Shown: one piece after another, positions 1 through 64,000 of the stretch
Layout of the letters: the number at the start of each line of letters is the position of its first letter
Numbering within the stretch: position 1 is the stretch's first letter
Assembly (NCBI RefSeq): GCF_031624635.1
Contig: NZ_JAMQOQ010000010.1
Location: 1-64,000, forward strand
DNA length: 64,000 nucleotides
Direction: 5' to 3'
DNA from: Halogeometricum sp. S3BR5-2
GTDB lineage: Archaea > Halobacteriota > Halobacteria > Halobacteriales > Haloferacaceae
The notes under the pieces: generated by a model
The model's input: only the letters and a program-made list of their open reading frames with translations
What the model was told of the DNA's origin: nothing
Databases searched by the model: none
Program-made: the position numbers and the translations under genes

Positions 1-79
1 CCTCGTCAAGGGCGTTGACGAGGAAATTAAGGAGCTGGTCTTCGTGGAGTCTACCGTCTGCTTGCCGGGTATTAGACAC
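1..79 (-). CDS. N-terminal fragment of the gene downstream of addB-like
   Basis: An open minus-strand frame starts at a GTG codon at 79 and runs off the window start, giving about 26 residues (begins VSNTRQADGRLHEDQ). A purine stretch lies just upstream. It starts 25 bases after the AddB-like stop codon, so it is probably in the same operon. By analogy with addB-addA operons a UvrD/AddA-type helicase would be expected here, but the visible residues do not show this. The first 23 bases also form an inverted repeat (CCTCGTCAA, 5 bases, TTGACGAGG), which may simply be coding sequence. Confidence 0.4.
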   Translation of the reverse strand, partial: MSNTRQADGRLHEDQLLNFLVNALDE

Positions 80-103
80 ACCTTCTGCAAGCAGACCTCT
101 CAA

Positions 104-3100
104 CTAACCGGCTTCGTGAAGTACTGATAGTTGGCGCCGGTACGACCGGACGTCGCAGGCATCGCGGAAGGGACAGTTTGAACACCCGGCGTCGTCGGGG
201 TCGTTGATTGTCGGATGGAACGTTCCGGCTTCGATGCCGGAGACGATATCGCTGAGTCGTTGCGGAACGACGTCATCGAGGAACTCCCGGAAGCCTGCTC
301 GAGTCTCGATGCTAGGTTTGTCCGAACTCTGGTAGACCATCGGTGTTCCGCCGTATCCGTCACGATATGAGTTACCGAGCCAGCTCGCGTTCTTCGGGTC
401 ATCACCGACGAACCCGATTTGACCAGCGGTGCTGCTCACCTTCCCGGGTTCCTTGAGCCGGTAGTATCCACCTCCGACGGCCTCGGTAACCTCGTCGACG
501 TTCGCCTCCAGCATCTTCGCGTAAATCGGGAGTTGGAAGCTGAGTCCATCCAGCGTGTCGCGTTCGGAAGAAGTGTACCCGGTCTTGTAGTCACGGACAA
601 TAGCTCTCCCATCGGACGTCATTTCGCCGCGGTCGAGAACACCGCGGATCGTGGTTCCGTCCACCTCGAAGGAGAGCTTGGTCTCGAACCAGGCCGGCGC
701 TGCCGTCAGTGGACCGTTCTGAAGCCGATTGTCCGGGTCGACGTACAATGCGAGCTCTTCTTCGAGGAACCGCACGAGGATACCCGCAGGTCGCCCATCG
801 ACGGCGGTCCGGTTGTAGTACTCGTTTTGATCAGCATCACCGAGACCGGCCAGTAGTTCGAAGAGCCAGCGGTCGTCGAACTCGTCGTCGACGGCTTGGA
901 GTTCGTCGACCGCGACACGGAGAAGTCGCGTCTCCAGATCATCTTGATCGAACCCTGCGAGCGAAACCGGAGACCCAACCTCGTCTCGGAGTTCCGTGTA
1001 GAACCGCTCCAGAATCTCGTGAACGTAGTGCCCACGATTGATTGGTTCCTCGTCTCGGTCCTCTTCCTCTAGCCCGAGGACTTCCTTTGCGTAGAAGCGG
1101 AACGGGCAACTGGCGTATCGCTCTACCTGCGTCGGCGAGAGTCGGTCAAGGTGGAACGAGAGGTCCTGCGCCGTCCCCGAAGTGAGCCAGCCCGTATTCT
1201 CTGATGGACGCGCCAACCCACGGTCGGCGGCCGTACGAATGCCATCAATCGCTGTCTCTCCTGGTGTTGCCTCTGTATCGAGTCGATCACTGCTGCCCGC
1301 CGTGTCTACGAACAGTCCCGTCGCCGACGCGGTAGTCGCGTACTCGCCGAGTGTGTCTAGACTGACTCGAGCGCCAGCAGTTGCGAACGCTCGCTGTGCG
1401 TCAGCTCGCGCACCGATTTTATCCCGCCGACCGGTCGGGGTCTGCCCGACGAGGTGGCCGAACTCATCCCGTCGCTGTGGCACCGTTTCGGTGATTCGAC
1501 GGAACTCGGCCAGGATTCCAGCATCGATGTACGCTGTCCCGTCGAGTTGTTGTTTCGGCCGCGAGAGCGTGACGGTCTCAGCGGCGGCGACGAGACTTGC
1601 GATGCGGTACTCGGCCCGTCGAGCTTGGTCGGCTTCGGCAAAGTCGGGATGTGCATCTGTTACGGCGTTCACAAGTGCGAGTCGATTCGCTGAACTCGGG
1701 AAGTGAGACGCTGTCAGACCGAGGACGAACACGTGGTCGAACGTTCGCATCCCGAGTTCCGCCGCTCCGAGGACTTCGACTCTCCCATCGCGAATTGTTG
1801 GATCATCGGTGATGGAGACGGCACCGAGTGCATGCCGAGCGCGTTCGAGGTCGTCTCCGTCTCCCGTCCGTTTGACTGCGTCAAGGACTCGCTCGGCACT
1901 GCGGTAGACGACCCGTTGCGACCCAGTCGTCGTTCGATCTTCTACCGTGTCCTCGATTCCGAGGCACTCAACGAAGTGGCGATAGGCTTCGATGCTCCCG
2001 TCATCTGCCACGGTTTTTGCTTCGACGAGAAGCTCGTCGATAGCCGCTCGGTACGGCTCTTCGACGTCGCTGAATTCTTCCACGTCCGCGATCGCATCGT
2101 GTGCCTGTTCGCTATCGACGTTCTCCCAACTCGGCAGCACCGGCTCTACGAGTGGGTTATCGAGGAGGCTGCGAAGGTCATCAGTGATCTCTGTCTCATC
2201 AAGTAGCTCCAGCGCGGTCAGGAGAGCAGCTCCGACCGACGTTCCATCCAGATCGTAGTCCCGGGCGACAGCATATGGAACGGATCGCGCAGAGAACTCA
2301 CTGGCGAGACGATGGGCGTACGCCGATGGCGCGGTCACGATAACGCCGATGTCGTTCGGGTCAACGCCGTCACCCAGGAGTTCCTGTACCTGCCGTCCCG
2401 TATACCGTACTTCTCCTGGACGCGATGACGGGACGACAGTCTCGACGGTCGTCTCGTCAAGCGAGAGTGTGGTGGCATCAGGACGGAAGGGTGCCGACGC
2501 TAACCGTCGATTCGCGGGTGGGCGAGACTCACGGGCTGTGATTGCATCTGTTTCGAATTCGAGGTCGTTGATGAAGAACTCCCATGCAGGGGCCGTTGCG
2601 ACGTCGACACCGCCCGGAGAGTCCGTTCCGGTCAATCGGGAGAAGGTCGCGACTGTCGGCCAAGTTTCCGTGATCGTCTCGACTACACGCGATGCGAGGA
2701 CAGAGAACGTGTCGAACCCACCGATGATGACGGCGTCAGTGTGTGGGAAGCACTGAGCAGGATTGGAATTCGCCACCCGTCGGTACCGCTCGGCCCAGAG
2801 GGTCGTAGCTGAACCATCGGGGAGTCCCTCGCGTCCATCGTAGAACCGCTTGGTGATGGCCTCGAGCTCGGCGCTCAGATTGACCAGCCCTTCGTCACTC
2901 AGGCGGTCGCGGACGGCTTCTGGTGAGAGCAGTCCGGCGAATTCGACGAGGCTCAGGAGGTCCTCCATCTGCTCGATGAGACCGGTTGGAGGCAGTCCGT
3001 CCCCCTCCATGAGCGACCACTTGGCGGGTGAGTCTGAGAGAGACTGTTCGACGAGTCGGAGGCGGGTTGGCTGGTCCATCCGCGAAGCAATACCGCCGAT

Positions 3101-3325
3101 CGCTTCGCGGTCGTAACACCGGTCGACGAACTCGTCGAGTGTGAGCGCAGTGAGTTCGAGCGGGCGGCCGATGTCTTCCCACTGCGTTTCGATTTCTGGG
3201 AGGCGATGAGGTTGATTCGCGATGTAGAGGACGCTTTCGGGATTTTCTCCCGATTGAGTCGTGGCCCAGTTGAGCGCTGCCCGATCGACCGCAACAGCAT
3301 CCGGGCCACAGAGAAGCCGAGACAT
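104..3325 (-). CDS. AddB-like helicase/nuclease with C-terminal PD-(D/E)XK domain and Fe-S cysteines
   Basis: Large protein (1073 residues from ATG 3325; a GTG at 3355 would add 10). The C-terminal third matches the RecB/AddB nuclease: H about residue 769, GVLDR about 896-900 and DYKTG about 912-916 form the metal site. Cys about 740 with Cys 1048, 1051 and 1057 (CSNC...C) fit the AddB-type 4Fe-4S staple. The N-terminal half looks like a degenerate SF1 helicase: the normal GxGKT position reads CGPDAVAVDRA, so nucleotide binding is probably lost, as expected for a scaffold subunit. In the family, AddB works with AddA to resect double-strand ends. The ATG start is preferred because a purine-rich GAAGGA precedes it. 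An AddA partner would lie beyond the window edge. Confidence 0.82.
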   Translation of the reverse strand: MSRLLCGPDAVAVDRAALNWATTQSGENPESVLYIANQPHRLPEIETQWEDIGRPLELTALTLDEFVDRCYDREAIGGIASRMDQPTRLRLVEQSLSDSPAKWSLMEGDGLPPTGLIEQMEDLLSLVEFAGLLSPEAVRDRLSDEGLVNLSAELEAITKRFYDGREGLPDGSATTLWAERYRRVANSNPAQCFPHTDAVIIGGFDTFSVLASRVVETITETWPTVATFSRLTGTDSPGGVDVATAPAWEFFINDLEFETDAITARESRPPANRRLASAPFRPDATTLSLDETTVETVVPSSRPGEVRYTGRQVQELLGDGVDPNDIGVIVTAPSAYAHRLASEFSARSVPYAVARDYDLDGTSVGAALLTALELLDETEITDDLRSLLDNPLVEPVLPSWENVDSEQAHDAIADVEEFSDVEEPYRAAIDELLVEAKTVADDGSIEAYRHFVECLGIEDTVEDRTTTGSQRVVYRSAERVLDAVKRTGDGDDLERARHALGAVSITDDPTIRDGRVEVLGAAELGMRTFDHVFVLGLTASHFPSSANRLALVNAVTDAHPDFAEADQARRAEYRIASLVAAAETVTLSRPKQQLDGTAYIDAGILAEFRRITETVPQRRDEFGHLVGQTPTGRRDKIGARADAQRAFATAGARVSLDTLGEYATTASATGLFVDTAGSSDRLDTEATPGETAIDGIRTAADRGLARPSENTGWLTSGTAQDLSFHLDRLSPTQVERYASCPFRFYAKEVLGLEEEDRDEEPINRGHYVHEILERFYTELRDEVGSPVSLAGFDQDDLETRLLRVAVDELQAVDDEFDDRWLFELLAGLGDADQNEYYNRTAVDGRPAGILVRFLEEELALYVDPDNRLQNGPLTAAPAWFETKLSFEVDGTTIRGVLDRGEMTSDGRAIVRDYKTGYTSSERDTLDGLSFQLPIYAKMLEANVDEVTEAVGGGYYRLKEPGKVSSTAGQIGFVGDDPKNASWLGNSYRDGYGGTPMVYQSSDKPSIETRAGFREFLDDVVPQRLSDIVSGIEAGTFHPTINDPDDAGCSNCPFRDACDVRSYRRQLSVLHEAG

Positions 3326-3514
3326 TCCTTCTGAGGAGTGTGTCGGCTTTACCACATAATGCTACCTGAAGATATCATGATGGAAGCGGCCCTCTCATCA
3401 AATCATAACCGGATCGTGTTCATTCCACACGCGAGAGCGACGCAGGCACGTTGATGAAGAGTAGTCAATCATTCAATTTCTCCTGATTGTAAGATATAAC
3501 GGCAAGACGGCGGC

Positions 3515-3689
3515 GTTACACATCGATGACGGGGGGTGTGGTCGAGCACGATTTACACTTCGATGACGGGACGTCAGACGCATGGCTTACACATCGATGA
3601 CGGGGGGTGTACCAGACAGGTTAGTGAAATCAGAAGCAAATCCGAACTCAGAGTAGCGAAAACCGGTTACACATCGACGACGGGGGGAT
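3515..3689 (+). repeat. ORB-like origin repeats, left cluster
   Basis: Four direct copies of a roughly 20-base unit with core TTACACATCGATGACGGGG lie at 3515-3539, 3552-3573, 3586-3610 and 3666-3689. The second (ACACTTCGATGACGGGACG) and fourth (ATCGACGACG) are variants, and a degenerate unit may lie near 3789. They occupy the gap between the divergent addB-like and orc1/cdc6 genes. An AT-rich stretch (about 3472-3500) adjoins the first copy. A T-side TTACA and a G-string are typical of haloarchaeal origin recognition boxes. The rest of the gap 3356-3800 shows no gene. Confidence 0.8.
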
Positions 3690-3839
3690 CTCCGACGATG
3701 GGCTGCTGAATAGTACTTCGTCGTCGGTTCGGAGTGGGTAAGACCGAAGACGTTGAATGTGAGGAATAGACTCGTCGTATCGCCAGGATAGACATCGACG
3801 GTGGTGAATCTTTTTATGCCTCCAGAATGCAGCAAGCGT

Positions 3840-5303
3840 ATGGCCGGTAGCGATCAGGGTGGGACGGATCAATCTACCCTTGGAGAAGAAGAAACACGTT
3901 CTCAGGCGGCAGAAACTGAAACCGACGCCGCCGAAGCGGATGCCGCCGGTAACTCCGCTTCAGCACGCGATGAAGTAGATTCCGCGGAGAACTCGCAACG
4001 CTCCATCCGCGATATGCTCGATGAGGAGGGTGGTGCGTCGGTTTTCGACAACAGAGATCTCGTCGAGCCCGATACGATCATCGACGAGGAACGGATCGTT
4101 GGTCGCGATGACCAGCTCGAGTCCGTTGTCTCGTTCCTGAAACCCACCCTGCAAGGGAATCGGCCGCCGAACATGCTGTTGTATGGTCCAGCAGGCACGG
4201 GAAAATCACTCATCGTTGGAGCTGTTACGGAGCAAATCATCGAACTCTGTAAGTCGAAGGGAGAGCGCTTCGGCGTCGTCTCGATCAATTGCCAACCGAT
4301 CAATACGCTCGACCAAGCGGTCTACGAACTCGTTCAAACCGTCGCGAAGAACGTGGGCGCAGAGGTCGGTGTTCCTGAGACAGGAGTGTCGACCAAACGC
4401 AAGTACCGTCGACTGTACGAACTCATCAACGAGAACTATGACTCGGTCATTTTCATCCTCGACGAGATTGACCTCCTGGTCGGCCGACGCGCAAATGACG
4501 AGCCGGCTTATTCGAAACTTCTCTACCAGCTCTCCCGTGCGAGCAATACGAACGAAATCGAGGGACGGGTCTCAGTTGCGGCGTTGACGAACGATCCGAA
4601 GTTCATGGAGAACATCGACGGGCGTGCAGAGAGCTCATTCAATCCACGAGACGTCTACTTCCCCGATTACGACGCCAATCAGTTGCGCCAGATTCTCAAA
4701 AATCGGCGAGACGCCTTCCGGCCTGATGCACTGGAAGATGACGTGATTCCACTGGTTGCGGCGTTCGCAGCGCAAAGCCACGGTGACGCTCGGAAGGCCA
4801 TCGATCTGTTCCGCGGTGCTGGTGATCTCGCTGACGAACGCGGGGAAGAGGAAGTTCGCGAGGAACACGTCCGTGAATCGCAGGAGGAGATCGACAAGGA
4901 CCGATCACTGAAACTCGTTGAGGGGTTGACGACCCAGAAGAAGATATCCCTGTATGCGACAGCAGCGGTCGCCCGATACTCCAGGCGGTCGGGAAGTTCA
5001 GTTCCGAGTCCAGTCGGGTTCAAAGTCTATCAGTGGGTCACGGACGAACTCGATGCCGATCAAATGACTCGAGAAACCTACGTCAAGTACGTGAAAGAGC
5101 TCTCCACGTATGGATTGATCTCGACGTCGAGGAAAAGCCGAGGACGTGGTGGTGGGATGTACATGGAGTTCACGTTCACGGGAGATCCAACAGCGATTAT
5201 GGATCGAATCGTCGAGGACACGAGGCTAGAAACCATCGGTGGCCAAGATGAGCTCCTTCAGTCGGTCGTCAATGCTCAGTTGAACGAATTCCACGAGAAG
5301 TAA
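3840..5303 (+). CDS. Orc1/Cdc6 family replication initiator
   Basis: AAA+ origin-binding initiator. Walker A GPAGTGKS lies about residues 116-123 (from ATG 3840) and Walker B ILDEIDLL about 205-212. Sensor/lid helices follow, and a C-terminal winged helix (about 390-480) would contact the ORBs. Length (487 residues) is normal for haloarchaeal Orc1/Cdc6 with an acidic Asp/Glu/Ala-rich N-terminal tail. The frame opens at 3801, but GAATCTTTTTATG at 3806-3818 looks like a TATA region about 25 bases before ATG 3840, so a near-leaderless start at 3840 is preferred. ORB-like repeats flank the gene in inverted orientation. The family loads the MCM helicase and fires the adjacent origin. Confidence 0.93.
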   Translation: MAGSDQGGTDQSTLGEEETRSQAAETETDAAEADAAGNSASARDEVDSAENSQRSIRDMLDEEGGASVFDNRDLVEPDTIIDEERIVGRDDQLESVVSFLKPTLQGNRPPNMLLYGPAGTGKSLIVGAVTEQIIELCKSKGERFGVVSINCQPINTLDQAVYELVQTVAKNVGAEVGVPETGVSTKRKYRRLYELINENYDSVIFILDEIDLLVGRRANDEPAYSKLLYQLSRASNTNEIEGRVSVAALTNDPKFMENIDGRAESSFNPRDVYFPDYDANQLRQILKNRRDAFRPDALEDDVIPLVAAFAAQSHGDARKAIDLFRGAGDLADERGEEEVREEHVRESQEEIDKDRSLKLVEGLTTQKKISLYATAAVARYSRRSGSSVPSPVGFKVYQWVTDELDADQMTRETYVKYVKELSTYGLISTSRKSRGRGGGMYMEFTFTGDPTAIMDRIVEDTRLETIGGQDELLQSVVNAQLNEFHEK

Positions 5304-5343
5304 GAGCACCTCCGATGTCGTGACGCCGTTTCTATGGAGACGT

Positions 5344-5877
5344 CACCCCCCGTCATCGAAGTGTAACCGATTCTTTTCCCGGAGTTGCACGTTGATAGCG
5401 TTCGAATCCCCACAGAGCCAATCAAACTGGACGAGATTGTTCTCGGGTGGTCGATCCACGGAGGAACTTCGATTACGGGTAGGACGTGAACCCCCTCCCC
5501 CCGTCATCGAAGTGTAAATCCTCACCAGAGGGAGGGTACAGAGGACGAGGAGCAAGACGCGGATCGGCCAGAGAGGCCACGAGAGCCGCAGTCTCACGGG
5601 AAAGAGACACTAGAACAAACACGATGAGGAAGTTGTTCCCCGCTCGGTACGTCGGAGTTCCACTCCTCCGAACCTTCGCGGTAAGCGCTATTGCGGTTAC
5701 GGTACTGATGGGTGGTATATAAAACTTCGTCAGACTAGTGATAATCGTGGAATATGTGATAATTCTCCTGTCTCGGCGTCTCTTCGTCCTATTCGTCGCG
5801 CTTCCGGCCTCTTTCGGCTGTTCTCGTCTCTGCCCCCCTCCCGCCCTCGAGAGTTTACACATCGATGACGGGGGGGG
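5344..5877. other. Predicted replication origin: ORB-like repeats around an AT-rich segment
   Basis: Downstream of orc1/cdc6, ORB-like units lie at 5344-5367 and 5495-5518 (minus orientation, CCCCCCGTCATCGAAGTGTAA) and at 5853-5877 (plus orientation). A fourth minus unit is at 6371-6394. The only clearly AT-rich stretch here, about 5706-5775 with TATATAAAAC and several TGATAAT-like words, sits between the opposed units at 5495 and 5853. Opposed ORBs around an AT-rich unwinding element is the standard archaeal origin layout. Short open frames across 5304-5930 run through the repeats and look non-coding. Which side of orc1/cdc6 is the working origin cannot be told from sequence. Confidence 0.75.
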
Positions 5878-5930
5878 AGGGTTCCGAGTAATCGGCAAGG
5901 GATCGTGTCCGCCCCCTTCGTGATCGCTCG

Positions 5931-6308
5931 CTACTCTCGTGGACTCACGGGGGCGATATACTCGTTCTTCCAAGAATCACCCTCTCGCCACTGCCAGTAG
6001 AAGTAGTGATAACCGGGCTTCGTCTCCTTCACTGTGATGTACGCGCCACTCGTCGGGACGTCTTCATAATCGTCTGGATCCGTCGAGATATCGCGCTCGT
6101 CCAGTTCCTCGAGGTCCTCCTTATCGACCTCTTCCTCGGCTCGTCGACGCTCGAGTTCTTCTTGTCGCTGTCGACGTTTCCATTCCGCCAGATCAGCCGC
6201 GTACGTCGCGACCGCTTCTAGCCGTTCCGGGGATTGGTTCTCGAGTGGTTCGCGAAGATACTTCGGCAACTCTGGTGCGGGCGGTTTCTCCGCGATGTCC
6301 TCGGTCAT
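5931..6308 (-). CDS. Small charged protein with a YxYWQWREG C-terminal motif
   Basis: 125 residues, not assigned to a named family. The N-terminal half is proline-rich and then a highly charged Arg/Glu helix (about residues 35-75, possible coiled coil). The C-terminal part (about 88-125) has the pattern ITVKETKPGYHYFYWQWREG followed by a basic/aromatic end, resembling short domains seen in other haloarchaeal proteins that read as small beta-sheets. A perfect inverted repeat abuts the start codon and flanks the expected promoter position, so the gene is probably repressor-controlled. It lies beside the origin, so a replication or copy-number role is possible but unproven. Confidence 0.65.
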   Translation of the reverse strand: MTEDIAEKPPAPELPKYLREPLENQSPERLEAVATYAADLAEWKRRQRQEELERRRAEEEVDKEDLEELDERDISTDPDDYEDVPTSGAYITVKETKPGYHYFYWQWREGDSWKNEYIAPVSPRE

Positions 6309-6352
6309 AGTTACCCCACGAACGGCGTGTCACATCAATCTGTGGGGTAACT
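6309..6352. promoter_or_regulatory. Inverted repeat AGTTACCCCAC-N22-GTGGGGTAACT (operator candidate)
   Basis: Perfect 11-base arms at 6309-6319 and 6342-6352, separated by 22 bases, directly upstream of the minus-strand gene starting at 6308. The arm centres are about 33 bases apart (three helical turns), so a dimeric regulator could grip both sides of the core promoter of this probably leaderless gene. An element with the same arms and the same spacing occurs at 8769-8812. Confidence 0.6.
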
Positions 6353-6370
6353 TTGAGGTTTAACGATGCT

Positions 6371-6394
6371 CACCCCCCGTCATCGAAGTGTAAG
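6371..6394 (-). repeat. Outlying ORB-like unit
   Basis: CACCCCCCGTCATCGAAGTG followed by TAAG is a full ORB-like unit in minus orientation, about 500 bases beyond the main right-hand cluster and just past the operator of the 125-residue protein. Confidence 0.65.
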
Positions 6395-6519
6395 ACTGCT
6401 CGATACGCCTTGTTAGGGCTGAATACTCGACATTCGATCTTCGACGACGACAGACAGAATACTGATAGTTCCAGAAAGCACTTCATTCCGCCTCGTCGAA
6501 CGGGACTGTTGGATCGACT

Positions 6520-6536
6520 GACGGGTAACACCCGTC
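6520..6536. promoter_or_regulatory. Perfect inverted repeat before a small membrane protein gene
   Basis: GACGGGT-AAC-ACCCGTC: 7-base perfect arms with a 3-base centre, ending 13 bases before the ATG at 6550. It could be an operator or a short hairpin near the ribosome binding site (GGGGAG just before the start codon). Confidence 0.4.
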
Positions 6537-6549
6537 TGGAACGGGGAGT

Positions 6550-6678
6550 ATGGACATCTCACGAACGACATTCAAGTGCGCTGGACAACTGGTCGGCTAC
6601 TTCGTGCTGGGTCTCGTCGGCACGGGGGCTATCGTCCTCGGATTACTATACGTATTTCAGCCGATTCAGCGCTCGTAA
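6550..6678 (+). CDS. 42-residue single-span membrane protein
   Basis: A short ORF (MDISRTTFKCAG...QPIQRS) with one strong transmembrane segment at about residues 13-35, rich in Gly, Leu, Val and Ile, a short polar N-terminus and a basic tail. It has a GGGGAG purine run just before its ATG and a perfect inverted repeat 13 bases upstream. Third codon positions are mostly G/C, as in neighbouring genes. It could be a small membrane regulator or a toxin-like peptide; no homologue is recognised. A longer frame opening at 6353 in another phase crosses an ORB repeat and is considered spurious. Confidence 0.5.
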   Translation: MDISRTTFKCAGQLVGYFVLGLVGTGAIVLGLLYVFQPIQRS

Positions 6679-6744
6679 CTGAACGTACATCTGTTCTGAA
6701 CCGCCTCGTTCTCGCGAGAAATTCGGCGCGGACGAATCAGCGGC

Positions 6745-8130
6745 CTATTCGATGATATCGCTCGGCGTGAACAACGAGAGATCGTCTCGTTCGGCAGCAG
6801 TACTGCGGAGCCCGTCGGAGAACCCGGAGCGACAGAAACAGCAGTAGTGATACGTCAGCTCTTCACCGCCGTCCCGCGACCACTGGACCTCTTGGGCGGT
6901 CCGTTCGAGATCAGCGAGATCGCCTTCGGTCATTTCCCGTGTCGTGTATTTGCACTCGCCGGCGACGAGCGTTCCGTCACTCCCGAGGCCGACGACGTCG
7001 AGTTCGTGGTTGCGATGCCACCAGTAGCCGATCCCTTGGTAGGTGTTCGGAAGTAGCGATGGGAGGGCGTTCTGACAGACGATCTCGAACATCGGTCCCA
7101 TGTAGTCCGTGAACGTCGGCTCGACGAGTTCCTCGTAGGCCGCGTCACCGAGCTGGACGAGCTTCCCGGTCTGTCCATAGACGTAGCGGAACCAGAATCG
7201 GAAGAGCGGCTCCTTCAATCGATACCGGCTCTTGCGCGTCGCGTTCGGATTCGCCGTGACTGGGATGTCCCGCTCGACGAGCCGTAGCCGACGGAGCTTC
7301 GAGAGGTACGATCCGAGGCTGTTCGAGTCGACACCGGCGAAGTTGGCGATCTCGCTGGTTTCGTGGTTCCCGGTGGCGATGGCCCGGAGGATCGTGTAGT
7401 AGGTCTGTGGCTCGCGGATGCCGAACTCGGTCCGCAACAGGAACTCCGGCTCGTTGTGCAGGACGCCGTGTTCCGAGAGGATGCGCGCCTGGATGTTCTC
7501 AGCGAGCGTCGCGGACGGATCGAGCGCACGGAGGTAGTACGGCGTCCCCCCGAAGACGCCCCACGACTGGACCGTCGTGTCCGGGTCGTCTCCCGGATAG
7601 AACTGCCTCGCGTCGTCGATCGACAGTGGCGGGAGATCGATCGCGCCCGTTCGTCGCCCGTACAGCGGACTGCCGCCACCGAGGACCTTCTCCTCCATGA
7701 CGCTGATCGACGATCCGACAAGGACGAGCGTCATGTTGGTGTCTTCGAGCTGGGTGTCCCAGACGCGCTGGATCTTCGAGGGCAGTGCCTCGTCGGATTG
7801 GACGAGGTACGGGAACTCGTCGAGGACGACGACCGCGTCCTGTCGGCCCAGCGCTCGCAGGAGTGCCTCCCAGTCGCGCTGGATGTCCTCGAGGAGGGGA
7901 AACGTCTCGCTGGCGGTCGTGACGAAATCGGCGAGTTGTACCTCGGGGGTTTCCTCGGTCGCCTGCCAGTAGACGGCATCGTCGATGTCGGTCGTCGCCT
8001 CACGAACGAGGGCGCTCTTCCCGAGCCGGCGGCGACCGTAGATGACGAGCAGCTCGGCTTGCTCGCTGTGGAATGCTGTCCGAAGTGTCTCGAGTTCGTC
8101 CGCTCGATTGACGAACCGGCGCTGTGTCAT
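6745..8130 (-). CDS. Archaeal ATPase with C-terminal DUF234 nuclease-like domain
   Basis: 461 residues. The N-terminal half is an archaeal STAND/AAA-like ATPase: Walker A GRRRLGKS about residues 32-39 and Walker B VVVLDEFPYL about 99-108. A winged helix follows (about 255-295). The C-terminal part has the DUF234 pattern, with ELDVVGLG (about 380) and VAGECKYT (about 392-399), giving a PD-(D/E)XK-like D...ExK core. The family is common in archaea; function is unsettled, with defence or mobile-element roles suggested. A promoter TATTATTC at about 8151-8158 makes a leaderless transcript starting at 8130 likely. An inverted repeat at 8174-8200 lies just upstream. It is divergent from the wHTH gene at 8325, a possible regulator. 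Confidence 0.85.
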   Translation of the reverse strand: MTQRRFVNRADELETLRTAFHSEQAELLVIYGRRRLGKSALVREATTDIDDAVYWQATEETPEVQLADFVTTASETFPLLEDIQRDWEALLRALGRQDAVVVLDEFPYLVQSDEALPSKIQRVWDTQLEDTNMTLVLVGSSISVMEEKVLGGGSPLYGRRTGAIDLPPLSIDDARQFYPGDDPDTTVQSWGVFGGTPYYLRALDPSATLAENIQARILSEHGVLHNEPEFLLRTEFGIREPQTYYTILRAIATGNHETSEIANFAGVDSNSLGSYLSKLRRLRLVERDIPVTANPNATRKSRYRLKEPLFRFWFRYVYGQTGKLVQLGDAAYEELVEPTFTDYMGPMFEIVCQNALPSLLPNTYQGIGYWWHRNHELDVVGLGSDGTLVAGECKYTTREMTEGDLADLERTAQEVQWSRDGGEELTYHYCCFCRSGFSDGLRSTAAERDDLSLFTPSDIIE

Positions 8131-8173
8131 ACCTCCGATTCTGGGCGCGGAAGAATAATACTGGCGATTATCT

Positions 8174-8200
8174 AAATCACGATTTTGTTAATCGTGATTT
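8174..8200. promoter_or_regulatory. Inverted repeat AAATCACGAT-N7-ATCGTGATTT
   Basis: Perfect 10-base arms at 8174-8183 and 8191-8200 in the divergent gap between the ATPase gene and the winged-helix gene. It sits immediately upstream of the ATPase TATA box, a usual position for an archaeal activator or repressor site. The neighbouring wHTH protein is the obvious candidate ligand. Confidence 0.5.
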
Positions 8201-8324
8201 TGCTCTTGTCTGTTCCGATAGTGACCTTCAGCAGCATCGAGAGCCGATACAGAGGTGCTCAGTCGGTTCAAGTAATTCGGTTTTCGGCGAAACGCTTACC
8301 ACCGAATTGGATAGTTCGTCTATC

Positions 8325-8735
8325 ATGGGTGGAACGGATTCGCGGAATGGTGCTCTCGACACTGTTCGCGAGCGACTCAACGTCGTCACTCAGGAGACGC
8401 GATTTTCGCTCATCCAGGACATTCTCGGGCATCCGTCGGGGCTGCCGACGCTGAAGGAGTTGGACTACGTCAATCCGAGCCGGAGTCAAACGACGATTCG
8501 CCAGCATCTACAGCGCCTCGTCGAGACGGGCATCGTCGAGAAAGTCGAACTCCCTGAGGACCGTCGGCAGAACGATCTCCCGTACACGTTCTACGGAACC
8601 AGCGAGGAGGGGCGTCGATTCCTCGAGGAGCACAAGCTTTTGCGCGCAGAGGAGACCCTACGGAAGATCTACGACCGGGTCGAGAAGACCGCCGAGATCG
8701 AGCGCTACGAGTCAGCCCCGCGTCCCGAGCGGTGA
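8325..8735 (+). CDS. Winged-helix transcriptional regulator
   Basis: 136 residues from ATG 8325. A winged helix spans about residues 20-85, with recognition-helix region SRSQTTIRQHLQRL and wing sequence EDRRQNDLPYTFY. A C-terminal helix RAEETLRKIYDRVEKTAEI probably dimerises. The open frame extends to 8124 but the extra part covers the inverted-repeat promoter region, so the internal ATG is preferred. It resembles haloarchaeal ArsR/PadR-like regulators. It is divergent from the DUF234 ATPase gene and converges with the AAA+ gene. Confidence 0.7.
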   Translation: MGGTDSRNGALDTVRERLNVVTQETRFSLIQDILGHPSGLPTLKELDYVNPSRSQTTIRQHLQRLVETGIVEKVELPEDRRQNDLPYTFYGTSEEGRRFLEEHKLLRAEETLRKIYDRVEKTAEIERYESAPRPER

Positions 8736-8768
8736 ATGATTCAGCGATTCGATGTTGACGCCATGGCG

Positions 8769-8812
8769 AGTTACCCCACACTGTTCGGCCAGTTCTACTC
8801 CGTGGGGTAACT
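8769..8812. promoter_or_regulatory. Second AGTTACCCCAC-N22-GTGGGGTAACT inverted repeat
   Basis: Arms at 8769-8779 and 8802-8812 are identical, with identical 22-base spacing, to the element at 6309-6352. The spacer sequence differs. This copy lies between the convergent ends of the wHTH (8735) and AAA+ (8850) genes, so it is not at an obvious promoter. Confidence 0.55.
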
Positions 8813-8849
8813 TCGGGCAAACTCCACTTCAGAGCCTGGCTACCGACAC

Positions 8850-10436
8850 TTACTGGAATCCGACAGTAGAGTCATCGTCGAACGCGTTCTCTGAGGCGGA
8901 ACCATCGATGTCGGATAGATCGACGTCGGCAGTCGATTCGGGATGGGTGTCTTTCGTCATCGTATCGAGTTCCTCGGGAGTGGGGAAATCCTCGACGGAG
9001 ACTGTCTGTGCATCCCGTAGTGCAGCTCGGCGCTTGGCATCTGTAACGAGTTCCTCAATGTCAGCTCCGCTGAGACCGGCAGTGTGGCTCGCGAGCTGTG
9101 CCAGTTGTGCCCCAGTGAGGTCGTGTGGAACCCCCCGCAATTTCGACTGGAAAATCGCGTGACGGCTCTCCTCTCCCGGAAGACCGATCTCGACGTGCGT
9201 TGCGAGTCGTCCAGGGCGAAGAATCGCGGGGTCGATGTCCTCGGGCCGATTCGTTGCTCCGACGACGATGGCCGTTCGATCCTCGGCGGTGAGATGAACG
9301 AGTAACTCGCTGGTGATCTTTCTGTCCTCGGCGTGCGCTCCACCAGCGCCGACGTCGCGACCGCCGAAGAGGTGCTCGGCCTCGTCGAGGAAGATGACGC
9401 AGGGGCCGACTGCCTCGGCTTCCTCGAAGAGCTGTCGGATCCGCTGAGGTCCTTCGTTAATCCACTTGCTAGTCACGTCCGCCGGGCCCAGCTCAAGGAA
9501 CGAAATATTGAGTTCGCCAGCGAGCGCTCTCGCGAACAGGGTCTTACCGGTGCCTGGTGGGCCGTAGAAGAGAATTCCACGTGACGGTTCGATCCCGAAT
9601 CGATCGTATCGGTCGTCACCGCGTGCCGCTGCTTGGACAGGCTGGAGGACCTCTTCAGCGAGTCGTTCTTTCACATCATAGTAGCCAGCGACGTCGTCGA
9701 AGCTGATGTCCGACCGAGTCCAGTTGTATTCGAATTCTTGATCACCCGGTGTCATTGCCGGTGCTCGTGAGGTTCCTGGATGGTGGCCATCAGGAGTCTC
9801 GATTTTCGACGTAGACGTATCTACTCCTTGCCCAGACGATCTATTCGTTCTATGTTGATTCTCTTGAACCATCTCCTTGATTCCTTCAGAATCTATGGAC
9901 GGACTGGGTAGGTGACGTCCAGTGGCGTAGTAGTAACCGTTCTCACCCTGTGGATCGTAGTAAAGTATGGCGATGAGGGAGGCAGCAATCCCTAATCCGA
10001 GTGCTGCTTGTATCTGCGGATCACTCGGGCCAATCCCTGAGAGGAAGTTCAGTTGGGAGATCGTGATGAGGGTGGCGACAAATGTGATTCCCTCAGCGAC
10101 CAACAACAGTATAACAAAGAATTGGTAGACCAACGCGAATGGATATAGACCGATCACACCGACGGTTTTCAGAATAGGGATTCGCAAATCCCCTCCGATG
10201 TGTATCGCTAGGATTCCAAGGCCCAGTCCAACGACTACAGTCGGCGGTAAATTCAGTAGGGGTGCGACTACCCACATGTGGAGGAGGGCCAATGTCGTCC
10301 AACCGAGCATGAAGAACAGTCGGTAGATACCACGCTTCTCGTGCTTGCACTCCATGACTCGGTAGGTCACGTACTCGACGCTCGCGAAGAGACCGAGAAA
10401 AACGATGACGCTAATAGCAGTTTCGAGAATGCTCAT
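8850..10436 (-). CDS. Membrane-anchored AAA+ ATPase of the transfer module
   Basis: 528 residues. The N-terminal third has about five membrane segments (within residues 1-170), then a Ser/Thr/Gly-rich linker. An AAA domain of the Cdc48/FtsH type follows: FDDVAGYYDVKERL about 243, Walker A GPPGTGKT about 289, Walker B CVIFLDEAE about 345, and second-region-of-homology ATNRPEDIDPAILRPGR with the arginine finger. There is no HExxH after the AAA module, so it is not an FtsH protease; it may remodel membrane proteins. It is the last gene of the minus-strand T4SS-like operon, 215 bases after the VirB6-like gene. Confidence 0.82.
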   Translation of the reverse strand: MSILETAISVIVFLGLFASVEYVTYRVMECKHEKRGIYRLFFMLGWTTLALLHMWVVAPLLNLPPTVVVGLGLGILAIHIGGDLRIPILKTVGVIGLYPFALVYQFFVILLLVAEGITFVATLITISQLNFLSGIGPSDPQIQAALGLGIAASLIAILYYDPQGENGYYYATGRHLPSPSIDSEGIKEMVQENQHRTNRSSGQGVDTSTSKIETPDGHHPGTSRAPAMTPGDQEFEYNWTRSDISFDDVAGYYDVKERLAEEVLQPVQAAARGDDRYDRFGIEPSRGILFYGPPGTGKTLFARALAGELNISFLELGPADVTSKWINEGPQRIRQLFEEAEAVGPCVIFLDEAEHLFGGRDVGAGGAHAEDRKITSELLVHLTAEDRTAIVVGATNRPEDIDPAILRPGRLATHVEIGLPGEESRHAIFQSKLRGVPHDLTGAQLAQLASHTAGLSGADIEELVTDAKRRAALRDAQTVSVEDFPTPEELDTMTKDTHPESTADVDLSDIDGSASENAFDDDSTVGFQ

Positions 10437-10651
10437 CGGATCACGTGATCGGTATCAGGAGACCTGTGATGGGCGGGCGCTGCGATCTGCGCGATTATCT
10501 CGCGCCAGGGTTCGGGGCTCATATGGGCCGCGGTGTGTCCGTACGGCCACTGGGAACGGCATCAACAGATGCGTTCACAATGGTCTATATTCCTTTCAAG
10601 CCGGTCCTACGCTATAACTTCTCGCTTCAGAAGGGTTCATCAAGGGGGCAT

Positions 10652-12622
10652 TCACATCGTCTCGGATGGCTCACCACTGGTATCATCGTCCCAGGGTGGA
10701 GCAGAAGCCTGTCCTGGTCCCTCTTCCTGCCGGGCTGTCCAGTCGATATCGGACTCGTCGGCCGTGTCGGCGAGTTCGTCGTTGGCTCCAGGACCGATGA
10801 GGTGTTTTCCACCGCGTGTTCCCATATTGTACGCCGCGTAAGGACTACGCGTCATCGCACCAGCAAAGACGATCCCACTCGCCTTCCCAGCTTGGACACC
10901 GGTCTTTCTTGCTTGCTTGCCAGCTCGGCCGGCCGAAGCCGCAGCTCGTCCGGGAACCTTCGCAGCAGATTGTGCAGCTTTGATTCGCTTCACGCTACGG
11001 GCCGACCTCGATGCATCCATCCTGAGTGCTGCTGCTCTTTGCCCTAAGCTCTGAGCTCTGTCGTTGAGATCGACTGTTGTCTCTCCGCCCGCGGCAGTCG
11101 GGAAGGTCGCCTTCCCTTCGGCATCGGGTGTTATCGTCGTTACACCCTCTGCGGGTTCCTCTGCCCCCGTGAGGATCCCGCGGTCAGCCGCTTCTGTGAC
11201 GTCGAATTCACCATCCTGATACGCTTCAGTTAGGAAATTGCGATTCGAATCGGCTTCGTCGGCGGCTTTTGTATTCTGAGCGATTGTTTCTCGATGAGCG
11301 TCTATACTCTGGGACCCGACTGCCATTCGTGCCCCGGCCGTTCCGGTGCTCTTGGTTTTAGCACCCAATCTCCTCGTCGTGGCTTTTGCTCTACTAGCCT
11401 GTGATCGCGCCGTCTGTACTGCGGGCGCTCCAGCGAGTTTATCTCGAGCGTAGCTAACCTTCTTGGAGAGCAGTCCTGAGGCAGGATCGATCTTATCTTC
11501 TACTGGCGGTTCCCGCGTTCCGATCGCCTCTGAAACGCTGCTGCGCATCGTCCCGCCAATCGTCGAGTTCCCGGTGGCCGCAGATGGATCTGCAGCAGTG
11601 CCGCCGGATGTTCCACCAGAGGATCCGCCTGACGATCCCCCACTCCCGCCTCCACTTGTCCCGCCAGAACTCGACTTCGAAGCACTACTCACGGCTCCCG
11701 AACCTGCACCAGCGCCGACGGCGACTGCTCCGACCCCCGTGGCGGCGATTGCGGCGGCGACGGTCATCGTGAACGCCGCGTCGACGCCGAGCGGTTGCCC
11801 AGCCCACCCAATCGTCTTCCAGATGACGACGAACAGGATGATCGGGAAGATCAGTGCCAGCGCTGCTGAGACGTAGAAGCTAGCGACGTCACCGCTCGCA
11901 GAGATCCCACCGGTCGCGATCACGTTGAATACGCGCATCACGAGGGCGATTATCGGGCCGACGAGCAGCGCATATACACCCATCCGGAGCCACGTCGCGG
12001 CGAAATTACTGATCGATTTCATCGGTCCCCAGTTCGCGTACCACAGGACCGCGAAGAAGGGAGCTCCGACGGCAACCGTGACGACGATGAACTGCCGGAG
12101 GACCAGCAGTACCGACGCAATGATCGTCGCGATGAACATCAGTGGCACCGCGACGAGGAGCGCGATGACTTCGACGCCCAGCCCGAGTGTCGAGCCCCAG
12201 CTCCCGCCGAGGTCGGCATTGAACGTGAGGACGAACGTCGGCGGGGCGAGTGCGTTGGTCACCGCGTTCGACGCCTCGATGAGGAACCCGAACAGCGGCT
12301 GGGAGATCGCGATGAAGAAGATTACTGCGACCACGCGGGCAACCATGTTCCACAGCGAGGTCTCGCGGTCCTGACTGAACGGCATCGCGATCAGTCCGCC
12401 GGCGATTAGGATGGGCAACAGCGCGATCGAGAGCCGGAAGACGTCGTCCCATGCGCCCGTGACCTGCGCGCTCGTCATAATCGAGGGCTCGATGGTCAGC
12501 AGCGGCTTCAGCCCGACATTGAACATGAAGTTGATCGCACTGACCAGAATCGAGCGGAGGAACTCGAAGATAGCCCGGACGATCGCGTCGGGCAGCCAGC
12601 CGAGGTCCAGGAGGTCAGCCAT
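10652..12622 (-). CDS. VirB6/TrbL-like polytopic membrane protein
   Basis: 656 residues. The first about 300 hold six or more transmembrane segments with the layout of the VirB6/TrbL inner-membrane channel component: an N-terminal amphipathic span, a long periplasm-side loop, then a hydrophobic block. A Gly/Ser/Thr low-complexity linker (about 315-350, GGTSGG repeats) leads to a soluble Ala/Arg/Lys-rich tail that may be helical. It sits 79 bases after the VirB4 gene and before the AAA+ ATPase. The family assignment rests on topology and context, because this family has little sequence identity. Confidence 0.72.
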   Translation of the reverse strand: MADLLDLGWLPDAIVRAIFEFLRSILVSAINFMFNVGLKPLLTIEPSIMTSAQVTGAWDDVFRLSIALLPILIAGGLIAMPFSQDRETSLWNMVARVVAVIFFIAISQPLFGFLIEASNAVTNALAPPTFVLTFNADLGGSWGSTLGLGVEVIALLVAVPLMFIATIIASVLLVLRQFIVVTVAVGAPFFAVLWYANWGPMKSISNFAATWLRMGVYALLVGPIIALVMRVFNVIATGGISASGDVASFYVSAALALIFPIILFVVIWKTIGWAGQPLGVDAAFTMTVAAAIAATGVGAVAVGAGAGSGAVSSASKSSSGGTSGGGSGGSSGGSSGGTSGGTAADPSAATGNSTIGGTMRSSVSEAIGTREPPVEDKIDPASGLLSKKVSYARDKLAGAPAVQTARSQASRAKATTRRLGAKTKSTGTAGARMAVGSQSIDAHRETIAQNTKAADEADSNRNFLTEAYQDGEFDVTEAADRGILTGAEEPAEGVTTITPDAEGKATFPTAAGGETTVDLNDRAQSLGQRAAALRMDASRSARSVKRIKAAQSAAKVPGRAAASAGRAGKQARKTGVQAGKASGIVFAGAMTRSPYAAYNMGTRGGKHLIGPGANDELADTADESDIDWTARQEEGPGQASAPPWDDDTSGEPSETM

Positions 12623-12700
12623 CGGTCTGTCCCTCGAGTGTGGTCACGAGCGTTCCGCTACCCGGGCGGGAGTGAGCCGTCGAGACGCCCGGCCGTTGCT

Positions 12701-15088
12701 TCACGGTTCCTCCGTCGTGTGGCCGTTCGTGACTGCGTCCGATCCCCCGTCAGGATCGATCTCCGGGTCGGCGTCGACGACGTCGTTGAGGTCGGCCGCG
12801 TGGACATCCTCGTGATCGGCCTCCATCGCCATCTGGAGGTCCATATCGCGGTTCATCACGTGCGGGAGGTCGGTCATCTCGAGGTCCTCGTGGAATGCCG
12901 CGTCTCTGGATGTTCCGTCACCCTCGGCGAGATCGATCCCCTCGACGCCGGCGAGCCAGTCCCACGGATCGAGCGCGTCGTCCAAGACGGTGTGCTCGAA
13001 CGGCCCGCTCCGGATTTCGAGGCGGCGCCGCCCGTGGACGCTAGTCGCCAGTAAACACTCCGAGTAGTCCGAATCCTGTCCGCGGGCTGCCGTCTGGATG
13101 AATCGAATCTCGTCGGTCGAGAAGCCGTAGTACTCTGCCGTCTGCTCCGAGACCGATTCGGCGTAGAACAGGCACTTCACGTCACAGTTCTCGTAGACCT
13201 CGCGGCGCTCGTTCGTCCGGACGAACTCGTGGGCGGTTTGGCTCATCAGCGTCAGTCCAGCCTCGTAGTGACGCGCGTGGCGGATGTACAGGTTGATCAG
13301 GTCCCGGGCAGCGGGTCGGCCCAGTAGGTAGTGGGCTTCGTCGAACGTGACATCCACCTTGTAGGGCGACTGCTTGGCCTCCAGGTAGGCCCACGAGAGC
13401 ATCGCATGGAGGATGAGCGGCATCTCGCCGGTGTCGGCGAACGAACTCATGTCCATCACGACGAGTCGTGAGGAGAGATCGAGGTTCGTCTGGCCGTTCA
13501 GGTTGTGGTTGATACCTCCCGGTTTGAACGACTCGAACTTCGGCTGGAGGCTCCGAGCGAGTTCCTGATGATGGTCGGTCGGCGTGACAATCGTATCCGA
13601 GATCGAGATTACCCCTCCGTGGAGAGGTCCCACCTCGTCGCCGAGCTCCGCCTCTTCGGCGTTCGGAACGCCGTAGGACTGGAACTGTCCGAGTTCGACT
13701 CCGTCGATGACACCCGCCTCGTGGGCGGCTTCGAGGCCGCCGGCAGCGATCACGTTGACACCGCGGATGAGGTCGTCGAGCGTGGGTGACTCCCGCCCGT
13801 AGGTGTCGAACTCGCCGAGGATGATTCCCTTCGAGATGTAGGCGTAATGGGCGGCCTGAATGAGAATGCCCTCCTCGCCGGCGGACATGCCGTCACGCTG
13901 GTCGAAGTGAGTGTGGAGCATCTCGATGACCGACCGAATCGTCAGCGCGTAGGTGTCGTCGCCGTTCTCCTGTTCGGCATCCGCCGGCGGCGAGATGTCC
14001 ATCGGATTGACGGTGTAGTTCCCGCCGAAGCGGATCACTTCGCCGCCGAGGGACTGTGCGAACCGCGGGTAGTCGTCACCCGCCGGGTCAAACAGGATGC
14101 ACTGGACGTTCGGGTCTGCGAGCAGTCGCCGGTAGATCTCCAGCTTCCGGAAGTAGCTCTTTCCCGACCCCGTCTTCCCCGAGATCGCCATCGAGTGGCC
14201 CGACAGCGCGTAGCGGTCGAGGATCACAGGCCGCTTCGTATCGTCGAACCCGAACAGGACGCCCTCGGGGTCGTAGATGGAGGGTTCGACGAGGTTGAAG
14301 AACGTCCCCAGCGCCTCGAGCTGAATCGGGTGCGTGTTGTCGATGGTGTCGCTCGCTAGTGGGGCGACCGATCCAATGGCCTCGAGTTGCTGGTGTTTCA
14401 CCGGGCTGAGGTCGACGTCCTGTTCGGCGAGGATGGCCTCCACCCGGTCGAGCATCTCGTCGAGGCCCTCCTGCGTGTCGGCGACCAGTTCGAGGTAAAT
14501 CGCGACATCGTAGAGCTTGGTCGTCCCGCGGATGGTGTTCCGCAGGAGCCGTTCGAGGTCCTGCCGTTCGAGTTCGTCCTGGTAGGTGTCGGTACGGCCG
14601 CGTTTCTGTTTGACCGACAGCGAGGTGACGGCCTGCGTGTAGCGCTTCTGGAGCTGGCGACGGACGTCTTTCGCGGCCCGCGGCTGGACGTGGAGCGACA
14701 GCCGCAGATCGACATCCGATAGGGTCAGCGGCACCAGCCAACCGAGGCCCACCTTCCGGGGGAACGAGGTCACCGTGAGAACCTGCGAGATGCGGTCGTC
14801 ACGGACCTGGAACTTCGGGTAGTCCTGGACGACTCGGGGAGCGATGAGCCGCTTGTCGAGCTCGCCGCGCTCTTTCAGGGTTTCCATCGGGGTGGCGAGG
14901 TCGACGTCGTCAGCTTGGAGCTGGTACGCCGCCCACTCGATGTTCTCGGTGGTGGTCTCGCGGTCGAGCAGCGCGAGGTAGTCCAGCGCGTGGCGCGTCT
15001 CATCGCCCGAGAGTTCGTCGATCGGACGCCGCTCGACCGACTCCTCTGTTGTCTCGTTACTGAACGCCTGGGTGAATCGTTTGATCAT
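12701..15088 (-). CDS. virB4: VirB4-type conjugation ATPase
   Basis: 795 residues. Walker A SGKTGSGKSYF about 302-312, Walker B VDVTFDEAHYLL about 577-588, then IRHARHYEAGLTLMSQ, the conserved segment that follows Walker B in the VirB4/TraC/HerA superfamily. The N-terminal 270 residues match the VirB4 N-terminal domain. VirB4 energises pilus assembly and substrate passage at the cytoplasmic face. The start codon overlaps the stop of a 23-residue ORF (ATGA). It lies in the minus-strand operon directly after the VirB4-N-like membrane protein. The C-terminal tail of about 100 residues is acidic and rich in Asp/Met/His. Confidence 0.88.
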   Translation of the reverse strand: MIKRFTQAFSNETTEESVERRPIDELSGDETRHALDYLALLDRETTTENIEWAAYQLQADDVDLATPMETLKERGELDKRLIAPRVVQDYPKFQVRDDRISQVLTVTSFPRKVGLGWLVPLTLSDVDLRLSLHVQPRAAKDVRRQLQKRYTQAVTSLSVKQKRGRTDTYQDELERQDLERLLRNTIRGTTKLYDVAIYLELVADTQEGLDEMLDRVEAILAEQDVDLSPVKHQQLEAIGSVAPLASDTIDNTHPIQLEALGTFFNLVEPSIYDPEGVLFGFDDTKRPVILDRYALSGHSMAISGKTGSGKSYFRKLEIYRRLLADPNVQCILFDPAGDDYPRFAQSLGGEVIRFGGNYTVNPMDISPPADAEQENGDDTYALTIRSVIEMLHTHFDQRDGMSAGEEGILIQAAHYAYISKGIILGEFDTYGRESPTLDDLIRGVNVIAAGGLEAAHEAGVIDGVELGQFQSYGVPNAEEAELGDEVGPLHGGVISISDTIVTPTDHHQELARSLQPKFESFKPGGINHNLNGQTNLDLSSRLVVMDMSSFADTGEMPLILHAMLSWAYLEAKQSPYKVDVTFDEAHYLLGRPAARDLINLYIRHARHYEAGLTLMSQTAHEFVRTNERREVYENCDVKCLFYAESVSEQTAEYYGFSTDEIRFIQTAARGQDSDYSECLLATSVHGRRRLEIRSGPFEHTVLDDALDPWDWLAGVEGIDLAEGDGTSRDAAFHEDLEMTDLPHVMNRDMDLQMAMEADHEDVHAADLNDVVDADPEIDPDGGSDAVTNGHTTEEP

Positions 15089-15156
15089 CTCTTGGTCTCT
15101 GCGTGTACGGTCGGGGTGATCGGTCGGCGGTACAACTCCTGAAATCGCTCAAACAT
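15085..15156 (-). CDS. Possible 23-residue ORF coupling into virB4
   Basis: ATG 15156 to TGA 15085, sequence MFERFQELYRRPITP..., overlaps the upstream gene stop by 8 bases and the virB4 ATG by 4 bases. It may be a translated coupling peptide. Its start resembles the VirB4 N-terminus (MIKRFTQAF), so it may instead be a duplicated former start region. Confidence 0.3.
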   Translation of the reverse strand: MFERFQELYRRPITPTVHAETKR

Positions 15157-16651
15157 CGGTTCCCTCCGGTGGATCTGCCCCACCGTGATCCTCGTCGACC
15201 GCGTCGGCAAGCTGCTCGACATCACCCTCGATTACGTCGAGAGCGCTGCGACGGGCCCGGAGCGCAAGTGCGACGCCGACGACCAGCAGAAACAGCCCCG
15301 CGGCGTACACCTCGACGACGAGGGCCGTGGTCCCGGTCGGCGTGCTGGTCCACTGCGTCGGATACGCCTGCTCGAACAGCCCCACAGCGACGGCCGTCAC
15401 ACCGACGCCGGCGAGGCCGATGGCTGTCGATCGCCGTCCCGACGGGAGCAGGATGACCAGACTCAGCAGGAACGTCGGAAGGCTTCCGGCTGCGAGCCCG
15501 AACGACGCCTCTCGCACGAGCAAGTACGGCACATCTCCAACCTGACCGCTTCCGAGGAACGCACTGAGGGCCGTGGCCGCGAACAGGAGCGCTGTCGCGA
15601 ACAGCGTCACGCCGGCATATACCGACAGTGGCGAGTGGTAGTGCTTTCCGCGTCCGATTGGGCCGACCGTTCGAGCGTACCACGCGAGGATACGGGAGTT
15701 GTCGACCTGGTCGATGTATTCCTCTTGGACGCGCCCGCCGTACGGCAGATCACCTGTCGACTCGGGACGAGGCTCGGGATCGGATTCCGGGTTGGCGAGT
15801 TCAGCTTCCCGGTCGGCCTGCTCGAAGGCCGTCGCGAGGTCGAGCGATTCGCCGGTCGTGGAGTCCGTCAGCGTGTCTTCATCCGGCTGTGTGAAGACGC
15901 CGTGTTCGAATCTAATCGGGGCTTCTTGGCCTCGGTATACCTGATAGAGAATGTCGAGGACGTCGGCGCGGTCATCGAGGATAGTCGTCTCGACCTGCGT
16001 GCGCGGCAACTGCGAGGCGACCCGCTGAACGCGGGCCCAGACCTCGTCGAGATATGGATCTTCGTCGTCGACAGTCGCCGCGCGACCCCCGAAGGGGAGT
16101 GCATTGGTGATGGCGTCGAAGCGGCCACCCTCTTCGTCCTCTCCTTTCTTGACTGCGACGGCGACGAAGAAACGCCGGTCGCGAACGTTCGCAAGCGCAA
16201 TCGTCCGGTCCAGCCACTCGGCGTGGGCGATCCGGCCGTACTCGAGGAGTGGCGAGTCGGTCACTCGGTCGCTGTCCGTCCCGACCACCGCACCGCCGTC
16301 CGTAGCTGGTTCATCTGCAATCTCTTGATCGTCGACGGTCGCGGTCGGCTGGCCGGTCGGTGTGCCGGGAGCGTCAACCCCGACGAACTTCTCGATGTAC
16401 TGGTCGCCGTTGAACCGAGTCGTGAGCGTTAAGAACTGCGTTGGGAATTGCAGGCCCCGCAGGAACGTCATGTACGAGACGTACAGGCTATTCCGGCGTT
16501 CTTCTGAAAGCGTGAGCCACTCGCGAGGCTCGATCTCGATCAACATCGTGTACGCCGTCGGTGTCTCGATGACCCCACCGTCGCGAACGTTTTCGAAGCC
16601 GAGGAGGTCGAGTGTCGACCCTCCAGCGCCCGCCCCGTTCTCGGGGGTCAC
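15149..16651 (-). CDS. VirB4-N-like membrane protein of the transfer complex
   Basis: 500 residues from GTG 16651, which overlaps the preceding gene's stop as GTGA; an ATG at 16780 would give 43 arginine-rich residues overlapping that gene and is unlikely. The N-terminal half (about 15-280) has the pattern LDLLGFENVRDGGVIET...YTMLIEIEPREWLTLSEE...FLRGLQFPTQFLTL, typical of the N-terminal domain of VirB4-like transfer proteins and PrgI-neighbour proteins, but there is no ATPase. The C-terminal part has four or more membrane spans (about 345-480). It may be a membrane platform that pairs with VirB4. Confidence 0.7.
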   Translation of the reverse strand: MTPENGAGAGGSTLDLLGFENVRDGGVIETPTAYTMLIEIEPREWLTLSEERRNSLYVSYMTFLRGLQFPTQFLTLTTRFNGDQYIEKFVGVDAPGTPTGQPTATVDDQEIADEPATDGGAVVGTDSDRVTDSPLLEYGRIAHAEWLDRTIALANVRDRRFFVAVAVKKGEDEEGGRFDAITNALPFGGRAATVDDEDPYLDEVWARVQRVASQLPRTQVETTILDDRADVLDILYQVYRGQEAPIRFEHGVFTQPDEDTLTDSTTGESLDLATAFEQADREAELANPESDPEPRPESTGDLPYGGRVQEEYIDQVDNSRILAWYARTVGPIGRGKHYHSPLSVYAGVTLFATALLFAATALSAFLGSGQVGDVPYLLVREASFGLAAGSLPTFLLSLVILLPSGRRSTAIGLAGVGVTAVAVGLFEQAYPTQWTSTPTGTTALVVEVYAAGLFLLVVGVALALRARRSALDVIEGDVEQLADAVDEDHGGADPPEGTDV

Positions 16652-17106
16652 GGTCTGTCCTCCGGCGTCGACCCGTCGATATTCGGCCGGGTGCGTTCGA
16701 GGCCACTGGGGTAGGCGAGGTCGACGCCTTCGGAATCTGGTGACTGACCAGCAGTTGTCACCGGGGGTTTCGTAATCCACTCGTCTTGGGTGACGCCGGC
16801 AGCGAGATCTCCATCCTCGGGGTCAGGATGTCGCCAGATGTAGACGTTCGACCCGGTCTTGTACTGGAAGACGGCATGCGCATACCGCAGGGGACGCTGG
16901 CCGGGCGGCGTCTTCAGGAAGATCAGCCCGCCGACACCGATTCCGAGGGCGAAAAGCGGGAAGGTGAACAGCAGTGGAAAGCCGATGGTGTAGAGGACGG
17001 CACACGGCGCGAGTGGAATGGCGAGCGACTCGGCGAGACGCTTCACGGAGAAGCCAAGGAACTTCGACTCTAGCAGGTTACTCGCAACCGGGACGGGGTC
17101 GGGCAT
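16648..17106 (-). CDS. PrgI/VirB3-like small membrane protein
   Basis: 152 residues with paired hydrophobic spans at about 28-62, followed by a soluble region containing RPLRYAHAVFQYKTGSNVYIW. The arrangement (two N-terminal spans, then a short conserved basic/aromatic block) and the position immediately before VirB4-type genes are those of PrgI/VirB3 proteins, which dock VirB4 to the membrane. It begins directly after the stop of the 56-residue gene and overlaps the next gene by 4 bases, so the genes are translationally coupled. Confidence 0.68.
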   Translation of the reverse strand: MPDPVPVASNLLESKFLGFSVKRLAESLAIPLAPCAVLYTIGFPLLFTFPLFALGIGVGGLIFLKTPPGQRPLRYAHAVFQYKTGSNVYIWRHPDPEDGDLAAGVTQDEWITKPPVTTAGQSPDSEGVDLAYPSGLERTRPNIDGSTPEDRP

Positions 17107-17277
17107 CTACTCGCCCTCCTCGTGGCACTCGTCCCCGGACGGGAGAATACCGCCGGCTTCCAGCTGCTCGGCTCCCTTGATCAGCATCCCCCGCCAGTTG
17201 ACACCGTGGCGTTCGCGGACGGCCTCGAGCCGCTCGAATTGCTGGTCGTCCTTGATGACGATACGGGTCGAGGTCAT
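17107..17277 (-). CDS. 56-residue protein, WRGMLI family, first copy
   Basis: MTSTRIVIKDDQQFERLEAV is followed by RERHGVNWRGMLIKGAEQLE and an acidic tail. It overlaps the upstream 131-residue gene by ATGA and ends adjacent to the PrgI-like ATG, so it is firmly inside the operon. It shares the pattern F/Y-x-RL-x-A-x-R-x3-YGV-x-WRGMLI-x-GA-x2-LE with the next gene upstream, so the two are tandem paralogues. The short beta-strand plus two helices and the basic helix resemble ribbon-helix-helix proteins, such as antitoxins or transfer accessory factors; this is inference. Confidence 0.7.
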   Translation of the reverse strand: MTSTRIVIKDDQQFERLEAVRERHGVNWRGMLIKGAEQLEAGGILPSGDECHEEGE

Positions 17278-17669
17278 CGCTCGGCCCTCTCTGCAGTGAA
17301 TTCGACAGCGCCGCCGTCCCCGTGGTTTGTCTCGGACTCGACTGTTCGGAGCGTGCCGTTCGCGTCGAACAGGCGCGAATCGAGTCGATGATCGGTGGTG
17401 GACGTATCCGTGTTGGCTGGTGTTTCGTGCGTCTCGGTATCGATGGCTGACTCGGCGGGTTGCTCACTGGGGTCGGTACTGTCCTGTTCCGACTGGCGAC
17501 GTTCACGTTCGGGGTCGTCCGGTGTAAGCGCGAACCTTAGCTCTCGGCCCTCGAGACGCTTGGCGCCTTGGATAAGCATCCCCCGCCACTGGACGCCGTA
17601 CTTGTCCCGGATCGCCCGGAGTCGGCGGTACTCCGCCTCGCTTCTGAATTGAATCTCGATTTCAGGCAT
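17274..17669 (-). CDS. WRGMLI-family protein with acidic tail, first gene of the T4SS operon
   Basis: 131 residues. The first 45 (IEIQFRSEAEYRRLRAI..KYGVQWRGMLIQGAKRLE) are paralogous to the neighbouring 56-residue protein. The remainder is a polar Ser/Thr/Asp/Glu linker with no recognisable domain. The fold suggested by the pattern is strand-helix-helix, similar to ribbon-helix-helix DNA-binding proteins such as MobC-type accessory factors or autoregulators. As the first gene of the minus-strand operon it is a good candidate for the operon regulator or a relaxosome component. Confidence 0.68.
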   Translation of the reverse strand: MPEIEIQFRSEAEYRRLRAIRDKYGVQWRGMLIQGAKRLEGRELRFALTPDDPERERRQSEQDSTDPSEQPAESAIDTETHETPANTDTSTTDHRLDSRLFDANGTLRTVESETNHGDGGAVEFTAERAER

Positions 17670-17840
17670 TCTGGCTCACCGGTTTCAGCTGGCACTCTCG
17701 TCGAGAACTACGGCGGGACGCGGCAGATTGAAATCTGGAGTCACCGAGAGCAGGGTTCCGAACGGCGCCACCAGTACGACGTCCGTCCGGAGGATGGACT
17801 GTGATTGCATCACACCCCAGTGGTCCGTGGGACGAGCATT

Positions 17841-17931
17841 TGTTTATTTCAAGAATGCGTAACGCGTAACACTGCGTCGGGCGCACGGTTGCGTCAGCCG
17901 CAAACCTGCGATTTCCGCATTCTGAGCGAAC
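17841..17931. promoter_or_regulatory. Two-block palindromic element between the T4SS operon and pilin-like gene
   Basis: Block A TGTTTATTTCAAGAATGCGT followed by AA (17841-17862), an 18-base gap, then block B GCGCACGGTTGCGTC (17881-17895). A degenerate inverted copy of A, TGCGATTTCCGCATTCTGAG, lies at 17907-17926 and faces the plus-strand gene. The same two blocks with the same 18-base gap occur inverted at 27430-27484. The element lies in the divergent gap between 17669 and 17970 and probably controls both transcripts. The rest of the gap 17670-17840 shows no further gene. Confidence 0.65.
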
Positions 17932-17969
17932 TTTTGAGCCGGTTCTGCGTCGCTCCAGACCACAGTATC

Positions 17970-18353
17970 ATGTCACCGCTCCCCCTGCTCCTCACCATCC
18001 CGGCGTTCGCCACTCGGTTCGTCGCGACTACCCAGGATCTCCTTCTCCCGGTCGCGGGGCCGCTCACTCTCCCGATAGGGCGTTGGATTCCCCTCAATGA
18101 GCACCCCTTCTCTGCGTTCGTCCTCGCTGCGGTTGATTTCGGCTCAATGCTGGACTTTCCGGCGTGGACGAATACCGTGTTCTCCATGGCTGGCCTCGTC
18201 CTGCTGGTTCTCGGAGTGATGGCGTGGCTGGGAAGCCATAGCGGATATCGTCGGGCGTGGGGGCGACGGATGGCTTTCTCCGGAGGTGGCTTGTTCGTCG
18301 TCGGAACCGCGTTCGGGACCTTCGTCGACCTCCTGCAGTATGTCCTCGGATAG
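17970..18353 (+). CDS. Two-span pilin-like (VirB2-like) membrane protein, paralogue 1
   Basis: 128 residues from ATG 17970. An N-terminal hydrophobic leader is followed by a loop and two spans at about 68-90 and 101-122, separated by a short basic loop (SHSGYRRAWGRR). The pattern VLLVLGVMAWL, basic loop, MAFSGGG, FGTFVDLLQYVLG is clearly shared with the 27515-27919 protein. Two spans with a basic hairpin and a GGG start of the second span is the plan of VirB2-type pilins. The frame upstream to 17805 runs through the regulatory element and is rejected. The stop overlaps the next gene's start by 14 bases. Confidence 0.68.
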   Translation: MSPLPLLLTIPAFATRFVATTQDLLLPVAGPLTLPIGRWIPLNEHPFSAFVLAAVDFGSMLDFPAWTNTVFSMAGLVLLVLGVMAWLGSHSGYRRAWGRRMAFSGGGLFVVGTAFGTFVDLLQYVLG

Positions 18354-20661
18354 GCGTCGCGGTCGAGTGCGTGATGCGTCTCCATCGACGATAGCTTCGC
18401 TGTGGCCGTGTCTTCGCGACCGAATTCAGGCTGTCGTCGATCCGATTCGAGGCCACCTGATTACTCTTCCCGTAGCAGTTCTCGGGATGGTACTCATCAT
18501 CGTCTCGAGCGCGGTCATCGGTGCTGCTGCGGGTGCGCTCGTCATTCCCAATCCCGAGCCAGGTGTCGAGAAACACTACGACGACACGTTCCGGGTCCTC
18601 GCGAGCAACGATCGCGATCCCGGACGCAGTTCTCAGACCGTCGGCGTCTACGAGTACGCAGACAACGGAAGCATCACGGCCGTCAACAGGACGGTCGTCA
18701 CCCAGCCAGTCCAGCTGTGGGACTCGAATATTCAGTCGCGAGATGCTTTGGTCATCGCGAACGAGTCCGATATGTACCAGAGCGGACTGCACGGTTTCGT
18801 TCAGATCCCCTATCGTGACCGCTGGACGCCGCTAACGGACTGGTGGAACACCGAGTTCCGAATCCTCCCGCTCTACTCGGCTGACCCCTCCCGAGCGACG
18901 AGTACCGACGGTCACTATACAGTCGAGGTCCGCCACCCGAACGGCTGGTGGAATCCGGTGTACAACGCCGAGGTTGAACGCGTCGACGGCAACCTCACCG
19001 TCACCAACCCGGACGAGGCGCTCGTCCTCTCGTCGTACTACAGCACGGTGATCGACCGGAAAATCCAGATCGTCGAAGGTCTCCTCCAGCACTCTGCGAT
19101 GGCACCCAGTCCGGCAGCCGCTCGAAGTACATCCTCGGTCCCGACCCGCAATGGGAGCGAAGTATTCCCCACGACCGACGGTGCAAGTGTCGGCCTCCAG
19201 TGGCGCCCCGGCTCCCACGAACTGGTCCGGGATGCCTACGTGGGGAACATTGACGTCGCCCCCGGGGTGTGGTATCGCGGTCGATACATCACCCCGAGCT
19301 GGCAGCTGTCCACCTACGTTCCGTGGGACTACCGGGTCGACGTGCCGTCGGACTACAGCGAAAGCGGGTCCTGTACCATCGGGAACAACACCTACTCGCT
19401 TACTCGATGGGCCGACTACCGGCTGCTCGATTCGGATGCAGAGGTTGTGAACGTCACCGCCGGGAACATCAGTCTCGACTATGCTCGCCCGGGAATGTGG
19501 ACGACGGTCAACCTCACCAGCTCGGCCCCACGTCGGCTCCCGCCGGGACGGTACGACCTCACGGCGACGCTCCGCATCGAAACCGAACTGGAGACACACT
19601 ACGGCGTGTCGAGCGCCCGCTGCTCAGAGTGGGACTCGATCCGGACGACCAACCGGACGGTCGAACTCCAGTACACCGTGCCCATCGAGACGGTCAACAG
19701 CGACGACCTCTCGGTGGACGTCCAGGTGTACGACCGGCCCGGTCGAGACGTGGTCTCGGTCAACTGGACCGGCGAGCAAGGCCTCGCTGCCGGCGCCGCG
19801 GCGTGGGAGGATGTCGAGGTACAGATCGGCGAGAAGACGATGTACGTGACCGCTCCGTGGCGGTTCTACTCGGTTTCGCGGAACACCCACGTCGAAGAGC
19901 GGACGAGCGGCGGCACGACCGCTGTCGAGGCGTCGCACTCCTATCGGGGCACGTATCCGGCGATGCTCCACTACCGAATGAGTCCGGCGAACGTGAGCGT
20001 CCTCGCCGACCAGCCTGCCGATCAGCACATCTGGTGGAACCGAACGTACGTCGCCCGGAATCGGTCCGTTCCGGCAACGCCGCTCCCAAGTTCGATCATC
20101 GCGACGCAGAACACGAAACCGACGTACCTCTACGACCAGTTCGCCGGGGTCCTGAAGAGCACCGACCAGGTGACCGGCGAGTCCGTCACGGCAGAGGCGA
20201 GTGACGTGTGGGGGCTTCCTGTGGATACGTCGGTGAGTGTGACCCGCTATCGGGAATCCGAGCTCACCGTCACTGTCAACCAGTCTGCGGGGACAGCCGT
20301 GGTGTTCCTCACGAGTGCGACCGGCCTCCCGCTTCCCGGGCGTACCATCACTTTCGACGGGGCAGCCGTAGACAGCGTCACAACTGGCGCGGATGGTCGG
20401 GCGACCGTCGACGTGACAGGGACGATCGTCCGAGCGCATTTCGCTGGTGACTACTGGCGCGATTCGCGTCCGACCTACTATCTCGACGCCCACGGATATG
20501 GCGTGTCACAGACGGCGTTCGTTGGTGGGGCGACCGGGGTACTCGGCTACCTGAGCGCGGCTATCTCGAACGCAGCCATATTCGCGGAGTGGCTGGTCTT
20601 CGGGATCTTCGCGTTGCTGTGGATGCGATTCATGCGGGAGCGACCGGCGAGCAGGCGGTAG
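18340..20661 (+). CDS. Large sequon-rich surface protein with terminal membrane anchors
   Basis: 773 residues from ATG 18340. An N-terminal span (about 39-64) and a C-terminal span (about 742-766) frame an ectodomain of about 680 residues, rich in beta-strand and with more than ten N-x-S/T sequons (NRT, NLT, NNTYS, NVT, NWT, NRS), the target of haloarchaeal N-glycosylation. A region at about 650-700 (TVVFLTSATGLPLPGRTITFDG...TGADGRATVDV) reads as an Ig/CNA-B-like fold. It directly follows a pilin-like gene, so an extracellular part of the transfer machine or an adhesin is likely. No catalytic motif was seen. Confidence 0.72.
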   Translation: MSSDRRRGRVRDASPSTIASLWPCLRDRIQAVVDPIRGHLITLPVAVLGMVLIIVSSAVIGAAAGALVIPNPEPGVEKHYDDTFRVLASNDRDPGRSSQTVGVYEYADNGSITAVNRTVVTQPVQLWDSNIQSRDALVIANESDMYQSGLHGFVQIPYRDRWTPLTDWWNTEFRILPLYSADPSRATSTDGHYTVEVRHPNGWWNPVYNAEVERVDGNLTVTNPDEALVLSSYYSTVIDRKIQIVEGLLQHSAMAPSPAAARSTSSVPTRNGSEVFPTTDGASVGLQWRPGSHELVRDAYVGNIDVAPGVWYRGRYITPSWQLSTYVPWDYRVDVPSDYSESGSCTIGNNTYSLTRWADYRLLDSDAEVVNVTAGNISLDYARPGMWTTVNLTSSAPRRLPPGRYDLTATLRIETELETHYGVSSARCSEWDSIRTTNRTVELQYTVPIETVNSDDLSVDVQVYDRPGRDVVSVNWTGEQGLAAGAAAWEDVEVQIGEKTMYVTAPWRFYSVSRNTHVEERTSGGTTAVEASHSYRGTYPAMLHYRMSPANVSVLADQPADQHIWWNRTYVARNRSVPATPLPSSIIATQNTKPTYLYDQFAGVLKSTDQVTGESVTAEASDVWGLPVDTSVSVTRYRESELTVTVNQSAGTAVVFLTSATGLPLPGRTITFDGAAVDSVTTGADGRATVDVTGTIVRAHFAGDYWRDSRPTYYLDAHGYGVSQTAFVGGATGVLGYLSAAISNAAIFAEWLVFGIFALLWMRFMRERPASRR

Positions 20662-20669
20662 TGCGAACC

Positions 20670-21167
20670 TCAGAGTATCGCCGGGAAGTAAAACCAGCAC
20701 AATGCGAGTACTTGACCGACGATTCCCCCGACTAAGAACCCTGCATTCCATACCCTCGAGTCGGCCCTAAACAGTCCGAACCGAAGCGGAAGCGGGGACA
20801 CTGGTCGGAAGGGACGAACTGTGTGATCACCGCGACCGACGGTCAGCGCATCCGCCAGCAAATGTGAGATGACCCCGAGGAACACCGTCGTCCCGGCGAG
20901 TACCGCAATCGGCCAAGCAGGGAGGACGACCGGCGCTGCCAGCAGGCCGACGTAGAGCCCTGCGCAGGCGACCGCGCCGACACCCAGCGCGAACCAGACG
21001 GTGTGCGTCGGCCCGCGGTGGGGGAGCCAATCGTAGTCGTGGTCGAGATCTGGAAGGCGACAGACCGCTACTGCGACCACCGTCATGGCGAAGCCGACGA
21101 TCCCAAACAGCCCTGTCAGTGGGAGCATCAACAGGAGCGCGATTCCTCGGTGTCCATCCCTGTGCAT
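20670..21167 (-). CDS. YdjM/DUF457-like membrane metal-dependent hydrolase
   Basis: 165 residues from ATG 21167. Multi-span membrane protein with LPDLDHDYDWLPHRGPTHT (about 36-55) and ISHLLADALT (about 100-109), the Asp/His signatures of the YdjM (LexA-regulated membrane-bound hydrolase) family. The family is predicted to bind metal and act near the membrane on phospholipid or similar substrates; the substrate is unknown. It converges with the surface-protein gene. An upstream extension in frame to 21275 is possible but polar and poorly supported. Confidence 0.8.
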   Translation of the reverse strand: MHRDGHRGIALLLMLPLTGLFGIVGFAMTVVAVAVCRLPDLDHDYDWLPHRGPTHTVWFALGVGAVACAGLYVGLLAAPVVLPAWPIAVLAGTTVFLGVISHLLADALTVGRGDHTVRPFRPVSPLPLRFGLFRADSRVWNAGFLVGGIVGQVLALCWFYFPAIL

Positions 21168-21385
21168 AGTCCGGTCGGTGCCACTCCTAATCGGGGCACC
21201 CTCATTCCCAGATTGGGTGACTCCGATATAGTCGTTCTCGGTGTCTGAGGGGCTGTCCCCACGAAAATCCCACATCGGCCGTAGCTCTGTGGTGATTGGG
21301 CCTATTGGGATTAGTGCGAGTCTTCGGACTTTCGGATGTAACTAGTAGCAGACATGTCGAAATCGGCGTGACCGATACAGAGTAT

Positions 21386-21527
21386 GAGCCTTGTTTAGAC
21401 GCTCCTGAAGACGTCGGTCAGCGATTCTATTGGCTGAACAGAATCCATCCATGAGTGCTTCTCTTCCCGATTTCGTTCTTTGAGCAACGACCGTAGCGGA
21501 CGATCTACACCGCGTCTAAACAAGGCC
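21386..21527. mobile_element. MITE with 15-base terminal inverted repeats and target duplication
   Basis: The left end GAGCCTTGTTTAGACGC (from 21386) and the right end GCGTCTAAACAAGGC (21512-21526) are inverted copies. CAGAGTAT flanks both sides (21378-21385 and 21528-21535), a target-site duplication of 7-8 bases. The 142-base interior holds no gene. This is a non-autonomous element mobilised by some haloarchaeal transposase; the ends differ from those of the IS at 45336. The surrounding gap 21168-21582 holds no other feature. Confidence 0.75.
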
Positions 21528-21582
21528 CAGAGTATGTATTCAGTGTCTCGTCCGTGTTGGTCTCACACCACAATCGGTCGAC

Positions 21583-22317
21583 TCACTCCTCACGAAGGTA
21601 TGCGGACGCCTCACGGCGTCCCGCGCCTAACAGGAGGACGCCGAGAGCGACGAACCAGACGATCTGGGTAAGCCCGAAGATGCCCCCGCCGATCTCACCG
21701 AGTGCTGGAATCGCCGAGATGATACCTGCAGTCCCGACCACGAGCCCGAAGTAGTTCACCAGTCGGTGGAGCGCCCGCGTCCGTAGCGCCACCACGCTCA
21801 CGAGTAGCGTCCAGAGGCCGCCGATAATCTCGTTACCGCCGCCCAACCCGTCGATGACCGGACTAACTGCCAGCCAGACCGTCGTCGCCTGCGTCGGGTC
21901 GGTACTGTAGAGGTCAACGACGACGCCCGTCGCGAGGCTGGCAATCATCCCGCTGGCGATGACGAGGCCGGCCCAGATGAGCCCGAAAGCGGTCGTCGCG
22001 CGCATCAGCATCGGTGCGTCGGCTTTGAGATGCTCGTGAAGCGCCAGAACGAGCGCCACCAGTACGATACCGAAGACCACGTAGATGAGCAGGTACATCG
22101 CGTACAGACTCGTCTCGTTCGCGACGAACAGTTCGACCTGTTGGAGCGCCCCGGTGACGCTCGCAAAATCGAGGATGACGAGGAAGTACGCGATACCGGC
22201 CACGTAGATGGCCGCCTCGGTGAGCGCGGCCAGACCTCCTACACGAAGATAGTTCCACCGACTCACACCGGTCGGCCGCTCAATACTTTCGACTGCTTGG
22301 TTAGTAGACGACGCCAT
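21583..22317 (-). CDS. Seven-to-eight-span membrane protein, DUF4386-like
   Basis: 244 residues. After a polar N-terminus of about 25 residues there are seven or eight hydrophobic segments with short loops: starts near GGLAALTEAAIYVAGIAYF, YLLIYVVFGIVLVALVLALHEHL, and GLGGGNEIIGGLWTLLVSVVAL. The overall plan resembles DUF4386-type proteins, like the gene at 24410, but the match is weaker. No catalytic residues are visible. It belongs to the metabolic/stress cargo block between two parts of the transfer module. An A/T-rich run precedes the ATG at 22317. Confidence 0.65.
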   Translation of the reverse strand: MASSTNQAVESIERPTGVSRWNYLRVGGLAALTEAAIYVAGIAYFLVILDFASVTGALQQVELFVANETSLYAMYLLIYVVFGIVLVALVLALHEHLKADAPMLMRATTAFGLIWAGLVIASGMIASLATGVVVDLYSTDPTQATTVWLAVSPVIDGLGGGNEIIGGLWTLLVSVVALRTRALHRLVNYFGLVVGTAGIISAIPALGEIGGGIFGLTQIVWFVALGVLLLGAGRREASAYLREE

Positions 22318-22488
22318 TTTTATCGCTGATGTTACAGTAGTCGTCTGAGAAGATAGTCGTGTCGAGGGTTTTTCATCCGACAGTCAGACTGCTCTTCGTT
22401 CGCACGACTGCCGCAGGATACGCTCGTCGTCGTACTCAACGGTCGGCAAAAAAGCGTCACGACAAACTGAGCGCAACTGGGCAGCGGA

Positions 22489-23067
22489 CTACCTGAGCGG
22501 ATTTCGACCGAGCAATGTCCCAATCCTGGCGAGCGCACTCAGGAGGGGGAGCTGAAGCCACCACGGAATCCCTGCAAGACGCACGTCCTCCCGGTAGTGA
22601 GAGAGCACCGCCGCCACCGCGAATAGATCCGGTCGGCCCCCTGCCCCGGCCTCGTAGAGCGCTCGAATCGCGGATTCGAACTCGCCGGGCGGGCGGAGCG
22701 TCGTCCGAACGACGAGGATGTCGTCGTCGCGGTTTCGGATACTGTGGGCCTCTCCGGGTGCGATGGTCAGCGATTCGCCGGGAAGCAGGACGTGAGAGTC
22801 ACCGCGAACCGTCACGTTGGCCCGACCCGCCATCACCTTCGAGCGTACCTCCGACTGTGGGTGCAGACGGGCGGGTCCGCTATCGGTTCCCGGCGGAAGA
22901 ACGCCGTCCATCATCAAGTACGCCCCCTGTTCATCGACACCGCGTTCGAGGAACGTGATACGTGCTCCCGTCGACAGATCCTCGGCTGTGCTTGGATATC
23001 CGACTGAATCGTTCTCTGAGGGATCACCTGGTACCATCGACTGATGTTCGTTCGAAAATCGGCTCAT
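22489..23067 (-). CDS. Cupin domain protein with C-terminal hydrophobic helix
   Basis: About 192 residues from ATG 23067 (ATG at 23100 also possible). The cupin barrel at about 40-125 shows VLPPGTDSGPARLHPQSEVRSKVMAGRANVTVRGD and LLPGESLTIAPGEAHSIRN, with motif-1-type His/Glu and motif-2 His positions. The C-terminal 60 residues are helical and hydrophobic (AGIPWWLQLPLLSALARIGTLLG), as in haloarchaeal cupins that associate with membranes. The reaction is not known. It lies in the cargo block beside the flavodoxin gene, divergently oriented. Confidence 0.78.
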   Translation of the reverse strand: MSRFSNEHQSMVPGDPSENDSVGYPSTAEDLSTGARITFLERGVDEQGAYLMMDGVLPPGTDSGPARLHPQSEVRSKVMAGRANVTVRGDSHVLLPGESLTIAPGEAHSIRNRDDDILVVRTTLRPPGEFESAIRALYEAGAGGRPDLFAVAAVLSHYREDVRLAGIPWWLQLPLLSALARIGTLLGRNPLR

Positions 23068-23363
23068 CCGGTTCAATAGTGCTCCAGCGGTCGTAACCAT
23101 TCCGTACGTGCTGTTCGCTGGCTGGATGTGGCCTTCCTCCTACGGACCCTCGTCCCGTTGAGTCTATTCCCGGTAGCGACTCTTCGAGCGTTCCCCCAGT
23201 AGCGGCCTAGGAGATACAGAGGCCGAAGTGGGAAATGGGATTCATTGTGGACCTCCGATCCGTGAAGATCAGAATAGTAGCCCCACGGAGAGCGTCAGTG
23301 ACAGGGTGTTCGCCCACGAGAGGCTGCAGCTAGTATTTGACTGTTGTCGACGTTACTACATGC

Positions 23364-23933
23364 ATGGCCCACATCCTTACTGTGTTCGGAACCGGCGAGG
23401 GACAGACCGAAAAGATAGCCGACAGCATCACGGAGGAATTCAGAGCCCGTGGCCACGAGGCAACGACGGTAAACGTCGCGGAGATCGATTCCGAACTCGA
23501 TATCGACGAGTTCGACGCTGTCTTGATCGGTGCGTCGGTCCACTATGGAAGACAACAGAAGTCGGTGAGGCAGTGGGTTAAAACGAACCGCGACGTGCTG
23601 GTGCGAACGCCGAACGGGTTCTTTCAAGTCTCCGGTGCGTCCGGGGCGAAAAACGACGAGGGGCTCGCAGAGGCGACGGGATACCTCGACAAGTTTATCG
23701 ACGCCACGAACTGGCAGCCCGACAGAATCGCCCTCTTCGGCGGCGCGCTACGCTTCTCAGAGTACGGGTTCCTCAAGCGAGCGCTGCTGAAGTTCATCGT
23801 GAGAAACCAGGAATTCGAGACGGACGAGTCGGGAGACGCCGAGCTCACCGACTGGGAATCGGTCGTATCGTTTGCCGGCGAGTTCGCCGTGTTCGTCGAG
23901 GAACGACTGGGCGAAGCGGTCGAAGCAGACTGA
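23364..23933 (+). CDS. Flavodoxin domain protein, HemG-like
   Basis: 189 residues from ATG 23364. The phosphate-binding loop TVFGTGEGQTEKIA lies about 6-19. IGASVHYGRQQKSVRQWVKTN (about 57-77), FFQVSGASGAKNDE and FGGALRFSEYGFLKRALLKFI follow the layout of the menaquinone-dependent protoporphyrinogen oxidase/flavodoxin group (HemG-like). It would bind FMN and transfer electrons in the cytoplasm. A start 9 codons upstream (23337) is possible; MAHILTVFG is the expected family start. Its cargo context with a cupin and an MDR enzyme suggests redox stress. Confidence 0.83.
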   Translation: MAHILTVFGTGEGQTEKIADSITEEFRARGHEATTVNVAEIDSELDIDEFDAVLIGASVHYGRQQKSVRQWVKTNRDVLVRTPNGFFQVSGASGAKNDEGLAEATGYLDKFIDATNWQPDRIALFGGALRFSEYGFLKRALLKFIVRNQEFETDESGDAELTDWESVVSFAGEFAVFVEERLGEAVEAD

Positions 23934-24409
23934 GGACCGACAGTAAGCGACCGGTTGTCGTTCACGAACTGACACCAGGCGGCCACTGCTTCGGCTGAGA
24001 CCAACTGAATAGGGAGAGGGCAGAAGTGCGACACATCTTGGGCCGACGAACCCAGTATCGGCTCAGTGGATGAACCATAGAGAGTGAGCGACTTGCCCTC
24101 CCTATGCAACAGTGCTTGTCTGAAACATCGAGGTTATAATCGGTATGCGAGATACAGACGCTATAGACAGCACGACACAGCCCTGTTTCCAGCTCCCCGG
24201 CGTCTCTCCGAATTTCCCTGATTAACCGATTACCCTGGTGGTCGCGACTGCATGCTTGGTGCCCCCCTCGAGAAACTGCAGGAAAGGTTATCTCCTCTGA
24301 CACCCTTCCTATTTAGCAGTCCTTTCAGACGGTCCCTTGTGACCCGAGTACCATTCGACGGCGCTCCACCGCTCGGAGTCGTTCGGACAGGATATCCGGA
24401 GGCGTATCA
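23934..24409. other. 476-base gap, mostly featureless
   Basis: No convincing coding frame, repeat or RNA gene was seen. Its end carries a clear ribosome binding site, GGAGG at 24399-24403, seven bases or so before the ATG at 24410, unusual among the mostly leaderless genes of this window. Confidence 0.5.
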
Positions 24410-25171
24410 ATGGCAACCACGACAACCGAATCCGTCGAGACGCATCGACCACGTCGCATACGGCCCGTCTCGACTAAGACAACTGCACGAATCGCGGGAC
24501 TGCTCTACATCCTGATTTTCGTTACTGCAGGCTTCAGCGAGGGGTTCGTCCGCGCCACGCTGATCGTCCCAGGCGATGCGGCCGCAACAGCCGCGAACAT
24601 CCTCGCCTCGGAGGGGCTGTTCCGGCTCGGGGTGGTCAGCGACCTGATCGCCTTCTCGGCCGACGCCATCGTGGCCGTCCTGCTGTACGTCCTCCTCCGC
24701 CCGGTGAACAGGACCCTCGCGCTGGTGGCCGCGGCACTTCGGCTGGTCGCCCACCCCGCAATTGCGAGCATCAATATGCTCAACCAGTTCATGGCACTGC
24801 AACTCCTCACTGGTCCGGAGTACACGACTGTCTTCAGCCCCGAGCAACTGAACGCGCTCGCGCTGCTGTTGCTGACCGCTCACGGGTACGGCTATCTCAT
24901 CGGTGGGATCTTCTTCGGATTCCACCTGATCGTGTTAGGGTACCTGCTCTATCAGTCCGAACTGTTCCCCGCGATCCTCGGCATTCTCGTCGTCCTCGCG
25001 GCGTTCGGCTACCTGACCGAGAGCTTCACGTTCCTGCTCGTGCCCGCCTACGAATCGTTCGCGTCGACGGTCGTCCTCGTGACGGCCGTCGTCGGGGAGA
25101 TCGCCCTCGCACTGTATCTGGTCGTGCGGGGCGTCAGGCCACAACAACCGACGACGCCGGAGGCAGCCTGA
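24410..25171 (+). CDS. DUF4386 family membrane protein
   Basis: 253 residues. Matches the DUF4386 signature closely: TARIAGLLYILIFVTAGFSEGFVRATLIVPGDAAATAANIL (about 25-65), ...EGLFRLGVVSDLIAF, then further spans including GYLIGGIFFGFHLIVLGYLL. Six or more transmembrane helices in total. The family's role is unknown; it is frequently found beside oxidoreductases and regulators in bacteria and archaea. It overlaps the next gene by one base (TGATG), so the pair is one operon. Confidence 0.88.
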   Translation: MATTTTESVETHRPRRIRPVSTKTTARIAGLLYILIFVTAGFSEGFVRATLIVPGDAAATAANILASEGLFRLGVVSDLIAFSADAIVAVLLYVLLRPVNRTLALVAAALRLVAHPAIASINMLNQFMALQLLTGPEYTTVFSPEQLNALALLLLTAHGYGYLIGGIFFGFHLIVLGYLLYQSELFPAILGILVVLAAFGYLTESFTFLLVPAYESFASTVVLVTAVVGEIALALYLVVRGVRPQQPTTPEAA

Positions 25172-26208
25172 TGACCGCAGTGACACCCCAGGAGAGTTCA
25201 GCGGCGATCACGACCGACGTGGAAGCCACCACCATGCATGCAATCGTTCAGTCGGAATACGGTGGCCCCGAGGTACTGGAATTCGCCGACGTTGAGCGGC
25301 CCACGCCGAATCCGGACGAAGTCTTGGTACGCGTGGTTGCTGCCTCCGTTGGTGCAGGCGACTGGCACCTCATGCGTGGTGAACCGTTCCTCATCCGTCT
25401 CATCTACGGTGGCTACCGCCGACCGAAGTTCCCGACCCCCGGTGTCGACATCGCAGGGCAGGTCGAAGCAATCGGCCGAGACGTCACCGACTTCGAGCCG
25501 GGCGACGAGGTCCTCGCTGACCTCTCCGAACACGGATTCGGTGGCTTCGCAGAGTACGTGTGCGTCCCAGCGAACGCGGTCGTCTCGAAACCCGAGACTG
25601 TCTCCTTCAGGACCGCAGCGGCGATTCCGACGTCGGCCGTCGCCGCCCTTCAGGCGCTTCGTGATGCCGGCGAACTCCAGTCCGGCGAGCACGCCCTCAT
25701 CAACGGCGCGTCCGGTGGCGTGGGGACATTCGCGGTGCAGATCGCCAAGTACCTCGGCGCCGAGGTAACGGCGGTGTGCAGCACCGCGAAGATGGAACTG
25801 GTCCGCTCGATTGGTGCGGACCACGTCGTCGACTACACCGCGGAAGACGTCACCACCACCGGGAACCAGTACGACCTCATCCTCGACACGGCGGGATCGC
25901 ATTCGATGCGGTCCTACGGACGTATCCTCACGCCGATGGGACGGTACGTCATGGTTGGCGGTCCCACGAGACGATTTGTCGCGGCGATGGCGCTCGGGCC
26001 AGTGCTGTCGGCACTCGGGCGGCGACGGTACTGTGGGTTCTCTCTGAAGCCCAACCCCGACGACCTGCGATTCCTCAGTGGACTCCTCGAATCAGGCGAT
26101 CTCACGCCCGTCATCGATCAACGGTATCCGCTGAAACAGGTCCCCGACGCGATCCGCGATCTCGAAGCAGGCCGTGCGACAGGGAAACTCGTAATCACCG
26201 TCGAATGA
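25171..26208 (+). CDS. Zinc-free MDR oxidoreductase (quinone reductase-like)
   Basis: 345 residues (324 from the internal ATG 25234, MHAIVQSEYGGPEVLEF, which is the usual family start). GroES-like N-terminal domain (VGAGDWHLMRGEPF, GVDIAGQVEAIGRDV, FEPGDEVLAD), then a Rossmann domain with ALINGASGGVGTFAVQIAKYLGA (about 170-192). It lacks the structural zinc cysteines, placing it among NADPH:quinone reductase-type MDR proteins. It would reduce quinones or enals in the cytoplasm with NAD(P)H. It is co-transcribed with the DUF4386 gene, so the two may act on the same stress compound. Confidence 0.88.
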   Translation: MTAVTPQESSAAITTDVEATTMHAIVQSEYGGPEVLEFADVERPTPNPDEVLVRVVAASVGAGDWHLMRGEPFLIRLIYGGYRRPKFPTPGVDIAGQVEAIGRDVTDFEPGDEVLADLSEHGFGGFAEYVCVPANAVVSKPETVSFRTAAAIPTSAVAALQALRDAGELQSGEHALINGASGGVGTFAVQIAKYLGAEVTAVCSTAKMELVRSIGADHVVDYTAEDVTTTGNQYDLILDTAGSHSMRSYGRILTPMGRYVMVGGPTRRFVAAMALGPVLSALGRRRYCGFSLKPNPDDLRFLSGLLESGDLTPVIDQRYPLKQVPDAIRDLEAGRATGKLVITVE

Positions 26209-26285
26209 CACTCGCATCCCATGGGTCTGCTCAACCGGTGGTCTGTATTGGGTGATTCTACTGAGTTGTTTTAATCGCAACTACG

Positions 26286-26425
26286 TGCGAGATGTGCGTG
26301 CTGTATCTCGCACAGTGTTTCTGACAGCGAGCATAGAATACACAGAGAAATACGGATTATATCGCTAATCCCTATAGCTCGCTCTTATCGGCCTGTCTCA
26401 CGCCGCAACTGTGCGCATCGCGCAC
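26286..26425. promoter_or_regulatory. Palindrome-rich region upstream of pilin-like gene 2
   Basis: GTGCGAGAT (26286-26294) and ATCTCGCAC (26306-26314) form a 9-base inverted repeat with an 11-base centre. A second palindrome GTGCGC-ATC-GCGCAC lies at 26411-26425. TGCG-type words recur, recalling the elements at 17841 and 27430, but the two conserved blocks there are not present. It precedes the gene at 26467. Confidence 0.45.
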
Positions 26426-26466
26426 TCTGTGAGAGTACTTGCGTTCAGTCCGCCTTCTTCGCTTAG

Positions 26467-26967
26467 ATGCCGTCGGTTGCCGACCTCATCGACCCCGCGT
26501 TCAGGCTGTTCACGGTTGCCGAGCTGACGGCCCGGTACCTCTCACTGACCTTGCTGGTCATCGGGCTCATCGGCTATTTCACCGCGAGGACGAACTCCCG
26601 CAGGGCGGTTCGATATCGTGGGATGATCACTGGCTCGGCTGCGGCGCTGGTCGCGATTATCGGCCTCTCTGCGTTCTACGATCTCGTCGCGTTCGTGATG
26701 GGTGGCTCCGGATTTCTCCCGCCTGGCTGGCCCTACGGGTCGGCCGGTAGCGCTGGGTTGCTCCCGATCGCTCAGGCCGCTTCGGGGATGTTGTCGTACA
26801 TTGGCCTCGCGTGCTTCTCGCTCGGGGCCGCGCTATGGGCGGCGGGGACACCTCGAGGACGGACGTGGACCCGCGGCTATCACGGGATCACGTGGGGGCT
26901 CGCGATGATCGGCGTTTCGATGGGGGGGCTCCTGTTCACAGTCATCGCTGGTGTCTTTGGGATTTGA
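26467..26967 (+). CDS. Four-span pilin-like protein with internal duplication, paralogue 2
   Basis: 166 residues. It consists of two units, each span-basic loop-span: LSLTLLVIGLIGYFTARTNSRRAVRYR...LVAIIGLSAFYDLVAFVMGG (about 25-82) and SYIGLACFSLGAALWAAGTPRGRTWTR...LAMIGVSMGGLLFTVIAG (about 108-164), joined by a Gly/Pro linker. The first unit aligns with the spans of the proteins at 17970 and 27515. It may therefore be a tandem fusion of a VirB2-like pilin unit. It precedes the second part of the transfer module. Confidence 0.62.
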   Translation: MPSVADLIDPAFRLFTVAELTARYLSLTLLVIGLIGYFTARTNSRRAVRYRGMITGSAAALVAIIGLSAFYDLVAFVMGGSGFLPPGWPYGSAGSAGLLPIAQAASGMLSYIGLACFSLGAALWAAGTPRGRTWTRGYHGITWGLAMIGVSMGGLLFTVIAGVFGI

Positions 26968-27052
26968 CCACCCCCGCTCGTCATTAAACGTCAGAACTGG
27001 ATTTGAACTCGATCTGATCACCAGCAGAAGGAATCTCGTGGTCGGATATCGG

Positions 27053-27238
27053 TTAGATCCGACCCCGCTCGACTGGTCTGTACTCAGCGTTGAGTTCCTC
27101 TGCGGTTGCGAACTCGACTTGGTCGAGAAGCTCGTTCACCGCCTCGTCGTAGGACTGCCGATCAAGCAGATTTCGATTACTGAACGCACGGAGTCGGTCG
27201 CGCGTGTTCTCTTTCACGGGGATTGAGTACCGGCTCAT
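27053..27238 (-). CDS. Small ribbon-helix-helix-like protein, orphan antitoxin candidate
   Basis: 61 residues from ATG 27238. MSRYSIPVKENTRDRLRAF gives a short strand with the polar pattern of a ribbon-helix-helix arm, and NRNLLDRQSYDEAVNELLDQVEFA a following helix pair, as in haloarchaeal VapB-like antitoxins. No toxin gene adjoins it; the downstream sequence (26968-27052) is empty. It may be an orphan antitoxin or a small regulator acting on the shared element immediately upstream. Confidence 0.6.
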   Translation of the reverse strand: MSRYSIPVKENTRDRLRAFSNRNLLDRQSYDEAVNELLDQVEFATAEELNAEYRPVERGRI

Positions 27239-27429
27239 CGCGAGCACTCCCCGGGGTTGTTCGTCGTCCCAGATGTGTCTGGTCGTGTCATGGCGGTCAC
27301 TATCGGTCGGCTACAAGTCGGGACCGCAACTACTTGCTCGTCTCTATGCGAGAGGGTAACAAGCATAACTGTTTCCCTCAACCCCACATAGAACCCACCA
27401 AACACTGATATACGCGCACCTGTGCGTCC

Positions 27430-27484
27430 GACGCAACCGTGCGCGAGGCGTAAGATTGCGACTTACGCATTCTTGAAACAAACA
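27430..27484. promoter_or_regulatory. Inverted copy of the two-block element upstream of pilin-like gene 3
   Basis: GACGCAACCGTGCGC (27430-27444), an 18-base gap, then TTACGCATTCTTGAAACAAA ending CA (27463-27484): the reverse complement of blocks B and A at 17841-17895, with block B identical (15 of 15), block A 21 of 22 and equal spacing. Block A ends 30 bases before the ATG at 27515, where an archaeal promoter is expected. The remainder of the gap 27248-27514 shows nothing else. Confidence 0.65.
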
Positions 27485-27514
27485 TTACAGCACCAGTCGA
27501 ACGGCCGGTGTGCA

Positions 27515-27919
27515 ATGACGAGCACTATGACCGACTCCGACCTCGACATGTACCGCCGCCGGCTTCGTCGGCTTCGCCGCGCCCTCGACTTCGAGACCGT
27601 CTTCATCACGGCATTCCTGTCGCTACTGGTGTTCGTCGGTCCTGCCGCCGCTCAGGCTAGTGGCCCTACGGGTGGGGGTGGCGGCTCGGTCGCCGGCTGG
27701 GAAACCATCCTCACCAACCTGTACGACGTCGTCTACACGACGCTCCAGTACGCCGGTCTGACCGTGCTAGTGCTCGGACTCATCGTTTGGCTCACCGCAC
27801 GTCGGAATTCCCAGCGATCCGAGACTGGGATGAAACTCACGATGGGCGGTGGCGCGATGGTGATCGCCTACTTCGGGCTCGGAGCGCTCGTCTCCCTGCT
27901 CGAGTTCATCGCCGGGTGA
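27515..27919 (+). CDS. Pilin-like (VirB2-like) protein with signal-like leader, paralogue 3
   Basis: 134 residues. A basic N-terminus (YRRRLRRLRRAL) precedes a hydrophobic leader ending in PAAAQAS, a plausible signal-peptidase site, then a Gly-rich stretch (GPTGGGGGS). Two spans follow, VLVLGLIVWLTARRN and MGGGAMVIAYFGLGALVSLLEFIAG, with a basic hairpin. This is the VirB2 layout: cleaved leader and two spans. It is paralogous to the proteins at 17970 and 26467. A start at 27527 is also possible. The upstream element shared with the T4SS operon suggests joint control. Confidence 0.72.
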   Translation: MTSTMTDSDLDMYRRRLRRLRRALDFETVFITAFLSLLVFVGPAAAQASGPTGGGGGSVAGWETILTNLYDVVYTTLQYAGLTVLVLGLIVWLTARRNSQRSETGMKLTMGGGAMVIAYFGLGALVSLLEFIAG

Positions 27920-27980
27920 TCGTTCCGCGGCGTAGTCCCCGCATTTGGTACCCAAGGACAACAGTCCGATTACCATCCAA

Positions 27981-28075
27981 CCCCCCATCATCGAAGTGTA
28001 AACGGCGTTCGACCCACCCCCCGTCGTCGGAGTGTAAACCCCGTCCGATCACACCCCCCGTCATCGATGTGTAAC
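27981..28075 (-). repeat. Second ORB-like repeat cluster
   Basis: Three minus-oriented units, CCCCCCATCATCGAAGTGTA (from 27981), CACCCCCCGTCGTCGGAGTG (from 28015) and ACACCCCCCGTCATCGATGT (from 28051), spaced 36-37 bases. They are the same unit as the repeats flanking orc1/cdc6 24 kb away. No initiator gene adjoins them; they lie 200 bases before the coupling-protein gene. The rest of the gap 27920-28281 contains no gene. Confidence 0.78.
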
Positions 28076-28281
28076 TCGTGTCCGAGGGCCACTTGGTCGC
28101 CCGCTATCCTCGCCGATGGTGAGCGCAAGGCAACCGGACGCGACCCACGCCTCGACGGGCTTCATTCGTCTCGAGCCATGTACCCCATTCACGCCAACCA
28201 GTCGTATTGTCCGTCGAGCCATCGATCTGCCCTTCTTGGGTGCTGGTCGTCTCGCCGCTCACCGACAGGAGACCGGACTCG

Positions 28282-31200
28282 ATGACCGGTCGCTCAACCA
28301 GTGACCGGCCGGGTGCGAGTGAATCATCTCGCGACCCGCGGTTCCCGAGCATCGACGAGGCTGATATTCAGCGAGCGCTTTCGACACGGCTCGGTGGCGA
28401 ACCCTCCGACGATACAGAGCCGCGGGCGGGACAGCCCGAGGAAGATTCACACCAGGGGCCCGAGACGGACAACGCCGATGAACCGGCCTATCCAGAGGGG
28501 CCGTCAGAGTCGGAGGAACACCCAGGAGACAACTCGGACGGTGAGGGTCCACGTCCGTACATCAAGATCACCCCTGCTCGTGAACAGGTCACTCCAGACC
28601 ACGTCATCAAAGGACTCTATGGACTCTACCGCGCGGGAAGTGGCCGCACACTCCCGTTCCATGTCGAGCGACGCCTCTCGTTCGTGAGTACGCACCACTC
28701 CTTCGAATTCCTGATCCACAAGCCGGAGGCCACACAGCGGTTCGACTTCTATCTCGGCGTTCATCCCTACGAGGTCGAGGCAGTCGAACATCTCGCTGCG
28801 AACGTCCGGGCGATGTATCCCGAACGCTTCCGCTTCGAGATCGTCCCCTTCGCGACCAGTGCTGTGTTCGTCGACGACGCCGAGCCCGATCGAGCTACCC
28901 TCGCCGATCTCGAGTCGTTCGAGGGACTAGATGAGCTCGCGAATCTGGAGGGATTTGACCCGGGACTCTTGGATGGTGCGAACGATCCAGACGCGCGAGT
29001 TTCCGGTCCCGATGACGGCGATGATCCGACACCTCCGGCGATGGTTCGCTGGGGCGGCGTCGAGACGAAGAACAACGACTGGATGACGTTGCTCTCGCAG
29101 TTCAGCGAAGTATCCGTCGACATCGAGGAGGCGTTCCGCTCGCCGCTGAGTGTCCTGCTCGAACAGGCCACCGAGACGAACGAGCCGTTCCTGTTCCAGG
29201 CGGTGTTCACTCCCCGGCGCGACTGGACGAAAGAGGCGGAGGCCCACAAGCGAAACCTGAAGATGGGCACGACGGGGATGTGGAGTGCGTTCAGGCAGGA
29301 AGCGGGCGCGATGCTGTTCGGCACCTCCGAAGAGGAACGTCGACAGCGTCACCGTCCCGACACGCCCGAGCAAATCGGTGGAACCCTCTCGGGCGGCGGT
29401 GACGGCCCTTCGACCCGGCATAGCCGGATGGGGCAGATCGATCTGAAACAGCCGACCGTCACGTTCGACCTCTCGTTGCGGGCTGGTGGCGAGCCCAGCG
29501 TCATCAACGGTGTGACGGGCGCATTCACTGCCCTTAGCGGACCATACTATGGCGTCGAGGGGGAGGCCGTCGATGCGGTGGATCGCGAGTTCGAGGACCT
29601 CTGTGGCGCACGTCTCGGCCGGACAGGGATCCGCGAGCGTTTCGGAAACACCAATCCGATTATCGTCACCAGCCCCGACGAACTCGCCAACTTCGTGACT
29701 GTCCCGAATACGGGGGCCCTTCCGAAGGCCAGTCGTGGCGCGTCCGGCGGGTCTCCCGACGCCCGGTCACCGCTCACCGCGACGGACGAGGAACTGCTCG
29801 CGAAGTTCGACACCGGAATGTGTATCGGGGAGGCCGAGACCGCCACGCCGGACCGGCCGAACATTCCAATCAGTCTGACTGCCGAGCAGCTCACCCACCA
29901 CGTTCTCCGGGCATCGACGACGGGGAGCGGGAAGACGACCGCGATGGTCAACGACGGGTTGAGTGCCTACGAGGAGCTCAATGGACCGATCTTCATTTTC
30001 GACAAGAAGGGCGGTAGTATGGCGACGGAGTACAAGCGAGCGCACTTCCGCCGATTCGGCGATCTCGACGAGGTGATCCATCTCCCGGTACCGGGCCCGA
30101 ACGGTGAGCTTCCAGCCTTCCCGTTCTTCGACATCCGACCGCAGGTGGCGGCCGGGATGAGCCGCGAGGCGGCGGTCCAGGAGAAGGTCGACCGCTACAA
30201 CGAACTTCTCGAGTACGTCCTCGGCGAGGAACAGCACAACCAGGCGTTCGTCGCTCAGGAAATCCTCTCGAATCTCATCGTCGCTCTCTTCGACCCGGTG
30301 TACGGGGACGAGGCCTTCGCGATCAGCGACCTGCTCGGGGCGGCCACGCGGATGCAGACCGAACAGGTCATTCCGGACGTGAGCGACCCCGAGCTTCACG
30401 CCACACTCAGGCGGCACTTCAGCGGGGACGAACGTCGTTTTGCCACCTCTATCGATGCGGTACTGAACCGGATTACCAAGCTCAAAGAGCGGGACTTCAT
30501 CTGGCGGATGCTCAATTTCGCCCCCGAGTGGGACGACGACACTCGCCAGTATGCCGACGAGCAGATGTTACTCGACCTGGATCGGCTACTGGACTCGTCG
30601 AAGGTCATCCTCGTCGATACGGGCGAGTTCCGTCCGGCCTCGAGCAACGTCTTCACCGTGTTGATGCTGGATTACCTCTGGTCGTGGGTCCGGCTTCGCG
30701 AGCGCTGGAACAGGGGGGTTCCCGACCCCGACGAGGGGTACTGCGTGAACCTGATCATCGATGAGGCGGCGCCGATCATGCAGGCGAGCCTGGTTCGCGA
30801 TGAGATGATTCCCGATGCTCGCGAGTTCGCCCTCGCGTTCGAACTGATCGTTCACTTCCCCGAACAGGTGAAACGCGACGCACTGGATACGCGAGCCTAC
30901 AAGGAGATTCTCCGGAACATCAACACCAAGCTGATCGGGAAACTCGCCATCGACGACGAGCTCGCGACGACGCTGTTCCACGAGGAACTCGACGCGATCG
31001 AACTGTCGAACCGGATCGCCTCCCTCCCCCGGGGTGAGTGGCTGGCCCAACTCCCGGACACCGGATTCATGACCGACACGCCAGAGCTGGTGACGCTCAA
31101 GCCGCTCCCGATTCCGTCGGGACACAGCGACGGCGAGGAACCGATCGACGCCGGGACATACAGCCCTGACGCGGGGACGACCTACCAAGAGGCGGATGAA

Positions 31201-32400
31201 CTCCAGTGGTCGCGAACCCGGTTCAGCTACTGTCTCGTGCCGGGCGTGAACAGCCCGCCGGACGCCGCACAGCGAGCCGCGCGATACGGAACTGGACCGT
31301 TGAACAGTGAGGCTATCCGTTCGGAATCTCCGTCGGATTCGTCGACGATCCCGCCGACGGCCAACTCCTCTCATTCAGATCGTGAGAGGTCCTCGAATAC
31401 GACCGAGCGGGATTCAGAACCCGATTCGACGATATCCGGAGACGACTCTGCGGACCGCCGTGATGACTCCTCCAACGAGGGTCGAGCGGATGGTCAGGTC
31501 GGTGGTGCCTCGAACGAGTTTGGCACCGTTCTTGGAACCGGGAGCGCCCCACGCGGTCCATCTCCGGCTGCATCCGATTCGACTGCCGGGATTTCCGATG
31601 ACTCCGCTGCAGGTCCCCCGACAGACGATGGCCGTGCCGCTGCGGATGCGTCCTCGGGGAGTCCCCCGGCCAATGGAGAATCATATTCGCTGACTCCAGC
31701 AGAGCAACAGTTTCTCCGAGACGTCATCGCAGGAATCAACGGGGAACTGGAGGGGTACGACCTCACCCAGTCGATGACGACGATCCGGAACGGTGTCGAC
31801 GGCGAGATCGACGAGGACCGGCTCGTCGAGATGGGCCACCTCGAACTCCAGTCGGTCAACACGCGGAAGTACTACTATGTCACTCCGGCAGGGCAGGACG
31901 CGGTCGATCGGACGATCTATTCGGGCCGCAACGACGGTGACCCGTTCGAGAAGACCGTCCACAAGGTGTACGTCGAGTACACCGCTCGCCACCTCCGAAA
32001 TCAGGGCTTGCTGGTGGAGACGTACTACGAGCCGATGGCCGGCGGGATGATCTTCGATGTCGCTGCGTTCCTCCCGGGCGACGGTGACGGGCGGACGCTG
32101 GCGGTTATCGCCGAGGTGGTGACGAACATCCGTCCCGACCTGATGATCAAACACTACGACGACCTCGCGAGCTTCGACGGCGTCCGGAAGATGTGGGTGG
32201 TGCCTCACACCGACGTTGCGCACGAAATTATCAGAGTTCTGGCCGATGATGGACGGCTTCAGACGGTGCCACATCGAGACATCGAGAACTATACACGTCT
32301 CTCCGAGCAGGCATTCGAGAATCCCCGAGAGTGGCGGTTCGTCGGGGGGCGGAATCTCGTCCGAATGGTTGACCGGACGGACGGGGAGGTCGACCGGTGA
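28282..32400 (+). CDS. Giant VirD4/TraG-type coupling ATPase with C-terminal winged helix and nuclease-like region
   Basis: 1372 residues from ATG 28282. Walker A TTGSGKTTAM about 546-555 and Walker B LIIDEAAPIM about 823-832 identify a VirD4/TraG/HerA-type motor, which feeds DNA to the T4SS. The N-terminal 500 residues form an all-haloarchaeal domain without clear membrane spans. A disordered Ser/Thr/Asp linker (about 1010-1135) leads to a winged helix (about 1140-1210) and a final region with FDVAAFLPG and LAVIAEVVTN (about 1250-1300), recalling the D...E core of PD-(D/E)XK nucleases but without the lysine. It opens the plus-strand block containing PrimPol and RPA. Confidence 0.82.
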   Translation: MTGRSTSDRPGASESSRDPRFPSIDEADIQRALSTRLGGEPSDDTEPRAGQPEEDSHQGPETDNADEPAYPEGPSESEEHPGDNSDGEGPRPYIKITPAREQVTPDHVIKGLYGLYRAGSGRTLPFHVERRLSFVSTHHSFEFLIHKPEATQRFDFYLGVHPYEVEAVEHLAANVRAMYPERFRFEIVPFATSAVFVDDAEPDRATLADLESFEGLDELANLEGFDPGLLDGANDPDARVSGPDDGDDPTPPAMVRWGGVETKNNDWMTLLSQFSEVSVDIEEAFRSPLSVLLEQATETNEPFLFQAVFTPRRDWTKEAEAHKRNLKMGTTGMWSAFRQEAGAMLFGTSEEERRQRHRPDTPEQIGGTLSGGGDGPSTRHSRMGQIDLKQPTVTFDLSLRAGGEPSVINGVTGAFTALSGPYYGVEGEAVDAVDREFEDLCGARLGRTGIRERFGNTNPIIVTSPDELANFVTVPNTGALPKASRGASGGSPDARSPLTATDEELLAKFDTGMCIGEAETATPDRPNIPISLTAEQLTHHVLRASTTGSGKTTAMVNDGLSAYEELNGPIFIFDKKGGSMATEYKRAHFRRFGDLDEVIHLPVPGPNGELPAFPFFDIRPQVAAGMSREAAVQEKVDRYNELLEYVLGEEQHNQAFVAQEILSNLIVALFDPVYGDEAFAISDLLGAATRMQTEQVIPDVSDPELHATLRRHFSGDERRFATSIDAVLNRITKLKERDFIWRMLNFAPEWDDDTRQYADEQMLLDLDRLLDSSKVILVDTGEFRPASSNVFTVLMLDYLWSWVRLRERWNRGVPDPDEGYCVNLIIDEAAPIMQASLVRDEMIPDAREFALAFELIVHFPEQVKRDALDTRAYKEILRNINTKLIGKLAIDDELATTLFHEELDAIELSNRIASLPRGEWLAQLPDTGFMTDTPELVTLKPLPIPSGHSDGEEPIDAGTYSPDAGTTYQEADELQWSRTRFSYCLVPGVNSPPDAAQRAARYGTGPLNSEAIRSESPSDSSTIPPTANSSHSDRERSSNTTERDSEPDSTISGDDSADRRDDSSNEGRADGQVGGASNEFGTVLGTGSAPRGPSPAASDSTAGISDDSAAGPPTDDGRAAADASSGSPPANGESYSLTPAEQQFLRDVIAGINGELEGYDLTQSMTTIRNGVDGEIDEDRLVEMGHLELQSVNTRKYYYVTPAGQDAVDRTIYSGRNDGDPFEKTVHKVYVEYTARHLRNQGLLVETYYEPMAGGMIFDVAAFLPGDGDGRTLAVIAEVVTNIRPDLMIKHYDDLASFDGVRKMWVVPHTDVAHEIIRVLADDGRLQTVPHRDIENYTRLSEQAFENPREWRFVGGRNLVRMVDRTDGEVDR

Positions 32401-32668
32401 CGATCTGGGTTAGTTGTTGGGCGCACGGTGCGCTCGATAGCTGCTCTCGGCCGCGCTCCATCCGTGCTGGGCCAGTTGACTCGACACCTATACTAGTAGT
32501 TTGGGAGGGGAGAACTCGCTCAACTGTACCGGAGGCGCACGGGCTTGCGATTTCGAGCGCACGGACACGCACCCACCGCCCGCTCCGGCGCACAGCGATG
32601 CACGGCGATTTATCGACGCCTCGAATCGGGCGTGATCGGCACAGGTTCACCAACCAGAGACGAACATC

Positions 32669-34366
32669 ATGAGTAGCGATATCGACGTCAGTCTGATTCC
32701 CGAGAGGTTAGCCGATCTTGAGCAGTGGATCTGCTGGCAAGAGACAGAACGTGACGGGAAAGCGACGAAAGTTCCGATCAAGCCCTACCATACCAACGGC
32801 ACGCCGAACGCCAGCGCGACAGAGGCCGGCCACTGGCGAGACCTAGAGAGCGCACTCGCGTTTCACGAGAGTGACCGCGTCCGGACCGACGGGATCGGCT
32901 TCGTGTTCGCGCCCGCGACGCCCATCGTCGGTGTGGATTTGGATGACTGCCGGGATTCCACAACGGGCGAACTCGCATCGTGGGCCCTGGACATCGTCGA
33001 CCGGCTGGATTCCTACAGCGAGGTGTCGCCCTCGGGGCGGGGCGTTCACGTCATCGTTGAGGGCGAACTCCCGCCCGGCCGGAATCGGCGCGGTGACGTC
33101 GAGATGTATGACGAGGCTCGCTTTTTCACCGTCACGACCGACCACATCGAGGGGACACCCACGTCCCTCGAGCGACGGCAGGATGCGCTGCTCGGTGTCC
33201 ACTACGAGTACGTCCAGTCACCCTCCGATGGGGAGACGGCGCCGGTCGATCTCGAGGCGGCCGCCGAGGATACCCGTCGTTCCGACTCGTCAGCGGACGA
33301 GCGCGGACTGCAGGCTGGCGAGCCGGCAGCTGGAAAGGAAGCCGACGAGACGGAGACCTCGGAGACAGCCACGGCACTCGGATCGGACTCGGGACTGTAC
33401 GCCCGCTACGGACTGGACTACCCGGATATCGAAGACCCCGGTCTCGAGGCCGCCCTGCACGGACTGAGTCCGTCGGCGCTTCCCTCACCGCTGCCGACCT
33501 CGATGGACGACATCGCGGGCCCGGGTGTGGATCTCGACGACGAAACGGTACTGGAGCGTGCGATGGACTCGAAGAGTGGTGATGTCATCGAGGCGCTCTA
33601 CGACGGCCGCTCGGAACTCTGGAGCGGGCGGGATAGCCGGTATCCCTCGCAGTCGGAGGCCGATATGGGCCTGTGCTTCTATCTGGCGTTCTGGACTGGC
33701 GGCGATCCCGACCGGATAGATCGTCTGTTCCGCGATTCAGGGCTCATGCGAGGGAAGTGGGAAAAGGTTCACTTCGCCAACGGGGCGACCTATGGCACGG
33801 TTTGTATCGCCCGGACGCTCCTGACCGTCGACGACTACTACACGCCACCGTCAAAGTCCCCATCGTCCTCATCGAACGACAGCCGCCGGCCATCAGGCGA
33901 AGCCGGCACCTCTCCTGAGTCGGCCCACAACCCTGAGCCGGCACCAATCGACGCCGGGGCGGTCGAGGACGCCCGGCGGCTGGCCGCGAAGGTCCAGCGC
34001 CAGCAGCGCGAACTGGACGCGAAGCGCGAGCGAATCGCGGAACTCGAAGCTCGGCTTCGACAGTACCGGGCCGTACTCGGAATCGACCAGCCCGACGATA
34101 GCGCTCGTTCGAGGGAAGACGGGGTCGTCGACGCTGTTGCAGGAAACGGGGATCAGGGTGATTCCCGATCCTGGAACGAGAGGTCTATCGGACACGTTGT
34201 CAAGGGGTCCTCCGGGGCAGTCTCGAACGGACAGGGGAACAGCGAATGCGAGCCGACATCCACCGACGGAAACGAGGACACTCGTGATGCCGATGCGGAG
34301 TCATCCGGACCAGACACGAGATCTTCTACCGGGTTGTCTCGTCGGCTTCGTCGATGGTTTTCCTGA
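32669..34366 (+). CDS. PrimPol-like protein (NrS-1 polymerase family)
   Basis: 565 residues. An archaeo-eukaryotic primase fold occupies about 1-180: LEQWICWQ at the start, VGVDLDDC (about 89-96, catalytic Asp pair), SPSGRGVHVIVEG (about 120-132, His motif) and EMYDEARFFTVT (about 145-156). A helical domain at about 305-375 with the pattern SEADMGLCFYLAFWTGGDPDRIDRLFRDSG is the one that follows AEP domains in NrS-1-type polymerases. A coiled coil lies about 425-470. It could prime the transferred strand or plasmid replication. The 268-base gap before it shows no gene. Confidence 0.82.
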   Translation: MSSDIDVSLIPERLADLEQWICWQETERDGKATKVPIKPYHTNGTPNASATEAGHWRDLESALAFHESDRVRTDGIGFVFAPATPIVGVDLDDCRDSTTGELASWALDIVDRLDSYSEVSPSGRGVHVIVEGELPPGRNRRGDVEMYDEARFFTVTTDHIEGTPTSLERRQDALLGVHYEYVQSPSDGETAPVDLEAAAEDTRRSDSSADERGLQAGEPAAGKEADETETSETATALGSDSGLYARYGLDYPDIEDPGLEAALHGLSPSALPSPLPTSMDDIAGPGVDLDDETVLERAMDSKSGDVIEALYDGRSELWSGRDSRYPSQSEADMGLCFYLAFWTGGDPDRIDRLFRDSGLMRGKWEKVHFANGATYGTVCIARTLLTVDDYYTPPSKSPSSSSNDSRRPSGEAGTSPESAHNPEPAPIDAGAVEDARRLAAKVQRQQRELDAKRERIAELEARLRQYRAVLGIDQPDDSARSREDGVVDAVAGNGDQGDSRSWNERSIGHVVKGSSGAVSNGQGNSECEPTSTDGNEDTRDADAESSGPDTRSSTGLSRRLRRWFS

Positions 34367-34533
34367 CGCACCCGGTTGTACCGAGACCGCAGCCGTGGCT
34401 GTTCCAGCCCTTCCGTCTGTATTTATCCTCCTGAAGGGGGTGAGGAGATCGCGAGAGCGGGCGACGTGTCCGTTGTCCTGACGACGACTGGCTGCAACAG
34501 CGAGCCGCACTCGTGAATCCTCGGAGTTTCGAA

Positions 34534-36084
34534 ATGTCCAGTGCAACCACTCTCGACCTGCAAGACCGTGTACAGACCATCACCGACGCGTTCGTCGCCT
34601 TCGACGAGGACCGAACCGAACCCGCGTTCGCCCTCGACACCGAGGACGTGACCGCCCAGCTGGAGCGCCTGTGTGCCTACCGAGTCCCGATGGACGAGGC
34701 CGTCCGGACGCTTGTTCGCAAGGCATGTGGCGACGCCGACCTCGAGCGAGCCGATCTCTCGGATGACATCGCCCGGCTAGCTGGCTACAGTGGGCGCTCC
34801 CGCGGATTCTCGCGAACGATGTTCGCCGACGTCGACGAGGCCGACCAGTGGATCGACGTCGTCGCCGAGGTCGTCGAACTCTGGGAGCCCCGGAGCGAGA
34901 AGATCGCCCAGGTCGGGCTGCTCGGCGACGAGTCCGGCCGCCTCAAGTTCGTCAAGTGGGCGAGTGCCGACCTCCCCGAACTGGAGGAGGGCGAGGCCTA
35001 CCGCTTCGAGAGCGTCGTGACCGACGAGTACCAGGGCCGGTTCTCGGTGAGCTGTAACTCCGCGACGGCGATCAGTCCTTCCGACGATGTCGTCGCGGCA
35101 AGCGACGGGAGCGTCGCGGTCGTCGGAAGCATCATCGACATCCAGGAAGGTTCGGGCCTGATCAAGCGATGCGGGGCCGACGACTGCACGCGCGTCCTCC
35201 GGAACGGCCGGTGTGCGGAGCACGGACAGCGCGACGGCGAGTTCGACCTCCGCATCAAGGCGATCCTCGACGACGGCAAGCGATCGCTGAGTGCCCTGTT
35301 CGACGCCGCTGCCACCGAAACGGTGACCGGCATCTCGCTGAGTGATGCGACTGACATGGCGATGGACGCACTCTCGACGGACGTGGTCGCCGAGGAGATC
35401 AGCGCGCAGCTGCTCGGTCGGCGGTATCGGCTGACCGGGAGCGTCGTTGGGACGTACTTCCTGGTGAACGATTCCGAGGATACGACCGACGCCCCGGATG
35501 GGTTCGACACCGACGCGATTGAGCCGGCGCTCACGGCCCGCCAGCCGGCTCGGCGGCTGTTCGCCGAGGAACTCAACGGGACCACGGAGACGTTCCAGGA
35601 GTCCGACGAGGAGCGGGCGCCTGTTTACGGCCTGACCCCGACCGGCGTGGACGTCAACCGCGTGTTCGTCGTCGGGACCCTTGCAGAAACCGCCGACATC
35701 GGCTCCGACGCCGAGTACTGGCAGGGCAAGGTGTTCGCTGCTGACTCGCCCGTGTACGTGTACGCCGGGCAATACCAGCCCGAGGCGATGGGGGTGCTGC
35801 GAGCAGCGGTGCCGCCGGCGTACGTCGCGGTCGTCGGGAAGCTGCGGACCTACGAGCGGGGTGACCGGACGAACGTGGCCATCGAACCGGAGTCAATCAC
35901 CGAGGTCGACGAGGCGACCCGAGACGCGTGGGTCGCCGAGACGGCCAGCCAGACCCGTGAGCGGCTCGAGGCATTCGAAACCGGCGACACCCCGTTCAGC
36001 GAGGAGGCGACGGAGGCCTACGGCGAGGACGTGAGTGGGGTCGAAGCGGCGGTTGCGGCTGTCGCTCTGGAAGACGTCGCCTGA
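34534..36084 (+). CDS. RPA large subunit fused to RPA-associated (RPAP) domain
   Basis: 516 residues from ATG 34534. OB-fold regions at about 105-190 (IAQVGLLGDESGRLKFVKWA) and about 195-300 include a zinc site CGADDC...C.EHG (about 213-230), as in archaeal RPA. The C-terminal part (about 375-495: VFVVGTLAETADIGSDAEYWQGKVF, VYVYAGQYQPEAM, PAYVAVVGKLRTYERG, ...TRDAWVAETASQTRERLEAF) matches the RPA-associated protein (COG3390), normally a separate gene. It would bind single-stranded DNA during transfer and replication. Confidence 0.82.
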   Translation: MSSATTLDLQDRVQTITDAFVAFDEDRTEPAFALDTEDVTAQLERLCAYRVPMDEAVRTLVRKACGDADLERADLSDDIARLAGYSGRSRGFSRTMFADVDEADQWIDVVAEVVELWEPRSEKIAQVGLLGDESGRLKFVKWASADLPELEEGEAYRFESVVTDEYQGRFSVSCNSATAISPSDDVVAASDGSVAVVGSIIDIQEGSGLIKRCGADDCTRVLRNGRCAEHGQRDGEFDLRIKAILDDGKRSLSALFDAAATETVTGISLSDATDMAMDALSTDVVAEEISAQLLGRRYRLTGSVVGTYFLVNDSEDTTDAPDGFDTDAIEPALTARQPARRLFAEELNGTTETFQESDEERAPVYGLTPTGVDVNRVFVVGTLAETADIGSDAEYWQGKVFAADSPVYVYAGQYQPEAMGVLRAAVPPAYVAVVGKLRTYERGDRTNVAIEPESITEVDEATRDAWVAETASQTRERLEAFETGDTPFSEEATEAYGEDVSGVEAAVAAVALEDVA

Positions 36085-36488
36085 GCGATTCTAGTCCTCC
36101 CCCCGGATTGTGACGGGTTTGCTGATTCTCTAATCACCTGACAGAATCGACCTGCCGAATAGAGAGCGCGTATCGGTCACGCCACCTACGGAATGAGGAC
36201 TGATGCAATCTTCAACTACTTCAGATCCCTCCTCAAGAGTTTCTTTAATCTCGGTGGCTGCCGCTCAGCTCCGGCATATGTCCAAGAAATCGACTCAGAA
36301 GTATGATCACAGCTCTCCCGCTCGACAGCGGGACGCAGTGAATAGTGTAGACTGAAAGGCCTCTTTCTACTTTTCGGCTTTGAAAGAGGTCTGGTTGATT
36401 GGTGTCGGTGGCAACTCTGGGTAAAAGTAGTCCATCTACTTGACAGCAAGCCGAAACAACTTTATAAGAATCTTGGAAAGTACGCTGT
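36085..36488. promoter_or_regulatory. Intergenic region with inverted repeat and strong promoter
   Basis: CCTCTTTC (36360-36367) and GAAAGAGG (36382-36389) form an inverted repeat with a 14-base centre. A clear TATA box CTTTATAAG (36461-36469) sits about 24 bases before the ATG at 36489, indicating a leaderless transcript. Base composition falls here, marking the left edge of the 36.1-40.6 kb islet. No gene was seen in the gap. Confidence 0.55.
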
Positions 36489-37139
36489 ATGGATGGACTT
36501 GGCCGTGAGACAGTTGATTCGCTCGGAACCACGGTTGACGACTTGGTGGCTATTGGCCGGCTTCTTGACTCTCCTCGGTTAGCGCATATTTGGTTCACTC
36601 TCCATGTAGAGGGGAACGTCGTGGTTGAAGAATCGGATAGCAACCCGTTCTTGTGGGATGGGATCACCGTCTCTGAGTTACTGGAGTATCTTGACGGAGA
36701 TATCCCTCAGTCGACGCTGTATAACGACATGGATGAACTGGAGGAAGTCGGTGCGGTAGAGATTGCATCGGAGGGCCAGCCTATGGGGTACAAGGCGAAT
36801 TTCTTCCAGGCCGAGGCAGAGAACGTGGACAAGGTGGGTGATGGCAGCTTGATTGGGCTGCAGATTATCGCTCTAGTCGGAGAGGCGTACACTGATGAAG
36901 CGGTTCAAGAGTTCCTTGATGAATACGGTCACAGTCTTCTGAACGATGTACTCCAGATCTACGTCGCTTCTGTGCAGGGAAGGCTTGAGAGGAGTTTTGT
37001 CGAGATGTTTCCCGAGGCTGACGAGGAGGATGTGGAGGCGGTTGTTCCTGCTATTGAGCGGGTTCTGTTTGAGATGAGCCGTGATCCGCTCTGGGGGTAT
37101 GATTACCGGGATGAACTGTCGACACTGAGCGGAGAGTAG
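36489..37139 (+). CDS. Winged-helix protein of a three-member family, copy 1
   Basis: 216 residues. An N-terminal winged helix (about 25-100; ITVSELLEYLDGDIPQSTLYNDMDELEEVGAV) is followed by a helical domain with GSLIGLQIIALVGEAYTDEAVQEFLDEYG. The order (DNA-binding domain, then a region containing xxFLDxxG and a terminal helix ending near ERVLFEM) is the same as in the proteins at 47112 and 63352, so it is a distant member of that family. It is a probable regulator of the islet genes. Codon use is less GC-rich than in the transfer genes. Confidence 0.7.
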   Translation: MDGLGRETVDSLGTTVDDLVAIGRLLDSPRLAHIWFTLHVEGNVVVEESDSNPFLWDGITVSELLEYLDGDIPQSTLYNDMDELEEVGAVEIASEGQPMGYKANFFQAEAENVDKVGDGSLIGLQIIALVGEAYTDEAVQEFLDEYGHSLLNDVLQIYVASVQGRLERSFVEMFPEADEEDVEAVVPAIERVLFEMSRDPLWGYDYRDELSTLSGE

Positions 37140-37154
37140 CCCTCAGCATTTGAT

Positions 37155-37622
37155 CTACCATCGATCGGCGGGGGAGACTTCCATCAGCATCCAGGCGAAC
37201 AAGATCAGTAGTAGGCCGCTGGGCGGAGAGTACAACAGTATCAATCCTCCCAGCAGTGCCAGGCCGAATGATGCGACGGCGGGGAGGCCTCCGCTTTCTC
37301 CCATCACAGTGAATCCGTACAGTAGTCCGAACACGGTTTCCATGGTGAGAAGGGCCTTGATCCACTCCGGGTATTGTGTCGGAACTACTTCGAAGAGTTG
37401 GGCCAGTTCTTCGGCAAAGGTGCCCAGCGGTGATACGCCGATGGAGATCATTAGGCCGCTTGCGATGGCGATCCCGGTTACGGTGCGTTGCTGATTGTTT
37501 GTCTGGAATGTCTCGATAAGTCGTACTATGACTGCGAACAGGAGGAAGGCCGCTATTCCGCCGCCTATCCAGTGGAGGGCGATTTCGGGTTCGACGGTGG
37601 GATCTGAGTGAACGCTGGCCAT
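37155..37622 (-). CDS. Five-span membrane protein of the islet
   Basis: 155 residues with about five hydrophobic segments (16-34, 45-62, 85-107, 112-130, 132-147) and short polar loops. No family recognised. It starts 3 bases after the CoiA-like gene ends, so the two are almost certainly co-transcribed. A nuclease gene followed by a small membrane protein gene is a common plan in defence operons, where the membrane protein acts as effector or immunity factor; here that is inference only. Confidence 0.6.
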   Translation of the reverse strand: MASVHSDPTVEPEIALHWIGGGIAAFLLFAVIVRLIETFQTNNQQRTVTGIAIASGLMISIGVSPLGTFAEELAQLFEVVPTQYPEWIKALLTMETVFGLLYGFTVMGESGGLPAVASFGLALLGGLILLYSPPSGLLLILFAWMLMEVSPADRW

Positions 37623-37625
37623 TTC

Positions 37626-38801
37626 TTAGTATGGGTTGTTGACTCCGCAGTCGGGGCATTGTTCGTACCAGAACCCGTGTTCGTGGCTTCGGTTCTGGCA
37701 TTGACGGGGATCTGCTTCGAGCTCCATCAGGTTCCAGTCGGGATCCGGTTTTTCGGTGAAGAGGATGTCTGTGCGTTCGTCCGGGTATCCGCGTTGATCT
37801 GTGAATAGGTGGACCGGGCAGTGTTGGCAGGAACGGAGTTCTACGTCGGCGGCTCCGCCCCAGAATGATTCCGGGTTTCCTTGCCATTCGTGGAATCCTT
37901 TCGGGCCAGGACATTCCCCGATTTCTGGCCTGTCTGCCAGTGCTTTTTCGAGGACGGCGTCGTGGTATCTTTGCTTCAGTGATTCTTCGAAACTGGTGAT
38001 GGTGGATACACCGACTAACGTGTTTTTCAGGACTTTTAGCGGGAGGTCAGGTTGTGCGACGTCAGGATGGTAGGCGTATTCCTCCCGATCTTCGTCGTAT
38101 TGGCGGCGTAGTATGCAGGGGCGGCTGGTGCAGATCTGGTAGTCTTCTTCGCAGGTAAGGACGTATCCTGGTACGGTCCCCCAGTTGTGTTCTCCACCGT
38201 AGTAGTAGCTCTCACAGTCGATGAACCGTATAGCTGAGTAGTCGCGTACGCTGTATCCGGCCCCGTCTTCCTTGGCGAAGGCTTGGTCGACAACTGAGTA
38301 ATCCAGTTCTTCTTCTCCGAAGTCACTGGAAGAGAGCCAGGCAACGGAGTAACCAGTGTAGAGGTAATCGTGGGTCGTGGATTTGGTATCTTTCTCATGG
38401 TGCCGGTGCTGTACTTCGATGATGAGACCTTTGCCGAAGAACGGGTTCTCTTCGGTGAACTCGAGTAGTGCGTCGGCCTGTCGTGTCTTGTTTCCGCTGC
38501 CGCTGTCGGAGGCGTCTAACGTGATTTCTGCTCCGTACCGCTTGGCCTGGGGTTTGAATTTGTTTTTGAGTGCTGCGACGGCGAGTGCTACACACCGTGC
38601 GTGGGTAGCTGATTCTCCGGTCGACTCGGTGGTGGGGCAATTGTTTCCGGAGGAGTTGTTGACGTGGTAGAAGTGGCGTGCCTTTTGATCACCGCCTCGG
38701 GCGTACATGGTGTCGCCGCACTCGGGACAGGTTACAGGTTCCTGATTGAGGACGTTGGCGGGTACAACGATTTCTCCGTCCCGCAGACCTCGGAACGGCA
38801 T
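37626..38801 (-). CDS. CoiA-like nuclease with zinc-binding cysteines
   Basis: 391 residues. The N-terminal CPECGDTMYARGGDQKARHFYH is the CoiA-type zinc ribbon and HxH region. ESATHARCVALAVAALK (about 63-79) supplies the nuclease helix. RQADALLEF (about 106-114) and LIIEVQHRHHEKD (about 125-137) supply Asp and Glu of a PD-(D/E)XK-like core with Q replacing K, as in CoiA. Further Cys clusters near the C-terminus (CQHCPVHLF; CPDCGVNNPY) suggest a second zinc site. CoiA proteins act on incoming DNA in bacterial competence; relatives appear in restriction-like defence. It shares an operon with the small membrane protein. Confidence 0.72.
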   Translation of the reverse strand: MPFRGLRDGEIVVPANVLNQEPVTCPECGDTMYARGGDQKARHFYHVNNSSGNNCPTTESTGESATHARCVALAVAALKNKFKPQAKRYGAEITLDASDSGSGNKTRQADALLEFTEENPFFGKGLIIEVQHRHHEKDTKSTTHDYLYTGYSVAWLSSSDFGEEELDYSVVDQAFAKEDGAGYSVRDYSAIRFIDCESYYYGGEHNWGTVPGYVLTCEEDYQICTSRPCILRRQYDEDREEYAYHPDVAQPDLPLKVLKNTLVGVSTITSFEESLKQRYHDAVLEKALADRPEIGECPGPKGFHEWQGNPESFWGGAADVELRSCQHCPVHLFTDQRGYPDERTDILFTEKPDPDWNLMELEADPRQCQNRSHEHGFWYEQCPDCGVNNPY

Positions 38802-38878
38802 CTTTCACTTGACACGACTCTCCGGGATTTCATGTAGTTGCCGGTCAATGAGGACGGCCTCAGCTATTGCCTGAGAAT

Positions 38879-39031
38879 TTGTCGACTACTGATATTGCCC
38901 GGGCCGAGATTCTTTTACGGATAATTGTGCTTGCAGTACTGCTTGAGACAGCGGGGATAGATGAGGAGAAGGGCCGTGAAATCTTGGACGATGAGTACAG
39001 CGGTGTCGACCGGATTATCGAGCTCTCATAG
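38879..39031 (+). CDS. Possible 50-residue ORF without ATG
   Basis: An open plus-strand frame from TTG 38879 encodes TDIARAEILLRIIVLAVLL followed by an acidic helix. It has protein-like composition but no ATG or GTG start, so it may be a gene remnant. It lies between two minus-strand islet genes. Confidence 0.22.
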   Translation: MSTTDIARAEILLRIIVLAVLLETAGIDEEKGREILDDEYSGVDRIIELS

Positions 39032-39045
39032 ACTCAGTATGCCAC

Positions 39046-40182
39046 CTATAGTTCCAGCTGTTCTTCGAAGAATCTGATTGCGTAGATGAGTGCTGCGTCA
39101 GGGAATCCGACCTCGTTGAAAATTCGGCGGGCCAGGTTCTGGCCTTTCGGTGCCTGGCAGCTGGGACGTCTTTTGTCGTACTGGAGATGGGTCATGGTGG
39201 TACAGCCGGGTATGTCAGGAGAGATTTTTGGTGCTTGGTAGGCAGGAGTCTTTTCTACCTCTACGGTTTCCATGGATTCTGTTTCCAGAGGCATCGTGAT
39301 TTCTTCTCTCCGGCGTACTTCGTCGATCTTGCTGTGTAGGCCTTGAATGTAGTCCTCGCTGCTGGAGCTGGATATTACGGCGTTCTCTGCGTTGTGGAAC
39401 TGGGTTAGATTGATCTGGTCGACGACGTCAGGATCTTTGATCAGGACCTGTCTCCGGGAGTTGCTTTTGAACCTGTAGATCTGTGGGTCGTAGAGGAGTA
39501 GTATCCTGTTCTGGTCGATGGGGCAGTAGATTTGAAGCCCTCTGTTGCCGATCCCTGCCGGTACTGCTCCGTACCGTGGTTTGTAGCGAGGATTGTCAAG
39601 GACCATCGGTGTGTCGGAGATGATGAACTCTCTTTCGGTGACGTTGCACAGCATTTCAGCTTCGAGATCCTGGATCCCTGTGTAGCCGAAGATTCCCTGG
39701 GTGATGATGTAGTGGTGTGTTCCGAGAAGGGAGGCGTCAACCATCGTGTCCTCCATTTCTTCCTCGGTAAGGTCAGAGTCCCAGATGACACTGCCTTCGT
39801 ACCGGTCGTGTTCCATATCGTCTTTGACCGCGTCACGCATGAACTCTTCCGCACTCCGGATATCTTCTCGCTCGGCTTCGGTCCTCGAGCGCTGAGTCGT
39901 GATGAAAGAGAGAAGCAGCTTGACCTCCTGGCCGGAGAGATCTCCAATGTCGGCCCCGTTACGCAGCTTTTTGATAGGGCTGTGCTGATGTCCTTCTAAT
40001 TTGCCGAGTTCGGTTTCGACCCTTGGAGGATTCCCGTAGAAGTAGTCGCGTGAACAGACCTTCCTGATGCTGTTGGGGAAGATTTCGCCCTCAGAGAGAG
40101 GTAGGACGTTAACCACGTTGTCCGTGGCCCACCCCTTCAGGAAGTGCTGGGGTACGTAGTGCTGGTTCTTCCGCTCAGGCAT
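39046..40182 (-). CDS. DUF4238 family protein
   Basis: 378 residues. The N-terminal KNQHYVPQHFLKGWA is the hallmark of the DUF4238 family. LLLSFITTQRSRTEAER (about 89-105), EFIISDTPMV (about 187-196) and IYCPIDQNRILLLYD (about 217-231) complete the family pattern. DUF4238 proteins are scattered among bacteria and archaea, often on mobile elements and near defence genes; their activity is unknown. It is the third large gene of the low-GC islet. Third codon positions contain more A/T than in the transfer genes. Confidence 0.8.
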   Translation of the reverse strand: MPERKNQHYVPQHFLKGWATDNVVNVLPLSEGEIFPNSIRKVCSRDYFYGNPPRVETELGKLEGHQHSPIKKLRNGADIGDLSGQEVKLLLSFITTQRSRTEAEREDIRSAEEFMRDAVKDDMEHDRYEGSVIWDSDLTEEEMEDTMVDASLLGTHHYIITQGIFGYTGIQDLEAEMLCNVTEREFIISDTPMVLDNPRYKPRYGAVPAGIGNRGLQIYCPIDQNRILLLYDPQIYRFKSNSRRQVLIKDPDVVDQINLTQFHNAENAVISSSSSEDYIQGLHSKIDEVRRREEITMPLETESMETVEVEKTPAYQAPKISPDIPGCTTMTHLQYDKRRPSCQAPKGQNLARRIFNEVGFPDAALIYAIRFFEEQLEL

Positions 40183-40253
40183 TTCGTCTTCTTACGCAGG
40201 ACTGGAATTCCAGTGTCTAAAGGCCTTGCTACGCTGTAGTCGATAGAATTGGT

Positions 40254-40560
40254 TCAGAACATTTCTAAGACTTCTTCTTGGCATTGTTCATGGACATCAT
40301 CGGATATCCGGGGTTCTCCTCCAGGTTCAATCTCTTCATCGCAGAGTCTACAGGTGTTACTGTGTATTTCCTTGACTCTGTCCTTGGATCCGCACCAGAC
40401 CACATCCTTCGTCAGCACCGTTGTATCGCAGGCCGCAATCACCGCATTTCAACAGGTGGTCAACATTCATCTCAACGTCCTGTGCTGGAATTACTGTAGT
40501 GACTACTCTCTCGCCTCTATCTTTCTTGGTCAGGAAAATGGTTCCCGTTGGCAACTTCAT
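40254..40560 (-). pseudogene. Two overlapping zinc-finger frames, possible frameshifted gene
   Basis: One frame (ATG 40560 to stop 40357) encodes MKLPTGTIFLTKKDRGERV and ends after KCGDCGLRYNG. A second (40442 to 40254) encodes NTCRLCDEEIEPGG followed by DDVHEQCQEEV. Together the knuckles CxxC...CxxC and H/C would make one zinc-binding protein of about 100 residues if a single base shift lay within 40357-40442. They could also be two overlapping genes or one true and one spurious frame. Confidence 0.4.
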
Positions 40561-40739
40561 GAGGTCCAATAAATCTTGACACCGAATAGTGATCTGGGAG
40601 TGTTTCTGCTGAACTCACCCTCTGTGTCTTGCACGCCACCAGTGTCAACTGATGAGGGTTTCCACTCGACGGATTTTCTTCGGAAAGAGGGGTTCTAGGG
40701 TTCTGAGTCTCGGATGGAGACTCGCTGTGCTACAGGTCG

Positions 40740-42569
40740 CTACTGTTCGGGGGTCACCTTCCTACCAGTCGTCATTGACACTTCAGACCGATCCTGTTCG
40801 ACAGTCTCGACGTTCTCCTGCGCCAGCCACCAGTCGGGGGTCCAGTCCGTGATCGGGAACACCCATCGTTCGCTCCCTCGCCAGTAGGCGATCGGGTTCT
40901 TCGGGACGGGTGCGCCGGTCGTCTTCGGACCAGTCCACCGACGTTGTCTGGGTCGTCGTTCGTGGGTCGTCGCAGTCTCGGACGTGGCCGTGTCGTCCTT
41001 CGAGTCGTCGGCAGCTCGCTCCAGGATCGTGAGCTCGCTGTCTCGGCGGGTCTCGAAGGTCGCCTCGTCCCCGTACCAACCTTTCACGACATTTTCAGCG
41101 CGCACGAGATCTCCGATCGCCAGTTCGGGGAACCGGTAGGATCGGATGAGCGTGCGGCCGCCAACGTCGGTCGGGTCGGGCGTGGGGCGGGTCTCGTCCC
41201 ATTCGGACTTACGCCAAATCGCAAAGCGGATCGACCCGGTGTCGTCCTGGAGCACGCCGGCCTGCTTGATTCCGGGATGCGTGTTCTCGAAGAGGATCGC
41301 CACGCGACCCTGTGTCGAGAATCGGCCCTTCGTCTGGCGGGTCGACATGTATCGGACGTTACCAATCGTCTGGATGTTCCGGGGATCGTTCGCCTCGGCT
41401 TCGGCCTGTCTGAGGACTGCACTCGCTGGCTCGACACCTCGGGAGACACGCTTTGCAAGCGCGATCGCGAGGGTGAGCGGTTGTTTGCGCACCTCGTGGA
41501 CCTTCTCGAAGTCCTCACTCAGGAGCCGATTCGCCATCTTACAGACCTCGTCGTGCGTGTCCGAGTCCAACTCGAGGAGTGGACGCAGACGCTCTTCGCG
41601 GGCCTGTGTGGCAGCTTCAGCGCGAGCTGCGGCGATCTCTGTCGTCGTCGGGCGCTGCGCGGCGAGTTCGTCGAACCGGTTGTTCAGCCACTTCGCGTGT
41701 CCGACCAGTTCGATCTCGTCGCTGAGTTCGCCCGGGCGGCAGATACCGTCCGTGACGCGCTGCTTCTCGGCTTCCAGTGCGAGCGAGCGCTCGATGGATT
41801 CCAGTGACGTGCCGGCGAACTGCTCGGGTTCGGCGAGCAGGTCACCGAGACGGACGTACTCACCACCGGGCGTCAGGACCTCCAGATCGGCGGTCTCGAT
41901 GCCGGTTGTGGTGTCGTCGTCCTCGGTTTCCTCCGGTCGGTCGTACGCCTGCAGATCGTCGACAGCCGCGGAAACGGTCGTCTCCGGTGCAGCCGTTCGG
42001 GTCGCGGATTCATCGAGGCCACTGGCGACGCCAACGATCTGTTCGCCGGTCGGATCGACGAAGTTCGAGCTGGCGTTGCCGGGTGTCCAGGTCGCGAGGT
42101 CACCGGCCGCATCGGGCTCTAAGAGCGCGTCAGCGGGCTGGCCGTTCGCGTTGGTCCGGGCTCTCATGAGCTGTCCTCGCTCGGGAACGACGGGGTCACC
42201 GTCGGGAGTGTAGCCGTACAGTCCGTCGACGGGTTCCGCTCGCGTTCCGAAGTCGGTCTTCGAAGCCGTCCGCTCCGTGAAGCGCGCTGGATCTGCATCC
42301 GGCTCCGTTGCGACGTCAGTGTCACGAACAGAGCTGTCTGCGGTCGCTTGATCGACGATGGCCCAGAGCAACCCTGCCAGTCTGGTGACCAGCGTGGTCG
42401 TCCCGGCCGTGTCGGTCGAGCGGTGACGCTCCTGTTCCTCCCGGTAGGTCCGGAAGTAGGGGGAGCGGCGGTCGTCGGTCCGCGAGTCTGCGGTCCCATT
42501 GGGGTCTTTGTGTGTCGTCGCCTCTACCGTCGCCGGTAGGTTCTTATCTGCGGTGTTGCTACTGTTCAT
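40740..42569 (-). CDS. OB-fold (RPA-like) DNA-binding protein
   Basis: 609 residues. The first about 200 are polar and disordered with few motifs. A helical region (about 250-380) contains GRPELSDEIELVGHAKWLNNRF-like segments and KMANRLLSEDFEKVHEV. A single RPA-type OB fold follows (about 405-510): RYMSTRQTKGRFSTQGRVAIL, AGVLQDDTGSIRFAIWR and GDLVRAENVVKGWYGDEATFE. The tail is rich in Trp/Pro. It would bind single-stranded DNA. It is separated from the RPA-RPAP fusion only by the islet, which may have been inserted between them. Confidence 0.7.
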   Translation of the reverse strand: MNSSNTADKNLPATVEATTHKDPNGTADSRTDDRRSPYFRTYREEQERHRSTDTAGTTTLVTRLAGLLWAIVDQATADSSVRDTDVATEPDADPARFTERTASKTDFGTRAEPVDGLYGYTPDGDPVVPERGQLMRARTNANGQPADALLEPDAAGDLATWTPGNASSNFVDPTGEQIVGVASGLDESATRTAAPETTVSAAVDDLQAYDRPEETEDDDTTTGIETADLEVLTPGGEYVRLGDLLAEPEQFAGTSLESIERSLALEAEKQRVTDGICRPGELSDEIELVGHAKWLNNRFDELAAQRPTTTEIAAARAEAATQAREERLRPLLELDSDTHDEVCKMANRLLSEDFEKVHEVRKQPLTLAIALAKRVSRGVEPASAVLRQAEAEANDPRNIQTIGNVRYMSTRQTKGRFSTQGRVAILFENTHPGIKQAGVLQDDTGSIRFAIWRKSEWDETRPTPDPTDVGGRTLIRSYRFPELAIGDLVRAENVVKGWYGDEATFETRRDSELTILERAADDSKDDTATSETATTHERRPRQRRWTGPKTTGAPVPKNPIAYWRGSERWVFPITDWTPDWWLAQENVETVEQDRSEVSMTTGRKVTPEQ

Positions 42570-42608
42570 TGCAATTCCCTAGATTGCAGGTGAGGCTTCT
42601 GGCCTCAC
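42570..42608. promoter_or_regulatory. Two nested inverted repeats upstream of the OB-fold gene
   Basis: TGCAAT (42570-42575) and ATTGCA (42583-42588) abut the start codon, and GTGAGGC-TTCTG-GCCTCAC (42590-42608) forms a perfect 7-base hairpin just upstream. They could be an operator or leader structure controlling the 609-residue OB protein. The rest of the gap to 42756 shows nothing. Confidence 0.4.
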
Positions 42609-42756
42609 TTCCAACACCGCGTAGCGACGCATAGGTGTATCGCCGCTAGGGGCCTCTATTCGCCCGAATTCGAGCTTTTCCCCACATTAATCCCACACCG
42701 ACTACCGTCGACAAGCACGGCTCGTTGGTTCTCTCTCACTTACAGAAATATCATGG

Positions 42757-43248
42757 TCACCTGCCTGCTTCGTCGGATTCTACCAACTGGATCGCGTGTT
42801 CCACGAGAGGGCTGGACAAATACAGATTCGTATCTTGCTTGAGCGCTCGAAGCACTCGTTTTGCGGTTGCGTCAGAGAGTTCGCTGTGGCTGTATGCGTA
42901 CAGGATGATACCTACTGACCCGTGAACTTCGATGCCCTCATCCTGTGCAGTCTTCCGAGCGTCCAAGTCGTCGGTCAACAGCACGGTATTTCGATCCGCA
43001 CACAGCACCAGCGCGGCTGTCTCACCGGGATCGAGATACGGATACGTCGCGTCGTCATACTCGACTTGCTCGACGGTGAACTCCAATTCCGAGGTGTCTG
43101 TCGAGCCGCGTTCGAGTTCTGTGAGGACCGTCTCTGGGATACAAATTTCTCCGACCAACTCAAGCAAATGCAATACATCGGCTTGGACCAGATGAATCCG
43201 CGGCCCTGTATCGGTGATAACGAGTCTGTTCAAGCGTGGAGGCCCCAC
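42757..43248 (-). CDS. PIN-domain toxin (DUF3368-like)
   Basis: 163 residues. VITDTGPRIHLVQADVLHLL (about 10-29) gives the first PIN Asp; ETVLTELERG (about 39-48) the Glu; GETAALVLCADRNTVLLTDDLDARKTAQDEGIEVHGSVGIIL (about 74-115) contains the later acidic residues and the DUF3368-like GxxA.Ax.xGI.V.G..G pattern. PIN domains are Mg-dependent RNases; as a toxin it would cleave RNA. It overlaps the upstream antitoxin-like gene by 19 bases in the same strand, the usual VapBC-like coupling. Confidence 0.82.
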   Translation of the reverse strand: MGPPRLNRLVITDTGPRIHLVQADVLHLLELVGEICIPETVLTELERGSTDTSELEFTVEQVEYDDATYPYLDPGETAALVLCADRNTVLLTDDLDARKTAQDEGIEVHGSVGIILYAYSHSELSDATAKRVLRALKQDTNLYLSSPLVEHAIQLVESDEAGR

Positions 43249-43484
43249 TCCACGTCTTCTTCGATCGCGTCGCGAGCGGAGTCGACTTGGTCGACAACAT
43301 CTGCGCCGAGTTCGTCGACCGCCTCCTCGCGTGTGAGGTCGCCATCGAGGTATTGACTGATAATCATATCGCGGTAGAGCGTCTCGACGCCCGTCTCGAC
43401 GGCCTGTTGAATCACCTCGGATTCATCGATGCCGAGGTGCTGGGCGAGTTCCCTCACCCGGTCGGAGACGCTATCGGTTGCCAT
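43230..43484 (-). CDS. Antitoxin-like partner of the DUF3368 PIN protein
   Basis: 84 residues, strongly acidic. SDRVRELAQHLGIDESEVIQQAVETGVETLYRDMIISQYLDGDLTREEAVDELG fits the UPF0175/VapB-like antitoxin pattern, with a DNA-binding N-terminus and a toxin-neutralising C-terminus. It is the first gene of the pair. A half-site GTGGGGTAAC (43540-43549) of the inverted repeat seen at 6309 and 8769 lies about 55 bases upstream. Confidence 0.75.
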   Translation of the reverse strand: MATDSVSDRVRELAQHLGIDESEVIQQAVETGVETLYRDMIISQYLDGDLTREEAVDELGADVVDQVDSARDAIEEDVEWGLHA

Positions 43485-43539
43485 ACGCCCGTGTTAGGTC
43501 CCAACCGGTATAACTGTCATAGCGATAGTAACGGCCTAT

Positions 43540-43549
43540 GTGGGGTAAC
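43540..43549. promoter_or_regulatory. Single GTGGGGTAAC half-site
   Basis: An exact copy of one arm of the inverted repeats at 6309-6352 and 8769-8812, upstream of the toxin-antitoxin pair. The other arm is absent at the expected distance (43508-43517 reads GTATAACTGT). Confidence 0.3.
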
Positions 43550-43631
43550 ACTCCCGTGATTAGAACCGAGTCCCCAGGAAAAGTCCATTAATGTGGCACC
43601 AGCCACCACGAGATGCCACGAGGTAGCTTCG

Positions 43632-43826
43632 ATGACTGGCGACGAAGATACTCATACGAGTTCGCTCGAAGCGTTCTTGAGCGAGTCTGGTCTCTGCACA
43701 GAAACGCTCGGTGAGCCGCCGCTTCGGGATGGGGAACCCCGTTGCTTTCACGAGACTGTGTCGAATTCAAGCCTGGCGACGAGTAGACGGTACGGATACA
43801 GACTGGATGTTTTCAACTTGCCCTGA
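43632..43826 (+). CDS. Doubtful short ORF, hypothetical
   Basis: A frame of 64 residues (MTGDEDTHTSSLEAFLSESG...) in the gap 43485-43977. Composition is protein-like but there is no family match, no clear promoter and overlapping frames on the other strand. It may be a relic of an insertion. Nothing else was seen in the gap apart from the half-site and the ribosome binding site AGGAGGT (43968-43974) of the next gene. Confidence 0.2.
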   Translation: MTGDEDTHTSSLEAFLSESGLCTETLGEPPLRDGEPRCFHETVSNSSLATSRRYGYRLDVFNLP

Positions 43827-43977
43827 GGTCTGAAACGGTGACGCCGAGCGGTGGATTCACTGCTCACCTGGACGGGGCCGAGGCCGAGTTCATGGACAAG
43901 CCCGCTTCATGAATCATTACATGCAAACATCTTATGTTCCATGAGACGCTACATCCACACAACATCAGGAGGTCAGG

Positions 43978-44289
43978 ATGAGTAGCAACGACACCAAACA
44001 CGTTCAAACTGAATTGAACGAGGAGGAGTACGAGCGATTTCGAGAGTTCGCTGAGGAACACGGACTGTCGCTCAAAGAAGCCAGTCACGAGGCGTTGATT
44101 GAGTGGGTCGAACGCCAGCAACAGGCCAATCCGAATGATGCAGCCTTTACGGTTCTCGATGAACTCGATGATTCGTCGCTCCCACGGACGGCACAGACAG
44201 ACGCCAGAGAAGAAGACGATCTCGTTGACGAGTGGCACGGCAATGATGAATCATTCGTTCTCGCTGAGGACCCCTCCTCGAACTCCTAA
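43978..44289 (+). CDS. Antitoxin-like protein (ribbon-helix-helix type)
   Basis: 103 residues. KHVQTELNEEEYERFREFAEEHGLSLKEASHEALIEWVERQ (about 8-48) has the strand-helix-helix plan of RHH antitoxins. The acidic C-terminal half would neutralise the toxin. It has a clear ribosome binding site AGGAGGT (43968-43974) a few bases before the ATG. It ends five bases before the PIN toxin gene. Confidence 0.78.
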   Translation: MSSNDTKHVQTELNEEEYERFREFAEEHGLSLKEASHEALIEWVERQQQANPNDAAFTVLDELDDSSLPRTAQTDAREEDDLVDEWHGNDESFVLAEDPSSNS

Positions 44290-44294
44290 CTCTG

Positions 44295-44792
44295 ATGGCA
44301 GACCCAGTTGAGACACCGATTGGGACGGTAACCGCTGAACACTTTCGACCGGGTTCGATTCGTCATCAGGCCGTCTGTGGCCCGAAGTTCCTCTATGCGC
44401 TGTTCAATCCGGAGGATCAGATGCATCCCGTCTCACGTGCATTCATGGATTTTGTCCGCGACGGCGACCTCCCATATCGGCGACTGGTCGTGAACGACCA
44501 TATCGTCGACGAAGCTGCTACCCGACTCAAAAAACAGGCATCGATGCGAAACGCTGCGACGTTTCTGACGACGCTCGATAAGAGTGATCTCTATCAACTC
44601 GAATCAGTTACTCCGGAGGTATTCAGTGATGCGACAGACACGTTCATCGAGTGGACCGACCTCGCTGCATCCTTGACTGACTTCATCGTCGCGTCACACA
44701 TGGCTGAGCTAGAGGTTGATCACATCCTCACGTACGACCGGCATTATGACGCCTTCGACGTAACGACGCTCCCCTATCGGAGACACGAGTGA
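44295..44792 (+). CDS. PIN-domain toxin (VapC-like)
   Basis: 165 residues. FLYALFNPEDQMHPVSRAFMDFV (about 33-55) is the first PIN strand and helix, though Asp is at the NPED position. VVNDHIVDEAATRLKKQ (about 68-84) carries the Glu; SLTDFIVASHMAELEVDHILTYDRHYDAF (about 130-158) carries the Asp pair of the active site. It is a predicted ribonuclease toxin, partner of the preceding RHH protein. It is followed immediately by an HVO_A0114-type DNA-binding protein, so three genes form one operon. Confidence 0.8.
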   Translation: MADPVETPIGTVTAEHFRPGSIRHQAVCGPKFLYALFNPEDQMHPVSRAFMDFVRDGDLPYRRLVVNDHIVDEAATRLKKQASMRNAATFLTTLDKSDLYQLESVTPEVFSDATDTFIEWTDLAASLTDFIVASHMAELEVDHILTYDRHYDAFDVTTLPYRRHE

Positions 44793-44797
44793 GAGCT

Positions 44798-45247
44798 ATG
44801 ACTGAATCAACGCCACCCTCACATCCGATGGAACGCGAGCAGCTTCGGGCTGCGTCGACGCTCGTCGTGACAGTCAAATCGTCCGACGAGTTCCACGACC
44901 ACGTTACCGACGGCATCGGGTCGCTCGAACAGGGCGATGCGGTGGACGCTTCGCCGACGCTCTCGTTCACCAGCTACGACGATCTCATGGAGACGCTGAC
45001 GCCGCGTGTCCTCAAGATCATTGAGGCCATTCGTCGGAACGAACCATCCAGCATCAACGAGGCTGCCCGGGTTGTTGACCGAGACGTAAAGAACGTCCAC
45101 GAGGAACTCAGTCGGCTTGCCCACCTGGGTATCATCTTCTTCGAAGAAGATGGTCAGAGCAAGCGCCCGGTCGTCTGGTTCGACGAACTCGTCATCAACC
45201 TCCCGTTCGATCCCGACGCTGGAGATACAGCGGCTGCAGCACCGTAG
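44798..45247 (+). CDS. HVO_A0114-family winged-helix DNA-binding protein
   Basis: 149 residues from ATG 44798 (GTG 44789 also possible). LSFTSYDDLMETLTPRVLKIIEAIRRNEPSSINEAARVVDRDVKNVHEELSRLAHLGII (about 53-111) is the recognisable HVO_A0114-type winged helix. The N-terminal part resembles a short beta-rich domain. Members of this family are found beside PIN toxins and may act as regulators or antitoxins. It is co-directional with the two genes before it. The IS element starts 88 bases after the stop. Confidence 0.78.
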   Translation: MTESTPPSHPMEREQLRAASTLVVTVKSSDEFHDHVTDGIGSLEQGDAVDASPTLSFTSYDDLMETLTPRVLKIIEAIRRNEPSSINEAARVVDRDVKNVHEELSRLAHLGIIFFEEDGQSKRPVVWFDELVINLPFDPDAGDTAAAAP

Positions 45248-45387
45248 CAGTTGTTGGAAATCTGATTTTCTTCATTCGAGCCGGAACACGTATTCTGGCG
45301 TTCCAGACTCGATTGATGTGGATTTACATTTAAACGGCTCTGTTGAAATCCTCGGAGAGTTACAGGTTCGCCCGATAGTCTGACCGG

Positions 45388-46209
45388 ATGCAGGCCCTCC
45401 CAAAGTCGCAGTTGCTTCGGTTCGTTGAGCAGGCATATCACTTGGCTCGGCGAGCTGTTGCCCGCTACTCGTCGAAGTTCTCGAAACGACGGTACACACT
45501 CCACCAGCACATCGTCTTGCTCTGTCTCAAGGTGCGGAAGAATACGACGTACCGGACACTTCTTGACGAACTTATCGAGATGCCTCGGATTCGGAGCGCC
45601 CTCGATCTTGAGGAACTCCCGTCTCCTTCGACGTTGTGTAAGGCGTTTAACCGGCTCGATATGGCGGTTTGGCGTGTGCTGCTCAACCTCTCGATTACCC
45701 TCCTCCCGACCAACGGTGTCGTCGGTATCGATGCCTCTGGCTTTGACCGTAGTCACGCCTCGAAGCACTATACGAAGCGAACGAAGTTGACGATTCAGCA
45801 GTTGAAAGTCACGCTCCTCGTAGACACGAGGGCGAACGCAATTATCGACTTACATGTGACGACGACCAGAAAACACGACTCAAAAATCGCACCGTCACTC
45901 ATCAAGCGAAACACCGGTAAGATGGCGATTCTCCTCGGTGACAAGGGATACGACGACCAGAAGATTCGGGCGTTAGCCCGTGAGGAGAATCTTCGTCCGC
46001 TCATCAAGCACCGAGAGTTCTCATCGCTTCACAAAGCGTGGAATGCTCGGCTGGATGATGATCTCTACGGTCAGCGCAGTCAGAACGAGACGGTTAACTC
46101 CCGCCTCAAACGGAAATACGGCGCATTCGTCCGCTCACAGCAGTGGTGGAAACAGTTTCGGGAACTCACCATCGCTTGTTTCACTCATAACATCGACCGA
46201 TCACTCTAA
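45388..46209 (+). CDS. IS5-family DDE transposase
   Basis: 273 residues. HIVLLCLKVRKNTTYRTLLDEL (about 48-70) is the N-terminal helix-turn-helix region; catalytic residues are VVGIDASGFDRS (Asp about 114), LLGDKGYDDQ (Asp about 182) and QNETVNSRLKRKYG (Glu about 233), the haloarchaeal ISH-type IS5 pattern. The length is complete, so the gene is probably active. It starts 52 bases inside the left end of the element. Confidence 0.92.
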   Translation: MQALPKSQLLRFVEQAYHLARRAVARYSSKFSKRRYTLHQHIVLLCLKVRKNTTYRTLLDELIEMPRIRSALDLEELPSPSTLCKAFNRLDMAVWRVLLNLSITLLPTNGVVGIDASGFDRSHASKHYTKRTKLTIQQLKVTLLVDTRANAIIDLHVTTTRKHDSKIAPSLIKRNTGKMAILLGDKGYDDQKIRALAREENLRPLIKHREFSSLHKAWNARLDDDLYGQRSQNETVNSRLKRKYGAFVRSQQWWKQFRELTIACFTHNIDRSL

Positions 46210-46251
46210 TTGGCAAATACAGAGAGCATCTGTGATAGAATGCTATCGCAT

Positions 46252-46770
46252 TCAGTCCGAACAAGTCAGATTTGGATTGGAATCGGCGAACTGACCATTC
46301 GGGTTCTCGGTGAATAGCCAGACGTGGAGTCCATAGTGTCTGGGTTGATCTGAATAATGGCCCTCCATCGGTCCACGGAAAGTTCGCCGGTCATCGCCAG
46401 CAAAGAGTGCAGGAGGTTCCTCGACGTCACTCGCGGGGACGAACCATTCAGCTCCCCTCAGCTCGTACTGGTCGGTGTCTGTTTGTTCATAGAGGAGAAC
46501 GTTTGGCATATCGTAGGACACCTGGGGCACATCCTCTTTCACGAATGGGGTACCCAGCCCATCGATACAGGTGCCGATGTTTCGATAGCCATCGTTCATC
46601 GCCTTCTCGTGGTCCTTGTATTTCTCCAGCTTGAGCTTCGCGTCGTTGACCCCCGCTCCCGAGCCGCTCTGTCCGGAGCCACCGTCAGTCGTGCCATCCA
46701 GTTGGCCGAGACACCCTGCCCCCAAAACGAGAAGTGGTGCCGACGCAGAGAGGAGGTCTCGTCTGTTCAT
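46252..46770 (-). CDS. Twin-arginine lipoprotein, IS passenger
   Basis: 172 residues. NRRDLLSASAPLLVLGAGCLG is a Tat signal with the arginine pair and a lipobox Cys (about residue 19), followed by a Gly/Ser/Thr linker. The mature part (about 40-172) has YDMPNVLLYEQTDTDQYELRGAEWFVPASD and HYGLHVWLFTENPNGQFADSNP, a pattern seen in haloarchaeal secreted lipoproteins of unknown function. It would be anchored outside the membrane. It lies within the IS ends, antisense to the transposase. Confidence 0.8.
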   Translation of the reverse strand: MNRRDLLSASAPLLVLGAGCLGQLDGTTDGGSGQSGSGAGVNDAKLKLEKYKDHEKAMNDGYRNIGTCIDGLGTPFVKEDVPQVSYDMPNVLLYEQTDTDQYELRGAEWFVPASDVEEPPALFAGDDRRTFRGPMEGHYSDQPRHYGLHVWLFTENPNGQFADSNPNLTCSD

Positions 46771-46973
46771 AACTAGCTCTGTCCCGCGCTGGACATAAAG
46801 CTCCCCGAGAGTGAAAGAGACGTTTTAACGAAATACGACTCCCTAACTATGAGTGATCCCACGAAATAGCTCGATAGATGTGTAGAGCTATCTAATGGCT
46901 ATTGCACTGCAGATGATATCAAGATAATAGGATTTCAACAAAGCCATTTAAACATTAATCATATTGCCAACCA

Positions 46974-47093
46974 ATGGTAGGGGAACTCATGCTACTCGAT
47001 GACGTAGTTGAGGAAGGACTTGCGACGTACGATCTGTCCCGAAGCATGGAAGCTGAAGACGCAGGCCGAATAGCTACGATGCTGGAAAACTGA
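46974..47093 (+). CDS. 39-residue acidic helical protein
   Basis: ATG 46974 (an internal ATG at 46989 is also possible) encodes MVGELMLLDDVVEEGLATYD and a helix ending SMEAEDAGRIATMLEN. The IS target duplicate ATTTAAAC (46946-46953) lies 21-28 bases before the ATG, where a TATA box is expected. It precedes the winged-helix gene at 47112 by 18 bases, so it is probably co-transcribed. It has no recognised family. Confidence 0.45.
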   Translation: MVGELMLLDDVVEEGLATYDLSRSMEAEDAGRIATMLEN

Positions 47094-47111
47094 ACGACTG
47101 ATGGTTGAATC

Positions 47112-47696
47112 ATGCCTGACGACACACGCCATGTGAATGGAGCAACAGTCAGGGACCTCCTCTCAGTTGCGACTCTCCTCGAAGATCCACAGCTAGCGGG
47201 TCTGTACGCGCACCTCTATCGTGAAGAGCCTGCGACTGTTCGCGAGATCATGAACGCGCTCGACTTCTCTCGGGAGACCACTCAGACGTTACTGTCTCGG
47301 CTCGAAGAGATGGGCACAGTTGAGACACTTACTGATGACGAGCCACAGAAGTACCGAGCGATCAGCATCGAGCTCTCGTTGTCCGCGGATCAGGGCGATC
47401 GGACCTACACAGTGACGCCGGCGTTGATCGACGCTGTCGGCAGACGCTGTGCAGACGGCGACATCGATACATACATCGACCGTCACGGACTCGCTGGGCT
47501 TGCGACGGCGCTCATCTATGCTGTCGATCGGGAACGATCCAGAGTGACACATCGGCTGATGGCCCGTGATCTGGATATCGCCCCGCTGGAAGCCGAGATC
47601 ATTCTTCAAGCACTTCGTCCAGTCGTCCACGACCACTTCGAGATCGAGGTCGCAGACAGTGGCGATGTATTTGAGTCCGAAAGCAACGCCCCGTGA
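47112..47696 (+). CDS. Winged-helix protein of a three-member family, copy 2
   Basis: 194 residues. A winged helix (about 14-75, TVREIMNALDFSRETTQTLLSRLEEMGTV) is followed by a helical domain with YTVTPALIDAVGRRCADGDIDTYIDRHGLAGLATALIYA (about 97-140) and PLEAEIILQALRPVV (about 157-171). These motifs match the protein at 63352 closely (YQITPALFVALARRETNENIQLFLDRHGVGGLATVLEYA) and the one at 36489 distantly. The domain order suggests a sensor or dimer domain fused to DNA binding. The ligand is unknown. Confidence 0.75.
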   Translation: MPDDTRHVNGATVRDLLSVATLLEDPQLAGLYAHLYREEPATVREIMNALDFSRETTQTLLSRLEEMGTVETLTDDEPQKYRAISIELSLSADQGDRTYTVTPALIDAVGRRCADGDIDTYIDRHGLAGLATALIYAVDRERSRVTHRLMARDLDIAPLEAEIILQALRPVVHDHFEIEVADSGDVFESESNAP

Positions 47697-47781
47697 GGGA
47701 AGCTCACACTTTTCCTCGATATCTGCATATCGACGTTGTAGTAGCTATTTTGACTGTTGCCGAATTACTGGTATCTATTGG

Positions 47782-48453
47782 ATGTACGAATTGTTCGATG
47801 GGACGGCCGCTCGCGTGCTGCTCGCAATCGAGTCCGGAGATTCGATCCGACAGGTCGCCCAGCACATCCACACCCCCTACGAGACGGTCCGCCAGGCCGT
47901 CAACCGGCTTGAGGACGCGGGCTATCTCGCGTACGACGATGGGCTGTTCGTCGCCGACGATCGCGTTCGTGAGGCGGCACGCGACCTGTTGGTGGCGAGT
48001 GCCGGCGTGAGTCCGCCGTCTATCGAGGAGGCGTACGTCCTCCCGCAGTTCGGTGACTGGCCGTTCGCGTTCGCCCGGATCGATGCAGTCTACGTCTGGA
48101 CGCAGGGTGGCTACCAGGTCGGTCGCGACCCTGATGACTATCCGCTGTTTCTCGCCGTTCGGGAGCAGGATGTCGAGGCGTGGCAGGAGTTTTTCCAGCA
48201 GTTTAGCCTCCCGACGGCGTTCGAGCGACAGCCGCGGGACGGACTCGATGGCCCGCTCCAGATCGTCCTTGATCCGCGACCGACGCTCGAAATCGACCAC
48301 GTCGACGGCTACCCAGTCGTCCCGCGCGACGAGACCGTCGCCTACATGTGCGAACACTACGCGCAGTTCCAGTCGGCGCTGGCGATACTCGATCGCATGT
48401 ACGACGACCTTGATCTCGACGTGGCCTATCGCGAATCGGAACAACCCGACTGA
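47782..48453 (+). CDS. HTH-type protein preceding the AbiE-like pair
   Basis: 224 residues from ATG 47782; the frame upstream overlaps the previous gene's end and is not expected to be used. A winged helix (about 8-62: ARVLLAIESGDSIRQVAQHIHTPYETVRQAVNRLEDAGYL) is followed by a mixed domain containing FARIDAVYVWTQGGYQVGR and DVEAWQEFFQQFSL (about 95-140). The architecture resembles the 316-residue protein at 52599. It converges with the AbiEii-like gene, 38 bases apart. Confidence 0.65.
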   Translation: MYELFDGTAARVLLAIESGDSIRQVAQHIHTPYETVRQAVNRLEDAGYLAYDDGLFVADDRVREAARDLLVASAGVSPPSIEEAYVLPQFGDWPFAFARIDAVYVWTQGGYQVGRDPDDYPLFLAVREQDVEAWQEFFQQFSLPTAFERQPRDGLDGPLQIVLDPRPTLEIDHVDGYPVVPRDETVAYMCEHYAQFQSALAILDRMYDDLDLDVAYRESEQPD

Positions 48454-48491
48454 TCGGCCTACGTCGAGGAGGTGAATTGGCGTACTCCGGT

Positions 48492-49319
48492 CTATACGAA
48501 CAATTGCTCGATCGACTGCTGGACGATATTCGAATCGACACCGATGAGGCTCGCTGTTTGTTCATAGAGCCCTTCTGATACCGCTGCTCGAAACGTCTCC
48601 ACGCCATCGTTCGAAACACGGTCACGAACAGCCGAGCGCATTTCTCCATACTCATCGACGTACCAGAGGAGGGCGTGGAGGTCGGCAAGATCTTTCAGTC
48701 GCTTGTGGCTCTTATCACGCTCTGGAAACGCTCGGATTTTCATCGCTGCCAGCGCTGTTGGAGGCGCAATCAGGGCTGTTTCCGGTGTCGTCCACGAGAC
48801 ATACTCTCCGAGCGGTTCTCCTTCGTCGTCTGCAAACACCGGTGCAAGAAGCGGTTCAGCAGGAGGCCGGAAGCCGAACGTCTCTTGGAACTCATCGAGC
48901 CTCGTCGTATCTGGGATGATATCGATATCGACCCGGAAGATATTGTGTGCTGGTTGGCTTCGGACGTCCTCATTAGAGAGTCGGTCACCGGTTTCGCGGT
49001 GAAACTGCTGGTAGAATCCGAATCGTCCACGGTTGTAGCCGAGATCAGCCTCAATCCGTTCGAGTGTCGTTGCAACTGGTGCTGCTTGGAGGTCTGTGAC
49101 CGACCACTCGGGGTCGATATGGATGCCGAGATCGATATCTCGCGACCCAATGTATGGGCGTCCGTGTGCGTCCTGAAACCCGGTCGTCACGTGCAGATGG
49201 ACCGCCCACCCACCGAGCAAACACGTCGGCGGCTCAGCGACAGCGATGACGTCTTGGAGCTCCTGTTCGGAGAGCCGTGTGACGGCCTCGGCATACTGGC
49301 TCCGGTCAGCGTTACTCAT
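48492..49319 (-). CDS. AbiEii-like nucleotidyltransferase toxin
   Basis: 275 residues. [13 protein letters not shown] (about 32-44) and [12 protein letters not shown] (about 57-68) supply the Gly-Gly and Asp-x-Asp of a DNA polymerase beta-like nucleotidyltransferase; [10 protein letters not shown] (about 126-135) gives the third acidic strand. The remaining helical part, [35 protein letters not shown], fits AbiEii-type toxins, which modify tRNA or related targets. It overlaps the AbiEi-like gene by 8 bases and is the second gene of that pair. Confidence 0.8.
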
Positions 49320-49923
49320 CGTCCTCTCCGTGATACCTGGCTATGAGTCGGTTTGCGGCTTCGGCGGCAGGCCCGTCTTCGTCGAGGAGATCGACGATCA
49401 ACTGTGGGATCGAGACCGTCGTGACGTCATCAACGGTTTGGGTGTTGTAGAAGACGTGCTCGTCAGTCGCCCGGAACTCCGTATTGCCGCCACCGATGAG
49501 GCCATTTTCCTCGATGGTGGTGAGCCACATCGGGATATCGTCCTCCCTGACGTACAGGTCGGTCGAGGAACTGAAGAGAAACCCCTGGTGGACCTGTTCG
49601 GCTTCATAGGTAGTGAGTGCGTAGTCGAGATCAGCCTCACGGATCTGATTCAGCGGCTGTTGAAACGACACCCGGACTGCATTCGGTTCGATTCGCGTCT
49701 CGAGCCAGTGACGATACAGCCCGTCCGGATCCTGAACGGTTGCGTTGTGAATGTACCCTTCCGACTCGAGTTGCTCGAAGTACTCATAGGCCCACCCTTT
49801 CGAGACGTTGGCCCGCTGCGTAATCTCGTACCGGCTCAGCTCCCCGTCAGGATGATTGAGGAGGGTCCGGTGGAGACGCTCTTTCTTGAACCCGCGTTCA
49901 CGGGCCGGCTTTTCGAGCAGCAC
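49312..49923 (-). CDS. AbiEi-like antitoxin with winged helix
   Basis: 203 residues from GTG 49923. The N-terminal winged helix (about 14-60: [42 protein letters not shown]) precedes a C-terminal domain (about 60-200) containing [18 protein letters not shown] and [26 protein letters not shown], the AbiEi antitoxin plan. A strong promoter TATATAAG (49949-49956 read on the minus strand) lies about 25-30 bases upstream, and the palindrome CCGAACGTTCGG (49959-49970) abuts it, a likely autoregulatory operator. Confidence 0.8.
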
Positions 49924-49944
49924 ACTATCTAGGTTACTGCCTAT

Positions 49945-49990
49945 ACTTATATATCTAACCGAACGTTCGGCTATCGAAGATAGTTATATA
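49945..49990. promoter_or_regulatory. Divergent promoter with palindrome CCGAACGTTCGG
   Basis: The perfect 12-base palindrome (49959-49970) sits between a minus-strand TATA (49945-49957) for the AbiE-like pair and a plus-strand TAGTTATATACTG (49978-49990) for the gene at 50076. A further CCGAAC word lies at 49994-49999. AbiEi-type antitoxins bind inverted repeats of this kind. Confidence 0.55.
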
Positions 49991-50075
49991 CTGAACCGAA
50001 CTACTTCTCTTCTCTTGACGTCTGGGGGTAGACAACGCGAGTTTATCTGCCCGAAGGGGGCGAGGAACGGCGATC

Positions 50076-50573
50076 ATGCACATGCTCATACGCGTACTCG
50101 TCCCTGCAACCGACGCGACAGAGGCGGCCGGCACCGCACGATTCGCGCTCGACCGATTGATCGGGATCGGTGAGGGAGCGAGTACCGTTTTCGACTACTA
50201 CAAGACGCTCGACGAATCGACCGCCCGGTATCGTGACCACCCACGCTATGGCGGGCTCGATCCCGCGCATCGGCTGTCGTCCGCGACTGGGAAACAACTC
50301 CTTGACGACGCGATCGAAGCTCAAGCAATGTGGTTCGTCGAGACAGTCGCGACGCTTCGTGAGAAGCTCGACACGCTTGAACCGGCCGAGGTAATGGACG
50401 ATGTCGACCTCGTCCGGTACGACTGCTACCGGCTCGGACAGTTCGCAGGCCCATCAGTCTGGATCTACGATGAGCACGGCGCCGGGCTCCGTTCCCGTTG
50501 TGCAGTCGACCGCTACGTCGAGGACCGGGACTCCGATTCGCTCTGGGTGGTGCCCGCTGATGTCCACTACTGA
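50076..50573 (+). CDS. Haloarchaeal hypothetical protein 1
   Basis: 165 residues, no family recognised. RVLVPATDATEAAGTARFALDRLI starts a mixed alpha/beta region; a middle helical stretch DDAIEAQAMWFVETVATLREKL (about 77-98) precedes a C-terminal part with DLVRYDCYRLGQFAGPSVWIYD (about 110-131). No signal or membrane segment. It is followed by another unknown gene and TFB in the same direction, perhaps one operon. Confidence 0.65.
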   Translation: MHMLIRVLVPATDATEAAGTARFALDRLIGIGEGASTVFDYYKTLDESTARYRDHPRYGGLDPAHRLSSATGKQLLDDAIEAQAMWFVETVATLREKLDTLEPAEVMDDVDLVRYDCYRLGQFAGPSVWIYDEHGAGLRSRCAVDRYVEDRDSDSLWVVPADVHY

Positions 50574-50654
50574 CCGGCCAGTGGCGAGCCTCGGCTCTGC
50601 CAGCCGTCCTCACCCGTTCGAAGTGGACGTGGGCCTCGACACTCGCGAGGACTC

Positions 50655-51194
50655 GTGGAGGGGGCTGTGAGCTTCTACGCGACGGTTGCCGGCTATATTC
50701 AGTACCGAACCCTCGCGTTTCTGGAGGCCGCCGTTGGCCGACTCCAGACTGGTGGCTGGCTCGATGACTGCCAGCACTGGCGGGTCGACGGACGCGTCAT
50801 CGAGCACGGTAGGGTCGAGATGATCGATACCGACCAGCTGGTGCTCGTGATTCCACCAGGGTTGTATCGAAACCTCGCTCGGATTACGACGCGGCTGTTC
50901 GTCGGTGCGACCGACGGCGTCGTGGTGATCAGTTCAACGGACGGCTGTTTCGACGGCTGGATCGAGCGACCGTTACCCGCAGCAGCCGCACCGACGCCAT
51001 CGACGGATGCCATCACGAGCATCGACGCGGTCGATCTCGAGGCCTTCGCTCGTGAGTCCGGCATCGGCGTGAAGCGATTCGAGCGGACGCCTTCCGACAA
51101 ATACGCTGCCTGGCAGGATCAGGTCTGTCTGGCCTTCCACGAAACGTTCGACCCACCGTTCCCGCCGGATCTCGCCGACCAGAACCTCGACTGA
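50655..51194 (+). CDS. Haloarchaeal hypothetical protein 2
   Basis: 179 residues from GTG 50655 (GTG 50667 also possible). No family recognised. The N-terminal region includes YIQYRTLAFLEAAVGRLQTGGWLDD (about 14-38); the middle DGVVVISSTDGCFDGWIERPLP is beta-rich; a C-terminal acidic tail follows. It lies between the 165-residue protein and TFB, 82 and 46 bases from each. No membrane segment. Confidence 0.6.
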   Translation: MEGAVSFYATVAGYIQYRTLAFLEAAVGRLQTGGWLDDCQHWRVDGRVIEHGRVEMIDTDQLVLVIPPGLYRNLARITTRLFVGATDGVVVISSTDGCFDGWIERPLPAAAAPTPSTDAITSIDAVDLEAFARESGIGVKRFERTPSDKYAAWQDQVCLAFHETFDPPFPPDLADQNLD

Positions 51195-51239
51195 CCGACT
51201 GCAGATCGATCCTCGGCCCTCACCGGGCCGCTTTCCAAA

Positions 51240-52271
51240 ATGTACCTCGATTCACCCAGCTACGCCGCCGTCCCGACCGACCAGTGTACCGTTTCCGACC
51301 AGCGTATCGACGTCGTCGACGAATCGCCTTCGAACGAGCGTGACTGCTGTCCCGAGTGCGATGATGTGCCGCTCGTCAGCGACGACACCGAGACGTACTG
51401 TCCCGATTGCGGTCTAATCGTGGAGGATGCCGGCCTCGACCACGGTCCGGAGTGGACGCCCTACGATGAAGCGGAGCGGCGACGGGTTGGCAGCCCGGTA
51501 ACGCCGATGCGTCACGACTGGGGCGTCTCTGCCGAGATCGGCTTGTTCCGAGACGGACACGGTCGCGAGCTTTCGGCTGCGACTCGGGCCCGCCTGCATC
51601 GACTCCGCCGCTGGAATCGACGAGCACGCTTCGAGAGTAAAGCTGACCAGAATCTCGCGCACGGACTCGGTGAGATTCGTCGGATCGGCGGGGCGCTCGA
51701 CCTCGCAGAGGGTATCCAGGAGGAGGCGAGTCAGCTGTTTCGCGAGGCACAGTCCGATGATCTGATTCGGGGTCGGTCCCTCGAATCGATGGCGAGTGCG
51801 GCGGTGTACGCAGTGTGTCGCCGCCGTCGACTGCCACGCTTTCTCGATGAAGTCGCTGAGGCGGCTCGGGTCGACCGCGGCAAGGTTCGGCTGGCGTATG
51901 GGGTGCTCAATCGCGAGCTGTCGCTACGGATTCCACCGGCTATGCCTGCGGACTTTCTCCCGCGACTTGCCAGTTCGGTCGAGGTGTCGGAGCAGGTTCG
52001 AGAGCGATCGGCGCAATTGTGCGATTCGGATGCAGTCATCGACCTCGCGAACGGACGCAAACCCGCCGGTGTCGCTGCTGGCTGTCTCTACTTCGCCGGT
52101 CGTGAACTGGAGGGATTCGGCGCTGTAACGCAAGAGCAACTTGCCACGGCCGCTCGTATCTCAGAGGTCAGTCTCCAGCACGTCTGGCAGGCTCTCCAGG
52201 ATCGAGAGTTACCGGTCTGGTCCGCTGAGTCCTCCAATTCTTCAACTGAGATCGAACGGGGGCTTCCATGA
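51240..52271 (+). CDS. tfb: Transcription initiation factor TFB
   Basis: 343 residues. The N-terminal zinc ribbon CCPECDDVPL...YCPDCGLIVEDAGLDHGPEW (about 36-72) is followed by the B-reader region and two cyclin repeats (about 130-320; AVYAVCRRRRLPRFLDEVAEAARV and AAGCLYFAGRELEGFGAVTQEQLATAARISEVSLQ). It recruits RNA polymerase to TBP-bound promoters; haloarchaea have many paralogues. This plasmid-type copy overlaps a zinc protein gene by ATGA. It may direct expression of genes on this element. Confidence 0.92.
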   Translation: MYLDSPSYAAVPTDQCTVSDQRIDVVDESPSNERDCCPECDDVPLVSDDTETYCPDCGLIVEDAGLDHGPEWTPYDEAERRRVGSPVTPMRHDWGVSAEIGLFRDGHGRELSAATRARLHRLRRWNRRARFESKADQNLAHGLGEIRRIGGALDLAEGIQEEASQLFREAQSDDLIRGRSLESMASAAVYAVCRRRRLPRFLDEVAEAARVDRGKVRLAYGVLNRELSLRIPPAMPADFLPRLASSVEVSEQVRERSAQLCDSDAVIDLANGRKPAGVAAGCLYFAGRELEGFGAVTQEQLATAARISEVSLQHVWQALQDRELPVWSAESSNSSTEIERGLP

Positions 52272-52507
52272 CGACCGACGAGATCACTGGTCGAGAGGAA
52301 CGCATCGAGGTTATGCTCGACCCGTCCACAGCCGGATGGCGTTCGGGCAAGCCCTGTCCAGAGTGTGGTCACTCGGTCGTTCACGCTATCGTCAGGGCAG
52401 GCGTCCGGTTCCGTTCGGATGGGTCGTGGGAGTTCGACGAAACACTCGGTGTGTACGATGCGTTCTGCCCGGAGTGCGATTGGCTTCCGGCAGTTTGCTC
52501 TCTATGA
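52268..52507 (+). CDS. 79-residue zinc-ribbon protein
   Basis: Two CxxC pairs, PCPECGHSVV (about 29-38) and FCPECDWLPAVC (about 65-77), form a likely zinc site, with a beta-rich middle. It starts at the TFB stop (ATGA overlap), so it is co-translated with TFB. It could be a small cofactor of transcription, but no family name is recognised. Confidence 0.68.
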   Translation: MTTDEITGREERIEVMLDPSTAGWRSGKPCPECGHSVVHAIVRAGVRFRSDGSWEFDETLGVYDAFCPECDWLPAVCSL

Positions 52508-52542
52508 GCAGTAGCGAGGAGCGTGTGAACTACTTCAACAGA

Positions 52543-52596
52543 TTGTAAACAAAATTCCGCAAACGTATTTATACGACCCAGTACTAAAGTTTACAA
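52543..52596. promoter_or_regulatory. TTGTAAAC/GTTTACAA arms flanking a TATA box
   Basis: TTGTAAAC (52543-52550) and GTTTACAA (52589-52596) flank the TATTTATAC box (52566-52574), about 28 bases before the ATG at 52599. The arms lie on each side of the promoter in the same plan as the element at 6309. Autoregulation by the HTH protein it precedes is likely. Confidence 0.6.
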
Positions 52597-52598
52597 CG

Positions 52599-53549
52599 AT
52601 GCTCACCAAGGCCGGACTCGCTGTTCTGGACGCACTGAGTGCTGGCCGGACAGCAACTCCGTCTGAGCTCGCAGGAGAGACTGAGTATTCACAACCCCAT
52701 CTCTATGAGATACTAGACGAGCTGCAGTCCGAGGGTTTGGTGACCGAAACCCGAGAATCTCACAATCAGCGTCGTGTTCGGGCGACTGACCACCCGGTCG
52801 TCGAAGCGTATCGAGATCTTCGGTCGAAGCTCGGCCACGTTGACTGGATTGAGGTTCTTTCGCCCGCTACGCTCCGGGTGTGCTGGTATCTCGACGAACC
52901 GCGCCGCGCCTCCGAAATTGCAGAACGACTCGGGATTACTCGCCAGGGCGTTCACAATGCATTGTCGCCACTCAAGCATCGAGCGATGCTGTCGCCGTCC
53001 GGTCCCGAGTACGCGTTGAGCGAAGACCTCTCGCCGCTGCTCGAGTTCGCTCGTGCCGTCGTACGCCACGACCACCGATCGCGGGTTCGGGAGATTGCCC
53101 CGAGTGCGACCGTTGAGTGGTGCGACCCGAAGCGGGCGCTCGTCCGTGTACAGACGCCCGATGATACGACCGCACTGCAGTCAGCCACTGAGTGGCAGTT
53201 GACTGGGCTCGCCAAATTTCAAGAATACGGCCTCCAATTCTTCCTCGTTGGCGAACCCGCGTTCTGGTATGCTCCCGAGGAAGAACTCACGCCCGCCGAC
53301 GTGGTATGCCACACCCTCGTCCTCGACAGTGGTTCGCGCCGTGTCAGTTATTCCATGCTATTGATCGAGAAGCTGGATATCGACCAAGAGACGCTCACAG
53401 AAACCGCACGATGGTACGACCTGGAGACAACGGTGACTGCATTGTACCGGCCGCTTCGTGGAGAGTTCGATGCCTCGAACAACTTCCCTGTCTTCCTCCC
53501 GAGTGAATCAGAATTTATGGCCCTCAAAGAGCAGTACGAGGTATCATGA
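52599..53549 (+). CDS. Two-winged-helix protein, antitoxin of a degraded pair
   Basis: 316 residues. Two winged helices (about 1-60 and about 82-135: CWYLDEPRRASEIAERLGITRQGVHNALSPLKHRAML) are followed by a mixed domain. The gene ends with ATGA into a short frame that is the beginning of a nucleotidyltransferase-like gene, recalling haloarchaeal HTH/nucleotidyltransferase toxin-antitoxin pairs. The protein would bind its operator (52543-52596). It appears intact, whereas its partner is not. Confidence 0.72.
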   Translation: MLTKAGLAVLDALSAGRTATPSELAGETEYSQPHLYEILDELQSEGLVTETRESHNQRRVRATDHPVVEAYRDLRSKLGHVDWIEVLSPATLRVCWYLDEPRRASEIAERLGITRQGVHNALSPLKHRAMLSPSGPEYALSEDLSPLLEFARAVVRHDHRSRVREIAPSATVEWCDPKRALVRVQTPDDTTALQSATEWQLTGLAKFQEYGLQFFLVGEPAFWYAPEEELTPADVVCHTLVLDSGSRRVSYSMLLIEKLDIDQETLTETARWYDLETTVTALYRPLRGEFDASNNFPVFLPSESEFMALKEQYEVS

Positions 53550-53650
53550 CCGTGTTCAAAGGAGGTGAGGCGATCAGAGCGTTTCTCGAAGAGTTCGACA
53601 GCTGGCTCTCGGAGCCCGTTACCGTCTCCTCGTCCCGAAGAGACGGTTGA
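53546..53650 (+). pseudogene. N-terminal remnant of a nucleotidyltransferase toxin
   Basis: MTVFKGGEAIRAFLEEFDS continues to EPVTV and then ends after a few unrelated residues. In haloarchaea this kind of start, directly coupled to an HTH gene, belongs to DUF6036-like nucleotidyltransferases, where a glycine-rich active-site loop should follow. Here the rest is missing, so the toxin seems deleted while the regulator stays. Confidence 0.5.
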
Positions 53651-53695
53651 GGAGCAAGGATTCATACCACCGGGAACGCTACGTACGGGTAGAGA

Positions 53696-54139
53696 ATGGG
53701 ACAGTCAGCCAGCGATTTGCCATCGGGGGTTCGCGAGGCCGTGATTACACGGCTCGAAGAGGCTCCTGTATCGCTTGCGCTGCTGTTCGGGTCGTATGCG
53801 ACCGGTCATGCCACCACAGGGAGCGACGTCGACATCGCTGTCGAATACGACGAAACACTCGAAGACGTCACGGACACCCACCTCTCGCTCGTCGCCGATC
53901 TCACACGGATTCTCGGTCGAGATGACCTAGACGTGGTGCGACTCACATCCGTTGATCCCCGAGTCGCAGTCGAAGCTCTTGACTACGGGCAGCTGCTCGT
54001 TGGCACAGCCGAGGAGGCTACTCAGCTTCGTACTCGGCTCGAAGCCGCTCGCCAAACGCAAGACGAACTCGTTCAGAGTCGTATCGAGAACGCGGAACGC
54101 AAGATCGAGCGTCGTCTTCAGCGCCGCGAGCATGGTTGA
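53696..54139 (+). CDS. mntA: MNT-domain nucleotidyltransferase (MntA-like antitoxin)
   Basis: 147 residues. ALLFGSYATGHATTGSDVDIAVEYD (about 28-52) carries the GS...DxD nucleotidyltransferase motif; the third acidic residue is in DLDVVRLTS (about 78-86). In type VII pairs MntA adds AMP groups to the HEPN toxin and inactivates it. It overlaps the HEPN gene by 8 bases, so both are translated together. The C-terminal helix is long and charged. Confidence 0.85.
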   Translation: MGQSASDLPSGVREAVITRLEEAPVSLALLFGSYATGHATTGSDVDIAVEYDETLEDVTDTHLSLVADLTRILGRDDLDVVRLTSVDPRVAVEALDYGQLLVGTAEEATQLRTRLEAARQTQDELVQSRIENAERKIERRLQRREHG

Positions 54140-54563
54140 CGAGCGGGCTCGGCTCCGTGAAATGCTCGCGGAGCTTGAGGAGTACCTCGATGGACTTCGC
54201 GACAAGCAGGGTGTCCCAAAGGAGCGCTTCGAGACTGATGACGACCTCCAAGATATCGTCGAACGACGTCTTGAGAAAGCTACCCAGACATGCATTGACA
54301 TCGCCCGGCTAATCGGTCGCCTCGAAGGACGCAATCTCAATGAAGTAACAAATGCAGGGGTATTCGTTGCGCTCGTCGACCTTGACGTGCTTCCACCGTC
54401 GCACCGTCAGGAATTCATCGATATCGGTGGCCTCCGGAATGTTCTCGCCCACCGCTACCGGCACATCGATACCGGAGAGATCTATGAGGTCTATCACGAC
54501 CTCAATCGTCTCGAACGATTTTCCGAAGCGATCTATCGCTATCTACACGAAGATGCGGACTAA
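54132..54563 (+). CDS. hepT: HEPN toxin (HepT-like) with RX4HXY motif
   Basis: 143 residues from ATG 54132. An all-helical HEPN fold ends in RNVLAHRY (about 102-109), the RX4HXY motif that supplies the RNase active site and, on its Tyr, the adenylation target. DVLPPSHRQEFIDIGGLRN precedes it, as in HepT. It is paired with the MNT gene upstream. A start further upstream (53952) overlaps the MNT gene too far to be likely. Confidence 0.85.
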   Translation: MVDERARLREMLAELEEYLDGLRDKQGVPKERFETDDDLQDIVERRLEKATQTCIDIARLIGRLEGRNLNEVTNAGVFVALVDLDVLPPSHRQEFIDIGGLRNVLAHRYRHIDTGEIYEVYHDLNRLERFSEAIYRYLHEDAD

Positions 54564-55039
54564 CTCATGGCCAGTTGCTTCGGAGTTCACGTAGATTCAC
54601 CCGGGACTATGGGTGACATCCTCCCACGCTGTGTTGTGTCCCTCGGCATCGTCGAATCCGTCTCCTTCAGATTTCTCAGCCCGTCGTTTGTCCGGTCGAG
54701 CAGGGACTACGGCGGGCCCAGCGCTCGATAGTTCTCGTCGATAGCTGAGGTTAACCAGGCATTGGCGATCGGACTCCCCCGACCAGCGTCGCCTCCTCGG
54801 GCAAATTCACTAGGTGATGCTAGAGTGCAGCACCGTAGGAGTCCCGGAGCGTCCCCTGGCTCATGTCTCGAGTAATCCGTGTTCCGTCTTGAAATCAGGC
54901 GCAATGTGACCTCCTGATGATTCTGCTGTACCTGCGAATTTACCACTACGAAGAGAGTGAGGGAGAGTTGGAGTCGACTTGGTACCGTTACAAATCGACT
55001 CTTATCTTTCACTCCTAGTGACTGCTCTTACCACCAGCT
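54564..55039. other. 476-base gap with a relic TnpB-type IS end
   Basis: No convincing gene. The minus strand at about 54613-54632 reads CAGCGTGGGAGGATGTCAC, the conserved terminal signature (GGGAGGATGTCA) of IS1341/TnpB-type right ends, so a small relic of such an element probably lies here. A short minus-strand frame (54707-55012) has irregular composition and no match. Confidence 0.4.
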
Positions 55040-55960
55040 ATGAGTACAGAACCAATCCTCGAGAGTGCTGACACCGACGATACTGATGACTCTACCGTCA
55101 ATTCGTCGGCGACCAGTCAGCAAGACGATCCGACTACTGACCAGTCCTCGGATGATGAGACATCACCGGCATCCGAACAGGACGAGACGGACGAGCCGAC
55201 GTCCACAGGTCCGCCGGAGACGTTCCGGGCGGCGATCCAGTCGGAGCCACTGAAGAACATTCTGCGAGCACTCAGGGCGACTGTCGACGAGGCTCGCGTG
55301 AATATCGACGAGTCGGGCATCCGCGTCCGAGCGGTCGACCCCGCGAACGTCGCGATGGACGACCTCGATCTCTCGGCGAGCGCCTTCGAGTCATTCGAAG
55401 CGACTCCCGGCGTCATCGGAATCGACCTCGACCGGCTCTGGGATGCGGTCTCGCTCGCAAACAAAGGTGACCTCGTCCAACTTCACCTCGACACGGAGAG
55501 CCGGAAGCTGGTCGTGGCCGTCACTGGCCTCGAGTTCCAGATGGCCTGTCTGGATCCGGCGACGATTCGGTCGGAACCGACGCTTCCCGAGCTGGAGCTA
55601 CCAGCGAGCGTCACCGTCGACCGCGACACGCTCCGCCAGGGGGTGAAAGCGGCCGATCTGGTTGCTGACCACGTCGGCTTCCGAATGGACCCCGAGGAGG
55701 AAGTGTTCCGGATCGATGCCGAGGGCGACACGGATAGCGTCGACTTCGGGATCGATGCTGACGACTGGGAGGCGGTCACCCTCGCGGAGGCGTCCTCGCT
55801 GTTCAGCCTGGACTACATGAAGCGAATCGTGCGAACGATTCCAAAGGGAGAGAGCGTGACGGTAGACTTCGGGACTGAATTCCCCGCCATGCTCTCGCAC
55901 GATATTGCCGATGGGAATGGATCGATAGTACGGATGCTCGCTCCGCGTATCGAGACGTGA
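55040..55960 (+). CDS. pcn: PCNA sliding clamp with acidic N-terminal extension
   Basis: 306 residues. The first about 60 are an Asp/Glu/Ser/Thr tail absent from usual PCNA; the rest (about 62-306) matches the clamp: FRAAIQSEPLKNILRALRATVDEARVNIDESGIRVRAVDPANVAMDDLDL, later GRLWDAVSLANKGDLV-like and SLDYMKRIVRTIPKG. The total of about 245 clamp residues is normal. It tethers DNA polymerases and ligases to DNA. It is probably plasmid-specific because a chromosomal copy always exists; the tail could prevent mixing with host trimers. Confidence 0.92.
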   Translation: MSTEPILESADTDDTDDSTVNSSATSQQDDPTTDQSSDDETSPASEQDETDEPTSTGPPETFRAAIQSEPLKNILRALRATVDEARVNIDESGIRVRAVDPANVAMDDLDLSASAFESFEATPGVIGIDLDRLWDAVSLANKGDLVQLHLDTESRKLVVAVTGLEFQMACLDPATIRSEPTLPELELPASVTVDRDTLRQGVKAADLVADHVGFRMDPEEEVFRIDAEGDTDSVDFGIDADDWEAVTLAEASSLFSLDYMKRIVRTIPKGESVTVDFGTEFPAMLSHDIADGNGSIVRMLAPRIET

Positions 55961-56097
55961 ATAGCTGTTAGATGCCTCGGATATCTGAGGGTACTCAATG
56001 TTATATATAATCCCGATACAGGCGGTCGCGTGCCACCAGTAAATGCGATTGGACAGGTTCCTCGATGGCTGTTTACCGCGATCTACGAGAGATAGTC

Positions 56098-57147
56098 ATG
56101 GCGAGAATAACCATCACAACGAAATTTCACAACCCTTCTCGTGCCCGTCGAAGGGAGTGGCAACGGGCTACTCACCTCTACGCCGAGACCAAGCAGTCAC
56201 TAATCGATGGCTGGGTTAACGGTGAGTTGGAGCAGTCGATAACAACGGCCAGTATCGAGAACGATCTGTACGCCGTGATCCAGTCTCAGGCAATCCGTGA
56301 AGCAAAAGCCGAGTATTCGAAGGATGGTGCTATCGAGTATAGCAGCAGTCTCCCGTTCGGGATCAACAACCAGAACTGGAAAATTGATGTGACCGAGAAT
56401 GGCACAGTTGTCCTTGGATTCCCCTGTATTTCGCAGTGGTGGTACACACCGATCACCGTCTATGAGGAGATAGAGGATGTCGTCAATGGGCTGCTAGCTG
56501 GCGACATGAAGAAATCACTTCTACAGGTATATCGCCGCGGTGCTGAGTGGTTTTGTGCGTTCACTGTTCTTCACGAAGCTCCATCAGGAGGGAAAACACT
56601 CATCGGGGTCGATATCGGCGAGCGGCACATTCTCGCCGCCGCTGCCCCCGACAAAGGTGAGTCGCTGCTCGTCTCAGGGAAGGAAATGAAGTACATCCGG
56701 CGCAAATATCGGTCTCTCCGCGAGTCCCTACAGGAAGCGGGTGCGCTTCGCGCACTCAACCGTATGGGTAAGAAAGAACAGCGTCGGGTGACACATCTGA
56801 ACCACACACTCTCTCGACGTCTCGTTGAGTTCGCTGACCAGTTTGATGAGCCACTGATTCGAATTGAGGACCTCGGTGAAATCCGTGAACGGTGTCCGTG
56901 GTCCGGTGTCCACTCCTGGCCCTTCGGGCAACTCCAGCGGTTCATCATCTACAAGGCTGCCAAGCAGGGCATCACGGTCGAGAAGGTTGATCCCTCCTAT
57001 ACCAGCCAACGGTGTTCGGTCTGTGGAGCGTCCGGTACCCGGTCGGGTGACCATTTTAGGTGTCCGGACTGTGGTCGCGGTCGCCACGCCGATCTGAACG
57101 CCGCAGAAAACATCGCGACTCGAGAGGGCGAACCATGCACGACGTAA
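56098..57147 (+). CDS. tnpB: TnpB RNA-guided endonuclease (stand-alone)
   Basis: 349 residues from ATG 56098. RuvC-like residues: IGVDIGERH (Asp about 171), [10 protein letters not shown] (Glu about 256) and [11 protein letters not shown] (Asp about 331). A zinc finger CSVCGASG...CPDCGRG (about 304-324) lies between. The N-terminal WED/REC-like region is complete, so the enzyme is probably active. No TnpA Y1 transposase adjoins it, so it is an IS1341-type element or domesticated nuclease. In the family it cuts DNA beside a TAM with a guide RNA from its own right end. Confidence 0.9.
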
Positions 57148-57388
57148 CAGTTCGGCTGATGCGAATCGTGCTACCTCGCGGGCTGAAAACCCCGCCAACG
57201 ATTGTCTGCTGGACGCAGAGAGGAAGGCCGTGTTGACACGGCTGCACGCACTGGAACGCTCACCGTCGGTCACAATTCGGTGGCAACCAATGACGGCCCA
57301 CGCGAAGGCGTCTCTGTGGCCCGAGGAAACGTGCAACCTCAAACTCCCCTTCGGGGAATCCCTGCCGCTTGAGCAGGGAGGATGTCAA
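57148..57388 (+). ncRNA. Predicted TnpB right end and omega RNA scaffold
   Basis: The sequence after the tnpB stop ends with CCCTGCCGCTTGAGCAGGG (a hairpin) and GAGGATGTCAA at 57378-57388, the conserved right-end signature of IS200/IS605-type elements. In TnpB systems the RNA overlaps the tnpB 3' end and continues as guide into the flank, here beginning ATGAAAAAGATAG at 57389. The exact 5' end cannot be set from sequence. The rest of the gap to 57466 is empty. Confidence 0.6.
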
Positions 57389-57466
57389 ATGAAAAAGATA
57401 GTTCGCTCTTAGCGGACGAAGTTCAAAAGCTTCGCTCAACTCCTGTACTACGGGGGGTCTGACAGC

Positions 57467-58384
57467 TCATGAGTCTATGTTCGTCTCGTTCATAGACTCC
57501 TTCAGCACAGTATTCGTAGCCCTTCTCATTCTCCTCAATGTAGGTATTTCTAGTTCGTCTTGATCCAGCAACCCCTCTATGTTCTCTCCCTTGTCAGGGT
57601 GCTTGATCCTGTTCACCATCTTACGCCATGCAGAAGCGTCATCCACGCTGAGGATTGTCCTGTCTGCGATGAGCTGGTCTTTATTCCCATGTCTTCCCGA
57701 AGAGAGCAGATTCTCACAGACAAAATACAAGTTTGTCATTGCAGTCCAGAGATCCGAGGATAGCGCGTCGTCGTACATGTGGAGGGCAACACGGAGATCC
57801 ATTTCGGCGTCTGTCTCGATATGTTTCGACCTGTATTCTCTCACGTCCCCGTAGACCGATATTACATCGCCCATAATCTCGATCTCCTTTGGGATCTCGT
57901 TTAATCCGAGTAGAGCTGTAGCGATATTTCCCGGCGAGAGGTCGTCGCGGTAGTCCAACGCTCCTCTCTCGTATGAATACGCTCCACCAACAACTTGCCC
58001 CGGGCTCTGGGAGAAGAATACCGGGTCCCTCGTGCATAGGTTGAGAGCAATCAGAAAGTCGAAAATATCTGCGTGTTCCCGCAGAGGGGGGCTAGTATTT
58101 TCCAACAGGCCGTGAGAAATGATCCACCAATGCCGTTCGGGATGATCGACCGTTTTCTTGATCTGAATTTGTCTGTCGCTCGTAACCACCTGTTTCCCTT
58201 GGTGAGCCTGCTTGTTGACCCAGAGACCAACTGACTCGTGTTGTTTGAACTGTAGTACTTCGATATCGGGGCACCTGACCACCTCTACTTCGTCCGTCTT
58301 CTGATCGACTCCTGATTGGGTACCTGTGCGTGTTTGGCTCAATGGTCGAAGATAAGAGGGGATATAGGTCGTCATTTTTACCAA
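57467..58384 (-). CDS. Hypothetical cargo protein with HEPN-like C-terminal helices
   Basis: 305 residues, no family recognised. The N-terminal two thirds are mixed alpha/beta (HWWIISHGLLENTSPP, FDFLIALNLCTRDPVFF). The C-terminal helical part (about 190-300), DLWTAMTNLYFVCENLLSS...WRKMVNRIKHPDKG, looks like HEPN-type proteins but lacks a full RX4-6H motif. Codon use is less GC-rich than its neighbours. It is directed toward the TnpB right end; it may be a defence or mobile-element cargo gene. Confidence 0.6.
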   Translation of the reverse strand: MVKMTTYIPSYLRPLSQTRTGTQSGVDQKTDEVEVVRCPDIEVLQFKQHESVGLWVNKQAHQGKQVVTSDRQIQIKKTVDHPERHWWIISHGLLENTSPPLREHADIFDFLIALNLCTRDPVFFSQSPGQVVGGAYSYERGALDYRDDLSPGNIATALLGLNEIPKEIEIMGDVISVYGDVREYRSKHIETDAEMDLRVALHMYDDALSSDLWTAMTNLYFVCENLLSSGRHGNKDQLIADRTILSVDDASAWRKMVNRIKHPDKGENIEGLLDQDELEIPTLRRMRRATNTVLKESMNETNIDS

Positions 58385-58536
58385 ATATCTTGTCCGGTCG
58401 TAAAGTCATTAGTACCCCTTGTTAGAGATTGACAATACCAAGGGGACACGTCAAAATTGTCGAGAATAACTACGCTATCGTGATCTTATACTCGATTACT
58501 GACTCTGATTTATCTATAATAATCGACTGAGGTTCT

Positions 58537-59355
58537 ATGAAAACAAGCTACTCACGGTCGACAAATCGAGCCCGACGGTATCGAGGCGAGCGAACGCTCG
58601 GGGGCTGTCTCGTCTACGCCGGCGACGATCTCCTCGATAAGCACCTCACAGTCCATCCAGTGTCGCCCGGCGGCTTCGATTGGGGCCCGGACGCGGCTCC
58701 CGAACGTGCTTGCCAGCTCGCCATCGCGCTGCTCGCGCCAACACTCGGACTCGAAGTCGCCGTCGACGACTACCATCTCTTCGCCGAGAACTTCGTCCGC
58801 CGGGAACTCACGGGCGATGAATGGTCGGTTCGTCTCCAGGACCTCCGCGAGTCGGGCTATCGAGAGCAGTATCTGCATCGGGACTATCCGGAGAATACCG
58901 CTCCAGAGCCTGCGGACGTCGACATCGAGACCATCGATCTGGACACGATCACCTACGCCGAGGAACTCGCGCTGGTCCGCCGGTATGACGAGGTGCTCTG
59001 GAAGAAAGGCAACACCCGCGGTAATCTGGCCAGACTCCAGGCGATTCGACGTGGTGAGCGCGACCCGGCGGCTGAGCCGTTCTCCACGCAGTGGCTCTCG
59101 ACACAGGGACGGCTCACCTCGCCGGCGGCCAAACGTGCGCTTGGAGAGGAGTTCGAGACGATGGGCGAGTTCGCCGCCTGGGCCTGTTATGCGACTTCGC
59201 TCACGACGGTCGACCATGTCGGCGACTCGACCGCGACGACGATTCGGGGCCTCCGGCCGACGCTCGTTCGATGGTTCGGGGGCGAGGAGTACATTCCTCA
59301 ATTCGACGACGACCAGGAGACGCTCGTGAGCAACAGTGCTGGGGAGACGTCCTGA
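58537..59355 (+). CDS. DUF6166-like plasmid protein
   Basis: 272 residues. LDKHLTVHPVSPGGFDWGPDAAPERACQLAIALLAPTLG (about 34-72) is the DUF6166 core; YHLFAENFVRRELTGDEW follows. The remaining C-terminal half (about 120-260) is helical and rich in Arg/Asp. The family is common on haloarchaeal plasmids; its role is unknown. A TATA-like TCTATAATAATC (58513-58524) lies about 13-24 bases before the ATG, consistent with a leaderless or nearly leaderless transcript. Confidence 0.78.
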   Translation: MKTSYSRSTNRARRYRGERTLGGCLVYAGDDLLDKHLTVHPVSPGGFDWGPDAAPERACQLAIALLAPTLGLEVAVDDYHLFAENFVRRELTGDEWSVRLQDLRESGYREQYLHRDYPENTAPEPADVDIETIDLDTITYAEELALVRRYDEVLWKKGNTRGNLARLQAIRRGERDPAAEPFSTQWLSTQGRLTSPAAKRALGEEFETMGEFAAWACYATSLTTVDHVGDSTATTIRGLRPTLVRWFGGEEYIPQFDDDQETLVSNSAGETS

Positions 59356-59416
59356 ACAGCAGAGTAAGCTATCCCTCTATGAATTTAAATACGATACCGA
59401 TTCAGACCGCCCTGCG

Positions 59417-59527
59417 ATGAGGAGAACAGCCACGCTCCCCGCGGGTTCGGCCTCGAGACAGTATCGGTTGCTCCTTCGACGGTACGGATCACGCTCTCAG
59501 GGCGCACGCCGACAGGAGGTTGCATGA
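59417..59527 (+). CDS. 36-residue basic protein, translationally coupled
   Basis: MRRTATLPAGSASRQYRLLL and a tail RRYGSRSQGARRQEVA give a strongly basic peptide (nine or more Arg), unlike the acidic neighbours. ATTTAAATA (59383-59391) lies 26-34 bases before the ATG, so it would be leaderless. The stop overlaps the ATG of the zinc protein gene (ATGA). It may bind nucleic acid; there is no family match. Confidence 0.45.
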   Translation: MRRTATLPAGSASRQYRLLLRRYGSRSQGARRQEVA

Positions 59528-59754
59528 CCGCCCGTGAGCGGCTTCGGATGCACCTCGTGCAGGCGCTTACTCGATCGAATTCACCGGATGTTCGCGATCA
59601 CATCCGTGCAGCACTCCACGAGTGGGAGGATCTGCCGCCGACTCCACTAATCGCATGTCCCATCTGTGAACGTGTTGAGCTCCCAGAGCGGATCACGAAT
59701 CACGACTGTAGGAATGGGAGGAAAGGGCTTTGCGCCTGTTTCGTGTACCGTTGA
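59524..59754 (+). CDS. 76-residue zinc-finger protein
   Basis: IACPICERVELPERITNHDC (about 43-62) followed by CACF supplies four or five Cys/His ligands, a probable zinc knuckle; the N-terminal half is an amphipathic helix LRMHLVQALTRSNSPDVRDHIRAALHEW. It is coupled to the preceding small ORF and lies 16 bases before the RNase HI gene. Similar zinc-knuckle proteins precede nucleic-acid enzymes on haloarchaeal plasmids. Confidence 0.65.
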   Translation: MTARERLRMHLVQALTRSNSPDVRDHIRAALHEWEDLPPTPLIACPICERVELPERITNHDCRNGRKGLCACFVYR

Positions 59755-59770
59755 CTATCGTTCGTAGGCT

Positions 59771-60751
59771 ATGACTTCCGGTACTGATTCAAATCCGGGC
59801 GGTGATCGTCTTTCCGTCGGGACGTACGTCGTTGACCGAGATGCTACCGACGATCCAGACCGAGCTGTCGTCGTTCGATTGCCCGACGCGGTCTGTGCCA
59901 CATGGGAGATCGAAGACACTGATCAGACAGTGGCGGATTATAACCCCGACTATTCGAGTGAGGCACCCGTGGCCATCGTTGTATTCGAGCCCGCCCTTGA
60001 CTCCGTCTCCGAGTGGCACCATTCGGACCCGGACGATCTCTGGCCGCTCGTTCAGACGCACGATCTGCCATACTACGCCTATCCAGAACCCCGTCTTGAG
60101 CCAGTGGGCGACTCCCTCGCTGGACACACGCACACCGAACCCATGACTATCTGGTTCGATGGTGCCTGTGAACCCGTCAATCCCGGTGGTCATGGTACCT
60201 ACGGAATCGTCGTTGCACAGGGCGAAGAAATCGTTCACGAAGAACGAGGTTACATCGGGGAGGGCGAGGGGATAACGAACAATGTCGCCGAATATGAAGC
60301 GCTCGTCGCAGCCCTAGAGCACACACAGGCAGAATATCCGGGCGCTCCCGTAACCGTTTACGGGGACTCACAGCTCGTGATCCGACAGCTGACCGGTGAA
60401 TACGCCGTCCGCAGCCCTCGCCTCCGCCCGCTCTGGCAAGACGCCCGTCGCCTTGCAAACCAGCTGGATGTCGAATTCGAGTGGGTCCCTCGCGAGCAGA
60501 ACGAACGTGCTGATGCGCTCTCGCGAGAAGCCTACTACGAACAGACCCAACAGGAGGAGCTTGACAAGCGGCGTGAACGTGCCGCAAATGAACCGATGCA
60601 GATCACTCCACTCGGCGATGAGACCTACGAGGTCAAAGGGACGTACACAGTCGACCTCACTGCCCGGAGTTGTACGTGTCCCGACTACGAAAATCGAGGC
60701 CTCCCGTGCAAGCACATCTTCAAAGTCAAGCAGAACTGTGAACAATCTTGA
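59771..60751 (+). CDS. RNase HI with C-terminal SWIM zinc finger
   Basis: 326 residues. RNase H at about 123-255: MTIWFDGACEP (Asp), NNVAEYEALVAAL (Glu), VTVYGDSQLVIRQL (Asp) and EQNERADALSREA (Asp). A SWIM motif, SCTCPDYENRGLPCKHIFKVK (CxC...CxH, about 299-318), closes the protein. The first about 120 residues form an extra unassigned domain. RNase HI removes RNA of RNA:DNA hybrids; the SWIM finger would add DNA or protein binding. A zinc protein gene precedes it. Confidence 0.87.
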   Translation: MTSGTDSNPGGDRLSVGTYVVDRDATDDPDRAVVVRLPDAVCATWEIEDTDQTVADYNPDYSSEAPVAIVVFEPALDSVSEWHHSDPDDLWPLVQTHDLPYYAYPEPRLEPVGDSLAGHTHTEPMTIWFDGACEPVNPGGHGTYGIVVAQGEEIVHEERGYIGEGEGITNNVAEYEALVAALEHTQAEYPGAPVTVYGDSQLVIRQLTGEYAVRSPRLRPLWQDARRLANQLDVEFEWVPREQNERADALSREAYYEQTQQEELDKRRERAANEPMQITPLGDETYEVKGTYTVDLTARSCTCPDYENRGLPCKHIFKVKQNCEQS

Positions 60752-60823
60752 TCACAGGAGGTCGGGGCTTCTTTGTGGTTCCTGCAGAGTACTGTATCGC
60801 TTCGCGTTATCGCGGAGAGGATG

Positions 60824-61219
60824 TCACTCGTCGGTCCAGTCCTCAGCACTCTCGAACCCGCGGAAAGCGTCTCGATTCGGATACGTAGCAACGATTCGCC
60901 GTAGTTCGGCAGCGATCTCCGCTGCAGGGCGGTCTTTATTGTGAACGATGACGATGCCGGCGTGATCGGCCGGTGAGAGGTCTGTTGCGTTGAAATCCCG
61001 GACTTTGTTCGTGACGAGCACCGTGTCCGTCTGACGGCAGTACGGCAAGATGTCCTCAAAATCATCAGCACCTTCGAACAAGGCATCCAGGACGTATTCT
61101 GCGGCAATGTCACGGCGATCCAGTTCCGTGACAATGGTCGGACTTAGGTTCTCGTCGATAAGGAATCGCCACTCGGACTCGATTCCGTTATTCCTGTCTG
61201 TCCCGCTCCCACCCTCCAT
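60824..61219 (-). CDS. DUF5615 PIN-like toxin
   Basis: 131 residues. FLIDENLSPTIVTELDRRDIAAEYVLDALFEGADDFEDILPYCRQTDTVLVTNKVRDF (about 19-76) is the DUF5615 pattern, with Asp/Glu of the PIN-type active site. It is a probable ribonuclease toxin, translated with the DUF433 antitoxin upstream (3-base gap). The C-terminal tail is acidic. Start at ATG 61219. Confidence 0.85.
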   Translation of the reverse strand: MEGGSGTDRNNGIESEWRFLIDENLSPTIVTELDRRDIAAEYVLDALFEGADDFEDILPYCRQTDTVLVTNKVRDFNATDLSPADHAGIVIVHNKDRPAAEIAAELRRIVATYPNRDAFRGFESAEDWTDE

Positions 61220-61222
61220 TCG

Positions 61223-61555
61223 TCACTCGTTCGGATTGATCCCGGCCGGGCGATCTCGGGGGATTCGCTCACGGAGGTCCGCGCTCGCCTGGTCGCGCGC
61301 CTCACGATGGTCTTCCATCTCTTCCTCGTGGGCGTGATAGTAGGCAAGTGCCGCATACACGTCGGCGACAGCGAGTTGGAACGTTTCGGCAAACTCATCC
61401 GGGGACAGCTCGCCGTCACCCTCTTTGACCTGCTCGTAGATGTCGAGGACGGTGATCCGCCGACCTCTGATACGCGGCTCCCCACCGAACATCTCGTCGG
61501 CGACGATCCGCGGATGATCTGGATCCGGCACGTCCGCGTCCCGGTCAGTTGCCAT
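61223..61555 (-). CDS. DUF433 antitoxin
   Basis: 110 residues from ATG 61555 (GTG 61567 also possible). IVADEMFGGEPRIRGRRITVLDIYEQVKEGDGELSPDEFAETFQLAVADVYAALAYYHAH (about 17-75) is the DUF433 winged-helix pattern, including GxPRIxGRRI. It is the antitoxin partner of DUF5615 toxins. A TATA box TTTATAACC (about 61582-61589, minus strand) about 28-34 bases upstream supports the chosen start. Confidence 0.85.
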   Translation of the reverse strand: MATDRDADVPDPDHPRIVADEMFGGEPRIRGRRITVLDIYEQVKEGDGELSPDEFAETFQLAVADVYAALAYYHAHEEEMEDHREARDQASADLRERIPRDRPAGINPNE

Positions 61556-61839
61556 CGTAGCTACCACTAGGAGCGAGACTGGTTATAAATGTCTCTCCGG
61601 CACTGAGGGATTGTGGAAGTTGTTCATCGGATAGATGCTGGCCATCTAACGAACAGTCAGACGGAAAGGCAACGAAGCGGGAGCCCGTGAATTTCTTCGG
61701 CCAATGGATCAGCGACTCGCTCTAGAATATCGCTATAGACAAGCTGTTCAGCAGGATCTGATTTATCGATCCTAAGAGATTGAGGGGCGGACCAACTACG
61801 TTCTCCATCCACCGAGAACGGGGTCCGCCTTCGTTCATC

Positions 61840-63294
61840 ATGTCCACGCCAACACAACCAGACACAGCCACCGCTGACGACGCAGCACGCTCGATGAAGA
61901 CGGCCGTTCCGGTCGCGGACTTGCTCGCCCGTGAGACGACCCTCTCCTTTGCTGGCCTCACTCCTGCTGATACGGGCGAGTATCCTGCTGCGGTTTCATC
62001 GGAAGCTCGGTGTCTCGATCCCGATCCCCGGCCGCTGAAGGACGTCATCGCGACGCTCCCGCAGGCCAGTTCCGGGGAACTCTGGGCGACCAACGAGTTC
62101 GTCGACGTGGACGGAACCGTCGATACCGAGGCAATTCGCGACGTTCACGGATTGGATGTCGACGCGCTCGAAAACGCTTCGGGGTGTTCACTCGGCGAGC
62201 TTGCGAAGAGGGCGTCGTCAGACCCGCTAGTTCGAATCCGCGACCACCAGGACATCGTTGACGAGCGTCGGAAGGCGCTGTGTGCCCTCGGCTACGACGT
62301 CAAGTTCCGCTGGCAGATCGCCTCGGATCGATATTCGATCATCAATCCACAGGAGGCGTATCTCCCCATTATCGGAGCGCTCCAGCAACGCGGTGAGACT
62401 GAGGCGTTCGGCTGGACGAGCTACCGGGATTGGGGTGGCCTCCTCAAGATGTTCGTCGTGTGTCCGGGCCTCGAACACACCGTCTCGGGGAGTGAGGACA
62501 CAGAGTTCGATGACGACTCCGACGGCGTGACGAGCGTTGGTGACTCGGATGAGACGGATTTGATCGTGTACGGCGGGTTCGAGACCGGGTACGCCTTCCG
62601 CGGGACGCAGACGCTGTGGGCGAAGCCCATCCTCTACTTCCCCGAGACTGGTACCGTCGTTCCCGATACGGGGAAGCGCTACACGCGCCGGCACTACGGG
62701 CGGGCGACCGACGCCACTCACGAGCGGGCGAACGACCGCGTGCCGATCAACGAGTGGTGGAAGGCAATCTACGACGACGTCGCCGACCGACTCGTTGACG
62801 TCGACCGTGCCATCCGCCGCACCCGGGCGATTGCCTACGACTTCGAGACACTCCCGTTCGACGCGGCCACGTGCTACCAGTATTGGGGCGTGGCCACGAG
62901 GTACGCTGAGGCCGCTGCCGACCGGGCGACGACCCTCGCCTCGCCGCCGTCCCGACCGACGGTGTATAATCTTCAGCTGTCGCTACTGATCGCACTCCTC
63001 GATTCGTACGAGGGCTCGCTGGCGTCGGATACGTATCAGGAGTATATTGAGACCGCTGGGGAGCTACTTCGAAAACCAGCGATGATGATCCAGCTCGCGC
63101 TGAAAGAACATGACCGGCAGGTCGAGGAGCCGGACGAGCGTGTCCTCGCAGACGATCAACAGACCCTCAGCGACGCGCTGGAGGACATCGTCGACGTTCC
63201 TGGTATCGAGGTCGACACTGAGGTCGATCTCTCAGACAGCGGTGCACAGCGGCTCCACGACCGTGTCCAACGGAAGCTCGACGATCTCGATTAA
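61840..63294 (+). CDS. Plasmid protein, DUF932-like
   Basis: 484 residues from ATG 61840. The central part (about 140-320) contains KFRWQIASDRYSIINPQEAYLPIIGALQQRGETEAFGWTSYRDWGGLLKMFVV and ETGYAFRGTQTLWAKPILYFP, a plan similar to DUF932 phage/plasmid proteins. The C-terminal helices (about 330-470) are new. The domain is found on plasmids and phages and often called phage-associated; its activity is unknown. It is followed by a winged-helix regulator. The identification is weak. Confidence 0.5.
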   Translation: MSTPTQPDTATADDAARSMKTAVPVADLLARETTLSFAGLTPADTGEYPAAVSSEARCLDPDPRPLKDVIATLPQASSGELWATNEFVDVDGTVDTEAIRDVHGLDVDALENASGCSLGELAKRASSDPLVRIRDHQDIVDERRKALCALGYDVKFRWQIASDRYSIINPQEAYLPIIGALQQRGETEAFGWTSYRDWGGLLKMFVVCPGLEHTVSGSEDTEFDDDSDGVTSVGDSDETDLIVYGGFETGYAFRGTQTLWAKPILYFPETGTVVPDTGKRYTRRHYGRATDATHERANDRVPINEWWKAIYDDVADRLVDVDRAIRRTRAIAYDFETLPFDAATCYQYWGVATRYAEAAADRATTLASPPSRPTVYNLQLSLLIALLDSYEGSLASDTYQEYIETAGELLRKPAMMIQLALKEHDRQVEEPDERVLADDQQTLSDALEDIVDVPGIEVDTEVDLSDSGAQRLHDRVQRKLDDLD

Positions 63295-63351
63295 TTCTCG
63301 ACGAGGGAGTCCGGCGACAGTGTTTTACAGAATCCACGGAAAGCGAAATAC

Positions 63352-63915
63352 ATGTCGGAGGCTGCTCGGGACTCACATCCACTCGATGCGATGCTCGCCA
63401 TCTCCGATGTCGTGACGAACCAGCGGTATGCGCAGATCTATGCCCGGGTGCTCACTCTCGATACCCCGACAGTCGAGGAACTCTCCGAGGGTCTCGATAG
63501 TTCGACAACGACCGTCTACGAGGACGTGAACCATCTCATCGAAAGCGGTATTCTCGAGCGCGTTACGGACAACCAGCCGCATCGGTACCAAGCCCGCCAG
63601 ATCGACCTCACCATCCAGACCGACGACTCCTATCAGATTACGCCGGCGCTGTTCGTCGCGCTCGCCCGACGCGAGACGAACGAGAACATTCAGCTGTTTC
63701 TCGACCGGCACGGCGTCGGCGGCCTCGCGACCGTCCTTGAGTACGCCCGTGATTACGTCCAAGGCCGAATGAATGCCCGTATCACGGCGCGCGAGCAGGA
63801 CCTCCCCGTGCTCGAAGCCGAGACGATCCTGCAGGAGATGCGCGACGTGCTCCTGGATGTCGATCTCGAAGAGAGCCCCAACGTCGACGAACTGGACGCG
63901 GCAGTCGATGAATAA
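63352..63915 (+). CDS. Winged-helix protein of a three-member family, copy 3
   Basis: 187 residues. A winged helix (about 13-75, TVEELSEGLDSSTTTVYEDVNHLIESGIL) is followed by YQITPALFVALARRETNENIQLFLDRHGVGGLATVLEYARDYV (about 94-137) and PVLEAETILQEMRDVLLDV (about 153-171). Close paralogue of the 47112 protein, more distant from 36489. The family may be a set of regulators acting on different parts of the element. It lies 57 bases after the preceding gene. Confidence 0.75.
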   Translation: MSEAARDSHPLDAMLAISDVVTNQRYAQIYARVLTLDTPTVEELSEGLDSSTTTVYEDVNHLIESGILERVTDNQPHRYQARQIDLTIQTDDSYQITPALFVALARRETNENIQLFLDRHGVGGLATVLEYARDYVQGRMNARITAREQDLPVLEAETILQEMRDVLLDVDLEESPNVDELDAAVDE

Positions 63916-63935
63916 CGAGTCTTCTCCGCAGACGG

Positions 63936-64000
63936 TCACAGCCAGTCACTGACGTACGCGACGTGATCGGCGAGGTCGGAGACTGACCGTTCGATTCGGC
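63936..64000 (-). CDS. C-terminal end of a minus-strand gene (partial)
   Basis: The minus strand is open from the window end to a stop at 63936-63938, giving the C-terminal RIERSVSDLADHVAYVSDWL. About 20 residues only, no family assignable. It converges with the winged-helix gene. Confidence 0.45.
   Translation of the reverse strand, partial: RIERSVSDLADHVAYVSDWL

Follow-up and report, generated by a model that had tools for sequence, protein, structure and literature searches.

Why would a haloarchaeal replicon hold three ORB units far from its orc1/cdc6 gene, directly before genes of quite another kind? The question arose for a 74,286-bp contig of Halogeometricum sp. S3BR5-2, of which the first 64,000 nucleotides form the stretch that was analysed (the window). 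A sequence-only reading of this DNA had offered a second origin, an origin tied to transfer, and a titration or control site as possible answers.

Results

The units of the remote array are 21 bp long, have the form CCCCCCRTCRTCGNNGTGTAA and stand head to tail at 27981-28001 (CCCCCCATCATCGAAGTGTAA; matrix score 38.1), 28017-28037 (CCCCCCGTCGTCGGAGTGTAA; 34.2) and 28054-28074 (CCCCCCGTCATCGATGTGTAA; 45.1), all on the plus strand, so that the 36/37-bp spacing noticed by the sequence-only reading is correct. Every unit starts with the C-run CCCCCC, which is the terminal G-string of the haloarchaeal ORB on the opposite strand. A search of the whole 4.66-Mb genome for CCCCCCRTCRTCGNNGTGTAA with up to two mismatches found 11 copies, every one on this contig, and the reversed pattern, used as the control, found 0 copies in the same 4.66 Mb. 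The weight matrix was trained on 41 distinct orc1-adjacent units taken from other genomes only. These score 30.8-46.3, a range that includes all three remote units; on the 74-kb contig the next best site reaches 8.5, and the reversed contig sequence has no site above 4. The confinement of the 11 copies to this contig, the empty control and the matrix scores within the training range place the triplet well beyond chance. On sequence criteria, it consists of genuine ORBs that belong to the replicon's own Orc1 type.

The presumed source of the binding protein is the orc1/cdc6 gene at 3801-5303 on the plus strand, recognised by its Cdc6 domains in Pfam. Its end lies 22.7 kb from the array, which indeed has no adjacent initiator, and the remote unit is, as had been proposed, the same one that flanks orc1/cdc6. 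Four copies (3516, 3553, 3587 and 3667) form a direct array upstream of the gene at 3516-3687 on the minus strand, and four lie downstream, at 5346-5366 and 6373-6393 on the plus strand and as an inverted pair (5497+/5855-) with an AT-rich 60-mer between its members, near 5705. In haloarchaea, the marks of an origin are inverted ORBs that enclose an AT-rich element and adjoin an orc gene (PMC3528665). Two inverted ORBs separated by about 356 bp, with an AT-rich peak between them, are also present in Haloplanus, Natrinema, Haloarcula, Haloarchaeobius and Haloferax relatives, and their spacing downstream of orc1 is near-constant in several genera; the pair and AT-rich peak at 5497-5875 are probably the origin of this Orc1 family. 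Orc type and ORB type are linked in specificity in haloarchaea (PMC3528665), and relatives with approximately 82-99% identical Orc1 bear the same ORB unit beside orc1.

The orc1-upstream units are direct repeats, as in the remote array. By blastn, 27980-28075 aligns to the reverse of 3515-3608 (79%), and one spacer (ACCCCGTCCGAYCACACCCCCC) is almost the same in the remote array and in the orc1-upstream array of Haloplanus sp. GX21, where the sequence between two units (ACCCCGTCCGACCACACCCCCC) is one base different from the remote spacer. Since the direct architecture and the spacer sequence are common to both, the remote triplet is probably a copy of the orc1-upstream array, in an orientation relative to the downstream gene that is opposite to that of its likely source.

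Directly upstream of the remote array is a virB2-like pilin gene (27515-27919, plus strand), identified by synteny with TrbC/VirB2-family genes in related loci, the product having no Pfam match of its own. Downstream are three co-directional genes, all on the plus strand, that encode a HerA-like ATPase of 1372 amino acids (28282-32400; Walker A GSGKT, Walker B-like LIIDEA), a PrimPol-type protein with an NrS-1 polymerase HBD domain (32669-34366) and an RPA-like (replication factor A) protein (34513-36084); the array lies in the leader of this run. The ATPase had been read as a VirD4-like coupling protein encoded approximately 200 bases after the array, and the distance holds, the start codon at 28282 being 207 bp past the array end, but the VirD4 identity is doubtful. 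DUF87 (HerA) was found in 4 of 10 homologues of the ATPase, its single PDB profile match is a DNA helicase, and the best Foldseek matches of its model are DndH-C and HerA, although the model is of low confidence (mean pLDDT 54.9, despite which the modelled fragment has values of 70-90 around residues 300-490). VirD4 gave no match in the PDB profile, homologue-domain or Foldseek comparisons. In the searches made, the ATPase resembles HerA more closely than VirD4, and its coupling-protein role is only putative. The PrimPol gene, described as lying shortly after the array, starts 4.6 kb downstream.

The same contig encodes a VirB4-like ATPase (12701-15088). A 70-bp element occurs in two inverted copies, 77% identical, at 27415-27484 before the virB2-like gene and at 17841-17910 before the minus-strand VirB4-like operon, and is probably a promoter/operator shared by the virB2-like and VirB4-like sides. 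An inverted operator, GCGTAAG-N7-CTTACGC, was also considered before the virB2-like gene; its symmetry is complete in this plasmid and a single relative, and it was rejected as a conserved palindrome. The 207 bp that separate the array from the ATPase start codon contain no clearly recognisable promoter. The likelier promoter is the probable one that precedes the virB2-like gene and coincides with the repeat common to the VirB4 operon, and the array may for this reason sit inside a transcript. A TFIIB-type factor, a PCNA-like clamp and an RNase H-domain protein are also encoded on the contig (51240-52271, 55040-55960 and 59771-60751), and together with the PrimPol and RPA-like proteins they make up a large replication/transcription set for a plasmid. 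On this contig, and also in two plasmids without the ORB array, cumulative GC skew reaches its minimum near the HerA-like ATPase gene.

The triplet occupies the same virB2-like/HerA-like intergenic region in plasmids of Haloplanus sp. GX21, Halorarius halobius and Haloplanus rubicundus, in which Orc1 is 97-99% and the ATPase 94-97% identical. Its distance from orc1 is 16.9 kb in GX21, 22.7 kb here, 22.9 kb in H. rubicundus and 78 kb in H. halobius, and because this distance varies while the downstream gene stays the same, the array travels with the ATPase gene. In GX21 (NZ_CP147875.1, 3571-5128), the virB2-like/triplet region is duplicated, with two identical triplets; the second copy adjoins an ATPase ORF of reduced length, and IS6 transposases are encoded nearby.

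Whole-genome protein searches used a 410-amino acid part of the ATPase as the query. Plasmids of Halosimplex, Natrinema and Haloarcula (ATPase 74-75% and Orc1 85% identical) have these ORBs beside orc1 only, and such array-less relatives hold 7-8 ORB sites against 11 on this contig. In the homologous intergenic region, direct repeats did not exceed the shuffled expectation at 14 divergent loci, and none were seen on reading at the G113 locus (ATPase 80% identical over the fragment searched). Alignment of the 28075-28281 region with array-less relatives was not significant, and IMG/VR contained no loci matching the ATPase or the tandem ORB pattern. Conservation of the position beside coupling-protein genes, named beforehand as a check, is therefore found in one clade of very similar plasmids and not in 15 divergent homologous loci, and the idea that ORB arrays generally accompany this ATPase gene was rejected. 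Tandem ORB pairs were also scanned for in 391 Halobacteria genomes and in GTDB r220 contigs, and in every other assignable case pairs of this type lie beside orc1; two cases were counted as continuations of orc1-side arrays, namely a pair at the G134 contig's far end, so assigned because the two ends of that contig have identical sequence, and a locus truncated ahead of orc1. The array was probably gained once, in this plasmid clade, which is the simplest account of the distribution, loss elsewhere being the alternative.

Across the four array-bearing replicons, which are closely related, the 63 nucleotide positions of the units show 0 substitutions and 1 C-run indel, and 39 of the 299 other intergenic positions are variable (Fisher p 0.0004 when substitutions alone are counted and 0.003 with all changes; 6 of 362 in a circular shift test of units against flanks). 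The remote units appear to be under selection since they are less variable than their flanks, and four such close sequences make this moderate evidence.

Discussion

Could the remote array be a second origin at which the same Orc1 starts replication? Its ORBs are genuine, and the contig has a cumulative GC-skew minimum near 31.7 kb. Yet the minimum also falls near the ATPase gene in two plasmids without the array, and GC skew was dropped as origin evidence. The three units all point the same way, and the matrix scan of the contig found no inverted partner near them. The 60-bp AT maximum is 0.53 in the array's intergenic region, roughly the 95th percentile for the window, and 0.65 beside orc1, and the 60-bp AT scan found no AT-rich unwinding element in that region; nor does the array adjoin an orc/cdc6 gene. 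With direct orientation, no AT-rich element and the conserved origin architecture located downstream of orc1 instead, the second origin that had been suggested is the least probable of the readings considered here. Very unlikely too is a role in transfer, in which Orc1 would act at or near an origin of transfer and coordinate replication with export or import. The array does lie between the virB2-like and HerA-like ATPase genes of a replicon with a VirB4-like gene. Nothing specific speaks for this suggestion, however: the intergenic region has no local inverted repeat, the 15 divergent homologous plasmid loci do without the array, no relaxase or oriT was identified, and mobility typing classes these plasmids as non-mobilizable.

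The remaining suggestion, a titration or control site, fares better, the units being genuine direct ORBs that are conserved above their flanks and lack both an unwinding element and an inverted partner. If the triplet were a passive, functionless leftover from duplication of the orc1-upstream array, this would explain the common spacer, which shows copying, and the confinement of the triplet to four close replicons of one clade; with units that vary less than their flanks and that all score within the functional range, we consider this unlikely. Pure titration or handcuffing, in which capture or pairing of Orc1 by the array limits initiation at the orc1-side origin while the neighbouring genes are unaffected, is a possibility of more substance, if a doubtful one. 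It has a precedent in the oriC2D cluster of Haloarcula hispanica, a Cdc6E-titrating region that has no origin activity and lowers the activity of oriC2 in a manner dependent on the number of ORBs (PMC3936714); the remote array likewise has no origin architecture, its units are conserved, and it supplies 3 of the 11 ORB sites on the contig. On the other side, oriC2D adjoins its cdc6 gene and has 11 ORBs, and the 7-8 sites already held by array-less relatives mean that the added capacity would be modest. Titration also needs no special place, yet the array is found precisely where a run of replication/transfer genes has its leader. Because of that position, and because the array probably descends from one in the orc1 leader, we lean slightly towards regulation over titration.

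Our tentative preference, short of an even chance, is that the triplet is an off-origin, Orc1-binding control array that may regulate the downstream HerA-PrimPol-RPA genes. The leader of the ATPase/PrimPol/RPA-like run contains three own-type ORBs in direct repetition; by sequence comparison, they would have arisen in one plasmid clade, copied from the direct array upstream of orc1, and their conservation suggests that Orc1 binding at the array is under selection. Bound Orc1 would then modulate expression of the HerA-PrimPol-RPA genes in step with its own level or state, the initiator acting as a transcription factor, and the array would also sequester some of it. Initiators are known in this role: the Saccharolobus protein Orc1-2 is a promoter-binding activator of genes for DNA exchange (PMC10470591), and DnaA is a transcription factor too (PMC8203912). 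One argument against regulation is that homologous loci where the ATPase is 74-80% identical and the Orc1 type is the same have no array; another is that the promoter search between array and ATPase gene gave no clear candidate. The wider proposal, that an Orc1/Cdc6-family plasmid initiator doubles as regulator of the HerA-PrimPol-RPA genes through an array derived from its own upstream region, and so couples initiation to transfer or priming, is one we hold with greater reserve.

If Orc1 does bind and act at the array, an archaeal plasmid initiator would control a distant operon, or remote ORBs would control copy number. The question is directly testable, and the two plasmid clades that have the same Orc1 type, one with and one without the array, provide a natural comparison.

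How does the array compare with known systems? It belongs to the same G-string ORB class, with Orc-type-specific sequence, as the haloarchaeal origins adjacent to Orc/Cdc6 genes, but differs from them in having no adjacent orc, inverted ORBs or AT-rich element (PMC3528665). Initiator-binding repeats away from the origin are reminiscent of E. coli datA, as far as its description in the oriC2D report goes (PMC3936714), and of iteron handcuffing, in which such repeats pair origins (PMC4857107); both are bacterial, with unrelated initiators, and serve as analogies only. Like the Saccharolobus Orc1-2 regulon, the array places Orc-family sites, here predicted ones, upstream of DNA-exchange genes, whereas that regulon is chromosomal and induced by DNA damage, and regulation by the remote array is a proposal (PMC10470591). 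The array also resembles oriC2D, likewise a haloarchaeal ORB cluster outside the origin proper and without origin architecture, the homologue of which in Halorubrum lacusprofundi has, like the remote array, three ORBs only (PMC3936714). Unlike oriC2D, which lies directly downstream of cdc6E, the three ORBs here precede other genes. Off-origin haloarchaeal ORB clusters are known, and what is unusual in this plasmid is that the cluster lies far from orc and before another run of replication/transfer genes.
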